Shown here: piece by piece, positions 1 to 64,000 of the stretch
Layout: each line of letters opens with the position of its first letter
Numbering within the stretch: position 1 is the first letter of the stretch
From: Enterococcus rotai
GTDB taxonomy: Bacteria; Bacillota; Bacilli; Lactobacillales; Enterococcaceae
Direction: 5' to 3'
Length of the DNA stretch: 64,000 nt
NCBI RefSeq assembly: GCF_001465345.1
Contig: NZ_CP013655.1
Span: 62,001 to 126,000 of the forward strand
Program-made: the position numbers and the translations under genes
Notes under the pieces: model-generated
The model's input: the letters and a program-made list of their open reading frames with translations, nothing else
The model's database searches: none
Told to the model about the DNA's origin: nothing

Positions 1-242
1 ATCAAAGCAATCAAAGCAGCTTCTAAGCCAGAACGAGATGTTCCATCGACAGCAAAAGCTTGCTCATTCTTTGTTCCAAAAGGAATCTTGATCATTTCTT
101 TTACTTCATCCATAATTTGTAAAAAGGCTGGATCAAATTGACCTAAAATTGAAGCAGACATTGCTCTCAATGCTACAGGATGAGCCTCAACAGGTCCTGG
201 CGTCATAATAGTTCTACTTGGTACTGATATTTCTGAAAACAT
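1..242 (-). CDS. pucG: PucG-like class V aminotransferase, N-terminal part (cut by window edge)
   Basis: Reading leftward from ATG at 242, with an AGAGGGA ribosome binding site just upstream, the frame is open to the edge and gives about 80 residues. The start (MTPGPVEAHP, then GQFDPAF and AVDGTSRSG) is typical of class V PLP aminotransferases of the alanine/ureidoglycine-glyoxylate type. PucG enzymes transaminate (S)-ureidoglycine with glyoxylate to give oxalurate and glycine. The assignment to ureidoglycine rather than serine or alanine rests mainly on the neighbouring allantoate genes. It is divergent from the PucR-type regulator at 1002. The lysine that binds PLP lies outside the window. 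Confidence 0.75.
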   Translation of the reverse strand, partial: MFSEISVPSRTIMTPGPVEAHPVALRAMSASILGQFDPAFLQIMDEVKEMIKIPFGTKNEQAFAVDGTSRSGLEAALIAL

Positions 243-501
243 AACGATTCCCTCTTTTCCGTTTTAGTTTCATCCTACCCTTATATCTGAAAAAGTCATT
301 GTCACTTTTGAATAAAAAATATGAATTTTCGGTTATTATGTACAAACCCTTCTTGAATCTGCATGCGCTATCATTTAGAATAGGAGATATGATGAGAAAT
401 ACAGCTATTTAAATTAGTAATCTTGATTATTTTTACCCCCAAGCATCATGCTGAAATGATTGGTGTAACTTGATTAAGATACATACTAAAATAATTTATT
501 A

Positions 502-989
502 TCTAGCTTCAAGAGCTAGCCTTTCGGGAAAAAGATAAAAAATAGATGAGATAAAAAGCACCTCAGGCATTTTTTCCTATTTTCCTGTCAAGGCTAAATG
601 AGCTCTTTCAGCTTTAAATGTTATCTAGCTACTCGGGCTAGCTCCTCGGAAAAAAGATAAAATCTGATTGTGGCAAAAAGCACCTCAGTTATATTTTCCT
701 ATATTTCTGTCGGAGCTGAACGAGCACATTATGCTTTTAAATTTATCTAGTTATGCGGGCTAGCTCCTCGGAAAAAAGATAAAATCTGATTGTGGCAAAA
801 AGCACCTCAGTTATATTTTCCTATATTTCTGTCGGAGCTGAACGAGCACATTATGCTTTTAAATTTATCTAGCTACGCGGACTAGCTCCTCGGAAAAAAG
901 ATAAAATCTGATTGTGGCAAAGAGCGCCACCCTCATATTTTCCTATTTTTCTGTCGGAGCTGAGCGAGCCCGCTTCGCTTTTAATATTA
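502..989 (+). repeat. Four-unit tandem repeat, exact 122-bp period, in the pucR leader
   Basis: Units begin with TCTAG at 502, 624, 746 and 868, so the period is exactly 122 bp. Units 2 and 3 are almost identical; units 1 and 4 are diverged. Each unit can fold: CTAGC pairs with GCTAG in a short hairpin, then AGCTCC pairs with GGAGCT about 75 nt later, with GGAAAA/TTTTCC pairing inside that arm. Unit 4 ends exactly at the AGGAGGG site of the next gene (989-995). Diverged single copies lie at 12025-12142 and 38941-39066. With the 5' flank this fills the 243-1001 gap; I see no gene there. It could be a structured leader RNA or a small mobile repeat. Confidence 0.85.
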
Positions 990-1001
990 GGAGGGAATCC
1001 A

Positions 1002-2642
1002 TTGACCACTTTAGAAGATTTGTTAAAAATACCAAGATTTTCTGATCTAAAATTATTAACTAACCCTACAAATGCCAATACCATCGTTGAAAGTATTGAA
1101 ATTTCTGAGACACCTGATGTGGCCAATTTTATTCCGAAGAAAATTTTTCTTTTAACGACCGCGATGGTTTACAAAAATAATCAAATAGAACTTTTTACCT
1201 TGATTGATTCTTTAAAAGAACAAGAAGCAGCTGGGATCGGTATCAAGGTTGGGCGTTTTATTGAAACAATTGATCCTGCTATTATCGATTATGCCAATGA
1301 GATCAATTTTCCTGTCGTTCAAGTGCCTAGCACTCAGCCTTTAGGGGCTTTGTTGCACCAATTGCTAAATTACTTGTGGGATACTAAAACAGAGCAGTTA
1401 AGTTATGCGTTAGATATTCAAAAGCGCTTTTCTGATTTGCTGATTCATGATGTAAGTATTGCTCGTTTTATCGCAGATTTTGGTAAAATGATCAATACAC
1501 CTGTGATTTTATTAAGTCCTTATCGTAAAGTGATTGCTCATTCAAAACATTTTACCCAGACGTCAAAGCCTGCTGAATATTATGTTGAACAACTCGTTAG
1601 TAAATATGACAACTGGAATGAAGATAATCATGCCTCCTTTATGATCAAAGATCTAAATCAAGAACCATTACAGATTGCCGGATTTTCAGTTACGGTAAAT
1701 AGCTATTTTCCACATCACTTACTGATTTTAAACCCACAGCAAGTTCCTTATCCAATGTCGGAGTTTGCAGTTGAACAGGCCTGTTTAGTCTTGTCTTTTA
1801 TGTTGTATAAGAATCAAAAAGTTCAGGAATCACTAGATTTTCTTAAAAGTGATTTTTTAGGTCAACTCGTTGAATACCAACAAACACCTCATCAGTCCAG
1901 ACGTGATTGGCTCGATCTTGGTACCAATTATGGATTAAAGAAAAGTACACAGTATCAGGTTGTTTATGCTGCATGTAGTCAAACTACTGCTACTGCTACA
2001 AAGATTAAATACCAACAAGAAGAAAGTGATGTCGCCTTTCAATGGCTACAAGAAACATTACCACCACGGATCAAACATGTCAGTATTTTTAAAGTAAAAA
2101 ATACGAATCACTTAGCGATTTTAATTCAAAGCAGAGTAGAAGATCTAGAAAAAATCTTAACTGAACTATCGCTGGCTCTCTCTGAAAAGCTGCCAATCAC
2201 TTTGACATTCGCTTTAGGTAATCTGTATGAAACAATCGAGCAAATTGCTAGTTCTTTTATTGAGGCTAAAACAGCTTATGAAGAAATGCTGACGATGACA
2301 GATGGCTCACTAACTCATCGTTACCATCCTAAAGGAATGAAGAGTTTATTTGAGAAAATGAGTCTGGAAGATATTCATTATTTCTGTGAAACAACTTTAA
2401 AAGAGCTTGCTTATCCTATTGAAGACTCATTCATTGAGCTTCGAAAAACATTACAGTGCTATTTAAGTTTTCAATGTGAAATTTCAAAAACTGCTAAAGA
2501 GATGTATTTACATCGTAATACGATTAAATATAGAATCGATCATTGTGCAAAGTTGCTTGGAAAAAGCATTCAAGACCCAAATAATAGTTTGAATTTACGT
2601 TTGGCTTTAGAGCTATCTGAACGATCTAATCAACATCAATAA
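1002..2642 (+). CDS. pucR: PucR-family purine/ureide catabolism regulator
   Basis: The protein has 546 aa from TTG at 1002, chosen because AGGAGGG (989-995) lies 6 nt upstream; the open frame reaches back to 912 without a better site. An N-terminal PucR sensor domain (about residues 1-120, with TTLEDLLKIP and FPVVQVP) leads into a GGDEF-like middle region. A C-terminal PucR-type helix-turn-helix follows (about 480-540; TAKEMYLHRNTIKYRI). PucR proteins activate purine and allantoin degradation genes in Bacillus when nitrogen is poor. The position between pucG and the all operon supports control of both. The 122-bp repeat array forms its leader. Confidence 0.85.
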   Translation: MTTLEDLLKIPRFSDLKLLTNPTNANTIVESIEISETPDVANFIPKKIFLLTTAMVYKNNQIELFTLIDSLKEQEAAGIGIKVGRFIETIDPAIIDYANEINFPVVQVPSTQPLGALLHQLLNYLWDTKTEQLSYALDIQKRFSDLLIHDVSIARFIADFGKMINTPVILLSPYRKVIAHSKHFTQTSKPAEYYVEQLVSKYDNWNEDNHASFMIKDLNQEPLQIAGFSVTVNSYFPHHLLILNPQQVPYPMSEFAVEQACLVLSFMLYKNQKVQESLDFLKSDFLGQLVEYQQTPHQSRRDWLDLGTNYGLKKSTQYQVVYAACSQTTATATKIKYQQEESDVAFQWLQETLPPRIKHVSIFKVKNTNHLAILIQSRVEDLEKILTELSLALSEKLPITLTFALGNLYETIEQIASSFIEAKTAYEEMLTMTDGSLTHRYHPKGMKSLFEKMSLEDIHYFCETTLKELAYPIEDSFIELRKTLQCYLSFQCEISKTAKEMYLHRNTIKYRIDHCAKLLGKSIQDPNNSLNLRLALELSERSNQHQ

Positions 2643-2643
2643 A

Positions 2644-2710
2644 AAAATAGAAGTTGAAAGAGTAGGCTGGGACGGAAGCGTTTAGCCATTCCTCTTTCAA
2701 CTTCTATTTT
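2644..2710. terminator. Bidirectional terminator between pucR and allK
   Basis: A 19-bp perfect inverted repeat (AAAATAGAAGTTGAAAGAG against its complement at 2692-2710) with a T-run on both strands separates two convergent genes. The loop contains GGCTGGGACGGAAG, similar to a sequence I associate with terminator loops in lactic cocci. Confidence 0.85.
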
Positions 2711-2718
2711 AATTTTAT

Positions 2719-3657
2719 CTAACCTGTGATTCTTGTGCCAGCTCTTCCTAGTAAAGCTTGGTCGGCTTCTTCTAAGGAACAGATGATAGCAGTTTTACCT
2801 TGTGCAGCAAAACCAATTGCAGCTTCCATTTTTGGTCCCATACTTCCGTCTGCAAAATGACCTTCATCCATATATTGTTGCGCTTGTTTTACAGAAATCG
2901 TTTCTAATTTTTCTTGATTCTCTTTACCATAATTGATGTAGACATTACTTACGTCTGTCAACATCATAAAGACATTGGCATCGATTTGCTCAGCTAGTTT
3001 TTTACCTGTACGATCTTTATCGATAACAGCTTCGATTCCTCTTAACAAGCCATCTTGATCACGAACAACAGGAATCCCTCCGCCGCCACCTGCAATAACA
3101 ATCGTGTTGCGATTTAATAAATTAACGATTGCATCTACACCATGGATAGCTTTTGGTTGTGGTGAAGGTACGACACGACGGTAGCCACGACCAGCATCTT
3201 CCATCATCACCCAATTTTTCTCTTGCTCCATTTGTTTGGCTTCTTCTTCCGAATAAAAAATTCCGATCGGTTTGTTTGGATTTTGAAATGCTTCATCATC
3301 CGCTGACACTTCAGTTTGAGTTAATAATGTGATCACATTGCTCGTCAAACCTTTTGTTTCCAACGAATTTTTCAAACTTTGCTCTAACATATAGCCAATA
3401 AACCCTTGAGATTCTGCATTACATACATCTAATGGAAACGGCGGAACTACATCTTTTGCTTCCTCATTTTGTCTCAGAATATTCCCAACTTGTGGACCGT
3501 TTCCATGTGTTAAAACGATTTCATAATCGATTTCTTCTATCTTTGCAACTAGTTCAGCACTTACCTTAACATTATCTAGTTGTACCTCAAGTGTTGCTTC
3601 TTGGTTTGGTTTTAAAATCGCATTGCCTCCCAATGCGATTACGACACGATTTGCCAT
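2719..3657 (-). CDS. allK: Carbamate kinase of the ureide operon
   Basis: The protein has 312 aa, full length for carbamate kinase. It opens with VVIALGGNAI and contains THGNGPQVG and IAGGGGGIPV, all family signatures. It converts carbamoyl phosphate and ADP to ATP, CO2 and ammonia in the cytoplasm. It is the last gene of the all operon, 12 nt after allH, with AAGGAGGAT in front of ATG. There are no arginine deiminase genes nearby, so it most likely uses carbamoyl phosphate from the AllFGH reaction. The family is also called arcC; allK follows the E. coli ureide nomenclature. Confidence 0.9.
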   Translation of the reverse strand: MANRVVIALGGNAILKPNQEATLEVQLDNVKVSAELVAKIEEIDYEIVLTHGNGPQVGNILRQNEEAKDVVPPFPLDVCNAESQGFIGYMLEQSLKNSLETKGLTSNVITLLTQTEVSADDEAFQNPNKPIGIFYSEEEAKQMEQEKNWVMMEDAGRGYRRVVPSPQPKAIHGVDAIVNLLNRNTIVIAGGGGGIPVVRDQDGLLRGIEAVIDKDRTGKKLAEQIDANVFMMLTDVSNVYINYGKENQEKLETISVKQAQQYMDEGHFADGSMGPKMEAAIGFAAQGKTAIICSLEEADQALLGRAGTRITG

Positions 3658-3669
3658 AAAAATCCTCCT

Positions 3670-4512
3670 TCATTTGCTCCTAAAAAATTTGATTGTACTA
3701 ATTAAGCCTGCCAGTAAATCAACACCTGATGTGTGACCTACGCTCATGACTGCTTCTACGACCTGTTCTATTTGTTCTTCATTACTATTTGTTGTTAATG
3801 CCGTTACTAAATTCATTACTGGTTCACTAAAACGGCCTGATAATGCGCATAACAAATAATGCTTGCTGATATCTGTTGTTAGAACCTGTTCTGTTAACAG
3901 TTCAGTAAGTAAATTTATTAATGTGGAATTTTCTTCTTTTAATAGAATTCTTGCAGCTAGATGACCGACGACCATATCATCACCAGATGGCGTCAAGCCT
4001 GGACCTCTACCTATAAGAAAATCAAGACCTGCTTCTTGCTGCGATTGCTCTTCTAAACATAAACACTGAATGGCTTCACTAAATAGATTTCCAACTTTTA
4101 CAAAATCAGCCAATGTGTTTTGACTGCCAGTTTCTTTTTCTACTGTATTTGTATATGAAAGCAGTTTTTCTAAACTAATTGTCAACACTTCTTCAGTTCG
4201 CTCTATTTTAGACGAGTAGGGTTTCCCATGCATCAGAAATAGATGTTCGTTAGAAAAATGGAGACTATTTTGCTGCCAGATTATCTGTTCATTGATCTCA
4301 ACCGTGTCTAGTAAATTGGTAAAATCAGTTGCATCTAAATAAATTCCATTCGGCATAAAAGGATAGTTAGTGGTCGTAATGACCACTAACTGTTGTTTCC
4401 TCTCATCTTGAAGATTGAAACTACTTTTATATTTGCTGTGAACGTACCATTTTTGTACCCCAATGTCATTGGTTAACAGATTTTCATCGATAAAACGAGC
4501 ATTAACAAACAA
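3670..4512 (-). CDS. allH: AllH/YlbF-type DUF2877 subunit of oxamic transcarbamylase
   Basis: The protein has about 280 aa and is similar in character to DUF2877 (E. coli YlbF), with the conserved core IGRGPGLTPSGDDM and later GHTSGVDLLAG. Together with AllF and AllG it is reported to form oxamic transcarbamylase, which phosphorolyses oxalurate to oxamate and carbamoyl phosphate. Start choice: AAGGTG is correctly spaced (6 nt) only for TTG at 4512; the upstream in-frame GTG at 4521 overlaps that site. It follows allG by 12 nt in the same operon. Confidence 0.85.
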   Translation of the reverse strand: MFVNARFIDENLLTNDIGVQKWYVHSKYKSSFNLQDERKQQLVVITTTNYPFMPNGIYLDATDFTNLLDTVEINEQIIWQQNSLHFSNEHLFLMHGKPYSSKIERTEEVLTISLEKLLSYTNTVEKETGSQNTLADFVKVGNLFSEAIQCLCLEEQSQQEAGLDFLIGRGPGLTPSGDDMVVGHLAARILLKEENSTLINLLTELLTEQVLTTDISKHYLLCALSGRFSEPVMNLVTALTTNSNEEQIEQVVEAVMSVGHTSGVDLLAGLISTIKFFRSK

Positions 4513-4524
4513 TGTCTTCACCTT

Positions 4525-5793
4525 TTATTCTGTAAAACCTAATTTTTTTGCATAAGCTAAAACGGCTTTTTCAAAACAGTCGATTGGCGGTGTTACCGTT
4601 CCGGCACCAATTTGACCTAAACCAGCTTTCTTATTCGCGATTCCTGTATTAATCACTGGAAGAATTCCTGTTTCAACAACTTTTCGTGCATCGATTCCAA
4701 GACAAATTCCTTTAAAGTCCCATGTTGGAACTGGGAAATTTGGATTAGTGTCAATACAAATCTCCGTCATTTCATTACTTGTATTCAACGCATCGTAGAA
4801 GCCACCTGAACCCACAAAACGAGTAACCGCAGGTGCTGCAATCATTGCCATACCCCCAACACCAAATGTCTCTGTAATCGCGCTGTCACCCATATCTGGT
4901 GCTGCATCTGCTTCACTGAAGCCAGAGAAATATAATCCTTGAGGTGTGTTAACAGGACCGGTAAACCATTCGTCACCCATCCCTGCAATACGGATCCCAA
5001 ATTCATGTCCATTTCTACACATAGCTGTAACGATCGTACCTTCTTGAATTTGTCTTGCCCCATCCATAACAGCTTTCGCTGATGCCATCATGATGTTCAA
5101 GAAAAATTGATCCGTGTCTGCTAAGAATTGAACCACTTCTTCACGTTTCGTTTGATCGATTTCAGTCAATCCAACAATGATCGGTGCCATTTCTTTCAAG
5201 AAAGCTAATGATGCTGCAATATTACGTTGATGGAATTCATCCCCCATAGCAATCGCTTTAGCAACCAACACATTGATGTTTAAGCCGTCTTCTTTTGTTT
5301 TTAATGCTGCACTTAAAACAGGTGCCAACGTGTCTCTCATCCATCTTAAACGAGTAATTACTTCATCAGAATAAGCACCAAAACGTAATACCGCACCAAT
5401 TCCTTCGTTCATTGTACAAAAAGCACGATTACCGTCTGTTTTATTTTCAACGACTAAAACCGCCATGTTCGCAGAAGTGATTCCGCCCATTGGTCCTACA
5501 GCGTTAACATGATGACATGGAATTAATTTCACTTCACCAGATTCTAGCATTTTTCTAGCTTCTTCTTCGGTTTCACACCATTCTTCAAATAATGCTGCTC
5601 CTACACAAGCGCCTTGAATTGGGTCAACCATTTTATCGTAAGTGATTGGAGGTCCTGCATGAAGTAGGACTTTCCCTTCATTTAATTCTTGGATTACTGA
5701 TTTTGCTGGAACTACATCTAATAAGAAAGGTGAACCAGCAACGATTTTTGCTGCTACTGCTTGGTTTGCTTCATCGATTGTTTTGTATACCAT
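4525..5793 (-). CDS. allG: AllG/YlbE-type DUF1116 subunit of oxamic transcarbamylase
   Basis: The protein has 422 aa and is full length for the DUF1116 (YlbE) family; E. coli AllG is about 420 aa. Glycine-rich conserved blocks are GPPITYDKMVDP, CNRNGHEFGIRI-like CRNGHEFGIR, and GSGGFYDALN. The second ATG (5793) is preferred: AGAAGG lies about 10 nt before it, but only 1 nt before the ATG at 5802. It starts just after the allF stop, suggesting translational coupling. Role by family and context: oxalurate phosphorolysis together with AllF and AllH. Confidence 0.87.
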   Translation of the reverse strand: MVYKTIDEANQAVAAKIVAGSPFLLDVVPAKSVIQELNEGKVLLHAGPPITYDKMVDPIQGACVGAALFEEWCETEEEARKMLESGEVKLIPCHHVNAVGPMGGITSANMAVLVVENKTDGNRAFCTMNEGIGAVLRFGAYSDEVITRLRWMRDTLAPVLSAALKTKEDGLNINVLVAKAIAMGDEFHQRNIAASLAFLKEMAPIIVGLTEIDQTKREEVVQFLADTDQFFLNIMMASAKAVMDGARQIQEGTIVTAMCRNGHEFGIRIAGMGDEWFTGPVNTPQGLYFSGFSEADAAPDMGDSAITETFGVGGMAMIAAPAVTRFVGSGGFYDALNTSNEMTEICIDTNPNFPVPTWDFKGICLGIDARKVVETGILPVINTGIANKKAGLGQIGAGTVTPPIDCFEKAVLAYAKKLGFTE

Positions 5794-5808
5794 GTTTGTC
5801 ATCCCTTC

Positions 5809-7566
5809 TTATTTACCTAATTCTACTTTATTTAAAAACTGTAGTGCTTTTTGCAAGGTGATATTTCCACCTGCAACTGGTTGCCAGTCATACTGAACGA
5901 CTTTACCACCATGATTGATGATGGCCTCTGAGAAACTACGTAAACCAACGTTGATAAAGCCTTGATTTGTCAACAACGCTAACATTGCTTCTGTTGGCTC
6001 AATTGCAACTGGCGTTACTGCTGGTGCTGCTTCGATTGCTTTATCCGTTTGAGTTAGTGGATGATCTAGGATCGCTAGAGCTAAACGAACTGCTTGTGCA
6101 TTACTGTCACAAAGAATTACGCCAGCATCTTTCATGATTGTTTCTTGCTCATGAATATTTTGAGGATCTTCGTCCGTTCCTACAATCGTACTGATCACAA
6201 ATAATTCTCTGCCTTCAGCCTTTGCATTTGCTTTGATTTCTTTGATGGTTGGCGCTAATTCTTGTGCCATATTTGCATGAGAACCGTAGCCTAATACAAC
6301 ATCTAATAAAATAATCGCTGTTTCAGGGTCTTTTCCAGCTTCTTCTAACATTTCTTTACGTTTTGATGGATCGATCATTGGATGAGGTTTACCTTGCGTA
6401 TAAACGTCATCTCCTAAGTCAATGATCTCATGTCCTTGATTTTTTAAGATAAAGCCTTCTGGCGCATGTTCGTCAGCCGTCAAAGCAAGACCTTCTTTAA
6501 TCAGCATTGCCGCTTCATAAGCAAGAGTTCCGCCGGAGTATAAGCCTTTAACATATTTTTGTTCAGGTTTGAAAGAATGAGCAGGAACTGTTAATGTTTC
6601 TTTCACAGCTTGAACGTTTTTTTTATTCAATAATTGAACAGCCGTTTGAGCTGCTTCTTCTAAAGTATAAGCACGATATAGATTTTCTTCATGAGACGTT
6701 GGTTTTTCGCCTAGGAAAATCGTTACAGCTGGTTTTGAGATGCTTCTTAAAAGATTTAAGACTTCATCACGAACTTCTGGTGCAGGTGGTTTAGAGATTA
6801 CAACCACCACTTCTGTGTTAGGGTCTTTCTCTAATGTCATGATGCTATCTTTTAAAGTGATTCCGCCAATTTCAGCTTTTAAATCACGCCCGCCAGTTCC
6901 AATTGCGTTCGTTACACCGCCACCTAATTTGTGGATGATCGTTGTTACTTCTTGAATACCTGTACCAGAAGCCCCAACAACACCGATTTTACCTTTACGA
7001 ACAGCATTTGTGAATGCCACAGGAATCCCGTTGATAATGCCCGTTCCGCAGTCTGGTCCCATCAATAGCAACCCAGCATCATGTGCTTTTTCTTTTAAGC
7101 GTTTTTCATCTTCAATCGCAACATTATCACTAAAACAGAAGACATGTTTGCCTTCATCTAAAGCTTTTTCAATTTCAAGTGCTGCATGGGTACCAGGAAT
7201 AGAGAAAACAACTACGCCAGCATCTTTACCAAGCTCAAAGGCTTTATCCCACGTTTTTACGACTTCTTCACCTGATGCGTCGCCGCCACCTTTTGTTTGT
7301 TCTTCTAAAAATACATCGATTTCCGTTAAAACTTGATCGATCAATGAGTCATCTTCAATGTCTAACACGATTACCATGTCATTGGAAGAAGCTTTTTCTA
7401 ATTCATCGGTGTATAAACCACCCGTTTTGAAAATATCTTTGTTAGCAGGTGTTCCCATCATAACAGAAACATTATGAACGCCATCGATTGTATTTAATTT
7501 GTTGGTTAATAACATCAAGACGATTGAATCTTGATAGCTATTTGCTTTGATAATTGTGTGCAGCAT
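5809..7566 (-). CDS. allF: AllF/FdrA acyl-CoA synthetase-like subunit of oxamic transcarbamylase
   Basis: The protein has 585 aa, slightly longer than E. coli FdrA (about 555). The middle part shows the succinyl-CoA-synthetase-type fold: a Rossmann region with LMGPDCGTG and GVVGASGTGIQEV at about residues 170-210, then GGRDLKAEIGG. A second synthetase-like half includes LYSGGTLAYE and GKPHPMIDP. The family is named for a suppressor phenotype involving FtsH, but operon context and recent work on E. coli place it in oxalurate phosphorolysis. GGAGG lies 7 nt before ATG. Confidence 0.88.
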   Translation of the reverse strand: MLHTIIKANSYQDSIVLMLLTNKLNTIDGVHNVSVMMGTPANKDIFKTGGLYTDELEKASSNDMVIVLDIEDDSLIDQVLTEIDVFLEEQTKGGGDASGEEVVKTWDKAFELGKDAGVVVFSIPGTHAALEIEKALDEGKHVFCFSDNVAIEDEKRLKEKAHDAGLLLMGPDCGTGIINGIPVAFTNAVRKGKIGVVGASGTGIQEVTTIIHKLGGGVTNAIGTGGRDLKAEIGGITLKDSIMTLEKDPNTEVVVVISKPPAPEVRDEVLNLLRSISKPAVTIFLGEKPTSHEENLYRAYTLEEAAQTAVQLLNKKNVQAVKETLTVPAHSFKPEQKYVKGLYSGGTLAYEAAMLIKEGLALTADEHAPEGFILKNQGHEIIDLGDDVYTQGKPHPMIDPSKRKEMLEEAGKDPETAIILLDVVLGYGSHANMAQELAPTIKEIKANAKAEGRELFVISTIVGTDEDPQNIHEQETIMKDAGVILCDSNAQAVRLALAILDHPLTQTDKAIEAAPAVTPVAIEPTEAMLALLTNQGFINVGLRSFSEAIINHGGKVVQYDWQPVAGGNITLQKALQFLNKVELGK

Positions 7567-7603
7567 TGAAATTCCTCCATTTATTTATTTTGCTTTGCAA
7601 AAT

Positions 7604-8653
7604 TTATTCCGCAAACTTATTTTTGTGATCATAACGATCATAATGAATATCATCGCTGATCAAATATTCGTAAATATCATCTACGATTTCAATTCCATTT
7701 TCTTCATAATTTTTTTCACGGGCACGTCCTCGTTCCCCTGGGTAGTTCACTTCAGTAAAACCAGGGCTTGGACTGATTTCTTTTAATTCATCCAACATTG
7801 TTGAAATATTCTTTTTAAAGACGTCTAAACCAATGAAGAAATCTGGATTGATCACAATGTGAAGCTGACCTAATTCGCGGCCTTTAGATAAATCATGATA
7901 CATGGAAGAAACGTGTTTGCCAAATGGCACGCCTAGTAAAATACCAGATAAAATATCTACCATCATCATCAAACCATAGCCTTTTGGTCCAGCAATCGGC
8001 AACAATGCATTGACTGCTGTTGAATCGGTTGTCGGGTTCCCTTTGGCATCTACTGCCCAAGAATCTGGTATAGCTTCTTTTTTAGAACGAGCATGCAAGA
8101 TTTTCCCCCACGCTTGAACGGTTGTTGCCATATCAAATGTAATCACACGATCGTCATTACTAGGTGCAGCAAAGGCAATTGGATTCGTCCCGAAGTAAGG
8201 TTCACTTCCTCCAAATGGTACAACCATTGGATCAGATTGGCAAACAGAAAGGGCTACCATATCTTGTTCTGCAGCTCTTTCTACATAATAGGCAAGCGCT
8301 CCACTATGAGAGATATTGCGGACTCCAACAACGGCTACACCATTTTTCTTCGCCATTTCGATTGCGAGATCCATTGCTTTTTCTGCTGCTACAAAACCAG
8401 AACCGTTATCGCCTTCAAACATACCACAGCTAGGAGCTGTTTGGTTAAAAGAAAAAGTAGGATCATTGGTGATACCACCTTTGGCAATTCGTTCTGAATA
8501 ATATTCTACGCGCATCGCACCATGAGAATGAATTCCTCGTGCATCTGCAAATGTCAAAACATCGCTTACGATTCCTGCATGTTCTTCTGATAAACCAGCT
8601 TTTTGTATTTTATCTTTGATTAGTTGATGTAAATCCGCTTTTTTTACTCTCAT
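7604..8653 (-). CDS. allD: Ureidoglycolate dehydrogenase, paralogue 1 (Ldh2/malate-lactate dehydrogenase type)
   Basis: The protein has 349 aa and belongs to the NAD(P)-dependent malate/L-lactate/ureidoglycolate dehydrogenase family. Visible signatures are ADARGIHSHG (substrate side), RNISHSGALAYY, MVVPFGGSEPYFGTNP and GPKGYGLMMMVDILSG. AllD oxidises (S)-ureidoglycolate to oxalurate with NAD. It shares most of its length with the next gene upstream at both protein and DNA level, so the two are a tandem duplication. The C-terminal 50 residues differ most. AAAGGAGG precedes ATG. Confidence 0.82.
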   Translation of the reverse strand: MRVKKADLHQLIKDKIQKAGLSEEHAGIVSDVLTFADARGIHSHGAMRVEYYSERIAKGGITNDPTFSFNQTAPSCGMFEGDNGSGFVAAEKAMDLAIEMAKKNGVAVVGVRNISHSGALAYYVERAAEQDMVALSVCQSDPMVVPFGGSEPYFGTNPIAFAAPSNDDRVITFDMATTVQAWGKILHARSKKEAIPDSWAVDAKGNPTTDSTAVNALLPIAGPKGYGLMMMVDILSGILLGVPFGKHVSSMYHDLSKGRELGQLHIVINPDFFIGLDVFKKNISTMLDELKEISPSPGFTEVNYPGERGRAREKNYEENGIEIVDDIYEYLISDDIHYDRYDHKNKFAE

Positions 8654-8739
8654 TTAAAACGCCTCCTTTTATTTAAATGTTTCCCGAATCAACACACATA
8701 TAATAAGCAACCTTCTGTTTTTAAGTATCTAAGTTGTAT

Positions 8740-9807
8740 TTATTTTTTTTCACCAAAAGCATTCGTATTTTCATATCGATCAAAATGAAGTGTATCGCTC
8801 TTTAAATAATCATAAATATCTTTAACGATGTCGATACCATCTGTCATTGATTTTTCATAATTGATTTGATTGATTTCTCCAGGATAATATACTTGCTCAA
8901 ACCCATCAGCTGCTGGAATGGCATGTAGCTCTTCCACCATGCCGTCCACTGATTCTTTGAACATATCTAAGTCAGTAAAACGTTTTGGATCGATCAAAAT
9001 ATACATTTGACCAACATTACGTCCTTTGCTTATATCGTCATACATTGAAGAAACGTGTTTGCCAAATGGTAAGCCTAACAGCATACCTGATAAAATATCT
9101 ACCATCATCATCAAACCATAGCCTTTTGGTCCAGCAATCGGTAATAAGCCATTGACTTTGTGAGGATCAGTTGTTGGTTTACCTTCTTTATCAACTGCCC
9201 AAGTGTCTGGGATATCCTTATTCTTAGAACGAGCATCCAAGACTTTGCCCCAAGCTTGAACGGTTGTTGCCATATCAAAGACAACAGGCTCGTGCCCTTT
9301 TCTAGGAGCTGCAAAAGCAATCGGATTAGTCCCAAAATAATTTTCTTTTCCGCCAAAAGGCACCACCATCGGATCTGATTGACACATTGCGATTGCAATC
9401 AAATCTTGCTGAGCTGCTTTTTTCACGTAATAAGATAAGGCTCCGCTATGGCTGATTTTAGAGATTCCAACAGCCGCAACGCCTGATTTTTTTGCCATAT
9501 CAATAGCATAACCAAGGCCAACGTCAGCAACAAATTGACCTGCACCGTTCTTACCGTGGACGATCCCAGAACTTGGACCAGTTTCTTCAAATTCAATTAC
9601 TGGATCAAGCGTCACACCGCCTTTATCGATTTGTTCTGCATAATATTCTACTCTAACGGCTCCATGTGAGTGGATACCGCACGCATCTGCAAATACCAAA
9701 TGTGTCGCCACTTCATCTGCATGTTCTGGCTTTAAACCAGCTGTCGTTAATTTTTTTTCGATCAAATCATGCAATTCTTCTGGTTTCACTACAACAGTTT
9801 CATTCAT
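8740..9807 (-). CDS. allD: Ureidoglycolate dehydrogenase, paralogue 2
   Basis: The protein has 355 aa with the same Ldh2-family blocks as its neighbour: ADACGIHSHG, SKISHSGALSYY, MVVPFGGKENYFGTNP and GPKGYGLMMMVDILSG. Family role: NAD-dependent oxidation of ureidoglycolate to oxalurate. It is first of the pair in transcription order, 24 nt after allE, with GAGGAAG before ATG. An 86-nt gap separates it from paralogue 1. Which of the two is the true AllD, and whether the other acts on a different 2-hydroxyacid, cannot be told from sequence. Confidence 0.85.
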   Translation of the reverse strand: MNETVVVKPEELHDLIEKKLTTAGLKPEHADEVATHLVFADACGIHSHGAVRVEYYAEQIDKGGVTLDPVIEFEETGPSSGIVHGKNGAGQFVADVGLGYAIDMAKKSGVAAVGISKISHSGALSYYVKKAAQQDLIAIAMCQSDPMVVPFGGKENYFGTNPIAFAAPRKGHEPVVFDMATTVQAWGKVLDARSKNKDIPDTWAVDKEGKPTTDPHKVNGLLPIAGPKGYGLMMMVDILSGMLLGLPFGKHVSSMYDDISKGRNVGQMYILIDPKRFTDLDMFKESVDGMVEELHAIPAADGFEQVYYPGEINQINYEKSMTDGIDIVKDIYDYLKSDTLHFDRYENTNAFGEKK

Positions 9808-9831
9808 TCTTAAACTTCCTCTTCGTTTAAA

Positions 9832-10617
9832 TTAAATTTCTGGATCACGGTTGCAATCTTTTGAGTAAACATACATTAACGGCTCGTCACGTCCGACAGC
9901 ATACGCTGCTTGTTGGACATATGAACTCATAAAAATATAATCCCCTTTTTCAACAGGCATCCATTCATTATCTAAGTTATACATACCTTGTCCAGAAAGT
10001 AAGTAAGCACCATGTTCTTGATAGTGTGTTTCGATATAACCATGACTTGCCCCAGGTTCAAATGAAAGAATGTGGAAGTTCATATCAAAACCTAAATCCT
10101 TAGGTAAAAAGTCCCACAGAAGAACATCTTTCATGCCTTCATATTCAATCGGTTCCATATCATTTACATTCCCAATTACTTTGTGTGCTTCATAGCCTTC
10201 TAATGGTTGATAACGTTTTTTGTATAAGAAGATTTCAGTATCAGCTTCTTGACCATTTTCTAAATACATCAATGTACTAGCTGGTAAATAAGCATAACCG
10301 CCTTTTGTTAGTTTGTGTGTTTCAGTACCGTCATTTACGTTTAACACTCCATCAATCACATAAACGATCGTTTCAACACCTTCACCACCAAAACCACGTT
10401 GATTTTTACCATCTTTATGCATAGTAATGATATAATCGACAAAATTTGCACCTAATTGTTTTGACCCTAAAATAGAGCAATCACAGTTTTCAAAACCAGG
10501 AATTACATTATTAACTAATCCATCATGCGGGATCAACGCGTAATTATTTTTTTTGATTACAGCTCTAGATGATAATAAACCATCAAGATAGCCTGTTTGA
10601 TTATTTTTATAACCCAT
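9832..10617 (-). CDS. allE: (S)-ureidoglycine aminohydrolase, double cupin
   Basis: The protein has 261 aa, the usual size for AllE/YlbA. It is a bicupin: the first cupin spans about residues 55-130 ([26 protein letters not shown]), the second about 180-250 ([26 protein letters not shown]). The second cupin carries the His/Glu metal ligands expected for Mn binding. It converts (S)-ureidoglycine to (S)-ureidoglycolate and ammonia, linking AllC to AllD. TAGGAGA lies 8-9 nt before ATG, 21 nt after allC. Confidence 0.9.
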
Positions 10618-10638
10618 TTTTATTTCTCCTACTTTCTT

Positions 10639-11874
10639 TTATTTATAAGCTAATTCATATAATGTGCTAGCTAGTACTTTTACCCCATTCACTAAATCGT
10701 CAATATCTGTTGCTTCTGCAGGATTATGGCTGATACCGTTAATACTTGGAACAAAAATCATCGCTGTTGGGAAGTTTGGCGCAATGATTTGAGAATCATG
10801 ACCTGCTCCACTATGCATTACTTTATATTTCATATTTTCAGCTTTAGCCGCTGTTTCAATCGCTGTTACAATTTCTTCATTCATTGGAACTGGCGCTTCA
10901 TCCATCCATAAATCGATATCGATTTCTAAGCCATGTTCTGCTGCGATATCTCTCATCAATTGCTCGATTTCTTTTGTAAATGCATGTAACTCACCGCTGT
11001 CTGTATGACGGCAATCCATTGTAAATAGCACTTCTCCTGGAACAACGTTTACTGTATTTGGTTTAGGTTCAACTTTACCAAACGTTAATACTAGTGGATC
11101 GCCTACTTCTAAAGCACGATCGATTGCTTGTGAACAAATTTTAGCAAATCCGTAAACCGCATCTTTACGATAGCCCATTGGAGTTGTTCCAGCATGGTTT
11201 GCTTCGCCTTTCAATACAATTGTATAACGTCTTTGTCCTGCAATATTGTTGACCACACCGATTTGCAATTGCTCTTTTTCAAGCACAGTCCCTTGCTCGA
11301 TATGGATTTCTACAAACGCTTTGATATCATCTCTAGCTGCTTTACTTTCGTCTCTAAAGTCAAAGCCATGGCGTCGCATTTCTTCGACAAATTTCAATCC
11401 TTCAAAGTCAGCGATCTCAAGAACATCTTCTTTCTTCGCTTCACCAACAAAGTTTTTACTACCCCAGAATACTGTAGGAAAACGGCTACCTTCCTCTTCG
11501 GCCATTGAAATAACTTCTAATGAACGTTTTGGTTTGCCGTGTGTTTCTAATAAATATTGGATCGCAACATACGCTGCAATGACACCAAATTGACCATCTA
11601 AGTTCCCACCATTCACAACCGTATCGATATGAGAACCTGATAGAACAGTTTCTTCTGGATGTTCTGTTCCTTCTACTCTACCAAAGAGGTTACCGATCTC
11701 ATCAAATGAAGCAGTCATGCCGATTGCTTCTAATTTTTCTTTTACAGATTTTTGTGCTTTCAACCAAGAATCAGAATACAATAAACGTGTCATCCCACCG
11801 GTTGGGTCGTTGCCAATACTAGATAAATGATCGATATTTTCTTGTAAAACTTTTTTTAAATCCATTTGATACAT
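10639..11874 (-). CDS. allC: Allantoate amidohydrolase (M20 zinc peptidase family)
   Basis: The protein has 411 aa, typical of AllC and related N-carbamoyl amidohydrolases. M20 metal-binding blocks are present: GSHIDTVVNGG, MAEEEGSRF, EIHIEQGTVLE, and a C-terminal HSGAGHDSQ. The dimerisation/substrate segment includes GEANHAGTTPMGYRKD. It hydrolyses allantoate to ureidoglycine, CO2 and ammonia. It is the first gene of the all operon. Two starts are possible, ATG at 11874 or ATG at 11865; the GAGGGAG site is close to the first. A near-consensus cre lies 25-39 nt upstream. Confidence 0.9.
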   Translation of the reverse strand: MYQMDLKKVLQENIDHLSSIGNDPTGGMTRLLYSDSWLKAQKSVKEKLEAIGMTASFDEIGNLFGRVEGTEHPEETVLSGSHIDTVVNGGNLDGQFGVIAAYVAIQYLLETHGKPKRSLEVISMAEEEGSRFPTVFWGSKNFVGEAKKEDVLEIADFEGLKFVEEMRRHGFDFRDESKAARDDIKAFVEIHIEQGTVLEKEQLQIGVVNNIAGQRRYTIVLKGEANHAGTTPMGYRKDAVYGFAKICSQAIDRALEVGDPLVLTFGKVEPKPNTVNVVPGEVLFTMDCRHTDSGELHAFTKEIEQLMRDIAAEHGLEIDIDLWMDEAPVPMNEEIVTAIETAAKAENMKYKVMHSGAGHDSQIIAPNFPTAMIFVPSINGISHNPAEATDIDDLVNGVKVLASTLYELAYK

Positions 11875-11898
11875 CTCCCTCTTTTATTATCATAACCA

Positions 11899-11913
11899 TT
11901 GTAAGCGGTTGCC
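11899..11913. promoter_or_regulatory. Candidate CcpA (cre) site in the allC leader
   Basis: TTGTAAGCGGTTGCC matches the Gram-positive cre consensus (WTGNAANCGNWWNCA) at 14 of 15 positions. It lies 25 nt before the first allC ATG, where binding would block initiation or elongation. This implies repression of ureide use when preferred sugars are present. Confidence 0.6.
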
Positions 11914-12024
11914 CGTTTTCATACACTATCCACATTTCACAAATTAACTCCTATCTTTGTGCGCATTAAACATAAAGACTAGCGCTATTTGGGTTAAAAT
12001 AGAAATAAGTTAGTGAAATTATTT

Positions 12025-12142
12025 AAATTTATAGGCTGATTACTCTGAAAAATGATAGAATGCAGATGGTGTAAAAAATATCTCGACCATTTTTTTCTAT
12101 TTTTCTGCCAGAGCTAAACAAGCTCGCTACGCTTTTGCCTTG
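12025..12142 (+). repeat. Diverged single copy of the 122-bp leader element
   Basis: Shared with the 502-989 units are TTAAATTTAT at the left, CTCTGAAAAA-GATA, CTATTTTTCTG, GAGCTAAACAAGCTCGCT and ACGCTTTT at the right. It is about 100 bp before the hydrolase start rather than flush with it. Together with the cre site it accounts for most of the 11875-12242 gap. Confidence 0.65.
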
Positions 12143-12242
12143 AAACATGCCAAGAAATACAACGAAGTTATGAGTTGATATTGATTGGTACAAGGTGTAG
12201 CCTAGCGGAACGTTGTTACCTATAATTCAAGGAGGACCATTA

Positions 12243-13106
12243 ATGAGAAAACAAACATTTCTTTACAGCACACTAGAAGATTTAGATTTATCTATGACCT
12301 TTTACTCAGACCCAAATGACTCTTCGGCTAAAGCTACACTCCTCTACTTTCATGGCGGTGGACTTTTATACGGCACTAGAGATGATTTGCCAGAATTATA
12401 CTGCGAGCTTTTAGTTGAGAGTGGTTACAACTTGTTGACTGTTGACTATCCATTAGCCCCTGAGGTCAAGCTTCCCACTATTGTTACTTGTTTAAAAGAA
12501 GCAATTGATTGGTTCTTGCAAAATTATCAAACAACGTTAGGGTTGAAAAATTCGACTTATTTCTTATTTGGACGGTCTGCTGGTGCTTTTCTTACTTATT
12601 TATTATCTGCTCGTTATCCGCAACCAGAACAAAAAGGTTTGATTAGTTTTTATGGTTATTATGATTTAACAAATTCAGCTTTCAGTCAGCCAAGTAGCTA
12701 TTATAATCAGTTTCCTAAGATTGCTCCTTTAACTGCACAAGCACTAATATATCCTAAACCAATCACAGAAGTTTCTATTAATGAACGTTTTTCACTTTAT
12801 TTGTCTGGTCGACAATTTGGTAATTGGCTAAGTTATCTTGTGAACTCTCCTAGTGAAAAAGAGACCTTTAGTTTAACAGATACAGAGCTTGCTAAACTTC
12901 CACCTGCATTTTTAGCTCACAGCTCAGCTGATCAAGATGTCCCTGTGGAAACATCGCGTATTGCCCGCACTAAGTTAGTCAATGTTACTTATGAGGAAAT
13001 TGAAAATTTACCTCATGATTTTGATGGCGATATCTCAAAACCTGAAGGGCTTCAAGTTTACCAAAACCTGATTGAATGGCTTGATAAAACAATAAATACT
13101 ATTTGA
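12243..13106 (+). CDS. Alpha/beta hydrolase (HSL-type esterase/lipase fold)
   Basis: The protein has 287 aa from ATG at 12243, with AAGGAGG 7 nt upstream; an in-frame ATG at 12213 has no site. It carries the HGGG oxyanion motif (YFHGGGLLYG, about residue 38), a nucleophile elbow GRSAGAF (about 115), an acid in HSSADQDVP and a final His in LPHDFDG. This is a complete Ser-Asp-His triad. Substrate is unknown. It stands alone between the all operon and tig, preceded by a diverged repeat element and followed by a shared terminator. Confidence 0.8.
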   Translation: MRKQTFLYSTLEDLDLSMTFYSDPNDSSAKATLLYFHGGGLLYGTRDDLPELYCELLVESGYNLLTVDYPLAPEVKLPTIVTCLKEAIDWFLQNYQTTLGLKNSTYFLFGRSAGAFLTYLLSARYPQPEQKGLISFYGYYDLTNSAFSQPSSYYNQFPKIAPLTAQALIYPKPITEVSINERFSLYLSGRQFGNWLSYLVNSPSEKETFSLTDTELAKLPPAFLAHSSADQDVPVETSRIARTKLVNVTYEEIENLPHDFDGDISKPEGLQVYQNLIEWLDKTINTI

Positions 13107-13141
13107 TTTTAACATAAGTATTCTTTTCTAAATATAGTAAA

Positions 13142-13175
13142 AAAGACATTCCCAATTACTCAGGAATGTCTTTTA
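13142..13175. terminator. Bidirectional terminator between hydrolase gene and tig
   Basis: AAAAGACATTCC pairs with GGAATGTCTTTT across a short loop, with A and T tracts on both sides; the flanking genes converge. Confidence 0.85.
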
Positions 13176-13185
13176 AAATTGCTTT

Positions 13186-14469
13186 TTATTTTTCAGTTGC
13201 AGTTTCAGTAATCACTTCTACTGCACGTTTCATGCGGATGTCGTGTTTTAACATGTCTTCTGTTAAGACTTTTTTCACTTGATCGATCGGCATATTGTAT
13301 TGTTCTGCTAATTCGTTGATTTCTTTGTCCATATCTTCTTGAGATACTTCGATATCTTCTGCTTTAGCGATCGCTTCGATCACAAGGTTTGTTTTCGTAC
13401 GAACTTCTGCTTCTGCTTCAAATTGTTTGTGCAAGTCAGCTTCAGTTGTTCCAGTTAATTGATAGTACATATCTGGAGCGATCCCTTGACGTTGCATGTT
13501 GTTTAAGAATTCATCCATTGAACGGTGAACTTCGTCATGCACCATTACATGTGGAAGGTCAACGATTTCAGCATTATCAACAGCTTGACGGATAGCAGCT
13601 TCGTCTTTTGCTTCTGTTGCAGCAGCTTCTTTAGATTCTGTTAATTCTTTACGGTATTTTTCTTTTAATTCGTCTAATGATTCTACTGAATCGTCAACGT
13701 CTTTCGCAAATTCATCATCCAATGTTGGTAATTCTTTTGCTTTCACTTCGTGAACTTTCACTTGGAAAACAGCTTCTTTACCAGCTAAATCTTCTGCTTG
13801 GTAATCTTCTGGGAATGTTACTTTTACTTCAACTTCTTCGCCAGCTTTTTTGCCAACTAATTGCTCTTCAAAGCCTGGGATGAAAGAGTTAGAACCTAAT
13901 TCAAGAGAATAGTTTTCGCCTTTTCCACCTTCAAAAGCTTCGCCATCTTTAAATCCTTCAAAATCGATTACGACAGTGTCGCCTTCAACAGCTGCTTCGT
14001 CTTCTTTGATTACTAATTCAGCTTGTGCATCTAATTCACGTTGGATGCGTGCATCTAAGTCTTCGTCTGTTACTTCACGGTCTTGTTTTTCAACTGTTAA
14101 GTTTTTGTATTCGCCTAATTTAACTTCAGGTTTTACAGTCACTTCAGCAGTTACAACCCAATCCTCACCTTTGTTCATGCTTTCAACATCAATTTTAGGT
14201 TGAGATACAGGATCGATTCCAGCTTCTTTCACAGCTGCTTCGTATACTTCTGGTAATACTGCGTTCAAAGCATCTTCATACAATGCTTCTTCGCCGTACA
14301 TACGGTTAAATACTTGACGTGACACTTTCCCTTTACGGAATCCAGGTACGTTAAGATTTTTTTTAACTTTATCAAACGCTTGTTTCAAGCCTTTTTCAAT
14401 TAGAGTTTGATCAACTGAAAAAGTTAACACACCATCATTGGTGCCTTTTTTTTCAAATTTCGCAGACAT
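13186..14469 (-). CDS. tig: Trigger factor, ribosome-associated chaperone and prolyl isomerase
   Basis: The protein has 427 aa, the usual length. The ribosome-binding loop GFRKGKVSR is present at about residues 44-52 (canonical GFRxGKxP type). The FKBP-type PPIase domain spans about 150-245 ([22 protein letters not shown]), and a long helical C-terminal chaperone domain follows. The start at 14469 (MSAKFEKKG) has GGAGGG upstream; an in-frame ATG 33 nt earlier has none. It binds nascent chains at the tunnel exit. Monocistronic, closed by the terminator at 13142-13175. Confidence 0.97.
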
Positions 14470-14798
14470 TTGTTTCCCTCCGAATAACTTAATTTTATAC
14501 ATGAATTTATGTTATGCATACCTTTAAATAGTACACTATCACTGGATAAATGTAAACATTTTAGGTGAGAAGAAGGGAAAATAAAAAGGAATTTATGACC
14601 CTGAGAGTTTAAAAGAGTCTTTTTTTACTATTCATTTCTATAAAATCGATTTACATAGGGGCATATTTCACAATAATAGGAGTAGACTCCATTTTGTTTT
14701 AAACGATGTCCCAAATTTTTCAGATAGGTTCACTCAGCTACCACTCTATTTTTCAGGTGCATGAGAGTTTACAAACTTGATAAAAGATTTTTTCAAAA
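14470..14798. other. Intergenic stretch, no gene seen
   Basis: It holds the tig ribosome binding site and presumably its promoter at the left, and the 3' flank of the ABC permease gene at the right. I see no open frame with a ribosome binding site and no convincing terminator for the permease gene. Confidence 0.5.
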
Positions 14799-15551
14799 CT
14801 AGAAATCTTTCATTCGAAACCTTTTAATTGCAAAGTAAATCAATCCACAAAATAAAACTCCGAACAGAAAAATATGATATAAAACCGTAATAATATTAAT
14901 CGATACTTCTTTACTCAAAGAAAGATACCCTGGTAACCACTTAGCAATTGCTTCAATATGTGACAGAAACGTAAAAAATATCATTACTAGTAACGAAATA
15001 ACCATTGAAAATATCGCACTTTTGTTTACCGAAACAGCCATTGAAATAAAAACCAAAAGTATAACAAACAGCATTCCTGCAATACAAGTTATAATCATCT
15101 CTTTTGCATCATTATCAAAAATGATTAATCTATTGGTTGCGTACTTAGTATCTTTTACCAATAGTAAGTAAAAGAGTGAAGATAAACTAATATTAGACAA
15201 AAAATAGAAGACAATCATAATGGCCAATGAAATAAATTTAGCTGTCAATAATTTAGAAACATCGGCTACTCTAGTTATTTCTAATACTATTTGCCCTTCT
15301 GCAATTTCTGTCCCGATTAAGGATGCCCCAATAAACGTTAAGAGAGCTGTAGGAATACCAATCATTAAAAGTAACTGCCACATTGCACCAACAAATTTTA
15401 TCAAGTCAAATGTTCCTGTAATCGAGATAAACGACCAATTAAATTTTAGTCCCAGAGCATATACAAGTGATAAACAGTTAAAAATAATAATAAAGAGTGT
15501 AATTCCCTTTTTATTCAGTTTAAAAATTTCTACCTCTAACAAACTCAGCAT
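14799..15551 (-). CDS. ABC-2 type transporter permease
   Basis: The protein has 250 aa with about six hydrophobic segments separated by short loops, starting MLSLLEVEIFKL. This is the layout of ABC-2 permeases of the lantibiotic-immunity/bacitracin type. The start codon follows directly after the ATPase stop, with GGGAGGGG upstream, so the two are translated together. Likely role: membrane half of an exporter or immunity pump paired with the ATPase. The substrate cannot be predicted. Confidence 0.8.
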   Translation of the reverse strand: MLSLLEVEIFKLNKKGITLFIIIFNCLSLVYALGLKFNWSFISITGTFDLIKFVGAMWQLLLMIGIPTALLTFIGASLIGTEIAEGQIVLEITRVADVSKLLTAKFISLAIMIVFYFLSNISLSSLFYLLLVKDTKYATNRLIIFDNDAKEMIITCIAGMLFVILLVFISMAVSVNKSAIFSMVISLLVMIFFTFLSHIEAIAKWLPGYLSLSKEVSINIITVLYHIFLFGVLFCGLIYFAIKRFRMKDF

Positions 15552-16430
15552 TTACAACCCCTCCCTAAAAAGTTTTTCAATATAATTATCACCTATTTGA
15601 ATACTCTCTATCGAAAGACCATTTTCATATATTAAAGACAAAATTTGATTGATTAATATTATGTCATAGCTAAATTTAATCGTTTTCCCCTCTAATTCAA
15701 CATTATTTATTAAATTAGTTTTTAGTACAGCGGTTTCCTTACTAATTACTATAGTAACTTGGTTTTTAAATTGGGGATTAACTTCTACTACATTTTTATC
15801 TGAAATAAACAAATAGCGATCACACATCTGTTCTATTTCAGACAATTGATGAGAAGAAATAAGAACAGTGACATTTTTATTTTGATTAAGCTCATAAATA
15901 AATTGTTTGAATTTTTCAACCCCAACTGGATCTAAACCAACAAACGGTTCATCCAAAATCAAAAGTTTGGGTGTTCCCATTAATGCTAGTGCTAATCCCA
16001 AACGCTGCTTCATTCCAAAAGAATAACCTTTCACTTTTTTCTTATTATTTTCTAAGCCAACAAAATCTAAACTCTCTATAATCAGTTTTGTTATCTCATC
16101 TTTATTCTTCTCACTGTTTTTATATTTCTCTTGAATAAATAAATTGTCATAGGCATTCATGTACTCAAATAATTCACAATCAAGCAGATAACCAATCTCA
16201 TTCATTATTTCTTTTTCTTCAGTATAGTTCCCTTTTTTCTGATAATAAATCTCACCAGAATCTACAGTAATCAACCCTAAAATTGCTTTCATTAATGTCG
16301 TTTTTCCAGAACCATTTTTGCCAATCAAACCGACTATTTCACCTTTCTGAATTTTAAATGAAAGATCATGTAGTATTGTTGTCCCATCATAGCTTTTCTC
16401 CAGATGATTTACTTCTAACAAAGTATTCAT
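15552..16430 (-). CDS. ABC transporter ATP-binding protein
   Basis: The protein has 292 aa. Walker A is GKNGSGKTT (about residue 38), the signature is YSFGMKQRLGLALAL, Walker B is LLILDEPFVGLDP, and the switch His lies in SSHQLSE. The C-terminal 80 residues are variable, as in the CcmA/BcrA/NatA group. It partners the adjacent permease. GGAGG precedes ATG. The position downstream of a two-component system and a CPBP protease suggests regulated peptide export, immunity or self-protection. Confidence 0.88.
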   Translation of the reverse strand: MNTLLEVNHLEKSYDGTTILHDLSFKIQKGEIVGLIGKNGSGKTTLMKAILGLITVDSGEIYYQKKGNYTEEKEIMNEIGYLLDCELFEYMNAYDNLFIQEKYKNSEKNKDEITKLIIESLDFVGLENNKKKVKGYSFGMKQRLGLALALMGTPKLLILDEPFVGLDPVGVEKFKQFIYELNQNKNVTVLISSHQLSEIEQMCDRYLFISDKNVVEVNPQFKNQVTIVISKETAVLKTNLINNVELEGKTIKFSYDIILINQILSLIYENGLSIESIQIGDNYIEKLFREGL

Positions 16431-16484
16431 ATTAAACCTCCGTTACTGAATGGTATAATTCATAAAAATAGCCTTTAGCTTTTA

Positions 16485-16946
16485 TTAGCTCTTCAACCGT
16501 TCCTTATTTTTCCTCCTAGATTCAAAAATGATTGTTACAATTACTGATACTGCAAAAACAATAAGAAAATTTAAAATACTCGATGAAGAATCATTATCTA
16601 TAGATATATTTGTAATAGAAATATTTTTAGAATTAGCCGCTAGCTTTTTTGTATTTTCTACTATATTCTTAGCTACATCTGCTGTTAAATGTGAGTTGAT
16701 AAAAAAATAGAACAGCGCAGAATAAACCAACGAAATAACACTACAACATAAAAATTTTAAATTTCTCCTTATATTTAACATATTGATGGTTATCGCAATA
16801 GATGTTCCAATCAGTACTGAAGGAACAACGCATAAAGTTATCAACACTGTGAAAACATTATGATTCTCAATGTTTTTAACAAACCAGATTAAATCACCCG
16901 CAAATAACAAGAGTAATACTATCAATATACATATACGTTTTTTCAT
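16485..16946 (-). CDS. Small membrane protein, unknown family
   Basis: The protein has 153 aa from ATG at 16946 (MKKRICIL), chosen for AAGGAGGAG 6 nt upstream. It has about four hydrophobic segments: residues 4-22, 29-50, 58-78, and 123-145 near the C-terminus. A charged, Ser/Asn-rich loop (about 90-120) lies between the last two, and the protein ends in RRKNKER. I recognise no family. It sits between the CPBP protease and the ABC genes and is probably an accessory or immunity protein of that locus. Confidence 0.65.
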   Translation of the reverse strand: MKKRICILIVLLLLFAGDLIWFVKNIENHNVFTVLITLCVVPSVLIGTSIAITINMLNIRRNLKFLCCSVISLVYSALFYFFINSHLTADVAKNIVENTKKLAANSKNISITNISIDNDSSSSILNFLIVFAVSVIVTIIFESRRKNKERLKS

Positions 16947-16962
16947 AATTGACTCCTCCTTT

Positions 16963-17562
16963 TTAACTAACAATCAAATTATAGAGAGTATGTATTATAA
17001 TTGGATAAGTGATGCTATTTGTCTTACTTGCAATCCATCCTAAAATAAGTCCTAGGGGAAATCTAACAACTAAATTGATCATAATACTTTCATTTAAATG
17101 ACCAATAAAAGCAAATAAAATCGAACTAAGGATTACACTTACATAAACACTATAGGATGATCTTAACGAATTGAGCATCAAATCTCTATACATGTATTCT
17201 TCTCCTAAGCTAACAATCAAATAATGGAATACTAATAATAAAAAATCATCACCATTTTCAAATTTATCTTGAAGAAAAAACCAATAACACGTTAGTAACA
17301 ATAAAAATATTCCAATTGAAAAGATTGGTCTAACCGTATATTTTTTTTGTTTCACTATTTCAATTTTTCTTTTGTAAAATAATTCAATAAGTTTGGGTAC
17401 CAAAAATAACGCAATAAAAGTAGGCAGAGTTAGATAAGTTAAAATTCCTACATTAAAAGGTAGAATACTACAGGCTAAAATTAAAATTAACAGCAATAAT
17501 AGGCTTAAGACTGATAACAAGAAACAAAAAATCAAAGGATTCAATCTAATTTCTTTTTCCAT
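16963..17562 (-). CDS. CPBP-family intramembrane metalloprotease
   Basis: The protein has 199 aa from ATG at 17562 (MEKEIRLN), with GGGAGTGG 5 nt upstream. It is multi-spanning. CPBP (Abi) motif 1 is SLGEEYMYRDLM (EExxxR) and motif 2 is FAFIGHLNES with the catalytic His; a later NSITYPIIIHTLYN segment supplies further His/Asn. Such proteases process prenyl proteins, bacteriocin precursors or act in self-immunity. Here, next to an ABC pair and an AgrA/C-like system, immunity or peptide maturation is the best guess. Confidence 0.8.
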   Translation of the reverse strand: MEKEIRLNPLIFCFLLSVLSLLLLLILILACSILPFNVGILTYLTLPTFIALFLVPKLIELFYKRKIEIVKQKKYTVRPIFSIGIFLLLLTCYWFFLQDKFENGDDFLLLVFHYLIVSLGEEYMYRDLMLNSLRSSYSVYVSVILSSILFAFIGHLNESIMINLVVRFPLGLILGWIASKTNSITYPIIIHTLYNLIVS

Positions 17563-17682
17563 ATTATCCACTCCCATCTTTAATCTGTTAGCTAAATCCT
17601 AACAAAAACCAGAGATATTTTATCCAGGTATGTTCTATTCTGTATACTTTAATGTATTAAACAAACCGTTTTCTATATCTAC

Positions 17683-17729
17683 AAAAAAACTGTAGAGTAA
17701 AGTTTTTCAAACTTTATCTACAGTTTTTT
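17683..17729 (-). terminator. Terminator after the two-component genes
   Basis: On the minus strand AAAAAACTGTAGATAAAGT pairs with its near-complement, followed by a run of seven T. It separates the RR-HK operon from the protease/ABC genes. Confidence 0.75.
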
Positions 17730-17760
17730 CTAAATTTTAGTCTAAGCAAATGATAATCAC

Positions 17761-18711
17761 TTACGAATTAGTAACAGGAATAATAACTAATACACTAAAT
17801 TTCCCCTCTAAATACGAAAAGTTATGGTACCCTTTAAGCTTTTCGCAATGTTCTTTAATGCTATTAATTCCAAGGCCTAGTCTTCCTCTTTTTTTCTCTG
17901 ATTGAATAATTTTTTTAGTGAAATCCATCTTTTTTTCTCGGGAAGTGTTTACAACCTTTATAATTAATTTTTCTTCATGATATTTCAAATAAATTTCTAT
18001 CAATCCATCTACATCAAGATTTTTATATTCCTCTATAGCATTGTCTAGAATGTTACCCAATATAGAAAATAGGGGTAATGTTATGTCATCGATTTTAATA
18101 TCAGATGGTATCTGCAACTCCATTTTATAATGGATATGTTCCTGTTTCATCTGATTAACCTTTAAATTCAACAGTGAATCAATCACCCAGCAACCTGTTA
18201 ATCTTTCATAAAAATGATTGGAAAAAGATAATATCTCCTCTAACTTTTCTCTCGCTAAATCAATTTTTTCTTCAGATAATAAGTAATCCACGCTAATAAG
18301 TAAATTTTTAAGATCATGTTTTATCAATTGAATCTCTTCATACTCTTCTGAGTGCTCTTTATATCGCTGACTTTCAATGCCTGTTGAGAACTCTTTCAAA
18401 TAATCATACTTTCTTTCAGATAACTTATTATAAATAAATATTATACTCAAATTAATAGTTAGTATCATTGTGCTAAATACAACTCTACTTATTAAAGAAG
18501 TCTCAAATGGAAAAAGAAGCAGAATAATTGAAGCAAATGGCGTAATTGAAAGCAGTATGTAATCATTGCCGACTAATTCTAACTGATTCTCTGCCTTAAA
18601 ATAATTTAGAGAAGTAACTATTATCACAGTAACAACTATAATTAAGAGAAACAGAAATAGAAATGAAAATGATGTCTCATTATTTAACACTCCATATTTA
18701 TCTACGTACAT
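17761..18711 (-). CDS. GHKL sensor histidine kinase, C-terminal part of a split AgrC/FsrC-like kinase
   Basis: The protein has 316 aa with hydrophobic segments near its start, then a dimerisation helix LIKHDLKNLL with the phospho-acceptor His (about residue 133), an N-box GNILDNAIEEY, and a GRLGLGINSIKEH ATP-lid region. The first ATG (18711) lacks a ribosome binding site. Upstream the same frame stays open past the end of the preceding frame through 18778. One extra A in the A8 run (18770-18777), or loss of one TA in the TA tract (18747-18761), would fuse it to the 103-aa membrane frame as a kinase of about 430 residues, the normal size. A real frameshift, phase variation or sequencing error are all possible. 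Confidence 0.75.
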   Translation of the reverse strand: MYVDKYGVLNNETSFSFLFLFLLIIVVTVIIVTSLNYFKAENQLELVGNDYILLSITPFASIILLLFPFETSLISRVVFSTMILTINLSIIFIYNKLSERKYDYLKEFSTGIESQRYKEHSEEYEEIQLIKHDLKNLLISVDYLLSEEKIDLAREKLEEILSFSNHFYERLTGCWVIDSLLNLKVNQMKQEHIHYKMELQIPSDIKIDDITLPLFSILGNILDNAIEEYKNLDVDGLIEIYLKYHEEKLIIKVVNTSREKKMDFTKKIIQSEKKRGRLGLGINSIKEHCEKLKGYHNFSYLEGKFSVLVIIPVTNS

Positions 18712-18713
18712 GC

Positions 18714-19025
18714 TCAGAATGTCATTTTGAAGTAAAATAATAAAAGATATATATATATATAGTGAAATATTTTTTTTGCAAATTTCCCTTTAAACAATAA
18801 AAGTATCTCCAATAAAATTACTAGAAACAATAAATACTTAGACTCATACAGTACATTTCCAACTGTAATGTTTACCTTAGTTAAGAGAAATAATAAAAAA
18901 TTAACAACAAAAAATAGGTTAGATTTCATTCTACAAGTGAGAAAATTCAATAAGTAAATAGAAGTAGAAATGCTCTGCAACCCTATTAAAATAAGAATAA
19001 TTCCCATCAGTAAAGTAACGATCAT
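18714..19025 (-). CDS. Membrane-sensor N-terminal fragment of the split histidine kinase
   Basis: The protein has 103 aa, almost all hydrophobic, with about three membrane segments as in the sensor domain of AgrC-type kinases. Its ATG overlaps the response-regulator stop (ATGA), the coupling expected for a kinase gene. It runs out of frame within an A8/TA-rich stretch and stops at 18714, only 3 nt before the next ATG in the kinase frame. It is best read as the 5' part of one kinase gene spanning 17761-19025. Confidence 0.65.
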   Translation of the reverse strand: MIVTLLMGIILILIGLQSISTSIYLLNFLTCRMKSNLFFVVNFLLFLLTKVNITVGNVLYESKYLLFLVILLEILLLFKGKFAKKIFHYIYIYLLLFYFKMTF

Positions 19026-19753
19026 ATTCCCATAGTCCTTTCTACAAATTGCCTATAGCTTTCTTTCACCTTTTTTCTTCGACTTCGACTAATTGTAAAT
19101 CGCTCCCCGTTGATCATGTGAACTTCATCCTTATGAATAATTTTTACATATTTAAAATTGACTAATACACCTCTATTTATTTTCACAAAAATTAATGGAT
19201 TCAACTGCTTTTCTAGATCTTTTATTTTGCCATAATATAGAACACTATCGGGTTCATAAGATAATTTCACATTAATCTGTCTTCCGTTTTCAGAACACAA
19301 ACACAGAATCTCTTCTGTATCAACCTGATACTGCGAATTTTTATATTTAAAAAAAAGATACGAATGATTCATAAAAATATCATCTATAGCAGCTAAAAAC
19401 ACTTGCTCAATAACCTCACTCTCTACAGGTTTTAAAAGGTATCTAAACGGTGTAACTTCAAAACTTTGTAACGTATAAAAATCGTAACTAGTAACATATA
19501 CAATTAATCCTTTTCTGCTTAACTTACGTATTTCTTTGGCAATTTCTATTCCATTACGTCCTGGCATTTCAATATCTAAAAACAGAATCTGATAGTCTCC
19601 TTGTGCAATAATATTTTTAAGCAAGGATTCACCTGATTCAAAAATATCTATATCTATATTAAGTTCTGTATGTTTGCTAATTATGTTCAATAAATTTTCT
19701 TCTAAATATGTTGCTTGCATTCTGTCATCATCACAAAGAGCAACCTTTATCAT
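19022..19753 (-). CDS. LytTR-family response regulator (AgrA/FsrA-like)
   Basis: The protein has 243 aa from ATG at 19753 (MIKVALCDDD), with AAAGGAGC 9 nt upstream. The receiver domain (1-120) has acidic pocket DDD, phospho-acceptor Asp in ILFLDIEMPG, and the conserved Lys in LLKPVE. The LytTR DNA-binding domain (about 140-240) includes FVKINRGVLVNFKYV and SRSRRKKV. It is translationally coupled to the kinase. Likely targets are the protease/ABC genes downstream. No AgrD-type peptide gene was recognised nearby. Confidence 0.85.
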   Translation of the reverse strand: MIKVALCDDDRMQATYLEENLLNIISKHTELNIDIDIFESGESLLKNIIAQGDYQILFLDIEMPGRNGIEIAKEIRKLSRKGLIVYVTSYDFYTLQSFEVTPFRYLLKPVESEVIEQVFLAAIDDIFMNHSYLFFKYKNSQYQVDTEEILCLCSENGRQINVKLSYEPDSVLYYGKIKDLEKQLNPLIFVKINRGVLVNFKYVKIIHKDEVHMINGERFTISRSRRKKVKESYRQFVERTMGI

Positions 19754-19805
19754 AATTATTAAGCTCCTTTTACAATAAATTAAAAACAAACTTAAAGACT
19801 ACAAT

Positions 19806-19814
19806 AGTATACCA
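19806..19814 (-). promoter_or_regulatory. Candidate extended -10 promoter for the two-component operon
   Basis: On the minus strand TGGTATACT (TGnTATACT, an extended -10) lies about 55 nt before the regulator ATG. No good -35 is seen. The rest of the 19754-20120 gap is AT-rich and holds the mtnN terminator. Confidence 0.4.
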
Positions 19815-20076
19815 TATTAATTTTTATATTTTCTAAATGTTTTTGTCCGATAAACATATATACTGAGAATTCCCCGTACATTTTTACTAGATCATATGGG
19901 TGTGATTAGTATTTATTCGGCTCTGTATCCCTTTATATGATAAAAAAACCTGCCAATTTGCAGAATAGGCGACAGATTAATATACTCAAAAATATAGCCA
20001 TTTCATTTTAAATCGTTAAATTCTTTACCTTTGCCTTGCACAAATCATTCGTACAGCTTTCTTACATCGGCAACAA

Positions 20077-20114
20077 AAAAGATGTTCAGCTAGTTAAAGC
20101 TCAAACATCTTTTT
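20077..20114 (-). terminator. Terminator of the methionine operon
   Basis: On the minus strand AAAAAGATGTTTGAGC...GAACATCTTTTTT forms a stem with a T-run just after mtnN. Confidence 0.75.
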
Positions 20115-20120
20115 AATCGA

Positions 20121-20825
20121 TTAATTCTCTTTCACCAATAGCTGAATTAAACGGTTTGTTTCTTGAAAAGCATGAAGCGCAGCGGTATCTAAATGATTGT
20201 CAAAAGACTCGGCCGCTTTAATTCCTGCAATGTCGGAAATTCCGCGAATATTTACGACGGGAATATCATAAAAATTAGCAATCTGTGCGATGGCAGTACT
20301 TTCCATATCAGAGGCTCTCGCTTTTGGAAAAGCTTCCTTAACCTTTGTCACAAAGCTCGGCTCACTCATAAAAGAATCAGCAGTTACAATCAAGCCCTTG
20401 TGTAAACTATACCCTTTAGGTTTTTCTAGAGAATCAAAAATTTCCACCCATTTTTGATTTAATACGTAATCACTTGGCATTTGCGGTACTTGTCCAAGCT
20501 TATACTCAAAGCCTGTTGCATCCACATCACTATAGGTAAGTTTGGTTCCGTATACAACATCGCCAATTTCAACCTCACCTAAAAATCCACCTGCCGATCC
20601 TGTATTAATGATCACATCTGGTTGAATTGTTTCACAAAGCAAACTTGCTGAAGCTGATGCATTGGCTTTGCCAATCCCCGTTTCTACTAAAAACAAAGAA
20701 TAACTTGGCTGATCTAAAACTTCCTCGATCACAGTTTTACCACGTTTGACAATTGATTGTAATCGATAGGAACCACGAAATGGTTCTAATTCTTCTTCCA
20801 TCGCTGCTGCTATGACGATTTTCAT
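20121..20825 (-). CDS. mtnN: 5'-methylthioadenosine/S-adenosylhomocysteine nucleosidase
   Basis: The protein has 234 aa, normal size. The start (MKIVIAAAMEEELEPF) carries the catalytic Glu; GSAGGFL is the ribose/phosphate loop, and SDMESTAIAQ and RGISDIAG contain the Met/Glu and Asp that bind ribose and purine. It splits SAH to adenine and S-ribosylhomocysteine, feeding LuxS in the same operon. ATG at 20825 overlaps the metQ stop (4 nt); GGGAGG lies 7 nt upstream. Confidence 0.95.
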   Translation of the reverse strand: MKIVIAAAMEEELEPFRGSYRLQSIVKRGKTVIEEVLDQPSYSLFLVETGIGKANASASASLLCETIQPDVIINTGSAGGFLGEVEIGDVVYGTKLTYSDVDATGFEYKLGQVPQMPSDYVLNQKWVEIFDSLEKPKGYSLHKGLIVTADSFMSEPSFVTKVKEAFPKARASDMESTAIAQIANFYDIPVVNIRGISDIAGIKAAESFDNHLDTAALHAFQETNRLIQLLVKEN

Positions 20826-21688
20826 TTCTCTGCCTCCCACAACTTCCCAATCTCTTCTTGAACATCAACTTTCGTACCACCAAAATGCTCTTGGATGTAG
20901 TCTGTGACTGCTTGACTATGATAAAGTGCTGCTAGTTTTTTTAACGTTTGATCCTGTTGGCGCTCTTCTTTTGTGACTAAAACATTGATACTTTGCTGAG
21001 TATTTTCATCGATTTCTTCTTTAAACAAAGCATCCTTCAACACATTCAAACCACCTTCAAACGCAATTGTATTACTAATCAGTGCTAGATCAACATCTTG
21101 CAACACCCTTGGGCCTGTTGTATCATCAATCATTTTAAACTCTAATTGTTTAGGATTTTCAATGATATCCGATGGCGTGCCTGTTCCATTATCAAAATCC
21201 TTGGCTAATTTGATCAAACCAGCTGTTTCCATCAATCGTAATCCACGTGCCGTATTCGCTGGATTATCTGCGATTGCAACGATAGCCCCGTTTTTGATAT
21301 CTGTAACAGATTTGTATTTATCTGAATAAATGCCCATTGGCTCCATATAAGTTGTTGCGATTGGTACTAATTTTTGATCGCTGTCTTGATTAAAACTGTT
21401 TAAATAGCCTAACGATTGAAAAGCATTTACATCTACCTGTTCTTCAACCGTTGCATTATTTAGTTGAGGACCACCGTTGATTTCTTTAACTTCTATCGTT
21501 AAACCAGCTTTCTTAGCTAAATCTGACTCTGCAATAAAGCGCCAAATATCAGCATCACTGTCTACTGATCCTAAAATGATTTTTGTCGTTTGATCCTTCT
21601 CTTTGGTTGTCTCTTTTTTATTTTGACTATTACAACCTGTCACCAAAAATAAAGCCGCTAAAATACTAAATCCAATCCACTTTTTCAT
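20822..21688 (-). CDS. metQ: MetQ/NlpA-family methionine-binding lipoprotein
   Basis: The protein has 288 aa from ATG at 21688 (MKKWIGFS), with AAGGAGG upstream. It has a lipoprotein signal peptide with lipobox LVTGC. Family blocks are ADIWRFIAES, DVNAFQSLGYLNSFN and IAIADNPANTARGLRL-type VAIADNPANTARG. It should capture methionine, or a related compound, for an MetNI importer, but no metN or metI gene is next to it, so the ATPase and permease must be elsewhere. The T-box-controlled operon supports methionine over other NlpA substrates. Confidence 0.85.
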   Translation of the reverse strand: MKKWIGFSILAALFLVTGCNSQNKKETTKEKDQTTKIILGSVDSDADIWRFIAESDLAKKAGLTIEVKEINGGPQLNNATVEEQVDVNAFQSLGYLNSFNQDSDQKLVPIATTYMEPMGIYSDKYKSVTDIKNGAIVAIADNPANTARGLRLMETAGLIKLAKDFDNGTGTPSDIIENPKQLEFKMIDDTTGPRVLQDVDLALISNTIAFEGGLNVLKDALFKEEIDENTQQSINVLVTKEERQQDQTLKKLAALYHSQAVTDYIQEHFGGTKVDVQEEIGKLWEAEK

Positions 21689-21722
21689 AACAGCCTCCTT
21701 CAAGTCCTTACTATGATTCACC

Positions 21723-22196
21723 CTAGATTATTTCTCGCTCAAATGCTGAGATACTGATTCCTTGATCTAATACTAATTGAGCCCATTCTTTTGCTGAAAA
21801 AAGAGAATGATCTTTATAATTCCCACAACTTTTTGCATCCGTCCCTTGAACGTCAGACCATTGAATTTCTGCTACGATTTGAGCCAATGTGTTTTTTAAT
21901 GCTTGCCCAACTTCTTTGGTTGGATAGTTGCCCCAAACAATTAAATGAAACCCTGTACGACAGCCAAAAGGAGAAATGTCGATAATCCCTGCCAAACGAT
22001 CACGCAATAAATCAGCTAGTAAATGCTCTAACGTATGAATCGCTGCCGTCGGAATTTCTGCCTGATTTGGTTGAGCAAAACGTAAATCGTAATTCGTAAT
22101 TTCGTCTCCTTTTTTCCCAACCTCTGTTGTAATTACTCGTACATATGGCGCAATCACTTTATTATGATCTAATGTAAAACTTTCCACCTCTGCCAT
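21723..22196 (-). CDS. luxS: S-ribosylhomocysteine lyase (AI-2 synthase)
   Basis: The protein has 157 aa from ATG at 22196 (MAEVESF), chosen because AAAGGA is 8 nt upstream but directly abuts the alternative ATG at 22205. The metal site HTLEH gives His54 and His58 with Glu57, and the third ligand is Cys in KSCGNYKDH; the active-site Cys is in FGCRTGFHL (Cys79). It makes homocysteine and the AI-2 precursor DPD. Neighbours complete the activated methyl cycle: mtnN produces its substrate and the MetE-like enzyme may use its homocysteine. Confidence 0.97.
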
Positions 22197-22221
22197 GAAA
22201 CTCATCCTTTCAATAAATTAT

Positions 22222-23337
22222 TTAGTTGCCCCAAACCTCATTTGCCACATCAATCACTAACGATAGTTTTTTCCACTGATCTTCCTCCGTCAAAATGTTA
22301 CCTTCTTCTGTCGACGCAAACCCACATTGAGGACTTAAACTTAAACGCTCCAATGGGACAAATTTACTTGCTTCTTTAATTCGCTTCACTAAGGTTTCCT
22401 TCTCTTCTAATTTACCGTCTTTACTTGTAACTAAGCCTAAAACCACTTGTTTATCTTCTGGAACAAAACGCAATGGCTCAAAATCTCCTGAACGCTCATC
22501 GTCAAACTCTAAGAAAAAGGCCTCGACATTTTGATTGCCTAACAACGTATCTGCAACAGGCTCATAACCACCAGATGTTGCCCAAGTTGAATGGTAATTC
22601 CCCCGGCAAACATGTGTTGTTACATGTAAATCTTCAGGTAGATCAACGATTGCATCATTATTTAAACGCAAATATAACTCTTGCAACGCTTGGGTATCAT
22701 ATTCACCATTGGTCATCGTCGTCCAAAAATTCTTGTCCACTAACATACCCCAAGTGCAATCGTCCAACTTAATATCTCGACAACCTAAGTCATATAAAGC
22801 TAGAATCGTTTCCCGATATGCCTTAGCAATATCTTGATAGAGTCGTTCCCGATCTGGATAAAATTCATTGACCTTTTCTTCATTTGAACTGCGAACCAAT
22901 TCCGCTAATAACTGGGCTGGCGCTGGAATACTTTGGCGAACAGGTGTCCCATCAGCAATTTCTGTTAAAAATTCGTACTCCTCAAACACTGGATGTTCTG
23001 GATTGAAGCTTATTTTTCCTGTTAGTCGTGCGGAATCTGCTCGTGTTTCTTCTCCGTGAAATAAATACCCTTGATCCATCACATTATGCTCGATTCCTTT
23101 AAATCCCCAGAAAAAATCAAGATGCCAGTAACTACGACGAAATTCTCCATCACTGATAACGTTCAACCCGATTTCTTTTTGTTTTGCAACTAAATCCCGT
23201 ATCGCCTGATCCTCAACTACTTTTAATTCATCTCCTGAAATCCCGCCAGACGCAAACTCTTCCCGCGCCTTTTTCAACGATTCAGGACGTAAAAAACTCC
23301 CTACGATTTCATACCGCTGTACTGAATGTTGACACAT
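22222..23337 (-). CDS. MetE C-terminal-like methyltransferase (YxjG/YxjH family)
   Basis: The protein has 371 aa from ATG at 23337 (MCQHSVQRYE), with GAGGGGG upstream. It matches only the catalytic half of cobalamin-independent methionine synthase. Visible blocks are IVGSFLRPE, VISDGEFRRSYWH, IKLDDCTWG, THVCRGNYHS (zinc-type His/Cys) and LSPQCGFAS (zinc Cys). YxjG/YxjH proteins are thought to methylate homocysteine using a donor other than polyglutamyl methyl-folate; this is unproven here. It is the first gene after the Met T-box. Confidence 0.85.
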   Translation of the reverse strand: MCQHSVQRYEIVGSFLRPESLKKAREEFASGGISGDELKVVEDQAIRDLVAKQKEIGLNVISDGEFRRSYWHLDFFWGFKGIEHNVMDQGYLFHGEETRADSARLTGKISFNPEHPVFEEYEFLTEIADGTPVRQSIPAPAQLLAELVRSSNEEKVNEFYPDRERLYQDIAKAYRETILALYDLGCRDIKLDDCTWGMLVDKNFWTTMTNGEYDTQALQELYLRLNNDAIVDLPEDLHVTTHVCRGNYHSTWATSGGYEPVADTLLGNQNVEAFFLEFDDERSGDFEPLRFVPEDKQVVLGLVTSKDGKLEEKETLVKRIKEASKFVPLERLSLSPQCGFASTEEGNILTEEDQWKKLSLVIDVANEVWGN

Positions 23338-23376
23338 AACTAAATTCCCCCTCATTTTTTAAATAGAAAACAAAAA

Positions 23377-23665
23377 AATCCCTAGAAAAGTCAAAGACTC
23401 TTCTAAGGATGTAATAAACTTACATGGTACCACCTTAATTTACAAAAATCAGAGATTTTTGCCTCTACTCTAATACGCCGCATACACTTGATATTAGGAT
23501 TCTTGGTAACGGGAACAACCGTGCATCTCTAAAATCATTTCTCGAAATGCCCACTCAAAAGCCATTTTCAAATTCGTTTTCTTCCACCTCTTTTCAGCTA
23601 CCAAGGCTCTCTTTTAGAAATTCCACAGAATTTTACTTTCTTTTTCTACGTGTTTTTTTATTTAT
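23377..23665 (-). promoter_or_regulatory. T-box riboswitch, methionine specifier
   Basis: On the minus strand the T-box sequence AAGGTGGTACCATG (23436-23423) is followed by a terminator stem (CCTTAGAAGAGTC with GACTTTTCTAGGG) and T7. The basal Stem I helix can pair TCTAAAA with TTTTAGA, placing GAGAAATGA directly inside it, so the specifier reads ATG (Met). AGAGAGCCTTGGTAGCTG contains the usual distal Stem I features. Uncharged tRNA-Met should stabilise the antiterminator and switch on the methionine/luxS operon. Confidence 0.92.
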
Positions 23666-23673
23666 TTTTCATT

Positions 23674-23702
23674 ATGATAGCAGATGAGGTGGTGGGTGTC
23701 AA
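23674..23702 (-). promoter_or_regulatory. Sigma-A promoter of the T-box operon
   Basis: TTGACA, 17 nt, TATCAT on the minus strand, just upstream of the T-box RNA. Confidence 0.8.
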
Positions 23703-23763
23703 ATGGATAAATTGAATATTACAAAAATAAATATTCTAATTTTAAGATGAATGCAGTCAACTA

Positions 23764-23819
23764 AAAAAGATATGAGAATATTAATCGCTTGATGGGTTAG
23801 TTATTCTCATATTTTTTTG
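23764..23819 (-). terminator. Terminator downstream of the last toxin-immunity cassette
   Basis: ATATGAGAATA pairs with TATTCTCATAT and is followed on the minus strand by TCTTTTTT. It ends the leftward toxin island. Confidence 0.75.
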
Positions 23820-23876
23820 TTAGCTATTGGAAACTTGATTAGTAAGTTCATGCTTACTAGCCAGGGCTTTACTATT
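23819..23876. repeat. Cassette-boundary repeat (copy at the island's left end)
   Basis: TGTTAGCTATTGG-AACTTGATTAGT and the TTACTAG.CA.GGCTTTACTAT block match 28275-28340 closely, and parts recur near 26870 and 30700. Each copy lies at the 3' end of an immunity gene. Confidence 0.7.
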
Positions 23877-24187
23877 TAGTTTTCAATATAACTTTCAGCA
23901 TCATCAATAAAAAATGTTAATTTCAAATCAGGATACTTTTTATCAAGTTCTCTTAAACAAGAAATAAATTTTCCACTTTGTAATTTTTCAGAAACATCAT
24001 CAAAAACCGAACTAATTAATAATGCATCTTCTTTAGAACAGTTCTTCAAATAATTGATAGTTTCATCTTCACTTATTGATAAAATATTAGTCAAATTTAC
24101 CCAACTTTTTTCAAGTCCAAAATCATCTTCATCATTTATACTTCTTCGTTCCTCTAAATTTTCTTTAATTTGATTAGATATATTCAT
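23876..24187 (-). CDS. Putative immunity protein of the EndoU cassette
   Basis: The protein has 103 aa, acidic and soluble, with GGGAG before ATG. It aligns along its whole length with residues 1-108 of the 236-aa protein at 29928-30638: shared pattern NLSDRV/NISNQI, ERR.I, WE/VKLT.IL, TINYL..CSKD, F.D.SE.LQS..F..CLR.LD. I know no named family. It follows the EndoU toxin segment by 25 nt, the usual place for a cognate immunity gene, so inhibition of that nuclease is inferred from position only. Confidence 0.65.
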   Translation of the reverse strand: MNISNQIKENLEERRSINDEDDFGLEKSWVNLTNILSISEDETINYLKNCSKEDALLISSVFDDVSEKLQSGKFISCLRELDKKYPDLKLTFFIDDAESYIEN

Positions 24188-24212
24188 ATTTTTCTCCCAA
24201 CTAAATAATTAT

Positions 24213-24890
24213 TTATGGTTGTTTTGTACCATCTGGAAAAATGGTTCCAATTTTTCCATCTGTTTTTATTACACCAACTCGTACACCATTATAGTCTCCA
24301 AAAATAACTTCACCATTTTTAGCACTTGCAAAGTTTGGTTGGCTAGCAATATGTTGTCCTGCAGTCTCTATATCTTTACTTGTCCAATTTTCAGGAAACC
24401 ATGATTGGCCTATTCCAGTACGTTTAGATGGTGTCTTATGATGTGGTACATTTCCAGTTCTAACACCATTAGGGTAAGTTTTTTCAATATTCACTTCAAA
24501 CCCATTTTCTTTTAAGAAATCAATATTAGATTGACCATGCCCGCCACCTTTCATTTTAGACACTTTTCCTGTAGAAGGATTTATAGTAAAATCTCCAACA
24601 TCTGCATGCTTCAAACTTTGTTCAGGAATTTCAACTTTAGGTACCTTAGCCCCACTGGCTTTCTTACTCTTAGGCGTAACTTGCCCTGCAGTCAACGGAT
24701 GCTTCGCATAATAGCCCGCAATCCCCATCGCCGGAATCATACTTGCAACATTTGCCCAGCGTTGCGCTTTTTCAAGATCTGTTAATAGTTTACACGTATC
24801 ATAATTTTTTCCATCAAGTAGTTCAAGGAAACAGAAAGAAAATGAGAAAAATAACTCTTCTAATCCGTAAAACACTATAAAGAAAGTCAA
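24213..24890 (-). CDS. Orphan toxin cassette with EndoU nuclease domain
   Basis: The open frame has 225 aa. Residues about 25-75 are the shared pre-toxin linker (GKNYDTCKLLTDLEKAQRW, then KHPLTAGQVTPKS). The remaining 130 residues form a bacterial EndoU domain: GGGHGQSNIDFLKENG, VPHHKTPSKRTGIGQSW, FPENWT, GDYNGVRVGVIKTDG and GTIFPDG, including the catalytic His pair region. EndoU toxins cleave RNA, some tRNA. The first 25 residues are read out of a terminator hairpin, there is no ribosome binding site and the LXG domain is absent, so this is probably a silent donor cassette rather than an expressed protein. Confidence 0.75.
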   Translation of the reverse strand: MTFFIVFYGLEELFFSFSFCFLELLDGKNYDTCKLLTDLEKAQRWANVASMIPAMGIAGYYAKHPLTAGQVTPKSKKASGAKVPKVEIPEQSLKHADVGDFTINPSTGKVSKMKGGGHGQSNIDFLKENGFEVNIEKTYPNGVRTGNVPHHKTPSKRTGIGQSWFPENWTSKDIETAGQHIASQPNFASAKNGEVIFGDYNGVRVGVIKTDGKIGTIFPDGTKQP

Positions 24891-24931
24891 TAGACCGCTA
24901 GGCTCTCCTAACGTCGCTATTGACTTTCTTT
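24880..24931 (-). terminator. Hairpin upstream of the EndoU cassette
   Basis: AAGAAAGTCAATAG pairs with CTATTGACTTTCTT across a 23-nt loop. It overlaps the apparent start of the cassette and would stop transcription entering from the KptA side. The remaining sequence to 25149 shows no gene. Confidence 0.7.
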
Positions 24932-25149
24932 ATTGGGCATGTGTTTTTGATAGTGCCCGAGGAACTCACAAAATAGCTAGTACCTTCGCTTATCCCTCTA
25001 ACCTTTTCAGCATAACATGCCCACCGTTTACTTTAGCATTTGAATTTGTTCTTTCAAACCTTCTCTACTTCACCCTTAGAATCTAGCAAAATAGCATGGA
25101 GTTTTTTTCATTATTTTAATCATCTAAAAACAGAATTAAAAAAATAGCT

Positions 25150-25707
25150 TTACTTTTTTAATAATTCAAGAAATTCTGAGGGAATACTATCTGCTAGCCA
25201 AACTTTTTCATTTCCCAAATAGAACTTTATCCCTTTCGCTCTAGCATTTTCTGTGTTAATCACTAAAATAATCGGATTCTTCTCTTTTCTTTTCCCTACT
25301 AAAATAGCTGTCTCTATATCTTCGGATAAATGAACATATTGTCGAGACATAGGAGATAAACCATTTTTTTCAATTTCAGATAAAAAATCATGTGCAGTCC
25401 CATGATAAAGGAATTTAGGAGGAATAGCTTCTTCTTTTACTATTTTCATTGGAATAGAGTGTCCATACAATGCTCGAATACTATTCTCTTTAATCTCATG
25501 TCTCTTTTTTTCTGATTTCTCAATCATTATTTTTAAATCATCGAGTTCTACATTTTGCCATTCATCAGACTGATGAATGGCTTGTAATAATTGGTCAATT
25601 GGCACCCAACCATTTTTATCTAGTTCTAACTCATATTCCCATGGAGCATGACGTAATGCATAAGAAACTTCTTTACTCAATTTTGTATAGTTTATCCCCT
25701 TAGACAA
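25150..25707 (-). CDS. kptA: KptA/Tpt1-type RNA 2'-phosphotransferase within a toxin cassette
   Basis: The protein has 185 aa, full length for the family. Signatures are KLSKEVSYALRHAP, GWVPIDQLL, ENSIRALYGHSIP, FLYHGTAHDFL and RQYVHLSEDIETA, matching the Arg-His-Arg-Arg style active site of Tpt1. The family removes a 2'-phosphate from RNA splice junctions using NAD via an ADP-ribosylated intermediate, and some members cap RNA ends with ADP-ribose. TTG start at 25707 has GGGAGG 6 nt upstream and overlaps the preceding stop by 8 nt, so the two are coupled. It may be a repair antidote or a second immunity factor; an ART-fold toxin role is less likely without a delivery domain. Confidence 0.9.
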   Translation of the reverse strand: MSKGINYTKLSKEVSYALRHAPWEYELELDKNGWVPIDQLLQAIHQSDEWQNVELDDLKIMIEKSEKKRHEIKENSIRALYGHSIPMKIVKEEAIPPKFLYHGTAHDFLSEIEKNGLSPMSRQYVHLSEDIETAILVGKRKEKNPIILVINTENARAKGIKFYLGNEKVWLADSIPSEFLELLKK

Positions 25708-26059
25708 TTTCTTCCTCCCGATTATATTCGACCATTGTTTTAACAGCAGATTCTACCCATTCCCATAAATCCTCAAATTCACCTCTTTGTTCAAAACCTT
25801 CTGTAGTAAAATCATGAATTAATTGAACTCTATTTTCTTTTCCAATCTCAAAACAAGCTATATCATCATTATCGTCTCTTCTTGCAAAGGGTATTAACTT
25901 TCTATTAGGATACCTTTCTTTCAAATCATGGTACCTTCTAGTTGCTTGACCTGACTCAATTAAATACCACACATCAAAATCTACCAAGTTTAATTCAATT
26001 AATTTGTTATAGGCTTCAGGGTATATAAATACGTCTTCTTCAATATAAAATTTTTTCAT
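25700..26059 (-). CDS. SUKH-like putative immunity protein
   Basis: The protein has 119 aa from ATG at 26059 (MKKFYIEEDV). The central IPFARRDDNDDIACFEIG block and the preceding YHDLKERYPNRK resemble SMI1/KNR4 (SUKH) immunity proteins, though this is pattern recognition and not a search. It lies 20 nt after the ParB-like toxin segment, the position of a cognate immunity gene, and overlaps kptA. The ribosome binding site is weak. Confidence 0.6.
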   Translation of the reverse strand: MKKFYIEEDVFIYPEAYNKLIELNLVDFDVWYLIESGQATRRYHDLKERYPNRKLIPFARRDDNDDIACFEIGKENRVQLIHDFTTEGFEQRGEFEDLWEWVESAVKTMVEYNREEEIV

Positions 26060-26078
26060 AACTATAAGCACATTCTTT

Positions 26079-26765
26079 CTATTTCATTTTTTCTAAATCA
26101 AACGACCCCATTGGATTGTTATTTCTAAAATCAGCTTTCTGTTTTCCAACTCGTAACTCTATAGCTTCTCCCCATGTTTTTGGAACTCCTTTTTTTGTCG
26201 TAAATCTATCTATTGTGGCTTGATCAGGTAAAGGTGTATCAAAGCTTCTAACATTGGCTTGAACGTCTATTCCAACCTCTCTAGCTGCTGCAACCCTTGT
26301 GTTATCAAGAGTCGTCAAACTACCATCAGGCATTCTCACAACATCAATTGGGTCACCTTTCCAACCATTTGCTTTCACACTAGCAATAATTTCATCAGAA
26401 CCATTTACAGAAGTTTGACTGAACCTAATTTCCGAAGGGTTAACATTTTCAATATTCTTTCCAAGTCCGCTGGCTTTCTTACTCTTAGGCGTAACTTGCC
26501 CTGCAGTCAACGGATGTTTCGCATAATAGCCCGCAATCCCCATCGCCGCAATCATACTTGCAACAGTTGCCCAACGTTGTGTTTTTTCAAGATCTGTTAA
26601 TGACTTACCTGTATCAAAATTTTTCCCATCACGTAATTCAATCGCTAATTTCGTTAAATAATCTGGTTCTTCTTTGCCAAAAAACGCCTCTCTGCCATAA
26701 AGTTCGATCTGATTTTTGATCCATAAATCATACGCTTCATTTATTAGGAAGTCTTCTTGAGCCAT
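26079..26765 (-). CDS. Orphan toxin cassette with ParB-like nuclease domain
   Basis: The open frame has 228 aa. Residues 1-95 copy residues 265-358 of the full LXG protein (QEDF.INEAYDLWIKNQ to TAGQVTPKS). The C-terminal 130 residues form a ParB/sulfiredoxin-like domain: IRFSQTSVNGSDEIIASVKANG, PIDVVRMPDG, TLDNTRVAAAREVGI. Such domains occur as polymorphic toxin tips, predicted nucleases. There is no LXG domain, a terminator lies just upstream and no clear ribosome binding site is present, so it is likely a donor cassette. Confidence 0.7.
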   Translation of the reverse strand: MAQEDFLINEAYDLWIKNQIELYGREAFFGKEEPDYLTKLAIELRDGKNFDTGKSLTDLEKTQRWATVASMIAAMGIAGYYAKHPLTAGQVTPKSKKASGLGKNIENVNPSEIRFSQTSVNGSDEIIASVKANGWKGDPIDVVRMPDGSLTTLDNTRVAAAREVGIDVQANVRSFDTPLPDQATIDRFTTKKGVPKTWGEAIELRVGKQKADFRNNNPMGSFDLEKMK

Positions 26766-26778
26766 TATATAAAGCTCT

Positions 26779-26822
26779 AAAAAAACGGCATTAGTGATTT
26801 TTTACTCACTAATACCGCTTTT
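26779..26822 (-). terminator. Hairpin upstream of the ParB-like cassette
   Basis: CGGTATTAGTGA pairs with TCACTAATGCCG, followed on the minus strand by T7. A close copy lies at 28139-28180. Confidence 0.75.
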
Positions 26823-26930
26823 AATACTTCACATTTTCTTGATGAGTTTCTCACAACCACCCTTCGTTAGCTAATAATAACTTAATCAGCGAGAACATTC
26901 TTACTAGTAAAGCGCCATTTTATTTCAAAA

Positions 26931-27404
26931 TTAGTTTATTTCTTCATTTACCATATCTAAAAGAAATTCCCCAAAACTATCATATAAAACTTCATTTTTT
27001 TGTGCATCTTCAGAAAAACCAGGAAAATAAGATGTAATTTTAGGTTCGTTGTTACTATTCAAATCTTTATAGTTCATACAGTACATTTCTCCCATTCCAC
27101 TATTATATATAATAACTAGATGTTTTGGCATGTTTACCAATTTCCGTTCGTTTAAAGTAGCCCAAACAGCGTCTGGAACACCAGAATTTTCAAAGTCTTC
27201 TCTAAACACTCCGTAAATTTCTATAGAACCAAAAGTTAAAGCTCCAAAACAAGATAAAAAAAGTTTATAGTCTTCAGAAAATTGTATACCAAGAACCAAT
27301 TGAGCTTTTTTTATAATTTCTTCTGATGCTCCTCCAAAATCGTCTACTAAGTCATCATTTTCTACAATTATTTTTTTTGCTTGATTATACTTCTCAGTGC
27401 TCAT
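26931..27404 (-). CDS. SMI1/KNR4 (SUKH) family immunity protein
   Basis: The protein has 157 aa, typical SUKH size. It shows FGGASEEIIKKAQLVLGIQFSEDYKLFL, FGSIEIYGV and LVIIYNSGMGEMYCMNY, matching the SUKH core. It follows the LHH nuclease segment by 13 nt with AAAGGAGA before ATG. SUKH proteins neutralise nuclease toxins by direct binding, so protection against the LHH toxin is the natural inference. Confidence 0.82.
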   Translation of the reverse strand: MSTEKYNQAKKIIVENDDLVDDFGGASEEIIKKAQLVLGIQFSEDYKLFLSCFGALTFGSIEIYGVFREDFENSGVPDAVWATLNERKLVNMPKHLVIIYNSGMGEMYCMNYKDLNSNNEPKITSYFPGFSEDAQKNEVLYDSFGEFLLDMVNEEIN

Positions 27405-27417
27405 TACAAAATCTCCT

Positions 27418-28127
27418 TTATTTAAAATCTTTTGCTCTGTTTTTCCAATAGTCGGAACGCCATTTATTAAAAGATTTCCTATCTATTCCAGATGGGACTG
27501 AATTAGGATTGATATGAATTGTTTTTGAGTTGCTCTGATGGAAAGATTGTTCCACCTCTGCAATAGAACTTATATCTCTTTGTGTCATATGATGTAAGTT
27601 TATTGGGTTACCATCTGGACCTAAAGGAGCTAACCCCTGTTCCATTCTTTGAAGATTAGAACGCCCCTTAACATCTACTTTATTAACATCAATTATACCA
27701 TCTCTTTGATAAACTTTGGTTCCTTTAAAGTCAATATCCTTTTTCCAATATTCCCTAATTTGTGAATAATTATTAGAAATATCACTCCCATCAGCTTTTT
27801 TATAGCTACTATTCCCCTTACTCTTATTCCTATCTAAAGTGTAATTTTTCCCATCTTTATTCCCGGTAATAGGCGTTCTTTCAGGTGTAACTTGTCCTGC
27901 AGTCAACGGATGCTTCACATAATAGCCCACAATCCCCATCGCCGCAATCATACTTGCAACAGTTGCCCAGCGTTGCGTCTTTTCAAGATCTGTTAATGGT
28001 TTCCCTGTATCATAATTTTTCCATCACGTAATTCAATCGCTAATTTCGTCAAATAATCAGGTTCTTCTTTGCCTAAAACTGCATCTCTGCCATAAAGTTC
28101 TATCTGATTTTTTATCCATAAATCGTG
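27418..28127 (-). pseudogene. Orphan toxin cassette with LHH nuclease domain, frameshifted
   Basis: The 3' part (27418-27951, 177 codons from an internal ATG) contains the end of the shared linker and a C-terminal LHH (HNH-superfamily) nuclease: NLHHMTQRD, SFHQSNSKTIHIN, SFNKWRSDYW. The linker copy continues upstream to about 28127 (DLWIKNQIELYGR) but one C is missing near 28021 relative to the other cassettes (TTTTTCC instead of TTTTTCCC), breaking the frame. No start or LXG domain is present and a terminator lies immediately upstream. A silent, decaying donor cassette is the best reading. Confidence 0.75.
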
Positions 28128-28136
28128 AAGTTGTAC

Positions 28137-28180
28137 ATAAAAAACGGTATCAGTGATTGTTTACTCACTAATACCGTTTA
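28137..28180 (-). terminator. Hairpin upstream of the LHH cassette
   Basis: AAACGGTATTAGTGA pairs with TCACTGATACCGTTT, followed by T-rich DNA on the minus strand. It is a near copy of the hairpin at 26779-26822. Confidence 0.75.
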
Positions 28181-28269
28181 AATAGTCTACAATTAGCTGA
28201 CTATACTTTAAAGAAACATTCAAAAAGACTAGAAAAGTCCTTTGAAGTTTTATAAAATAGATACTGCTA

Positions 28270-28362
28270 GCTTTTGTTAGCTATTGGCAACTTGATTAGT
28301 GAGTTTATCCCTTACTAGTCAAGGCTTTACTATCTGACGCTAATCAGATAGTAAAGTGCCTT
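28270..28362. repeat. Cassette-boundary repeat with small palindrome
   Basis: It holds TGTTAGCTATTGGCAACTTG as at 23819, then TACTATCTGA-CGCTAATCAGATAGTA, a hairpin whose right arm recurs at 30710-30740 after the 236-aa gene. It directly follows an immunity gene. Together with remnants and the hairpin at 28137 it fills the 28019-28363 gap. Confidence 0.7.
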
Positions 28363-28363
28363 A

Positions 28364-28813
28364 TTATTTGGAATCTGGTTCTGTTGTTTTCTTCATGTAA
28401 TCATTATAAGGGTCTTCAATATTATCCCCAACATCTTCAATGGCATCCTCTATTTCTTCAAGTATTTCTGAAGATATATTTGTAGTATCTTCAATAGATT
28501 CTTTCATTTTATCATAAGTCTTTTTCAATCCTAAATTTATTAGTAGTGACGTAATTATATCTACATCATCATAATTTTCTGTATTCCATAAGCTACATAA
28601 AACATCATCTAATTCACTTCTCAAAGGTTCTTTCAAATTTTCGTAAGTATCTCCTTGCCTCATCATCAATTCGTCTAAAATATCAAAAAATTCTTTCTTG
28701 GTTAATTTTTTATTTTTAAAGTCCATGATAGCTTGTTCAAATAATAAGTATAATTTATCTGCAGACAGCCATGGCATTTCAGAATAATCTTCTTTTTTCA
28801 TAACTTTTTCCAT
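28364..28813 (-). CDS. Putative immunity protein, helical and acidic
   Basis: The protein has 149 aa from ATG at 28813 (MEKVMKKEDY), with GGGAGGTAATAGA upstream. It overlaps the end of the preceding toxin frame. Predicted mostly helical with an acidic C-terminal half (EEIEDAIEDVGDNIEDP). No family recognised. Position directly after the toxin-30-like segment and high acidity suggest a cognate inhibitor of a basic RNase-type toxin. Confidence 0.6.
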   Translation of the reverse strand: MEKVMKKEDYSEMPWLSADKLYLLFEQAIMDFKNKKLTKKEFFDILDELMMRQGDTYENLKEPLRSELDDVLCSLWNTENYDDVDIITSLLINLGLKKTYDKMKESIEDTTNISSEILEEIEDAIEDVGDNIEDPYNDYMKKTTEPDSK

Positions 28814-28817
28814 TCTA

Positions 28818-29729
28818 TTACCTCCCTTGAATTGGAACATGAACTTCATTTAAGTTTTGCTTTTTCGTCCATAATCCATCAACAGTTACTTGTTTATTTC
28901 CTATCTTAATTTGAGCAGTCCATCTTGAACCTGATGCTGAATCTGGAAACTTGGCTGCTGCAACAGGGTCTGGTTCATGCCATCTAATAATGACTTTCTG
29001 ACCATCAGATAATTGGAATTCATATTTCCCACCATTTTTCATAGTGTCTGTAGGCTTAAATGTGTTTGGAGTGCCTTCTGGAATCATATTTTGCAAATCT
29101 TTTAAACTTATTTCTCCATTTTCCAAAAGATTTTCAACTACTAATCGAGTTTGATCTCTATTTAAAGTTTCTACAGAGTGTTTTCCAATCTCAGTTCCAG
29201 TCCCGTTGGCCTTCTTATAACTACTATTCCCCTTACTTTTACTCCTATCTAAAGTGTAATTTTTTCCATTCTTATTCCCAGTAACAGGTGTTCCCTTAGG
29301 CGTAACTTGTCCTGCAGTCAACGGATGCTTCGCATAATAGCCCACAATCCCCATCGCCGCAATCATACTTGCAACAGTTGCCCAGCGTTGCGCTTTTTCA
29401 AGACCTGTTAATGACTTACCTGTATCAAAATTTTTCCCATCACGTAATTCAATCGCTAATTTCGTCAAATAATCAGGTTCTTCTTTGCCAAAAACCGCCT
29501 CTCTGCCATAAAGTTCGATTTGGTTTTTGATCCATAAATCATAGGCTTCATTCACTTGGAAGTCTTCTTGCGTGATACGTGTTGGATCAATGACCCACAT
29601 CCATCTTTTCGTCCCATTAATATCAACAAGCATATACTTGCGTTTATCCAATTCGCCTTGTAATTTCAAGCCGTCCGCTTTTACTTGTTTTTCCCAATTA
29701 TCTCGTTTGGCTTTGGCTCGGTTTTCCAT
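28818..29729 (-). CDS. Orphan toxin cassette, possible toxin-30-type RNase tip
   Basis: The open frame has 303 aa. The first 150 residues repeat residues 213-356 of the LXG protein (ENRAKAKRDNW to AGQVTP), and a NGKNYTLDRSKSKGNSSYKK linker is shared with the LHH cassette. The C-terminal 120 residues (NTFKPTDTM, VIIRWHEPDP, GSRWTAQIKIG, VTVDGLWTKK) remind me of polymorphic toxin type 30, a predicted RNase; this is tentative. It lacks the LXG domain and a ribosome binding site before its first ATG. Confidence 0.6.
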   Translation of the reverse strand: MENRAKAKRDNWEKQVKADGLKLQGELDKRKYMLVDINGTKRWMWVIDPTRITQEDFQVNEAYDLWIKNQIELYGREAVFGKEEPDYLTKLAIELRDGKNFDTGKSLTGLEKAQRWATVASMIAAMGIVGYYAKHPLTAGQVTPKGTPVTGNKNGKNYTLDRSKSKGNSSYKKANGTGTEIGKHSVETLNRDQTRLVVENLLENGEISLKDLQNMIPEGTPNTFKPTDTMKNGGKYEFQLSDGQKVIIRWHEPDPVAAAKFPDSASGSRWTAQIKIGNKQVTVDGLWTKKQNLNEVHVPIQGR

Positions 29730-29762
29730 ACATTGATTATGATAAAAAATGAATTCACAAAA

Positions 29763-29803
29763 ATTAGGCTACCAATTATCAGTAGCCTAATATACTTTTT
29801 ATG
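29763..29803 (-). terminator. Terminator after the 236-aa immunity gene
   Basis: ATTAGGCTAC pairs with GTAGCCTAAT, followed by TTTTTG on the minus strand. Confidence 0.7.
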
Positions 29804-29927
29804 TCACTGCACTTATTATTTTAGGTCAGCTCTCTCTTAATTGATGTGACAAACCATTTTCATTTTCGTAATGTTCACTCTAACATCAAAGAAATCTCAT
29901 AGGAGAGTTAATATTTTTTTATTATTC

Positions 29928-30638
29928 CTAATCAATTAAGTATACGTTGAAACTCTTCGTTTTACCATCCACTACAGTATCCAATACCTCTTTTTCCCAA
30001 AATAATATAATATCCTCTCGAAAGGTTTCAATAAATAGTTCCTTTGCAGGCAGATCATCTTTTAGAAATTCGGAATAGTTGTATATAACCAGTTTAAAAC
30101 AATTGCTATCGATCCAGCTTAAATCCGTCATCCAGTCAGTAAGCGAATCCCATCCTGAAACGTCCGAAAGATCGAATTTTTCTTTCATGCTTTGAAAAAA
30201 CTGTTCTTTACTTTGTATCTGCTCACCATCTAACTCAATAGTATAGCAATTTCCCTTTCTAATTTCTTTACTTAACAAAACTAATTTTTCTTTTGATAAT
30301 TCAATAATCGTGTTAGATGTTAGCTTATCATATTTTATACAATCTTCCGCAAAATCAATATGATACGTTAAATTCAAATCAGAAAACTTTTGGTCTAACA
30401 CTCTCAAGCATTCGATAAATATTTTACTCTGTAGTCTTTCAGATATATCTTCAAAAACTTCACTAGTCCAATAAACATTATCTTTTGAGCAGCCCATTAA
30501 ATAATTTATTGTCTTTACTTCATTTTCTGACAATATTGCTGTCAATTTTTCCCAACTATTTTCTACTCCATAATCATAATTTAAACTTATTTCTCTTCTT
30601 TCTTTCAAAACTTGATTTACTCTATCAGATAAATTCAT
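29928..30638 (-). CDS. Two-part putative immunity protein
   Basis: The protein has 236 aa with AAAGGA before ATG. Residues 1-108 are homologous to the 103-aa protein beside the EndoU cassette. Residues 120-236 form an extra domain (SKEKLVLLSKEIRKGN, WDSLTDWMTDLSWID, DLPAKELFIETFREDI) resembling barstar-like or small alpha/beta inhibitors only in general layout. It follows another immunity candidate with no toxin tip between them, so its toxin may have been lost or replaced. Confidence 0.6.
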   Translation of the reverse strand: MNLSDRVNQVLKERREISLNYDYGVENSWEKLTAILSENEVKTINYLMGCSKDNVYWTSEVFEDISERLQSKIFIECLRVLDQKFSDLNLTYHIDFAEDCIKYDKLTSNTIIELSKEKLVLLSKEIRKGNCYTIELDGEQIQSKEQFFQSMKEKFDLSDVSGWDSLTDWMTDLSWIDSNCFKLVIYNYSEFLKDDLPAKELFIETFREDIILFWEKEVLDTVVDGKTKSFNVYLID

Positions 30639-30754
30639 AAAATAATTCCTTTTGTATACTTTAAACCTCTTATACAGCTATCATGAAAATTATTCAGCAA
30701 TTGCATTTACTATCCAACACTAATCAGATAGTAAAGTGCCTTATTTTTATGTTG

Positions 30755-31096
30755 CTAGAAGTCTGATGGTTCTGTATATTCAATATAATCTCCTGATAAG
30801 CCTTCTGGAAACTGTTCTTCTGGATATTCTCTTTCTAAAAGCTCATTAAAATTCTTTATCGTTTCACTCAACGCTTCCTGCTGAGTTTTACCAAAACCAA
30901 CAGCAGATTCTGGATAATTATCATCAGACCTCAATTTTATATTAATATCTGTATAACCAGAGAAAGCGCCTGAATTATCTTCATAAATTTTCACTTTCAT
31001 TTTACCATATGGAAGAATTCCTACCATCCATATATTATATTCACCAACACATCTCTCGATTTTTGAAACATTTTTTAAAGATAAATTTTTCCACAT
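30755..31096 (-). CDS. Putative immunity protein of the LXG toxin
   Basis: The protein has 113 aa, starting 15 nt after the LXG stop with AAGGAGA before ATG. It has a beta-rich N-terminal half (KMKVKIYEDNSGAFSGYTDINIKL), a short helix with FGKTQQEALSETIKNFNELL, and an acidic tail. The layout is like contact-dependent inhibition immunity proteins (HicB-like beta sheet followed by a helix). The function is inferred from its place immediately downstream of the only complete LXG toxin. Confidence 0.65.
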   Translation of the reverse strand: MWKNLSLKNVSKIERCVGEYNIWMVGILPYGKMKVKIYEDNSGAFSGYTDINIKLRSDDNYPESAVGFGKTQQEALSETIKNFNELLEREYPEEQFPEGLSGDYIEYTEPSDF

Positions 31097-31111
31097 AACT
31101 TTATTCTCCTT

Positions 31112-32884
31112 TTATTGTTTTCCAAATGATATTATTTTTCCTGTTGGCTTATGAATATCAATGTACTTCCCATTTTTGTAATATCTTACTACATTAGGTG
31201 TAGGATAATCTATTTTTTTTGTTCGTGCTCCTTTTAGTTTACGACTAAAATCTTCCGCTTTATTCAAATATTGCTCTAGAGAGTTAGCTTTAACTTCTGC
31301 TCCATGCTTCTCAAAATGCTTTGTCAAAGAAGCTTCCGAGTCAGCAAAAGTCCCCTTATGCCATTTATTTAGAGCATCATCACATATGTTATGAACTAAT
31401 ATACTCAAATTAGAAACAAAATAAGTATGAGCATTCTCTACTTCAAAATTATATACCTTAATAGGTTTATTAAGACAGATAATTTGAATATCGGTGATTG
31501 GCAATGTATTTCCTAAACTATCAATCAAATTGTCATTACACGTTAATTCTTTGGCCTTTACCCATCCTTTGTTTAGCAAATAGAACGGATGCTCTTCAGT
31601 GGTTTCAATTATTTCATTACCAACAATAATTCGAACAAGTCCGCTAGTGTCACTAACAAATAATTGAACAACTTTTTCATAAGACTGAATATTAGAGTTT
31701 TCATGCTTTGCAAAAACTTTTTCACCTATTTGAATAGATTCAATTGGTTTATGTCCTTGTTCTGTTAAAATAAGTGTTCCTGAAACAAAACACTTAGCCC
31801 CACTGGCTTTCTTACTCTTAGGTGTAACTTGTCCTGCAGTCAACGGATGTTTCGCATAATAGCCCGCAATCCCCATCGCCGCAATCATACTTGCAATAGT
31901 TGCCCAGCGTTGCGCTTTTTCAAGATCTGTTAAGGGTTTTCCTGTATCAAAATTTTTCCCATCACGTAATTCAATCGCTAATTTCGTTAAATAATCTGGT
32001 TCTTCTTTGCCAAAAACCGCCTCTCTGCCATAAAGTTCGATTTGGTTTTTGATCCATAAATCATAGGCTTCATTCACTTGGAAGTCTTCTTGTGTAATAC
32101 GAGTTGGATCAATGACCCACATCCATCTTTTCGTCCCATTAATATCAACAAGCATATACTTGCGTTTATCCAATTCGCCTTGTAATTTCAAGCCGTCCGC
32201 TTTTACTTGTTTTTCCCAATTGTCTCTCTTAGCTTTTGCTCGATTTTCTATCTCTTTTGCTCGAGCTTGCCAGCGTTCATTGATTGGTTTGGCCCAACTC
32301 ATATTTAAACGAGTCATATCAAACGTTCCCGTTGCTGGATTCCATGCTTTGCAGTTTGCTACTTCATTCAAGCCAGTACTAAATTCTGCTTCACTCGCTT
32401 CGAAATCAGAAAAAATAGTTGCTGAATGTGTATTATATTCATGAAACTTCCTCAATTTTTCTTGACGCTTCTCAATAGTCTCACACGCATTGATATAACG
32501 CCGCTCTAAATCAGGGCGCATCGTTTTGGCGGTACTCATCTGTTGCTCAACATCTCGTTTTACTTCTTCAAAACGGGCGATTTGTTCTAAAATTTCATCT
32601 TCGATCGTATCAATGCCACAAACCATGCTTTGATAGTCGCTAAGCAAGCGTTTATTCGCGCTTTCTAGCGCTTCTCCTGTCATTATAGCAGATTGACACA
32701 ACGGTGTGTATGCCACCATAAAATAGCTTTTAGCTGAATCGTACGCCTTACTGGATAAAGGCGCTGATAAAAATGACTGAATACTCGTTTGCAGTGAAGC
32801 AATGGCTTGACTTGCTTGATTATTCATTTGAGAAGCTTGATTAGCTTGTGCTTGAACTTCACCGATATAAAAATTAAGTCCCAT
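31112..32884 (-). CDS. LXG-domain type VII secreted toxin with internal Hint domain
   Basis: The protein has 590 aa from ATG at 32884 (MGLNFYIGEV), with AAGGAGGGAGAG upstream. Residues 1-210 are the helical LXG domain (LNFYIGEVQAQANQASQ). Residues 213-360 are the pre-toxin linker that all orphan cassettes copy. Residues 365-499 are a Hint/intein-like domain (CFVSGTLILTEQG, TEEHPFYLL, AHTYFVSNLSILVHN) likely to self-cleave and release the tip. Residues 500-590 are a small toxin tip (SLTKHFEKHG, VVRYYKNGKYIDI, GKIISFGK) resembling BECR-fold RNase tips. Export by a type VII system is expected; no essC is in the window. Confidence 0.9.
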   Translation of the reverse strand: MGLNFYIGEVQAQANQASQMNNQASQAIASLQTSIQSFLSAPLSSKAYDSAKSYFMVAYTPLCQSAIMTGEALESANKRLLSDYQSMVCGIDTIEDEILEQIARFEEVKRDVEQQMSTAKTMRPDLERRYINACETIEKRQEKLRKFHEYNTHSATIFSDFEASEAEFSTGLNEVANCKAWNPATGTFDMTRLNMSWAKPINERWQARAKEIENRAKAKRDNWEKQVKADGLKLQGELDKRKYMLVDINGTKRWMWVIDPTRITQEDFQVNEAYDLWIKNQIELYGREAVFGKEEPDYLTKLAIELRDGKNFDTGKPLTDLEKAQRWATIASMIAAMGIAGYYAKHPLTAGQVTPKSKKASGAKCFVSGTLILTEQGHKPIESIQIGEKVFAKHENSNIQSYEKVVQLFVSDTSGLVRIIVGNEIIETTEEHPFYLLNKGWVKAKELTCNDNLIDSLGNTLPITDIQIICLNKPIKVYNFEVENAHTYFVSNLSILVHNICDDALNKWHKGTFADSEASLTKHFEKHGAEVKANSLEQYLNKAEDFSRKLKGARTKKIDYPTPNVVRYYKNGKYIDIHKPTGKIISFGKQ

Positions 32885-33248
32885 TTGACTCTCCCTCCTT
32901 TTGCTTCCCAAAAGAAGTTTGTTCTGCACTTACTGATTCTTCCTGATCTAACAACAATCGATATTCTTTTTCTAGCTCAACTTGTTGCTCTTCAAGTTCT
33001 CGTTGCGCTTTTTTAGCTAGATGAAGACTTTCATCTCCACGATCTTGATAAAAAGCTCGTTCTTCTGCTTCACAACTGTTCAAAACAAACTCATACGCTT
33101 GTTGCTCTTTTTGCTGTAAGTAGAAAAAAGCTTCTTGTTGTTCTTCTACTTGGCGTTGTTCTTTCTTGATACCTAGTTGATCCTCTTGTAATTGTTCGAT
33201 ACGCATGCGGAACTGGTAATTTTTTTGGTCGTAATCTATATCATTCAT
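32874..33248 (-). CDS. DUF3958-type LXG-associated coiled-coil protein
   Basis: The protein has 124 aa and is almost wholly helical, Glu/Gln-rich (EEQQEAFFYLQQKEQQ, RELEEQQVELEKEY). It matches the small helical partners encoded before LXG toxins (DUF3958/Lap2 type), which bind the LXG domain and target it to the secretion machine. Its ATG overlaps the preceding stop (ATGA) and its end overlaps the LXG start, so the three genes are coupled. Family name is from context and composition. Confidence 0.75.
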   Translation of the reverse strand: MNDIDYDQKNYQFRMRIEQLQEDQLGIKKEQRQVEEQQEAFFYLQQKEQQAYEFVLNSCEAEERAFYQDRGDESLHLAKKAQRELEEQQVELEKEYRLLLDQEESVSAEQTSFGKQKEGESNGT

Positions 33249-33526
33249 CGAAAACCTCCCAAATTGGTTAGTTGAGCAATATTCTGATCAACTTTTTCAA
33301 ATTCTTTCGCAACAGAATGAATATTATTCCCCGCAGAAACAACACTAGAAGATAACAGCTTTAGTCCTTGCTCATATTTATTCATTGCTTGTTTGGCATT
33401 TGCGTTGCCCAAGACGTTAGTTCCTGATGAAACGGTTGATGCATTGATACTATTTAATGCACTAGCTGATTGACTAAAAGAAGCTGAAATTCCTGCTGCA
33501 ATGCTTGTGTTACTTGAAATTGCCAT
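33245..33526 (-). CDS. TIGR04197/DUF3130-type WXG100-like small secreted protein
   Basis: The protein has 93 aa, Ser/Ala/Asn-rich and helical: MAISSNTSIAAGISASFSQ and later FEKVDQNIAQL. Length and composition fit the SACOL2603-like (TIGR04197/DUF3130) family that precedes LXG genes and helps export them (Lap1 type). It is the first gene of the LXG operon, GAAGGGTG before ATG. Confidence 0.8.
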   Translation of the reverse strand: MAISSNTSIAAGISASFSQSASALNSINASTVSSGTNVLGNANAKQAMNKYEQGLKLLSSSVVSAGNNIHSVAKEFEKVDQNIAQLTNLGGFR

Positions 33527-33561
33527 ATATACACACCCTTCATTTTTGTGATTATATTACA

Positions 33562-33567
33562 ATTATA
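33562..33567 (-). promoter_or_regulatory. Candidate -10 of the LXG operon
   Basis: A perfect TATAAT on the minus strand lies 36 nt before the first ATG; no strong -35 at 16-18 nt, so control by an activator is possible. Confidence 0.45.
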
Positions 33568-33876
33568 GCGAACAGAAATTAAAAAATAAATAACTTTTTA
33601 GGTAATTAAAAAAACTTTTTAAACAACTTGAATTTCTTTTAGGATTTATTATATAACAAATAATGCGAAATGATGTTTCAACATAAGTTAAAGTCGGAGG
33701 GTTTAGAAAAAAAAGTTTTGTTATTTTTCCTTATATATAAGAGAGAGGGTTTTGGGTGTTATTTAATCATGAAATGTAAGATTTTTCATTGCGAACAGCT
33801 GTTTTTTTCGGTATACTAATAGCCATAGGATAGAAATAATTAACAAGAGGAATAGCAATCATTCACTTAGCACGAA

Positions 33877-34265
33877 ATGAGTGAATTAGATGTAATTTCT
33901 CCTAACGATAAAACTAAATAATTGGCACTTCCTGATCTGGCTACCAACCAAACTAGTGAAGTTTTGATTGAACAGCGTAACCTGCTTAAACAAATCGCCA
34001 ATAGTGTACGTCAAATTCTTATTTTTACATTCTTTTGTTTACTAGAAGACCGCAAATCTTCTCCTTCCAAGTACAAACGAGTAAAAATAATTGTTTTTTG
34101 ATATGCCTATTGTCAACGATTGCAGGTGTAACTGTAGTCGTTTTTTGTTGCTATCTTATAAAATTTGAGAAAAAGAGCAAAATAAATAGGCACTTCACCT
34201 ACCAGTACCACCCAGTAAATGAAGCCCTGAATAGACAGCGTAACCTATCTATCCAAGTTGCCTGA
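33877..34265 (+). pseudogene. Decayed small gene(s) with a repeated EQRNLLKQ motif
   Basis: From ATG at 33877 the frame reads MSELDVISPNDKTK, hits TAA at 33919, and stays open to 34101 with NQTSEVLIEQRNLLKQIANSVRQI and a short hydrophobic run. A second frame (34035-34265) has a membrane segment (FLICLLSTIAGVTVVVFCCYL) and ends NEALNRQRNLSIQ. The two QRNL segments are also alike in DNA (CAGCGTAACCT). This looks like a broken small membrane-protein gene, possibly once duplicated. Nothing else is visible in 33527-34384. Confidence 0.45.
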
Positions 34266-34384
34266 TTACTAGTACCGTAGCACTAGCTTCTTTATTGTAC
34301 CTAATTTTTGTAAGAATTTCTAGACAGTTTTTGAAATTTCTTCAAATTGGGCTAAGAAACGCGCTATAGTCTGTTAGTCATCCC

Positions 34385-34417
34385 AACGATAGAGGCGGCA
34401 ATCTCTATCGTTTTTTC
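34385..34417 (+). terminator. Strong terminator hairpin, possibly of a short RNA
   Basis: AACGATAGAG pairs perfectly with CTCTATCGTT around GCGGCAAT, followed by T6C. About 10 nt before it is a TATAGT -10 (34361-34366) with TTCAAA 18 nt earlier. A transcript from there would be only about 40 nt. It may be a leader attenuator for the gene at 34473 or a small RNA. Confidence 0.6.
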
Positions 34418-34472
34418 TTTTTCTCAATTGTTGATTGGTGCTTAAATAAACAATAAAAAGGAGAACTTACTT

Positions 34473-34745
34473 ATGAAAAATTCTGCACTTTGTATTAAAG
34501 CTGTTCCTTATCAGGAAATTATTGATCTTAGAGATACAGTTGAACGGTTACAATCATGGCAAGAACCGTTGGCGGTTTTGGAGAAGTATTTTACGAATCC
34601 AAATACGCCGATTAATAAGAAACAGGTTGTGAAAGATTATTATGCTTGTTCAAAACTTTTCCAAACTTTTAATACAGAGTTTAAAAACCTCAACTTAATT
34701 GCTGCAAAACAAGTATCAAAAATTCAAGAAGTAAATGCAAAATAA
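34473..34745 (+). CDS. Small protein of unknown function
   Basis: The protein has 90 aa with AAGGAGA about 10 nt before ATG. It is soluble and mainly helical (YQEIIDLRDTVERLQSW, KKQVVKDYYACSKLFQTF), without signal peptide or motif that I recognise. It lies at the edge of the toxin island, convergent with the AbrB-like gene, preceded by the hairpin at 34385. Codon use and a good ribosome binding site suggest a real gene. Confidence 0.6.
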   Translation: MKNSALCIKAVPYQEIIDLRDTVERLQSWQEPLAVLEKYFTNPNTPINKKQVVKDYYACSKLFQTFNTEFKNLNLIAAKQVSKIQEVNAK

Positions 34746-34795
34746 TTACTTATACAATAAAAGGGGCTCTATAAATCAGCCCCTAAATTATATAA

Positions 34796-35056
34796 TTACT
34801 TATTCTCTGCCATTTTTTTAAAAACTTGATCATGCTTATCCATAAAAAAATCTATATCAGATGAAAATGTTCCTAATAGATTTTCCGATTTAATCACTAA
34901 AGATTTTTCTAATGAGACTTGTCCATCACGAACAATAAAATCTAGTTGATCACTTTCATTTAAGGATAATGCTTGAATTACTTCATTAGGCAAAGATATG
35001 ATATATGTACCACCATGCTTTCTTATTCGCTCAGATTTTCTTATTCTTTTAGTCAT
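34796..35056 (-). CDS. AbrB/SpoVT-type (swapped-hairpin) DNA-binding protein
   Basis: The protein has 86 aa. The N-terminal half (RIRKHGGTYIISLPNEVIQALSL, then DQLDFIVRDGQVSLEK) is the AbrB/MazE swapped-hairpin pattern. The C-terminal half is a possible partner-binding tail. Such short proteins are often antitoxins or autorepressors. The upstream gene encodes a GNAT acetyltransferase 31 nt away in the same direction; whether the two form a pair is uncertain. Confidence 0.65.
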   Translation of the reverse strand: MTKRIRKSERIRKHGGTYIISLPNEVIQALSLNESDQLDFIVRDGQVSLEKSLVIKSENLLGTFSSDIDFFMDKHDQVFKKMAENK

Positions 35057-35087
35057 TTTAGTTTCTCCATGATTTTATTTATTAAAA

Positions 35088-35507
35088 TTAGCTTTTTTCA
35101 ACTTTCCCAATCAAGTTTTTTACCATCATTATTTCATAAGGCTCATTTGTCGGGAAAAATCCCCCAACTGTTTTAAAACCCAATTTAAGATATAAATGCT
35201 GAGAATACTCTTCACTGGAAGTTGACAGCATAAGTTCTTTAAACCCTTGAACGATCATTTCACGCTCAAAAAAATGCATTAAATCTGTCCCATATTGTTT
35301 ACGTCTAAAAGGTTCCAAGATAAACAACATATCCACAAATGGAATAGACTCCCAAAAGAAACTAAATCTAAGCCAACCGATCATTTCATTTTCTTCAATA
35401 ATCAGAATTCTATTTTCCTCAATAGCTAAGCGAAGTCTCTCTTGAGGTATGTGAGTATCATGTATCGCTAATAAATCTAGATCCATTAATGTTGCATTCC
35501 GTATCAT
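35088..35507 (-). CDS. GNAT-family N-acetyltransferase
   Basis: The protein has 139 aa from ATG at 35507 (MIRNATLMDL), with AGAAGG 9 nt upstream. The acetyl-CoA-binding motif A region is LEPFRRKQYGTDLMHFFE (R/Q-x-x-G-x-G/A-like), followed by LSTSSEEYSQHLYLKLGF typical of motif B. The substrate is unknown. It is co-directional with the AbrB-like gene downstream. Confidence 0.75.
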   Translation of the reverse strand: MIRNATLMDLDLLAIHDTHIPQERLRLAIEENRILIIEENEMIGWLRFSFFWESIPFVDMLFILEPFRRKQYGTDLMHFFEREMIVQGFKELMLSTSSEEYSQHLYLKLGFKTVGGFFPTNEPYEIMMVKNLIGKVEKS

Positions 35508-35644
35508 CCTTGATAACCTTCTTTCATACAGCTTTATAGATTGATTATACAATAAAAAGTATGTTTCATTTCTTAATTATTCACACTTACAAAAAAATGA
35601 GCCAAAACTATTCAATAGTTTTAACCCATCAATCTTTGCTTATC

Positions 35645-36601
35645 TTATTTCCCAGTAATCGAATCCCAAAGTCCGCTAAAGAAGCCTTTAATATTCTCCC
35701 AAAGTCCTTTAGATTTCTCCTGAATTTGCTCTTTCGTTTTAGACAAATCTAGTTGATTAACAAAATCTTCAAAAATATTTTTGTCTTTCATATCACTCAT
35801 CAAAGTCGTTAATTCTTTCACCTGATCTGATGACATTACATCTTTGATTCCTTGACTTTGCAAGGCATTTTCAACAGTTTTTTGAATATCTGCTTGCGTC
35901 AGATTTTTACCATCAGCCGTTTTTGCTGCCAATTCTTTTTTCGCTTGTTCTTGTGCTGCATTCAAGGCTTCATCGGAATACCCATCTTTGTCTTTATTTT
36001 CTTCTGTGATCTTAGATAGTACGTCCATTTCGTCCTGTGCAACACCTACACGGTCTCGATTGATGATCCCACCAGATTCTTCGACAATCTTATAGACACC
36101 TGCTAAAGCGCCTGAACCATCGATTGGCACAGCGGATGCAACAGTTAATTTGGCATCTGTTATCCCAGCAGTTAACGCTGCATTTTGATACTGAGCTTCT
36201 GTGATTTTCGTGATATTTTTAGGTGTAGCGATATCTACAGAGATTCCATCCCCTTTTTTCTGCGTTTCCATCCGAACAGAACTATACACCGCCCATTCTG
36301 ATGTGAAGCCACCATCAGGGATAAAGCTCATCAAATCTTTCCCAGTTGTTGTGTATTGAGGTGTTTCACCTTTAATTCCTAATTCTTTTAACGTAAAATC
36401 CTTTTGCTCTTGGGTCAGTGCATTACCTAAGGCAACCGCATTGATTTGTAGATTTTCTTCAACGCTACTGCTTGTCTCAGTATTCGTTGAGCTTGTTGTT
36501 GTGCTTTGCTCTGTCGCAAATGCTGTCGTACCACTATAGATACTTGTTGAAATCAAAAGTAAGCTCATCGCTACTGCTAGTTTTTTTTGTTTTTGTTTCA
36601 T
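35645..36601 (-). CDS. Secreted DUF1002 protein
   Basis: The protein has 318 aa with a classic signal peptide (KQKQKKLAVAMSLLL, cleavage near AFA-TEQ, about residue 30) followed by a Ser/Thr-rich stretch. The mature part starts with ALGNALTQEQKDFTLKELGI and has FTSEWAVYSSVRME and the long helical C-terminal half, all as in DUF1002. The family has no known activity. GGAGG precedes ATG. A weak hairpin (AAAACTATT/AATAGTTTT, near 35595-35625) may terminate it. Confidence 0.82.
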   Translation of the reverse strand: MKQKQKKLAVAMSLLLISTSIYSGTTAFATEQSTTTSSTNTETSSSVEENLQINAVALGNALTQEQKDFTLKELGIKGETPQYTTTGKDLMSFIPDGGFTSEWAVYSSVRMETQKKGDGISVDIATPKNITKITEAQYQNAALTAGITDAKLTVASAVPIDGSGALAGVYKIVEESGGIINRDRVGVAQDEMDVLSKITEENKDKDGYSDEALNAAQEQAKKELAAKTADGKNLTQADIQKTVENALQSQGIKDVMSSDQVKELTTLMSDMKDKNIFEDFVNQLDLSKTKEQIQEKSKGLWENIKGFFSGLWDSITGK

Positions 36602-36717
36602 AAAAATCCTCCTAAAATAACTTCTATTTGTTTCATACTATACAACACTTTTTTTAGTTATTCCTTAAGGACGATCCCATTTTTATAAATTTTTACTGTA
36701 TTTTAACTTCTTTTCTC

Positions 36718-37689
36718 TCATTGATCTAGATATTTAGGATAAAACATTTCTCGCTGTTTTCTCAATCGATACTGAATTTGCTGAATAAAACGGTTCGGAG
36801 CAGTCACTTTTAAAAAGGGACCAAACGACAATACTTGAATCAATAACTCTGTTTCATCTTGAGCTAAGTAAAAGATCGTCAACTGATACATTGCCTCATC
36901 TTCTAATTTTTGTGTGACTTTTCGATAATTGGAAAAATGAAATGTCGCTCTCTCCAAAGTATCACGCTGATCTTTTAGTAGACAAGTAATTGATTTTTCT
37001 GTTATACGCTGTACGCTGTTGTTTTCAAAGTGCTGCTTTAATAAACGAACAGTTTGTATCTCAGATACATTCAACAGACAATTTTCCCACTTGCCTTTTT
37101 TTGTTTGGCGTTTTCCCTTTAAGCGAAACTTATTATTTTTATGCGAATACTCGATTTTATCTGGTTTTATTCGATGTGTGACATTCACTTGGTTATCTAA
37201 GCCTTGATACTCTATTTCAAGATACAGCTGCTTTTGGATGCCTGCAACTAATAAATGAATATTTCGTTGATATTCAGTATTATGAAATCGATCATCAGTT
37301 TGAAATTGATCATAATAATCGATATCTTCTGGTCCAAATAAAACTGAAACTTCCTGCAATTGATTCAATAAATGTAACTGTTCAGCTTCAGTTAAAAATA
37401 ACGAGATTTTGTCGTCTTGTAGCATTGTTTTTAGCCACTGCTTTTCCAATAAGGTCACTGGACGTTGCGGTAACTGATGTAAAATAGAGTGATAGCACTC
37501 TTTGTCTTGCTTGACTAAATGCCACGCATCTTCTTCATTAAAAAAAGCATCTGCAAAATGAAAGAGTGTCTCACCATAGCCATTTTCCTCAATGACTTGC
37601 TGAATTTCATTTTTATTCATTGGTAATTGCTGCAGCACTTTTTCTGCAATCGCAAAATATTGCCCATAAATTTCGTGAAATAACGGCAT
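36718..37689 (-). CDS. WYL-domain protein, second of a coupled pair
   Basis: The protein has 323 aa. A WYL core is visible in the middle: LYLEIEYQGLDNQVNVTHRIKPDKIEY-type block at about 155-180, then FRLKGKRQTKKGKW and NVSEIQTVRLL, with a C-terminal WCX-like extension (LIQVLSFGPFLKVTAP). No clear helix-turn-helix at the N-terminus. Its ATG overlaps the partner's stop (TAATG), so the two are made together, perhaps as a heterodimer like PafB/PafC. Divergent from hen1, so control of RNA repair is inferred. Confidence 0.8.
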   Translation of the reverse strand: MPLFHEIYGQYFAIAEKVLQQLPMNKNEIQQVIEENGYGETLFHFADAFFNEEDAWHLVKQDKECYHSILHQLPQRPVTLLEKQWLKTMLQDDKISLFLTEAEQLHLLNQLQEVSVLFGPEDIDYYDQFQTDDRFHNTEYQRNIHLLVAGIQKQLYLEIEYQGLDNQVNVTHRIKPDKIEYSHKNNKFRLKGKRQTKKGKWENCLLNVSEIQTVRLLKQHFENNSVQRITEKSITCLLKDQRDTLERATFHFSNYRKVTQKLEDEAMYQLTIFYLAQDETELLIQVLSFGPFLKVTAPNRFIQQIQYRLRKQREMFYPKYLDQ

Positions 37690-38834
37690 TATCTTTGTAC
37701 CTCCTCTTCAAAATAGAGTGAGTACATTTTTTGGTAATCCACCCAAAACTGTTTTTCCCACAAGCGATTCGTACATTGAATTTTTTCGATACGTCCAAAA
37801 AAGGTTCTTAAAAATGGCGTAATAGCTACCATATCAGCTAACTTTATTTGAAAAAGATAGCGATTTTTTTCTAACCTTGTAACGTCACCTTGACGTTTTT
37901 CTTTTTCCAACCGTCGAATCAAATATACTTCCTTCTCTTCATCAATTGAAAAGAATACTTTTAGCACTTGGGTCGGTCGGTTCGCTATTGCTGCGTTCCA
38001 TACAACCTCTTTTTGCTTTAAAAGTTGTTCTTGATAGAGAGCAGTTTGGGGATTTACAGCTTTTAATTTTACATGACTGATCGTGTGTAAACGTATAGAG
38101 TATAAGCGTTTTTTGCCTTTCAATTTGCCAACAAGATGTTGATGAATGGCTTGTAACAGTAATAAAGTGACCTCAGCATCAAAGGTTTGGTGGAAAAATG
38201 TATGCTTAAAAACATAAGGCGATCTTTGAATCTTTGTCTCACGAGCTAAAAGATGCTCTCCGATAATTCCAACAGGAAACACTTCTTTATAAAATTGAAT
38301 TGCTTGTAATACATTTTCTGACAATACCATCCTTGGTTGCTGTTGATAGTATAGCGTTTTCCCTTGCTTACTTTCTTGTAAAATACCTAATGCAACATAT
38401 TCTTTCACTTTTTTTCTAATGGTCAAAGGATCTAGCATATAATCATCTTGAAAAACACTCAAATAATCCGTATCAATCAGTTCAACTAATTCAGCAATCG
38501 TAAATTTTTGTTGATCAATAAAAATATCCAATAAAACAAAGTGTAAAAAAATATCATTTTTTGTAAATGATTTACTCTTCCATAATCGCTGAAATGGATT
38601 TTCGCTTTTTCGATGACCGTCAATCGCTAGACGCAGTGTTTTTTTCCCATTGTTATAATCAATTTCAATAAACTCTGAAAAAAAGCTCTCGATCCTTCGG
38701 CGTTCATTATCATAGCTTCGCTTACTCCCATATGTAAATTCTTCCCGATCCTTAAAACCGTAGATATAAAAATCTCTTGCGTATCTACGCAAGATTTCAC
38801 TATTTTTGACTAATTCCTGAAACTTCTTTGCCAT
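37689..38834 (-). CDS. WYL-family transcriptional regulator, first of a coupled pair
   Basis: The protein has 381 aa with AAGGAGA before ATG. N-terminal region (1-160) includes a winged-helix-like segment TIAELVELIDTDY...LTIRKKVKEYVALGILQESKQG. The C-terminal part is WYL-like (RLHTISHVKLKAVNP) with a WCX-like end (VTRLEKNRYLFQIKLADMVAITPFLRTFFG). It faces hen1 across 244 bp that contain the conserved 122-bp-type element. WYL proteins sense nucleic acids or nucleotides in several defence and DNA-damage systems, so sensing RNA damage is an attractive but untested idea. Confidence 0.8.
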   Translation of the reverse strand: MAKKFQELVKNSEILRRYARDFYIYGFKDREEFTYGSKRSYDNERRRIESFFSEFIEIDYNNGKKTLRLAIDGHRKSENPFQRLWKSKSFTKNDIFLHFVLLDIFIDQQKFTIAELVELIDTDYLSVFQDDYMLDPLTIRKKVKEYVALGILQESKQGKTLYYQQQPRMVLSENVLQAIQFYKEVFPVGIIGEHLLARETKIQRSPYVFKHTFFHQTFDAEVTLLLLQAIHQHLVGKLKGKKRLYSIRLHTISHVKLKAVNPQTALYQEQLLKQKEVVWNAAIANRPTQVLKVFFSIDEEKEVYLIRRLEKEKRQGDVTRLEKNRYLFQIKLADMVAITPFLRTFFGRIEKIQCTNRLWEKQFWVDYQKMYSLYFEEEVQR

Positions 38835-38940
38835 ATGTTCTCCTTTTTTCTCCCTTTTATCCTATTTAAACAAAGGAAAGACTTATGCGCAACTTTTTTT
38901 AAAAGATAAGTTATGTATTATCAATTATGATAAAAGCAAC

Positions 38941-39066
38941 TTAAATATATCTAGTTTCCTGAGCTAGTCTAAAAAAAATAAAAAGTGACAGTGACATAAA
39001 AACAACACACTCATTTTTCTTATTTTTCATTGAGACAAACCAAGCTCATCACACTTTTAATTCTAG
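38941..39066 (+). repeat. Diverged copy of the 122-bp leader element, flush with the hen1 ribosome binding site
   Basis: TTAAATATATCTAG, GAGCTAGTCT, CTCATTTTTCTTATTTTTC, CCAAGCTCATC and ACTTTTAATTCTAGGAGGA align in order with the unit at 868-995. As in pucR, the element ends in the AGGAGGA of the gene. Confidence 0.75.
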
Positions 39067-39078
39067 GAGGAAGTTCTT

Positions 39079-40353
39079 ATGGCTTTTATCAAATTACACT
39101 CTACTAACCCAAAATTATCCTATCTCTTATACAAAAATCCAGCTAGTGGTATGCAGCTAAGAAAAATCAGAAAGGGCTTTGGATATGGCTGGTACCCGAA
39201 TGAGCTCACCTATTGTGCTTATTTCTCAGATTCAGACTCAACCATTTCTTTTCGCCCAACAAGAGAAGAAGAAAAACATTATTTAAATGTCTCTCAATAC
39301 CAGGCACCTTTAGCTTACCTATCGTTATTAACTGAATATTTTAGCTATCCCATGAAGGAGCAAGACCTTGATGAAAAGGGCTATACATACACATTGATTT
39401 TTGCTTCCATTGCCGTTCGACGTATGCATTTTTTACGTTTTTTCCAACAACAATTCCCTTCAATTTCTCTAACTTATGAAGAAGAATTGGAAAATATTGG
39501 TAAGTTAACTATCCAAACTGAGGGATCTTTACATGACTTACTTCATTACGCGCAACTCTTTTTATTTTTCCAAGCATTGTTTGCACCTGAGTTTTTAGAC
39601 GAAACAGAGTCATCCATCAGCAAGCAAATCACTTCTTTAAAAGCAATCGATGCACCCTTTTACTTACGAAATCTTTTTGTACGACATTTTTTAAATCGTC
39701 GAAATCTTTTTAATCGTTTTAAAGAAGAAATTGAAGAAACAGAACGCTATACAATCCAGTTTGCTTTTGGACAAACCAATTTACAACGACGTAATCTGGC
39801 AGAATCCTTGCTCGATTTTGATCGTAATATCGTTGATATTGGCTGTGGTGAAGGCTATTATATTTCACATTTTTCACAAAAGATAAACGAAAAAACTTAC
39901 TCAGCAATTGATAGTAATCCTGAAGTTTTAGCTGTTGCAAAAGAAAAAGTTGCAAAAAAAGAACTGGAAAATGTCCAATTTTATTCTTCACTTGAGGAAT
40001 GGATAGCACAGTCGCATACCAAAGAAGCAGTCGACGTTTTATTAATGGAAGTCGTTGAACATATGGAAAAAGCTATTGCTACGACGTTTGTTCAAAAAAT
40101 CTTACAACAAAACATTCACAAACTTATACTCTCAACACCCAATCATTCATTTAATAAACACTATTATTTAACCGACGAACAAAAGCGTCATGACGACCAT
40201 CACTGGGAAATGGATGAAGCTGAATTTAGAACTTGGATAAATGAATTAGTAGACTTAACCCAATACACAATAGAATTTTTAGCGATTGGGGATCAAGTTG
40301 ATCAAGTTAGCACAACACAAGGTGTCTTGATCCAAAGAAAGGAACTATCATAA
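39079..40353 (+). CDS. hen1: Hen1 RNA 3'-terminal ribose 2'-O-methyltransferase
   Basis: The protein has 424 aa. Residues 1-235 are the Hen1 N-terminal domain known to bind and activate the Pnkp ligase (KIRKGFGYGWYPNE, YLNVSQYQAPL). Residues 240-424 are a SAM methyltransferase: VDIGCGEGYY (about 252), SAIDSNPEVL, then the Mn-binding EVVEHM (about 323) with STPNHSFN and DDHHWEMDEAEF. It methylates the 2'-OH of a broken RNA 3' end before ligation so the repaired site cannot be cut again. AGGAGGAAG precedes ATG; its stop overlaps the pnkp ATG (TAATG). Confidence 0.95.
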   Translation: MAFIKLHSTNPKLSYLLYKNPASGMQLRKIRKGFGYGWYPNELTYCAYFSDSDSTISFRPTREEEKHYLNVSQYQAPLAYLSLLTEYFSYPMKEQDLDEKGYTYTLIFASIAVRRMHFLRFFQQQFPSISLTYEEELENIGKLTIQTEGSLHDLLHYAQLFLFFQALFAPEFLDETESSISKQITSLKAIDAPFYLRNLFVRHFLNRRNLFNRFKEEIEETERYTIQFAFGQTNLQRRNLAESLLDFDRNIVDIGCGEGYYISHFSQKINEKTYSAIDSNPEVLAVAKEKVAKKELENVQFYSSLEEWIAQSHTKEAVDVLLMEVVEHMEKAIATTFVQKILQQNIHKLILSTPNHSFNKHYYLTDEQKRHDDHHWEMDEAEFRTWINELVDLTQYTIEFLAIGDQVDQVSTTQGVLIQRKELS

Positions 40354-42896
40354 TGATTATTGAAACAAAAATGCATACTATCTTTTTACTAGTTGGACCA
40401 ACTGAATGCGGTAAAACAACTTTTTCAAAGGATATTTTAATGAAACAATTAACTATTACAGATCCAGAAAAAAACTTTACCAGCAATGTACAATATTTAT
40501 CTTCCGATGATATTCGCCAAGAGTTGCTTGGACATTCATTTGATAAATACGATCGAGTAATGTTGGAGGCTAGTAACATTGCCTTTCCATTTTTAAAAGA
40601 AAAACTAAAAGCAGTTACCACCTATCCAATTAGCGCAGAATTCGTCATTGTGGATACGACTGGATTAGCTAAAGAATTCCGTGAAGAAATGGTCAAACTT
40701 GCCAGAGAGCAAAACTATCGCATTGAAACGATTGTCTTTGACTATAAAAATCGTGACGATTACTATCAAAGTGAACGTTCACGTCGCTTAATCAGTGATC
40801 ACATTCAACGTTTAAAACGAGAAGTCTTGCCCCAATTAGCAAAAGAAAATTATCATATGATTCACCGATTGCCAAAAAATGATTTTTCAGATATTTCTGT
40901 GACAATTACAGACAAAGAAGACTATTGTTCTTGCCTCTTACCAGCCAATCAAACCTATGATGTTATTGGCGATGTTCATGAGTGTTTAGATACACTTAAA
41001 GAACTATTAACTAAATTAGAGATGTCAGCAAGCAAAAATGCGTCAATCGATTCAACTAAAACGATTCTTGGCGGCGACTGGATCGATAAGGGTAATAATA
41101 CCAGAAAAATCATTGAATTCCTCTATGATAACCAAGAGAAGTTTTTGTTTACCATGGGTAATCATGAAAACTTTGTTTATAAGTACTTAAAAGAAACGAT
41201 CAAGGGCACTCAAAAAGAGATACTAGAAACCTATTTTGATTCGATTCCTGTCTTGCAACAAGACCAAGAATTGGCTGAAAAATTTTTCCAGCTAGTAGAA
41301 CAAAGTAAGCCCTTTTTCCGTAGAATCGGTACGAACAATCAATCGTTTATTGTCACTCACGCTCCATGTAAAGCTAAATATTTAGGTAAATTGGATGCTC
41401 TTTCCCAAAAGAAACAGCGGAATTTCCGTATAAATCGTGAGGCTGATCTTCAAGAACAATTAGCATTTCTTGAAGATGAAAGTTATTTTAACTTACCACT
41501 ACACATTTTTGGACACGTTGCGAATCAAGAAGCTTTCCGCTTGAAAAACAAACGGAGTATCGATACTGGAGCTGTTTCAAAAAATCATTTAACAGCCATT
41601 CGAATCCTCCCATACAAAACAATGTTATACTCAGTTTCATCTAACGAAGGAGTAAAAGAAACACTTCCTCTTTTATTCTCGAAACCCAAACGAGCATCTT
41701 GGACATTACTTTTCGATGAACAAAAACGGAAACTTCGTTACATGGTCAAAAACAAAATACAGTTTGTCTCAGGAACGATGGCACCTGCTGCAGCAGAACA
41801 AGAGAATAATGATTTGGAATCTCTGGAGCAAGGACTTCAATACTTCAAACAAAAAGGGGTTAAAGAGTTGATTTTGCAGCCTAAATACATGGGCTCTCGC
41901 TGTAATATCTATCTTTTTGATACCATTGATCAATGTTACGCTATCACTCGAAATGGTAACAGAATCCAACATTTAGATTTAACTGGTATCTACCAACAAT
42001 TATTGACAAAGTTTGGCTCTTATATGCAAAAGCACAAAATCGACATGTTATTATTAGACGGAGAATTATTGCCATGGTCTGCCTTAGGTGACGGTTTAAT
42101 AAAGAAAGAATATCGACCAATTGCAAAAAGTTTAGAAATAGAAAATACCTTTCTAAAAGAAAATGACTTTGATCAAGCCTTTGAAAACTTACAAAAAGGG
42201 ATGTTAAACACGACCTATTCCTACGATGTAAAACACAATAGTAAAAAAGAATTGAAAAAGAAATATGGTGAATTTAAGGCTAGTCAATACAACTATTTAT
42301 TAGAAGTTGCACCGTATTATGTACCGGTTTATGAGAAAGAGCAGTTCTCAAAAATCTATGAAAATCAGCTTACATTGTACGGCGTTGAATCTGAACTATC
42401 ATACAAACCGTTTGATTTGCTAAAGATTATTTATAAGAGTGGAATTGAAGAATTGCCAAATTGGTCAAGCATAGAACGTTACAACTTTGTTTCAGATGAT
42501 CTATTTCAAGTCATCGATTTACAACAACCCGAAGCTTTAGCACTGGCAACACAATTTTTCGATTCAATTACAGTGGATCAACAAATGGAAGGTATCGTAT
42601 TAAAACCCAATTATTTAACTGAAAACACCGTACCTTTCATTAAAGTCCGTAACAAAGATTACTTAACTTTAATTTATGGCTATGATTATCAATGGGGGCC
42701 ACGTTATAAAAAATTGATCGCAAATAAAAAAATTGGTGGCAAACTAAAAACCTCTTTAAAAGAACATGAACTTGCAAAAGAGCTTTTAGCTATTCCTATT
42801 CAGGAAATTAATGAACACAATGAAACTTACCTCACTATTTTAGCAGATTTACTATTTGAATTAGCTAAAGAAAAAGAACTTGATCCTCGACTATAA
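40353..42896 (+). CDS. pnkp: Pnkp polynucleotide kinase-phosphatase-ligase
   Basis: The protein has 847 aa, full length. The kinase domain (about 1-180) has P-loop GPTECGKTT (15-23). The metallophosphatase domain (about 200-440) has GDVHE, GGDWIDKG, MGNHEN, THAPC and FGH. The ligase domain (about 470-847) has nucleotidyl-lysine motif PKYMGSR (Lys near 511), LLLDGELLPW and, toward the end, EGIVLKP and PFIKVR. It heals 5'-OH and 2',3'-phosphate ends and seals RNA, working as a heterotetramer with Hen1. Translationally coupled to hen1. Confidence 0.96.
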   Translation: MIIETKMHTIFLLVGPTECGKTTFSKDILMKQLTITDPEKNFTSNVQYLSSDDIRQELLGHSFDKYDRVMLEASNIAFPFLKEKLKAVTTYPISAEFVIVDTTGLAKEFREEMVKLAREQNYRIETIVFDYKNRDDYYQSERSRRLISDHIQRLKREVLPQLAKENYHMIHRLPKNDFSDISVTITDKEDYCSCLLPANQTYDVIGDVHECLDTLKELLTKLEMSASKNASIDSTKTILGGDWIDKGNNTRKIIEFLYDNQEKFLFTMGNHENFVYKYLKETIKGTQKEILETYFDSIPVLQQDQELAEKFFQLVEQSKPFFRRIGTNNQSFIVTHAPCKAKYLGKLDALSQKKQRNFRINREADLQEQLAFLEDESYFNLPLHIFGHVANQEAFRLKNKRSIDTGAVSKNHLTAIRILPYKTMLYSVSSNEGVKETLPLLFSKPKRASWTLLFDEQKRKLRYMVKNKIQFVSGTMAPAAAEQENNDLESLEQGLQYFKQKGVKELILQPKYMGSRCNIYLFDTIDQCYAITRNGNRIQHLDLTGIYQQLLTKFGSYMQKHKIDMLLLDGELLPWSALGDGLIKKEYRPIAKSLEIENTFLKENDFDQAFENLQKGMLNTTYSYDVKHNSKKELKKKYGEFKASQYNYLLEVAPYYVPVYEKEQFSKIYENQLTLYGVESELSYKPFDLLKIIYKSGIEELPNWSSIERYNFVSDDLFQVIDLQQPEALALATQFFDSITVDQQMEGIVLKPNYLTENTVPFIKVRNKDYLTLIYGYDYQWGPRYKKLIANKKIGGKLKTSLKEHELAKELLAIPIQEINEHNETYLTILADLLFELAKEKELDPRL

Positions 42897-42919
42897 TATT
42901 TTTAAAAGGAGGTACCCAT

Positions 42920-43678
42920 ATGGACCAAACAATAAAACAAGAACTCGATAGAATAGCTGAAAAAGAACAGATTCAAATTTTATATGCTGTAGAATCCGGC
43001 AGCCGTGCTTGGGGATTTCCTTCTAAAGACAGTGATTACGATGTTCGTTTTATCTACACTCGTCCTAAAAAATCGTATTTACAGTTACAACCTACAAAAG
43101 ATGTGCTGGAATACCCGATATCTGGCGATTTAGATATTAGCGGTTGGGATTTAGATAAAACATTAAAATTACTGAGGAAAAATAATCCTGCACTTTTAGA
43201 ATGGCTAGCTTCTCCCATTATTTATAAGAAAAACACCTCATTCTATCGCGAACTTTGCTTACTTTCTGACAAAATTCAACAGCCTAAAGGACTGATTTAT
43301 CATTATTTGCATATGGCTAAAGGGAATTTTAGAGATTATTTGAAGCAGGAACAAGTGAAAAGCAAAAAATATTTTTATGTTTTGCGTCCCTTACTTGCTT
43401 GTATGTGGATCGAGTATTATCACGAAAAACCACCAGTTCCTTTCGAACAACTATTAACAATTCCTAGTTTATCCACTGACTTTTTAGATGCTGTAGCACA
43501 ATTACTAATCAGGAAAAAAGCGGGCGAAGAATTAGCATTAGAAGAACAAATTCCGGAAATCCAAGCATTTATCAAAGAAAAAATCACTTATTTTGAGTCC
43601 TATGTTCTAACATTAGAAACGCTCCCTTCGATTTCCTATGACGAATTGAATGACTTCTTTTTTAAATGGATTGAATAG
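42920..43678 (+). CDS. rlaP: RlaP: RNA-ligase-associated polymerase-beta-type nucleotidyltransferase
   Basis: The protein has 252 aa with AAAGGAGG before ATG, 23 nt after pnkp. The nucleotidyltransferase motif is complete: GSRAWGFPSKDSDYDV, with Gly27-Ser28 and catalytic Asp39/Asp41, and a third acid plausibly in GDLDISGWD. The rest is a helical PF10127-type domain (LLRKNNPALLEWL, YLHMAKGNFRDYL). This family is repeatedly found beside RNA repair ligases and may add nucleotides to damaged RNA ends. Its exact reaction is unknown. Confidence 0.88.
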   Translation: MDQTIKQELDRIAEKEQIQILYAVESGSRAWGFPSKDSDYDVRFIYTRPKKSYLQLQPTKDVLEYPISGDLDISGWDLDKTLKLLRKNNPALLEWLASPIIYKKNTSFYRELCLLSDKIQQPKGLIYHYLHMAKGNFRDYLKQEQVKSKKYFYVLRPLLACMWIEYYHEKPPVPFEQLLTIPSLSTDFLDAVAQLLIRKKAGEELALEEQIPEIQAFIKEKITYFESYVLTLETLPSISYDELNDFFFKWIE

Positions 43679-43683
43679 TAAAA

Positions 43684-43725
43684 AACTAGAAGCTTGAGGC
43701 CATTATCTCAAGCTTCTAGTTTCTC
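43684..43725 (+). terminator. Terminator of the RNA-repair operon
   Basis: ACTAGAAGCTTGAG pairs perfectly with CTCAAGCTTCTAGT, followed by a short T-rich tail. The remaining sequence to 43936 contains no gene that I can support. Confidence 0.75.
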
Positions 43726-43936
43726 TATTAATATCCATTATTTAAACAATATACCCGCCTATTTATTAGCATGGATTTTACAACTTACTGACCTAGTCCA
43801 GTTGTGAGGATCGATATGGTTATGTACGCAATTTTAGTATAATGAACAGAGAATAAATTATAACAATACAGGCAAAAATTATTCTATCTTTTGTTTTCAA
43901 CTTTTCCTTGAGGTCCAAATAAACAAAAAGAGCTGA

Positions 43937-43984
43937 CAAAAAAACTTTCGCAATTCAGAATAAATTCTGAAGAACGAAAGCTTC
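43937..43984 (-). terminator. Terminator of the ptsHI operon
   Basis: On the minus strand CTTTCGTTCTTCAGAAT pairs with ATTCTGAATTGCGAAAG with small bulges, followed by T7. Confidence 0.8.
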
Positions 43985-43994
43985 TAATTACTAT

Positions 43995-45722
43995 TTACTT
44001 CGTATAATCCTTAACCAAGTCAATAACTTCTTCCATTGTATCGCAGTCATTCAACGCACGATCCGCAAGTTCAGCCATTTTCTTAGTGTCTAGACGTTTC
44101 ATCAAGCTACGAGTTTGAAGAATAGATGTCGCACTCATTGAGAACTCATCTAAGCCCATTCCTACCAATAATGGTACAGCCATTTGATCACCGCCCATTT
44201 CTCCACACATACCAGTCCATTTACCTTCTGCATGAGATGCGTCAATCACGTTTTTAATCAAACGTAGAATTGATGGGTTATATGGTTGGTACAAGTAAGA
44301 AACGCGTTCGTTCATACGGTCTGCTGCCATTGTGTATTGAATCAAGTCATTTGTTCCAATACTGAAGAAATCAACTTCTTTGGCGAATTTGTCAGCAATT
44401 ACAGCTGCTGCAGGAATTTCGATCATGATACCAACTTGAATCGTATCAGAAACTTTTGTTCCTTCAGAAACTAATTTTGCTTTTTCTTCTTCAAAGATTT
44501 TCTTCGCTGCTCTGAATTCTTTTAACGTTGCAACCATTGGGAACATGATACGTAAGTTACCGTGAACAGAAGCACGTAATAATGCGCGCATTTGTGTACG
44601 GAACATTTCGTCGCCACGTTCAGATAAGCTGATACGTAATGCACGGTACCCTAAGAATGGGTTCATTTCATGCGGTAATTGAAGATAAGGTAATTCTTTA
44701 TCTCCACCGATATCCATTGTACGAACCACGACAGGTTTGCCGTTCATGCCTTCAAGTACTGCAGTATAAGCTGTATATTGTTCATCTTCTGTTGGGAAAT
44801 CTGGAGAATCCATGTAAAGGAATTCTGTACGATATAAACCAACAGCTTCAGCACCATTGTTGTGTACGCCTTCTAAATCTTTAGGAGTACCAATGTTAGC
44901 AGCGAGCTCGATGTGTTTACCATCAGCAGTTACTGTTTCAGCATTTTTTAGTTTTTCCCATTCAACTTTAAGATCAGCATACTCTTTGCCTTTTGCTTCA
45001 AATTCAGCTTTTTCAGCATCAGTTGGGTGAACGATAACATCGCCATCGATTCCGTTAACCGCTAAAATATCGCCTTCTTTGACTTTGGCAGTGATTTCTT
45101 TTGTCCCTACGATTGCAGGAATTTCAAGAGAGCGAGCCATGATCGCTGAATGTGATGTACGTCCGCCAATATCCGTTACGAATGCTTTTACATACGTGCG
45201 GTCTAATTGAGCAGTATCACTTGGTGTTAAGTCATGGGCAACCACGACTACTTCTTCGTTAATCATTGAAGGATTAGGAAGAGTAACACCTAATAAATGA
45301 GCTAAAATACGTTTTGCAACATCACGAATATCAGCCGCACGTTCTTGCATGTAGGCATTATCATCCATCGCTTCGAACATACCGATATACATATCAGTCA
45401 CTTCTTTTAACGCTGATTCAGCATTTACTTTGTTATCTTGAATGTTTTGTTTGATTTGACCGATCATTTCTGGGTCAGCTAAAACCATTAAATGTGCGTC
45501 AAATACTTGTGCTTCTTCTTCACCAAGGCTTTGCGCTGCTTTTTCTCTGATTGCTTGCAACTCAGTCGTAGATTTTGCCAAAGCAGCATCTAAACGGCTT
45601 TCTTCGGCAGATGTATCTTCTACAGATTTTTTGTCGAAAGATAAATCAGGTTGAACTAACAGGTAAGCTTTAGCAATAGCGACACCATCACTTGCGGCAA
45701 TTCCTTTTAGCATTTCAGACAT
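43995..45722 (-). CDS. ptsI: Phosphotransferase system Enzyme I
   Basis: The protein has 575 aa, full length. The phospho-histidine site [13 protein letters not shown] lies near residue 189. The PEP-binding barrel shows [28 protein letters not shown] and [11 protein letters not shown]; the C-terminal Cys lies in [10 protein letters not shown]. It transfers phosphate from PEP to HPr. ATG overlaps the ptsH stop (TAATG) for coupled translation. Confidence 0.98.
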
Positions 45723-45988
45723 TATTCTGACAATCCTTCTTTTTTCATTGTGTCTACGATTGCTGCTAATGCATCAGCTTCGTCAACACCGTCAACTGAG
45801 ATAGTTACGTCTGAACCTTGGCCAACGCCTAGAGACATAACGCCCATGATTGATTTAAGGTTAACAGATTTACCTTTGTATTCTAAGTTGATATCTGAGT
45901 TGAATTTACTTGCAGTTTGTACTAATAATGTAGCTGGACGAGCGTGAATCCCTGTTTCTGCTACGATGTGAAAATCTTTCTTTTCCAT
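45722..45988 (-). CDS. ptsH: Phosphocarrier protein HPr
   Basis: The protein has 88 aa. His15 in TGIHARPAT accepts phosphate from Enzyme I; Ser46 in [12 protein letters not shown] is the HPr-kinase site that makes HPr a CcpA corepressor. GAAGGAGA lies upstream of ATG. Its presence fits the cre sites seen at 11899 and 47482. Confidence 0.98.
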
Positions 45989-46095
45989 ATGAATCGGTCT
46001 CCTTCGTAAGTAAAATAATTTTTTATGTTAGGGTTTTCCTTTCTTGACACGTTTCAAGTGAAACTAGAATCGAGAAAATACCCTTTCAATTTTTA

Positions 46096-46124
46096 AGATT
46101 ACCATTTTTTGTGAGTAGATACAA
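46096..46124 (-). promoter_or_regulatory. Promoter of ptsHI
   Basis: TTGTAT, 17 nt, TAATCT on the minus strand, giving a leader of about 100 nt that includes the near-palindrome TTTCACTTGAAAC. Confidence 0.6.
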
Positions 46125-46161
46125 CACTTTTCACCTATTTTTTATCGATTGAAATGATCAA

Positions 46162-46353
46162 TTAATTTTCTTCCTTCATATAATGATATATAATTCGTCC
46201 ATTTAATCCAGCTTCCCCGACAAATAACATTCGATCTGGTAAATTTTTCCAAACTTCTCTAAAGGTGGTAAAATCTTTTGGTTCTACGATAAGTTCAGAA
46301 ATAGTCCCTTCTTTTAAGGCATTGATTTGTTCTTCAAATGGATTTTCGATCAT
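46162..46353 (-). CDS. Small conserved-looking protein of unknown function
   Basis: The protein has 63 aa: acidic N-terminus (ENPFEEQINALKEG), then FREVWKNLPDRMLFVGEAGLN and a Tyr/His-rich end (IIYHYMKEEN). It looks like a compact soluble domain. I do not recognise a named family. It lies just upstream of ptsH in the same direction, and the ptsH promoter lies between them, so it is probably separate. Confidence 0.6.
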   Translation of the reverse strand: MIENPFEEQINALKEGTISELIVEPKDFTTFREVWKNLPDRMLFVGEAGLNGRIIYHYMKEEN

Positions 46354-46547
46354 TATTCACACCACTCTCTTTTTTTGGCTTGTTGCTATTTTAAGATAAA
46401 ACGACTGAATTGTCTAACAAGATAAATAATTGAATAGAATCATTCTTCGCTTAGTTCCTCAAGCAAGATAAACGTTCTTCTCAATTCTGTAAATAAAAGC
46501 TGAGCAATCAAAAAATACCTAGTTTTCTCGTGCTTAACTATTTTCTT

Positions 46548-47420
46548 TTATTCCTCCATTGGTTTGGCAGTTGCTCTTCGGTAATTAGCAAGTTTAGACG
46601 TTTCTATAATATGTGCCATATTCGATTCAAAATTCTTAGCAAATATGGCGGAATATAGAATATCAAGAATATGAAGTATAGAAGTATTCGTTGAATATTG
46701 ACCTATTTTTGAATACAATTTTTCTCTAGTCGTCATATGGAGAACGATATCTGAATTTAGAGTCAATAAATTTTCAGTTAAACTAGTAATTGCAATAATT
46801 GACAAATGCTTAGATTTAAGGGTTTGCATAATTTCGTCCATTTTTTTGCTACTTCCACTATAAGAAATCACCAAGGCAACAGAATCTTCTTTCATATTTA
46901 ACACATCATAGATATGTTCACCTTCCAATGAACTCAATGTTACATTTTTTAAGATTCTTTTCATTTTAAATTGGAATTCACTTGCAAGCAGCAGATTGAT
47001 ATTGCTTGCAAATATTTTTATCTCACCTGCACTATCTAAAACATCAACTGCTGAGCTGAGTGTTTTATACGATAGTAATTCAACGGTATCTTCTAACGAT
47101 TCTTTCTTTATTTCCGTAACTTTATTGGCAATACTAATGATCGTATCTTTGTTATCAAAAGGAATATTTAAATCAATGTTATTAACCTGTCTATCAAAAT
47201 AAGCTATTTCTCTTAAGAAGCTCTCTTTAAATTCGTTCCAGCCCTTGAATCCTATTCTTTGTGCCACTCGAACAAATGTTGCTGGCGAGGTAAAGCTTTG
47301 CTTGGAAAGTTCTTTTAAAGTCAAGTTGTTAATATCGTACCCTTGTCTAAGTATGTACTTAACAGCTTCTTGTTCAGCACTCGAAAATGTTGCGGCCTCG
47401 ATTAAATCAATAATAGACAT
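46548..47420 (-). CDS. RpiR-family regulator with SIS domain
   Basis: The protein has 290 aa. The N-terminal helix-turn-helix (LTLKELSKQSFTSPATFVRVAQRIGFKGW, split by a short linker) is the RpiR type; the C-terminal SIS domain (about 120-260) has IFASNINLLLASEFQFK, VALVISYSGSSKKMDEI and IIAITSL. Such regulators sense phosphosugars. It is divergent from the beta-glucoside PTS operon, which it presumably controls. AAGGAGAG precedes ATG. Confidence 0.88.
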   Translation of the reverse strand: MSIIDLIEAATFSSAEQEAVKYILRQGYDINNLTLKELSKQSFTSPATFVRVAQRIGFKGWNEFKESFLREIAYFDRQVNNIDLNIPFDNKDTIISIANKVTEIKKESLEDTVELLSYKTLSSAVDVLDSAGEIKIFASNINLLLASEFQFKMKRILKNVTLSSLEGEHIYDVLNMKEDSVALVISYSGSSKKMDEIMQTLKSKHLSIIAITSLTENLLTLNSDIVLHMTTREKLYSKIGQYSTNTSILHILDILYSAIFAKNFESNMAHIIETSKLANYRRATAKPMEE

Positions 47421-47439
47421 TTATTCTCTCCTTCCTTCA

Positions 47440-47457
47440 TTGAAACGTCATTTCAAT
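47440..47457. promoter_or_regulatory. Candidate RpiR operator
   Basis: ATTGAAACGTCATTTCAAT is an inverted repeat (ATTGAAA/TTTCAAT, 5-nt spacer) 20-38 nt before the regulator ATG, suited to autoregulation or to control of the divergent operon. Confidence 0.5.
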
Positions 47458-47481
47458 AATAACATATGAAAACTCAAATAA

Positions 47482-47496
47482 ATGGAAACGTTTTTT
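47482..47496. promoter_or_regulatory. Candidate cre site before the beta-glucoside operon
   Basis: ATGGAAACGTTTTTT matches the cre consensus at 13 of 15 positions, about 90 nt before the PTS start codon. Confidence 0.45.
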
Positions 47497-47583
47497 CTAT
47501 TTCTCTTTAAGTTATTCTAAGTAATTATTATAGGAAGTATAATTTGACTTGTAAACAGGCAAATATAGAAAGGGGTTTTCAAA

Positions 47584-50840
<3,257 letters not shown>

Positions 50841-50859
50841 TTGAAAGGAGCCCTTCCTT

Positions 50860-51615
50860 ATGGAAGATTTTGATTTAATTTTAGAATCCGGGGAAAAAAA
50901 GTTTACTTATTTTTTTGAAAATAGCTTTAAGTTCTTTTTAAAATCATTTATGGCAGGTTGCTATTTAGGCATTGCAATGGTTTTATCGCTTTTTTTAGGA
51001 AGTATATTAAATACTTTTGATGCAAATATAGCGAAAATAGGTTACTCTATGTTTTTCGGTTTAACCTTCGTTTTAATTGTTTTTTTAAATGGAGAACTGT
51101 TTACTGGTAATTGTTTAACAACTAGTTTTCCGATTTTCAATAGAACAAGAAGCATTACAGAGATGGGGAAAATGTGGTTTATCTGCTTAATTGGTAATAT
51201 TGTAGGAGTTTCATGGTTTTTGTGGTTGTTTGTTAAAAGCCAATCTTTCACTCATATAGTGAATCCATATATAAATACACTGCTAGAAACAAAATTGAAT
51301 TTTAGTTTTGATACGCTGTTTATTCGTTCAATTCTCTGTAACTTTATAGTGTGCATTGCCACCTACATTGCTTTAAAAATAGACAACGAAATGGCAAAAA
51401 CTAGTATCATGCTCTTGGTAATTTCAACATTTGTAATTGCAGGTTTCGATCACTGTATTGCAAACATTGGTTTATATGTGATGGGAATAACATTAGGACA
51501 AGTAGATATTTCTCTATTAATGTTAAATAATATTTTTATATCGATCGTAGGAAATATTATTGGTGGTTCCCTAATGTTAGGCATTCCACTCTACTTGATT
51601 CTAAAAAAGAAATGA
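50860..51615 (+). CDS. Formate/nitrite (FocA/NirC) family channel
   Basis: The protein has 251 aa with six membrane segments. FNT signatures are FMAGCYLGIAMVL (first helix), NGELFTGN and GFDHCIANIGLY. It could move formate, nitrite, hydrosulfide or lactate as small anions. It lies 19 nt after the GH1 gene with AAAGGAG before ATG, so it seems co-transcribed with a sugar operon, an unusual pairing. Export of a fermentation acid is one explanation. Confidence 0.85.
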   Translation: MEDFDLILESGEKKFTYFFENSFKFFLKSFMAGCYLGIAMVLSLFLGSILNTFDANIAKIGYSMFFGLTFVLIVFLNGELFTGNCLTTSFPIFNRTRSITEMGKMWFICLIGNIVGVSWFLWLFVKSQSFTHIVNPYINTLLETKLNFSFDTLFIRSILCNFIVCIATYIALKIDNEMAKTSIMLLVISTFVIAGFDHCIANIGLYVMGITLGQVDISLLMLNNIFISIVGNIIGGSLMLGIPLYLILKKK

Positions 51616-51664
51616 TGTTTGAGAATAATTTAGCCTCTAAGACGATGTCACATTTCAATTATCA

Positions 51665-51704
51665 AAAAATAACCGAACTAGCTATAGCTGACGGTTATTT
51701 TTTT
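51665..51704 (+). terminator. Terminator of the beta-glucoside operon
   Basis: AAAATAACCG pairs with CGGTTATTTT, followed by a T-run. Confidence 0.8.
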
Positions 51705-51782
51705 GTCTTTTGAACCCAGGATTTTTTTAAGTCACTTTATTTATAAAACTAAATTATAACATTTTAAAACGAGTTCAATTGC

Positions 51783-51810
51783 TTGATTCTTGTCCAAAAG
51801 ATGCTATAAT
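51783..51810 (+). promoter_or_regulatory. clpE promoter
   Basis: TTGATT, 16 nt, TATAAT, directly followed by the CtsR box. Confidence 0.8.
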
Positions 51811-51819
51811 AATCTCAAA

Positions 51820-51836
51820 GGTCAAAAATGGTCAGC
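51820..51836 (+). promoter_or_regulatory. CtsR heat-shock operator before clpE
   Basis: GGTCAAA-AAT-GGTCAGC is a direct heptad repeat matching the CtsR consensus (RGTCAAA-NAN-RGTCAAA) apart from the last two bases. It lies just 10 nt after the -10 box. Confidence 0.85.
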
Positions 51837-51906
51837 AGACTATTCGACCTATTTAAATGACTTTGAACTATCATTAGTCTTATTTTGAAAGGACGTGTTT
51901 TATCCT

Positions 51907-54162
51907 ATGGTTTGTCAAAATTGTCAACAAAATCCAGCAACGATCCACTTATATGCAAATGTTAATGGTCAAAGAAAGCAATTAGACTATTGCCAAAGTT
52001 GCTATCAAAAATTAAAAGCACAAGCAAACGATAATCAACCAACAATGTCTCAACAAGATCCATTTGGTTTTGGAAGCTTAGATGATCTATATCGCTCTTT
52101 ATCTCGTCAAATGCAGGAACAACAAGGGAATCCTAATGGTCAAACCCCACCTACCCAATTTGGTGACGGCAATGGCTTTAACGGCGGTCAGCCTCCAAGA
52201 GGTGGTGCTGGTCAATCGAACGGCTTACTTGGTGAGTATGGTATCAATATCACCCAAGCTGCCAGAAATGGAGATGTTGACCCAGTTGTCGGTCGTGATG
52301 AAGAAATCAAACGTGTGATTGAAATTTTAAATCGCCGTACCAAAAATAACCCAGTTTTGATCGGCGAACCTGGTGTTGGTAAAACAGCCGTTGTCGAAGG
52401 TTTAGCACAAAAAATCGTGGATGGCGATGTACCGCAAAAATTATTGGACAAAGAAGTCATTCGTTTAGATGTCGTCTCTTTAGTTCAAGGTACAGGTATT
52501 CGCGGACAGTTTGAAGAACGGATGCAAAAATTAATCGAAGAAATCAAACAAGCTGAAAATGTCATTTTATTCATTGACGAAGTTCATGAAATCGTTGGCG
52601 CAGGTGCTGCAGGTGACGGAAACATGGATGCTGGTAATATTTTAAAGCCAGCACTCGCTCGCGGTGAGCTACAAATGGTAGGCGCCACAACTTTAAATGA
52701 ATATCGGATTATCGAAAAAGATGCTGCCCTAGAACGTCGGATGCAGCCTGTCCGTGTGGATGAGCCAACGGTGGACGAAACGATTGCGATCCTTAAAGGC
52801 TTGCAAAAACGCTATGAAGATTACCATCATGTAAAATATACAGATGAAGCCATCAAAGCTGCTGCAACGCTATCAAATCGTTATATTCAAGATCGTTTCT
52901 TACCAGATAAAGCCATCGATTTATTAGATGAATCTGGTTCTAAAATGAACTTGACGATTCAAATCGTTGATCCTAAAACAATCGAAAAGAAACTCGTAGA
53001 TGCAGAAGCGCAAAAACAACAAGCATCTGCTGAAGAAGACTTCGAAAAAGCAGCTTATTATCGTGATCAAATCAACAAATTACAAGCAATGAAAGAAAAA
53101 CAAATCAGCGACGAAGAAACGCCAGTAATTGGTGAGAAAAATATCGAAGCCATCGTTGAACAAAAAACAGGAATTCCTGTCGGTGATTTGAAAGAAAAAG
53201 AACAAACACAACTGAAAAACCTAGCTGTCGACCTAAAAGCTCATGTCGTTGGACAAGACGATGCAGTTGATAAAGTATCCAAAGCCATTCGTCGAAATCG
53301 TGTTGGTTTAGGAAAACAAAATCGTCCGATCGGTTCGTTCCTCTTTGTAGGACCAACTGGTGTTGGTAAAACAGAATTAGCCAAACAATTAGCATACGAA
53401 CTATTTGGTTCAGAAGATTCTATGATCCGTTTTGACATGAGTGAATACATGGAAAAACATAGTGTCTCTAAATTAATCGGTTCCCCTCCAGGTTATGTTG
53501 GTTATGACGAAGCAGGACAATTAACGGAGAAAGTTCGCCGTAATCCATACAGTTTGATTTTACTCGATGAAATCGAAAAAGCGCATCCTGATGTATTGCA
53601 TATGTTCTTGCAAATTCTTGATGATGGACGTCTAACAGATGCACAAGGTAGAACTGTTAGTTTCAAAGATACGATCATTATTATGACAAGTAATGCTGGA
53701 ACAGGCAACGTAGAAGCCAATGTCGGCTTCGGCGCTGCTCGTGAGGGTCTTACAAAATCTGTTTTAGGGCAGCTGAATAATTTCTTTACACCAGAATTCT
53801 TGAATCGTTTTGACGGTATTGTTGAATTTAAAGCACTAAGTAAAGAAAACTTGATGAATATTGTCAGCTTGATGCTAGATGAAGTCAACGGCTTACTTGC
53901 TCATCAAAAAATTCATATTGAAGTGCCGACAGACGTAAAAGAAAAATTGGTTGATCTCGGCTATGATCCTTCAATGGGCGCTCGACCATTACGTCGAACC
54001 ATTCAAGAACAAATTGAAGATGGCATCGCTGAATACTTCTTGGATCATCCAGAAGAACATCAATTAGTTGCTAAACTAGATGATGATGGAAAAATCATTG
54101 TAACAGGTGAAATTGCTATAGATTCTAGTGATACCAATGAAGCAACAACTGAAGAAGCATAA
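51907..54162 (+). CDS. clpE: ATP-dependent Clp protease ATP-binding subunit ClpE
   Basis: The protein has 751 aa from ATG at 51907 ([10 protein letters not shown]), the conserved ClpE start; an in-frame GTG at 51895 sits too close to AAAGGAC. The N-terminal zinc finger uses Cys3, Cys6, Cys29 and Cys32. AAA-1 has [13 protein letters not shown], a UVR-like middle region follows ([15 protein letters not shown]), and AAA-2 has [13 protein letters not shown]. It unfolds proteins for ClpP under stress. CtsR control is shown by the operator upstream; a terminator follows. Confidence 0.96.
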
Positions 54163-54199
54163 AAAGTGAAGTCAATCAGGCAAACTGATTGACTTTTTT
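54161..54199 (+). terminator. clpE terminator
   Basis: GTCAATCAG pairs with CTGATTGAC, followed by T6. Confidence 0.85.
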
Positions 54200-54364
54200 G
54201 TGTTTTTCAAGACAAATTTCTTTTTATTTGAGCTAAAAAAATTTATAATAAGAGTGAGTGAAATTTATATCAAATTTTAAGAAAGATTATTCCAGCTCCA
54301 TTGATTCTGTGAATATTCTGTTTTTTATTATTAACGTAAAAAGAATGAAACTGAGGTGAAAAAA

Positions 54365-54679
54365 ATGAAATTAGTCAATGTAACCAACAGCTACAAACAG
54401 TTAGTCAATAAACAACTAGAAAATACCGATGCATACTTTGTTAAAGTTTATTCAGCGGGTAACACGACCGTCGTTTATACAGAAGCTGCTCAACATGCTG
54501 AAATATTGATCGTAAATAAAAAACGTGCTGTCCGTAAAACTGAAATCAATGAAATCCTGACTTATGTTTTAAAACGGATACCAAAAGAAAAATATGACCG
54601 TGATCAAATTTCGATTATTGAACTAAAAGATGTTATCGAAATTTCGATTCCGATGACTTCTAGTCTTGTAGAAAGTTAG
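54365..54679 (+). CDS. DUF1827 family protein
   Basis: The protein has 104 aa from ATG at 54365 (MKLVNVTNSYKQLV), with GAGGTG 6 nt upstream. The sequence KVYSAGNTTVVYTEA and ILIVNKKRAVRKTEI is typical of DUF1827, a small cytoplasmic family of enterococci and streptococci without known function. Its last codons and stop lie inside a 35-bp tandem duplication, which has not altered the protein. Confidence 0.85.
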   Translation: MKLVNVTNSYKQLVNKQLENTDAYFVKVYSAGNTTVVYTEAAQHAEILIVNKKRAVRKTEINEILTYVLKRIPKEKYDRDQISIIELKDVIEISIPMTSSLVES

Positions 54680-54733
54680 ATACCATCAATAAAAAGAATC
54701 TTGTAGAAAGTTAGATACCATCAATAAAAAGAA
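54664..54733 (+). repeat. Two perfect tandem copies of a 35-bp unit at the 3' end of the DUF1827 gene
   Basis: The unit beginning TCTTGTAGAAAGTTAGATAC runs 54664-54698 and again 54699-54733. The first copy contains the stop codon. Confidence 0.9.
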
Positions 54734-54767
54734 AGCTGAACATTCATTTTGTTCAGCTTTCTTTTTT
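54732..54767. terminator. Bidirectional terminator
   Basis: AAAGCTGAAC pairs with GTTCAGCTTT between convergent genes, with T-runs on both strands. Confidence 0.85.
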
Positions 54768-56031
54768 ATTCCTTACTGTAACTTACCTCACCGATTTCAT
54801 CATCTGTTGAATTTTTAAATAGATACCAGCATAGTCCTGAAACTAATAACACTGACACTGCAACGATCATCACCTGAAAAAACACATTCGTTGTAGTCGT
54901 TTTAAACAAGAAACCAATTATGATTTGACCAACTGGAACTGCACATTGTGAAACAGCCATAATCGTGGCCATTATTTTACCAATATTTTCTTTTGGTGTT
55001 ATTCTTTGAACCATGGAAATCAAGTAAATAGAAATAAGACTCATCATCATTCCAATTGGAATTCCAGTTATAATAAATACTGCAAAGCCAATCATATTTC
55101 CCATAGGATTTCCTGCAAACATTAAACCAACGTTCATTAAAATCAATAATAGACCAGATAGCGTAAACATTTTATAAAGATTATTTATTCGTAATTTCTT
55201 TGTGAAAATCCCAGTAAAAATCGCTCCAAGAATTGTTGATAAACTAATTACTGACAACCCAATCCCATAAACTGTATCACTTGCTTGTAAAACAACTCTT
55301 AATACAATGGGAACCCCTACAATAAAAAAGGCCGATAACGTAAAGTTGATAAGTGCCGCAATCAAAATAGAATTGAAAATAATTCGATTATTACGAACTT
55401 CTCTAAAACCATCCTTTAAATCACCTGTTAATGTACTTAAAACACCAGACTCCATTGGTCGCTTTTCAAAAGGAATCCGTAAAAAAGTTTCTATAATTGC
55501 CGCTAGAATAAAAAATACAGCACTTCCTACAATCAATTTTTGAGCACCTAATATACTATATAAAATACCGCCAATAATAGGGGCAACTACATTTGACATG
55601 GATAAAACAGCGTTAACCAACCCATTTATTTGCTCCAATTGGTCCTTTTTTACTAATAGAGGGATACTCGCAGTTACTACGGGTGTATCAAAACTACCAA
55701 CAATTGATAGTAAAAATAACAGCAAACCAATCATAACGATTGAATCGGTCAAGCCTAAAATAAAAAATAATATTACAGCTAACACTGCATTCGTAATATC
55801 CATTAAAACCATTAACAAACGACGATCAAATCGATCTGCGATCGCTCCACCAATCGGAGCAAACAAGACTGGAATACTGGAAATGGCGAGAATCGTCGCA
55901 AATATATCCGCCCTTCCTGTTTTATCCAATACATAAAGCGATAAAGCAAATCGTAAAATCGCTCCACCGAAAACTGATATAACCTGTCCCAATACCAAAT
56001 ACAAAATATTTTTATTCACTTTCCCCATCAT
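54766..56031 (-). CDS. MFS transporter, drug-efflux type
   Basis: The protein has 421 aa with about twelve membrane segments. The loop motif ADRFDRRLLMVLMD (motif A, between helices 2 and 3) and IPVLFAPIGGAIADR place it in the macrolide-efflux/enterobactin-exporter-like MFS branch (DHA3). Start ATG at 56031, AGGGAG upstream. It may export a drug or peptide. It follows the acetyltransferase gene but a strong hairpin separates them. Confidence 0.82.
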   Translation of the reverse strand: MMGKVNKNILYLVLGQVISVFGGAILRFALSLYVLDKTGRADIFATILAISSIPVLFAPIGGAIADRFDRRLLMVLMDITNAVLAVILFFILGLTDSIVMIGLLLFLLSIVGSFDTPVVTASIPLLVKKDQLEQINGLVNAVLSMSNVVAPIIGGILYSILGAQKLIVGSAVFFILAAIIETFLRIPFEKRPMESGVLSTLTGDLKDGFREVRNNRIIFNSILIAALINFTLSAFFIVGVPIVLRVVLQASDTVYGIGLSVISLSTILGAIFTGIFTKKLRINNLYKMFTLSGLLLILMNVGLMFAGNPMGNMIGFAVFIITGIPIGMMMSLISIYLISMVQRITPKENIGKIMATIMAVSQCAVPVGQIIIGFLFKTTTTNVFFQVMIVAVSVLLVSGLCWYLFKNSTDDEIGEVSYSKE

Positions 56032-56183
56032 TTTTTCTCCCTATCTACCTTATTTATCAAGCTAAAATACCTTGATACCTAAGTTTACCATTCTGACTTT
56101 ATACAACACTCAGGCTAAAGTCTTGTATTCACTAAGACTATCGCCCTATCTTAGACTGGAATTAAATTTAATATAGAGACACA

Positions 56184-56231
56184 AAAACGTATAAGGAATA
56201 ACCTCATGAGGTTATTCCTTATACGTTTTGT
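56184..56231. terminator. Long perfect palindrome between acetyltransferase and MFS genes
   Basis: AACGTATAAGGAATAACC pairs with its exact complement through a CTCATGAG core; A and T runs flank it. It should terminate transcription of the acetyltransferase gene. The rest of 56032-56308 shows no gene. Confidence 0.8.
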
Positions 56232-56308
56232 ATTCGAGTAAAAGATAAGAATAGACGCAACTTCTTCGTAATAAACTACCATTGCGCTAAACACTTTTTT
56301 CTCGGTCT

Positions 56309-56968
56309 CTATTTTAAAATATATTTTTTATAATACGCATACAGCTCTTTGATAGAATCACTCATCAAAATATCTTTTGCTGCCTCCACTTGTTCTAACG
56401 TCCAATCAAACCATCTCAGTTCTAAAAGTAATTTAATTTCCTCATCTGAAAATCTCTTTTTGATCACTCTGGCTGGATTACCGCCGACAATCGTATATGG
56501 CGGAACATCTTTAACAACCATAGAACTTGCTGCAATCACGGCCCCTTCACCAATTGTAACACCTGGCATGATCATCGCATTCATCCCGATCCATGTATCA
56601 CTCTTAATAACTGTGTCCCCTTTTGGTTCATAAGATTTCTCTACATGGCTAGCAAAAGGATATACAGTGATCCAATCTGGATGGTGATTGTGATTGCCAC
56701 CCATCAAAATCGTGGCACCTGCTGCAATACATACATAATTTCCAATAATCAATTTATCTAAATGCCAGCCCATCTCTTTGATAGGATCGAAGGCTGCCAT
56801 TGTCAATGGATCTCCCCATAAGTAACGGACACAACCATTCTCGAATTCCTGGTTGTCATAATAACCAGAGTAATAAGAACATTCGCCTACTTCAATCAAT
56901 GGATTTGTCACCAAATCCTTTAAAAACATTGTGTCTGACCACTTTTCAAAATTGTGATTATTTGTCAT
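56309..56968 (-). CDS. CatB/Vat-like xenobiotic O-acetyltransferase (left-handed beta helix)
   Basis: The protein has 219 aa, with GAGGAAG before ATG. Hexapeptide repeats run through LIIGNYVCIAAGATILMGG, TWIGMNAMIMPGVTIGEGAVIAASSMV and YTIVGGNPARVIKKRFSD, all matching the CatB/Vat family, with the catalytic His in GGNHNHHPDW. Relatives acetylate chloramphenicol or streptogramin A, but many chromosomal homologues have other acceptors, so resistance should not be assumed. Confidence 0.85.
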   Translation of the reverse strand: MTNNHNFEKWSDTMFLKDLVTNPLIEVGECSYYSGYYDNQEFENGCVRYLWGDPLTMAAFDPIKEMGWHLDKLIIGNYVCIAAGATILMGGNHNHHPDWITVYPFASHVEKSYEPKGDTVIKSDTWIGMNAMIMPGVTIGEGAVIAASSMVVKDVPPYTIVGGNPARVIKKRFSDEEIKLLLELRWFDWTLEQVEAAKDILMSDSIKELYAYYKKYILK

Positions 56969-57179
56969 TTTTTCTTCCTCGCTTCTAAGTTTGATTTTTC
57001 TTTTGACTTAGAAGCCTACTACCACTGAAACATTTTTTAATAATCTTAAACGACGACTCATATTTAATCACTCCAATAATGTTGATTCTCCTGATAAAAT
57101 TTAATATTACAACCAAAATGATGATCAGCAACTATTCTAAACTGATTATAACGTAAAAGTCCATCTAATTCTTAGACCA

Positions 57180-58244
57180 TTATACATTCTGAAATAGATT
57201 AAATCCTTGAAAATTACTTATCTGAATATTTTGATTTAAGATGCTTGCAGTATAAAACCGATTCATATTTTTCATTTCATCCGTTTCTTTCATTTTATTA
57301 TATAACTCCGGCCTAATAACAATATTCTCCAAATTCATTAGTAACAAATTTTGAATAATTACAAGTAATGGACTTCTTCCATCACTCAAAAAAATTGGGC
57401 TAGTACATTGAGGTAATATTTCGAAAATCAGATGATATAAATGCTTTTGCCCTTTTACACATATGAAAAAATAGATCATCCCAGTCCCATCTATATCTGG
57501 AATTAACCCCTGGCAAATAGGTGGCTCCTCATGTCTCTCACCAAAATATAAGTCCCCAGCTCCTAATGCTAAACAGTTCATTGACACAGGTAATTTGATA
57601 TACATTATATCAAAAAACTGCTTTATTACTTTTTCTTCAATTCCATTTTTCAGCACTTTTTCAAAATGTTGTTTCAACACTTGATATTTATCAACATTGT
57701 ACCGCTCTTTAATCATTGCTAACACGATCTCTTGTGTTACTCTATAATTAACTATACTTTGGTTTTCTATCTTAGGATTTTTTTCCAAAGCGGCCTTTTT
57801 CTTCGTCAATAAACTAGGAATTGTCTTAATTGATTTTTCTGAAACATGTGAGTAAGCAAGCCCTCTGTATGCATATAAAAATAAATACTCATAAATATTA
57901 TCTGTCAATTCTGTTTCAACTTCAATGGGTTTAAAAATTTCAGTATCATGTTCAGAACAAAATCCAAAAAATGTACTGGCATCATTAATATGCCCTTTGT
58001 GTAAAAAACCTGTATTTTCTAGTTTAGTTTCATAATCAGAATATGTATTAGGCAGGTCAGTAAAATAAACGTTACCAGATTTATCACATATTTTATTTAG
58101 TACTGCTCTTTTTTGAAAGGAGTGAGATTTAATTGGTTTTTTTGAGCATCCTGGAAAGTAACAGCATCTTTGTTCTTTCAACGCTTTTTTGGTAAGCTCA
58201 CCATTTGTATGCTTAAAAATCTTTTTTTCAATTTTATTGTACAT
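57180..58244 (-). CDS. Unclassified Cys/His (HNH-like) protein, candidate defence gene
   Basis: The protein has 354 aa from ATG at 58244 (MYNKIEKKIF), with TTGGAGGT 7 nt upstream. It has a probable zinc site made of CCYFPGCSKKPIKSHSFQK and FFGFCSEHDTEIFKPIE (CxxxxC, His, CxxH), and a mostly helical rest. This arrangement recurs in hypothetical proteins that I associate with mobile and defence regions, but I recall no proven function. The gene stands alone between housekeeping genes and is more AT-rich, so recent acquisition is plausible. Confidence 0.6.
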   Translation of the reverse strand: MYNKIEKKIFKHTNGELTKKALKEQRCCYFPGCSKKPIKSHSFQKRAVLNKICDKSGNVYFTDLPNTYSDYETKLENTGFLHKGHINDASTFFGFCSEHDTEIFKPIEVETELTDNIYEYLFLYAYRGLAYSHVSEKSIKTIPSLLTKKKAALEKNPKIENQSIVNYRVTQEIVLAMIKERYNVDKYQVLKQHFEKVLKNGIEEKVIKQFFDIMYIKLPVSMNCLALGAGDLYFGERHEEPPICQGLIPDIDGTGMIYFFICVKGQKHLYHLIFEILPQCTSPIFLSDGRSPLLVIIQNLLLMNLENIVIRPELYNKMKETDEMKNMNRFYTASILNQNIQISNFQGFNLFQNV

Positions 58245-58277
58245 TTCTTTTACCTCCAACCATTTATTGTTTTATAT

Positions 58278-58320
58278 AAAAAAGCCCTCAAAAATAGACT
58301 TCTAGCCTATCTTTGGGGAC
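58278..58320 (-). terminator. prfC terminator
   Basis: On the minus strand CCCCAAAGATAG pairs with CTATTTTTGAGGG (one bulge), followed by CTTTTTT. Confidence 0.75.
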
Positions 58321-58353
58321 TCTTCCATTATTGTTTAAGCTTTTTCAATAATC

Positions 58354-59931
58354 CTACATCAAACTCTTCAATTCAACATCCGGATATTTATCCGCAAACC
58401 AACGCATAGCAAATTGATTTTCAAATAAGAACAACGGTTGATCAAAACGGTCACGAGCTAAGATATTTCGGCTAGAACTCATGCGTTCATCTAAATCAGC
58501 TGGATCGATCCAACGAGCGATTTTTGAACCCATCGGTGTCATGATTACTTCTGCATTATATTCATTCAGCATACGATGTTGGAACACTTCAAATTGTAAT
58601 TGTCCAACTGCTCCGATGATATATTCTTCGGTTAAATAAGTTTTGTACAATTGGATCGCACCTTCTTGAACCAATTGGTAAATGCCTTTGTGGAATGATT
58701 TTTGTTTCATCACATTTTTGGCACTGACTTTCATAAATAGTTCTGGTGTAAATGATGGTAGTTCTTCATACTGAACTTTTAATTTTCCTTCGTACAATGT
58801 ATCACCGATTTGGTAATTACCGGTATCGTAAATTCCAATAATATCTCCGGCTACGGCTTCCTCAACATTTTCTCTGGCATCAGCCATAAATTGTGTTACA
58901 TTACTTAACTTGATTTTCTTACCTGTTCTGCCAAGTATAACGTCCATGCCACGTTCAAATGTGCCTGAACAAATCCGGACAAAAGCAATCCGATCTCGGT
59001 GAGCAGGATTCATGTTGGCCTGGATCTTAAACACAAAGCCAGAAAATTCTTCTTCATAAGGGCTAACTTCTTGTCCCTCTTCTGTTTTATGACCATATGG
59101 TGAAGGAGCAAACTGTAAGAATGTTTCCAACATTGTTTGTACCCCAAAATTGGTTAAGGCAGAACCAAAGAAGACTGGAGTTTGGTCCCCACGTGCGATT
59201 TTCTCCGTATCAAATTCATCGCCTGCTTCAACTAATAGCTCAACTTCTTCCAATACTTGTCTATAAACACTGTCTTGGTGTAATGGCAAATCACTTGGAA
59301 TATCACCATCCACTAATGGAATAAAACGTTCACCATTATTATTTTCAGGTCGATAAACTTCTACACGTTTGTTGTAGATATCATATAACCCATGCAGCCC
59401 TTTTCCCATACCGATCGGCCAATTCATTGGGTAAGATTCAATATCTAACAATTCTTCTAATTCTTCAAGTAACTCTAACGGTTCACGACCATCTCTATCT
59501 AATTTATTGATAAAAGTAAAAATCGGAATTCCTCGTTTTTTAACAACTTGGAATAATTTCTTTGTTTGGGCTTCAATCCCTTTGGCGCTATCTATTACCA
59601 TGACGGCACTATCGACAGCCATCAAAGTTCGGTACGTATCTTCTGAAAAATCTTCGTGTCCAGGTGTATCTAAAATATTGACACGTTTTCCATCATAATC
59701 AAATTGCATAACAGAACTTGTTACAGAAATTCCTCTTTGTTTTTCAATTTCCATCCAGTCGGATTTTGCAAAATTCCCTGTTTTCTTCCCTTTAACCGTT
59801 CCAGCTTGACGGATCGCTCCTCCAAAAAGTAAAAGCTGTTCTGTGATCGTTGTTTTACCAGCATCCGGATGGGAAATAATCGCAAAGGTACGGCGGCTAT
59901 CTACTTGTTCTTTTAAATGTGGATTATTCAT
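58354..59931 (-). CDS. prfC: Peptide chain release factor 3
   Basis: The protein has 525 aa from ATG at 59931 ([10 protein letters not shown]), with TTGGAGC upstream; an in-frame ATG at 59973 has no site. GTPase motifs: [16 protein letters not shown] and NKLDRDG; the RF3-specific [21 protein letters not shown] region lies between G1 and switch II (read in two parts). It recycles RF1 and RF2 after termination. Confidence 0.96.
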
Positions 59932-60441
59932 TTGTTGCTCCAATCTATTATTATTTTCTAAGAAAAAAGTCATTATTTATTTAAAGGATCTCTACATCGG
60001 AAAATTCTCCCTACTCTTTATTATTCAACTAGTGTAGTATATCATGGAATTACCGTAGTTTTCAAAGTCTTTAGCTAAGTTTCAAAAAAAAATCGAAGAG
60101 ACCAAAACAAAACTCAACGAATTTTGTCTTGATCTCTATTAATTGGGGAAGAAATTGATCTTAATAATTATTTTGCTAAAAACCTAGCATTGTTTCATAA
60201 GAATTGCTTTACACTTAACTAAATTAAGTATAAAGTTAGCTATTCAAATGTGCAAATGTCTGAAATTTTAGACTAATACAGTTATTTTCAGCTTATTATC
60301 GTTATTTATTATCGTCAAAAAACTTTTATTTTAGACTATTTATTATTATAGACGTCATTATATTATTTCTTTTTTAACGAATTATTCAAATTAAGTCCAT
60401 ACTTTTTACTTTATTGGCAAATTTATTTTAAGGAGGAAAAA
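59932..60441. other. AT-rich divergent intergenic region
   Basis: It separates divergent prfC and the Mga-like gene. A weak hairpin (AGAGACCAAAACAAAA with TTTTGTCTTGATCTCT, 60096-60140) is present, then a very AT-rich stretch likely to hold curved or regulator-binding DNA. No gene with a ribosome binding site is seen. Confidence 0.45.
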
Positions 60442-61935
60442 ATGTTAGAAGCAATGATGTTGGAAGATACTGCTAAACGGAAACTGACACTTTTTAAATT
60501 GTTAGCGACTTTTTCTAATCAGCAGCATAGTATTAACTTTTTTGAAAAAAGACTTGATTATTCTTATAGCCGAGTAGTTTATCTGCTGGAATTAATTCAA
60601 CAAGATCTATCTAAGATTACTGACGAAGAGGTGAAAATTCTTCAAGTAGATGGTGTTCGTTATAAACAAACTATTACATATGATAGCTATTATCAATATT
60701 TGATTACTCAAAGCATTCCTTATCAATTACTAATTTCTATCCTTTTTCATCCCAATGACGACCTTACTCAATTTTGTCAGAAACATTATCAGAGCAGAAC
60801 TACTGTTGTTCGAAAATCCAAACTATTAAGTGACTATTTTAAAGAATTCAACATTAAACTCAACACTTCTAAATTATCTCTTTATGGGGATGAACGTATC
60901 GTTCGAATTACGTTATACACACTGATCTGGCTGGCATCTCAAGGAACAAATTTACCAAAAATAGATAATAATCCAATTGATTATATAGAAATAACCAAAG
61001 TGATCAGTCCTTATTTTCCAGATAGCTTTAGTTACTCGGCGGACAAACAAATCACATTGATCTTAGATATTATTTATCTACGAGTCAAATCTGGTCACCT
61101 AGTGACAGAAAAAACGATGATCGCTCCTTATATCCCAACGAGCCCAGCTTATGCAAAAATTTTCTTTGGTGATTTGATCAAAGAGACAGACATCTTGGAA
61201 GCAGAAGCTCAATATGCGGCTTATTTATTGATTGCTACACCAAATTTTTTTAGGAACAATGATCATCGTCTAACATTATTGTCTGATTATTTAAAAAATC
61301 AAACAAATTCTGCTACTAAATTGTTAGAAGAATTTTGTGCTGTATTTAAGCAGGAATTTATGCCTAGTGACTTTTCATGGGAAGATGCTCCTATCTTATT
61401 TGGAAATATAGCAAATATTATTTTTTCGACCACAATCAGCGAAAAACCATTTCCAACATTGTTTCACCTGATCAATCATTCTTCATACTCCAAAAATGAA
61501 TATTATTATCAGTTATTGACCTATTTTAAAGCTTTATTCCATAAGATCTCGAAAAGAAAGAACTTTGGTTGGCTTAAAGAGAATATTGAGCAACTCTCAG
61601 ATACGTTAGCCGCTTTACTAGTTCCTCTTTATGAATCTTACCAAGTCAATAAGATTGTTCGTATTGCGTTGATTGCAGAATCTAATTATCTACTTATTCA
61701 GCCTTTAAAACAATTTATAGAGGAATTACCTTTTGTGCAATTAGTCGCTTATAGTCACGGGAAGTTTTCTTCGTTTGACTTTGTTGTGGCTACTTCATCC
61801 TATTTAATACCAGAAGAATGTCATGTACCTACTTTTGTCTTTCGCTTTTCAGCAGATAATGATGAACAGTACATCGGTCTTTATCAAGCAATTAAAGCCG
61901 TTCATAATCAAAAAGGTGTTGATCCAACGTACTAA
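60442..61935 (+). CDS. Mga-like transcriptional regulator
   Basis: The protein has 497 aa with AAGGAGG before ATG. The N-terminal winged helix-turn-helix (about 10-75, SNQQHSINFFEKRLDYSYSR type) and the second one (about 105-165, SRTTVVRKSKLLSDYFKEF) match the Mga family. A PRD-like central part (170-390) and a C-terminal EIIB-like region (IVRIALIAESNYLL) follow. Mga proteins tie PTS phosphorylation to virulence or metabolic genes; the target here is not evident, since no co-directional gene follows. Confidence 0.82.
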   Translation: MLEAMMLEDTAKRKLTLFKLLATFSNQQHSINFFEKRLDYSYSRVVYLLELIQQDLSKITDEEVKILQVDGVRYKQTITYDSYYQYLITQSIPYQLLISILFHPNDDLTQFCQKHYQSRTTVVRKSKLLSDYFKEFNIKLNTSKLSLYGDERIVRITLYTLIWLASQGTNLPKIDNNPIDYIEITKVISPYFPDSFSYSADKQITLILDIIYLRVKSGHLVTEKTMIAPYIPTSPAYAKIFFGDLIKETDILEAEAQYAAYLLIATPNFFRNNDHRLTLLSDYLKNQTNSATKLLEEFCAVFKQEFMPSDFSWEDAPILFGNIANIIFSTTISEKPFPTLFHLINHSSYSKNEYYYQLLTYFKALFHKISKRKNFGWLKENIEQLSDTLAALLVPLYESYQVNKIVRIALIAESNYLLIQPLKQFIEELPFVQLVAYSHGKFSSFDFVVATSSYLIPEECHVPTFVFRFSADNDEQYIGLYQAIKAVHNQKGVDPTY

Positions 61936-61985
61936 AAAAGAAGGAGCAAAAATAGCTAGGCTATTTCTGTTCCTTCTCTTCTATT
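61934..61985. terminator. Bidirectional terminator between Mga-like and CNNM genes
   Basis: AGAAGGAGCAAAAATAGC pairs imperfectly with GCTATTTCTGTTCCTTCT, with A and T runs outside; flanking genes converge. Confidence 0.8.
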
Positions 61986-61986
61986 T

Positions 61987-63366
61987 TTATCTTCTTGGTT
62001 CGTCATCTTCTAATTCTTTACGGAAGAAACGACGATTCTCTTCTGGTTCTTCATCAACAACATCTTCATCATGGAAGACAACTTTTAACGCTAAAACTCT
62101 TGTTCCTTCCATTTCTTCAGATGTTAAAGTAAGATTGCCTACATCAAATGAAAGCTTTTCTCCTTCATCTGGAATCGTCCCTAAAGCTGTGATCAGGTAA
62201 CCAGCCATTGTATCCACATCACTCATATGCAAGTCAGTTCCAAAGGCTTCATTGAACTCATCAATTAGCATTCTACCTTGAACTAAATACTCATGTTCAT
62301 TGATTTTTGCATATAAGTTTTCGACTTCATCTGTCTCATCATCGATTTCTCCAACAATTTCTTCTAATAAATCTTCTAATGTTGCCAAACCAACAACGCC
62401 GCCATATTCATCTAATAAAATAGCCATTTGGTTTTGGGTTCTTTTTAGTTCATATAATAGATCATCAATAAAAATCGTTTCTGGGACAAAGAGCGGTTCT
62501 TGTATAATATTTTTTAATTGAATATTGTCAAAACCAAATTTATGGGCTGACTTTAATAAGTTTTTAGTGTGAAGGACACCCACAATTTTATCTTTATCTT
62601 CGTTATAAACAGGAATTCTTGAATAGTTCTCTGATAATACTGCATCAATATTTTTTTGAATATCATCTTCAATATCAATCATAAATGCATCTGTTCGTGG
62701 TACCATGACTTCACGGGCAACTTTAGTATCTAAAGAGAATACTCCTTGAAGCATTTCCAACTCATCATTATCTAAAACACCTTCTGATTCCAGCATATAG
62801 CGCATTTCATCACGGGTCATTTTTGAATCAGCATCGTCAAATTTCATTGGTGTAAGTTTTGAAAGTAAATCTGTTGAAGCTGACAATAACCATACGAATG
62901 GTTTAGCAACAACACCGATTACACGTACGAACCCTGATGTAGCTTGCGCTACTTCTTCTGATTTATTCATCGCAATTCGTTTTGGATACAACTCACCAAA
63001 AACGATCGATACATAGGTCAATAAAGCTAAAATAATAATATTGGCAATATTTTTTGCAGCAGCACCGCCACCAAGTACTGGTGCTAATTTTGCTGATAAT
63101 GAGTCAGCTAACGAGGCCCCAGATAAAATATTGACTAATGTAATACCAACTTGGATCGTTGATAAAAAGCTTGTCGGATCTTGTAAGACTTTCAGTAATT
63201 TCTTAGCCTTTGCATCGCCTTCTTCAGCTTTTTGTTCGACACGATTCTTATTTACAGAAACTACCGCGATTTCTGATGCTGCAAGAAAAGCGTTGATCAA
63301 CGTTAAAACGACCAACAATAAAATTTGCGCGATAAGCGACTGACTCTCGGGGTCAGCATTATTCAT
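61987..63366 (-). CDS. CNNM/CorC-type membrane protein (hemolysin-family)
   Basis: The protein has 459 aa: a DUF21/CNNM membrane domain (1-200, four segments, e.g. LLVVLTLINAFLAASEIAVV and IIILALLTYVSIVFGEL), two CBS domains (about 205-330; VPRTDAFMID, SRIPVYNEDKDKIVGV, MAILLDEYGGVVGL), and a C-terminal CorC/HlyC domain (350-435) with an acidic tail. The family is linked to magnesium efflux or homeostasis; the hemolysin label is historical. AAGGAGAG precedes ATG. Confidence 0.9.
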   Translation of the reverse strand: MNNADPESQSLIAQILLLVVLTLINAFLAASEIAVVSVNKNRVEQKAEEGDAKAKKLLKVLQDPTSFLSTIQVGITLVNILSGASLADSLSAKLAPVLGGGAAAKNIANIIILALLTYVSIVFGELYPKRIAMNKSEEVAQATSGFVRVIGVVAKPFVWLLSASTDLLSKLTPMKFDDADSKMTRDEMRYMLESEGVLDNDELEMLQGVFSLDTKVAREVMVPRTDAFMIDIEDDIQKNIDAVLSENYSRIPVYNEDKDKIVGVLHTKNLLKSAHKFGFDNIQLKNIIQEPLFVPETIFIDDLLYELKRTQNQMAILLDEYGGVVGLATLEDLLEEIVGEIDDETDEVENLYAKINEHEYLVQGRMLIDEFNEAFGTDLHMSDVDTMAGYLITALGTIPDEGEKLSFDVGNLTLTSEEMEGTRVLALKVVFHDEDVVDEEPEENRRFFRKELEDDEPRR

Positions 63367-63533
63367 AATGTTTTCTCTCCTTAAATGGTTGCGGGAATGA
63401 CTATACGAGCTTGTTTCATAAAAATAGGATCAATGAATAGATTTTTGTTATCTTATTCGTACTATTTTTCTTAAACTATTAGTTCGTGTAATTGGTAATT
63501 CCCAATTCTAGAAAGGATCACTTTCTTTGTTTT

Positions 63534-63565
63534 AAAAAAACGTGACTACATGAGGTAGTCACGTT
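63534..63565 (-). terminator. Terminator after the AI-2E family gene
   Basis: AACGTGACTACC pairs with GTAGTCACGTT, followed by T7 on the minus strand. Confidence 0.85.
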
Positions 63566-63607
63566 AAAATCGTATCACAAACACGAGCTGATTTCAATAT
63601 TCAGCAA

Positions 63608-64000
63608 CTATTTTTCCTTACTTTCTGGCGAATTTATTTCGTCAGGTAACTCAAGGATCGGTTGTTCATCTAGTTTATTTTGACGAATCATTTGAAAAAT
63701 ATGGACAACGATTGTTTTACACACTGCGTAAAACGGTACCGCTAAGAAAATCCCTAAAAGTCCAGCGATATTCCCAGCAACTAGTAAAATAAGAATAATT
63801 GTCAACGGATGGATTTGCAACGATTTACCGATTACGTTTGGATAAATAATATTCCCGTCGATTTGTTGGACGATCAATACAACTAAACAACATAGTAAGG
63901 CTTTAAAAGGTTCATCAAAAACGGTCACAAAAACCGCTGGAGCCAGTCCGATATACGGTCCTAAATAAGGAATCAAATTGGTTATACCAGCAATCACACC
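63608..64000 (-). CDS. AI-2E family transporter, C-terminal part (cut by window edge)
   Basis: Leftward frame open to the right edge, giving about 130 residues. ITNLIPYLGPYIGLAPAV, QQIDGNIIYPNVIG and IILILLVAGNIAGLLGIFLAVP are hallmark blocks of the TqsA/YdiK/PerM family. Members export AI-2 or, more often, unknown ions or solutes; the AI-2 name should not be taken as function here. The true start lies outside. Confidence 0.88.
   Translation of the reverse strand, partial: GVIAGITNLIPYLGPYIGLAPAVFVTVFDEPFKALLCCLVVLIVQQIDGNIIYPNVIGKSLQIHPLTIILILLVAGNIAGLLGIFLAVPFYAVCKTIVVHIFQMIRQNKLDEQPILELPDEINSPESKEK

Follow-up and report, generated by a model that had tools for sequence, protein, structure and literature searches.

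A 64,000-nucleotide stretch of the Enterococcus rotai genome (hereafter, the window) probably carries an RNA-repair cassette of five genes that includes a damage-responsive switch, in which a PafBC-like pair of WYL activators would induce repair upon RNA damage. The genes, motifs, linkage, promoter module, WYL folds, and cassette boundaries that make up this picture were taken from sequence comparison and structure models. A sequence-only reading of the window had described its repair operon, hen1-pnkp-rlaP, as complete, which left out the two divergent regulators that accompany it; the promoter module common to different repair operons, a terminator-like stem, and the ends of the cassette were likewise absent from that reading. 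The genome that holds the window is a single 3.75-Mb contig.

The three repair ORFs were found on the plus strand at the positions claimed by that reading, with the overlap and short spacing that it had described. The hen1 gene (39079-40353) encodes a 424-aa protein in which Pfam and conserved motifs identified a Hen1_N ligase-activating domain and a 2'-O-methyltransferase. The start of pnkp (40353-42896) shares one base with the hen1 stop, and its product is a single 847-aa chain with kinase, metallophosphatase, and ATP-dependent ligase parts (Pfam and motifs). After a gap of 23 nt, rlaP (42920-43678) encodes a 252-aa RNA-repair-associated nucleotidyltransferase of the polymerase-beta type (Pfam and motif), and a perfect 16-bp terminator-like stem (43683-43722) lies 3' of this gene. 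The Pfam scores were each above the curated cut-off (Hen1_N, 239.6 bits; PNKP_ligase, 100; Metallophos, 39.9; AAA_33, 36.6). RlaP matched the RlaP family (PF10127) over its full length with 302.9 bits against a cut-off of 23; its GS...DxD site was present, and no difference from the family was found. A PDB comparison returned no solved relative of RlaP, the sole match being at chance level (E = 1.1), and an Rfam search of positions 34000-50000 of the window returned nothing above the gathering score.

Motif conservation was checked across 9 Hen1, 9 Pnkp, and 11 RlaP proteins of relatives. The closest relative found was Enterococcus crotali (G003), whose proteins were 87-89% identical to the window's Hen1, Pnkp, and RlaP. 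The claimed motifs were present and conserved in these proteins, and all were invariant except at the positions given here in lower case: EVvEHM and RHdDHhwE in Hen1; GptEcGKtT in the Pnkp kinase; GDvHE, GDwIDKG, GNHE, THAPC, and FGHvA in the phosphatase; PKYMGSR, LDGEL, MEGiVlKP, and KVRN in the ligase; and ESGSRAWGFpSkDSDyD in RlaP. We take these strings to be the catalytic motifs of their families. An operon predicted to serve RNA end-healing, 2'-O-methylation, and sealing, together with RlaP, is well supported by the domains and motifs, and this part of the sequence-only reading stood; its classical Pnkp-Hen1 label did not. The system is not a classical Pnkp-Hen1 system, because Pnkp scored 175.4 bits against NCBIfam TIGR04075 (cut-off 750; best stretch, residues 8-426) and Hen1 scored 85.6 bits against TIGR04074 (cut-off 340; methyltransferase part only), both far under the cut-offs, and the label was rejected.

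The nearest solved ligase was instead the Capnocytophaga Rnl (PDB 4xrp; 196.8 bits, E = 5.3e-57, vs 55.7 bits for the classical Pnkp ligase), and the nearest solved Hen1 was the Capnocytophaga Hen1 of the same entry (119.5 bits, E = 1.9e-33); the ligase and Hen1 motifs aligned with those of the respective Capnocytophaga proteins. The window's enzymes resemble the Clostridium thermocellum and Anabaena Pnkp-Hen1 systems in having kinase, metallophosphatase, and ligase on one chain, hen1 adjoining pnkp, and a Hen1 composed of an N-domain and a 2'-O-methyltransferase, but differ from them in the closeness of the ligase and Hen1 to Capnocytophaga and in the attached RlaP and WYL pair. They resemble the Capnocytophaga Pnkp1-Rnl-Hen1 system in that the ligase and Hen1 are homologous to its chains (PDB 4xrp). 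That system, according to the available text of PMC4411300, has two separate proteins, Pnkp1 and Rnl, a hen1 gene distant from the operon that encodes them, and a phosphatase of a different superfamily, whereas the window has one 847-aa chain with a metallophosphatase, beside hen1. The window's enzymes form a third arrangement, in which a classical-type kinase-metallophosphatase (residues 8-426) is fused to an Rnl-type ligase beside hen1, and this is a new arrangement of known parts. RlaP has been found alongside RNA ligases, and its role in restoring lost nucleotides is a published prediction (both in the available text of PMC7824862). Ten further genomes of the family (L041, L042, and L044-L051) carried RlaP genes without nearby homologues of the window's other repair or regulator proteins.

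Upstream of hen1 and divergent from it lie two genes on the minus strand, REG1 (37689-38834) and REG2 (36718-37689), which are assigned to WYL-regulator families by profile matches of their relatives and by structure models. The REG1 relative of E. crotali was modelled as two winged helices, WYL, and WCX, and the window's own REG2 was modelled as winged helix, WYL, and WCX (pLDDT 90), so that the winged helix-WYL-WCX fold was seen in both. The nearest folds in model comparisons, made by VIA-align for REG2, included DriD, PafBC, BrxR, and CapW. The window's REG1 and REG2 themselves had no Pfam match at E<=0.001, the WYL domain (PF13280) included. Among relatives, two REG1 proteins (L131, 39.3 bits; L149, 26.2 bits) and one REG2 protein (L040, 22.0 bits) exceeded the PF13280 cut-off of 21.8 bits, and several others fell below it. 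The pair resembles PafBC and DriD in being WYL regulators with the winged helix-WYL-WCX order, in its two adjacent, pair-like genes, and in a promoter with a weak -35; it differs in the extra N-terminal winged helix of the REG1 model and in its linkage to RNA rather than DNA repair, and the sequence similarity is at a weak profile level only. As a dedicated regulator of an RNA-repair operon, the pair is also comparable to RtcR, the regulator of rtcBA, which has CARF and AAA+ domains and senses tRNA halves with a cyclic phosphate (available text of PMC7790460). However, the scanned REG1 and REG2 proteins had no Pfam match to CARF or AAA+ domains up to E=1, and the cassette has a -35/-10 promoter.

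Across Bacillota, the pair was found with RNA-repair genes even though the ligase varies: relatives of REG1 and REG2 adjoined hen1-pnkp-rlaP, rtcB-rlaP, rtcB alone, or rtcB together with hen1-pnkp. REG1 was present in 19 of 395 sampled genomes of the order, with repair genes alongside in 19/19, one of them decayed (G074); this decayed copy (L086:682-2375) consists of a REG1 fragment followed by four DUF2828-type gene fragments. In the named-genome set, which comprised the best 80 of 363 REG1 relatives, REG2 was detected at all 80 loci, and at least one of six families lay at 69 of them (rtcB at 44, DUF2828 at 26, Band-7 at 22, rlaP at 21, hen1 at 7, and pnkp at 6). The 11 of these best 80 loci without a repair gene were on five contigs shorter than 7.5 kb and six longer ones. 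By our own reading, which is no statement of Pfam, DUF2828/DUF7788 may be "TROVE-like." A control with RtcB was made in 66 genomes, in which canonical RtcB was defined by E below 1e-70 and a divergent paralogue by 150-165 bits. Canonical RtcB was found in 15 genomes and adjoined REG1 in 14, the 15th (G111) being REG1-free. The divergent paralogue was found in 26 genomes and lay beside REG1 in none; nine such genes in REG1-bearing genomes were on another contig or at least about 80 kb from REG1. The window's genome has a divergent RtcB-like gene far from the cassette (L194:5729-6991, G000:C1:1835729-1836991; about 31% identical to canonical RtcB). Directly after REG1-linked rtcB, two loci (L073:9679-11754 and L082:4072-6195) encode proteins of 691 and 707 aa that are mutually unrelated and have no Pfam match, and in a third (L081:8960-12701, G315), an insertion that carries a 604-aa ORF interrupts the REG1-adjacent rtcB.

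This linkage bears on what the pair would sense. It could respond to DNA damage or single-stranded DNA, with RNA repair as one output of a DNA-damage response: PafBC is reported to sense single-stranded DNA in the available text of PMC11804915, the titles of structure entries give DriD as solved bound to single-stranded DNA, and DNA damage in Salmonella results in cleaved tRNA and an induced rtc operon (available text of PMC7790460). However, the pair adjoins RNA-repair genes, and the exact promoter element described below occurs once in the window's genome, at the cassette site; we regard DNA-damage sensing as rather unlikely, and RNA damage as the preferred signal.

The divergent intergenic regions of REG1 loci hold one common element, which in Clostridia mostly takes the form TTCGCAACTTTTTTTCCGTGATA. 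In the window, this operator-like conserved element is TGCGCAACTTTTTTTAAAAGATA (38886-38908, plus strand; 23 bp). Its last six bases occupy the -35 position and make a poor -35, and the -10 box TATGAT (38926-38931, plus strand) follows exactly 17 bp past it. The module common to different repair operons is TTCGCAACTTTTTTT-N4-GATA, 17 bp, and TANNNT. Of 81 distinct core matches, 65 had TANNNT at a distance of exactly 17 bp, compared with 0-12 for each of the other 18 spacings tested (8-26). The full module was found in 60 of the 80 named REG1 loci (61 matches; best 80 of 363), and in a dinucleotide-shuffle control with 20 rounds of all 80 loci, 19 rounds gave zero matches and one round gave one. 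The genes downstream were listed in 87 rows, with some loci duplicated and with a chance match at position 38630 of the window counted in. In most rows the first recognised gene was rtcB, DUF2828, hen1, or Band-7, in some cases preceded by short ORFs; L106, L131, and L138 depart from this. G450 has a remote REG1 and REG2 near which no recognisable element was found, so the module, in the form defined here, is not universal.

Since the core lies just upstream of a poor -35 and in a fixed 17-bp phase to the -10, the layout suits an activator-dependent promoter. The same layout counts against a repressor, which we consider unlikely. By that account, REG1 and REG2 would act like the WYL repressors of phage defence and block the -35 region until a ligand frees it, and there are points in its favor: the element extends to the position of the -35 hexamer, the nearest folds include BrxR and CapW, and the available text of PMC11888443 assigns WYL proteins a role in repressing defence pathways. 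The activators DriD and PafBC, however, are also among the nearest folds, and activation by the pair is the reading that we retain.

The conservation of the element was next compared with that expected of a generic promoter feature, such as a UP element or the site of another factor unrelated to the pair. The T-tract upstream of the -35 does resemble a UP element. However, bases outside both the T-tract and the search pattern were conserved, for example, G20 in 59/59 sites, and T1 and T2, also outside the search pattern, were conserved in 54/59 sites each. Furthermore, an exact-pattern search of 66 chosen genomes, with G074 and G075 counted as REG1 positives, found the element in 17/24 genomes that have REG1, each time as a single copy located at the REG1 site, versus 1/42 without REG1 (G017, at an unrelated place); re-testing of REG1 status gave 0/42 among the negatives and 5/5 among the positives re-tested. 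A generic feature is improbable in view of this distribution, and we continue to read the element as a candidate site of the pair. Two of the three positions before the -10 carried T and G in 27/59 and 32/59 sites, respectively.

Positions 39013-39070, just before hen1, were also considered as an operator, since they recur in the genome, and rejected, being part of a dispersed repeat that is not in the operons of more distant relatives. The 5' untranslated region of hen1 (38950-39072) contains part of a dispersed repeat that has seven matches in the genome including itself; two of the other matches lie just upstream of ORFs. At Band-7 loci (L113, L117, L121, L129, and others), leaders of several hundred bases separate the element from the Band-7 gene. 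Many of 13 rows of these leaders contained a tRNA-like T-arm, GGTTCGAATCC; Rfam matched a tRNA in L149:11154-11224, and ARAGORN predicted a tRNA-Lys in L102. The Band-7 leader may represent a tRNA-like RNA that is transcribed from the same promoter.

The cassette spans 36705-43874, between a DUF1002 gene and ptsI, and contains all five genes together with the element and stem. Its ends are approximate and varied with the relative aligned, from 36705-36711 to 43874-43935. The DUF1002-ptsI distance is 7.4 kb in the window and 0.17-0.86 kb in four cassette-free genomes of the genus (G001, G004, G010, and G014), whose intervals contained no ORF longer than 67 aa; the extra DNA of the window comprises REG2, REG1, the promoter, hen1, pnkp, rlaP, and the stem. 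In G010 the two flanks meet; the other three have roughly 0.4 kb of other sequence at the junction. Three further relatives (G007, G008, and G012) have other genes between the DUF1002 gene and ptsI, and no ptsI was found in the stretch examined of G005. The interval appears to be an insertion hotspot that holds the cassette, nothing, or unrelated genes among relatives. The same five genes occur in other surroundings in G002, G006, and G015, and the five-gene block is a transferable unit. The enzyme arrangement, with the fused Pnkp beside hen1, was shared by other enterococci, by Listeria goaensis (L082), and by G450, a 6.8-Mb genome of the same class. The sequence-only reading had called Pnkp-Hen1 patchily distributed, and this was borne out by the survey: Hen1 was found in 5 of 22 genomes of the genus, with only weak methyltransferase matches in a sixth, and of 398 phylum genomes sampled, 2 had Hen1_N. 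In the literature searched, Pnkp, RNA repair, and Enterococcus came together in a single paper, with one mention of each.

A quick tree was built from 36 REG1 proteins, selected from those whose ligase type is known, and on it the ligase label needed three changes. The six Enterococcus Hen1-Pnkp rows formed a supported group, and Hen1-Pnkp was also found in the very remote G450 (REG1, 97.7 bits, and REG2, 46.7 bits, against the profiles), the placement of which is unsure because of its long branch. That the operon is an ordinary Pnkp-Hen1-type one with passenger regulators controlling something else is very improbable, and REG1 and REG2 were rejected as unrelated neighbours: the enzymes alone would account for what the sequence-only reading had found, but the pair accompanies repair operons even where the ligase or the chromosomal location differs, in line with the 69/80 linkage and the RtcB control, the five genes constitute a single insertion, and the repair genes have one promoter module in front of them.

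In the proposed mechanism, RNA fragments would bind the WYL domains of REG1 and REG2, and the pair would bind the element and activate the repair promoter. Pnkp would then phosphorylate the 5'-OH end of the cut RNA and remove its 2',3'-cyclic or 3' phosphate, Hen1 would methylate the terminal 2'-OH and enable the ligase, RlaP would probably refill nucleotides lost at the 3' end, and the Pnkp ligase would seal the healed ends. We infer all of the enzyme activities, the pairing of REG1 with REG2, the binding of the element, activation over repression, and the ligand, which is the weakest step.

More tentatively, an unnamed heterodimeric WYL activator may be the dedicated RNA-damage sensor of many Bacillota, detecting the ends of broken RNA in the way that PafBC detects single-stranded DNA. 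It would drive one promoter module (element, 17 bp, and -10) before interchangeable kits of RtcB, TROVE-like, Band-7, RlaP, or Hen1-Pnkp, with the switch constant and the ligase swapped. The literature searched did not name a regulator for RNA repair in Bacillota, and on WYL proteins with RtcB, RNA ligase, or Hen1 it yielded no description of the pair and its promoter, although the main repair review may hold an earlier mention. Some CARF/WYL factors are said, in general terms, to regulate RNA-repair pathways (available text of PMC9503650). An RNA-sensing WYL pair, if true, would extend a family whose only reported heterodimer, in the available text of PMC11804915, senses DNA. The in vivo substrates of Pnkp-Hen1-type repair are stated to be unknown (available text of PMC4411300); a regulator pair with a precise conserved promoter offers a direct handle, and a promoter reporter would reveal the RNA damage felt by the cell. 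The 23-bp element can also be used for finding repair operons with unknown parts.

In the window, 30 residues of the WYL barrel are missing from REG1, near position 38141. The deletion is in frame and corresponds to positions 232-261 of the E. crotali protein, which the other 53 of 53 rows keep; mapped on the model, it removes the first two strands of the barrel. The Gly and Arg at 260-261 (E. crotali numbering), conserved in 53/53 relatives, are gone as well. Because the window's REG1 is without these two WYL strands and the conserved Gly-Arg, sensing is probably impaired in this strain. The sequence-only reading had also inferred that the strain can recover from tRNA-cleaving toxins, which did not gain support in that form. 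Expression may be abnormal owing to the lost part of the WYL domain, and the repair operon is probably either uninducible or fixed. An assembly error may be the source of the deletion. In E. crotali itself (L034:3847-6051), the REG1-REG2 junction looks disrupted, with an odd REG1 C-terminus and a shortened REG2 frame.
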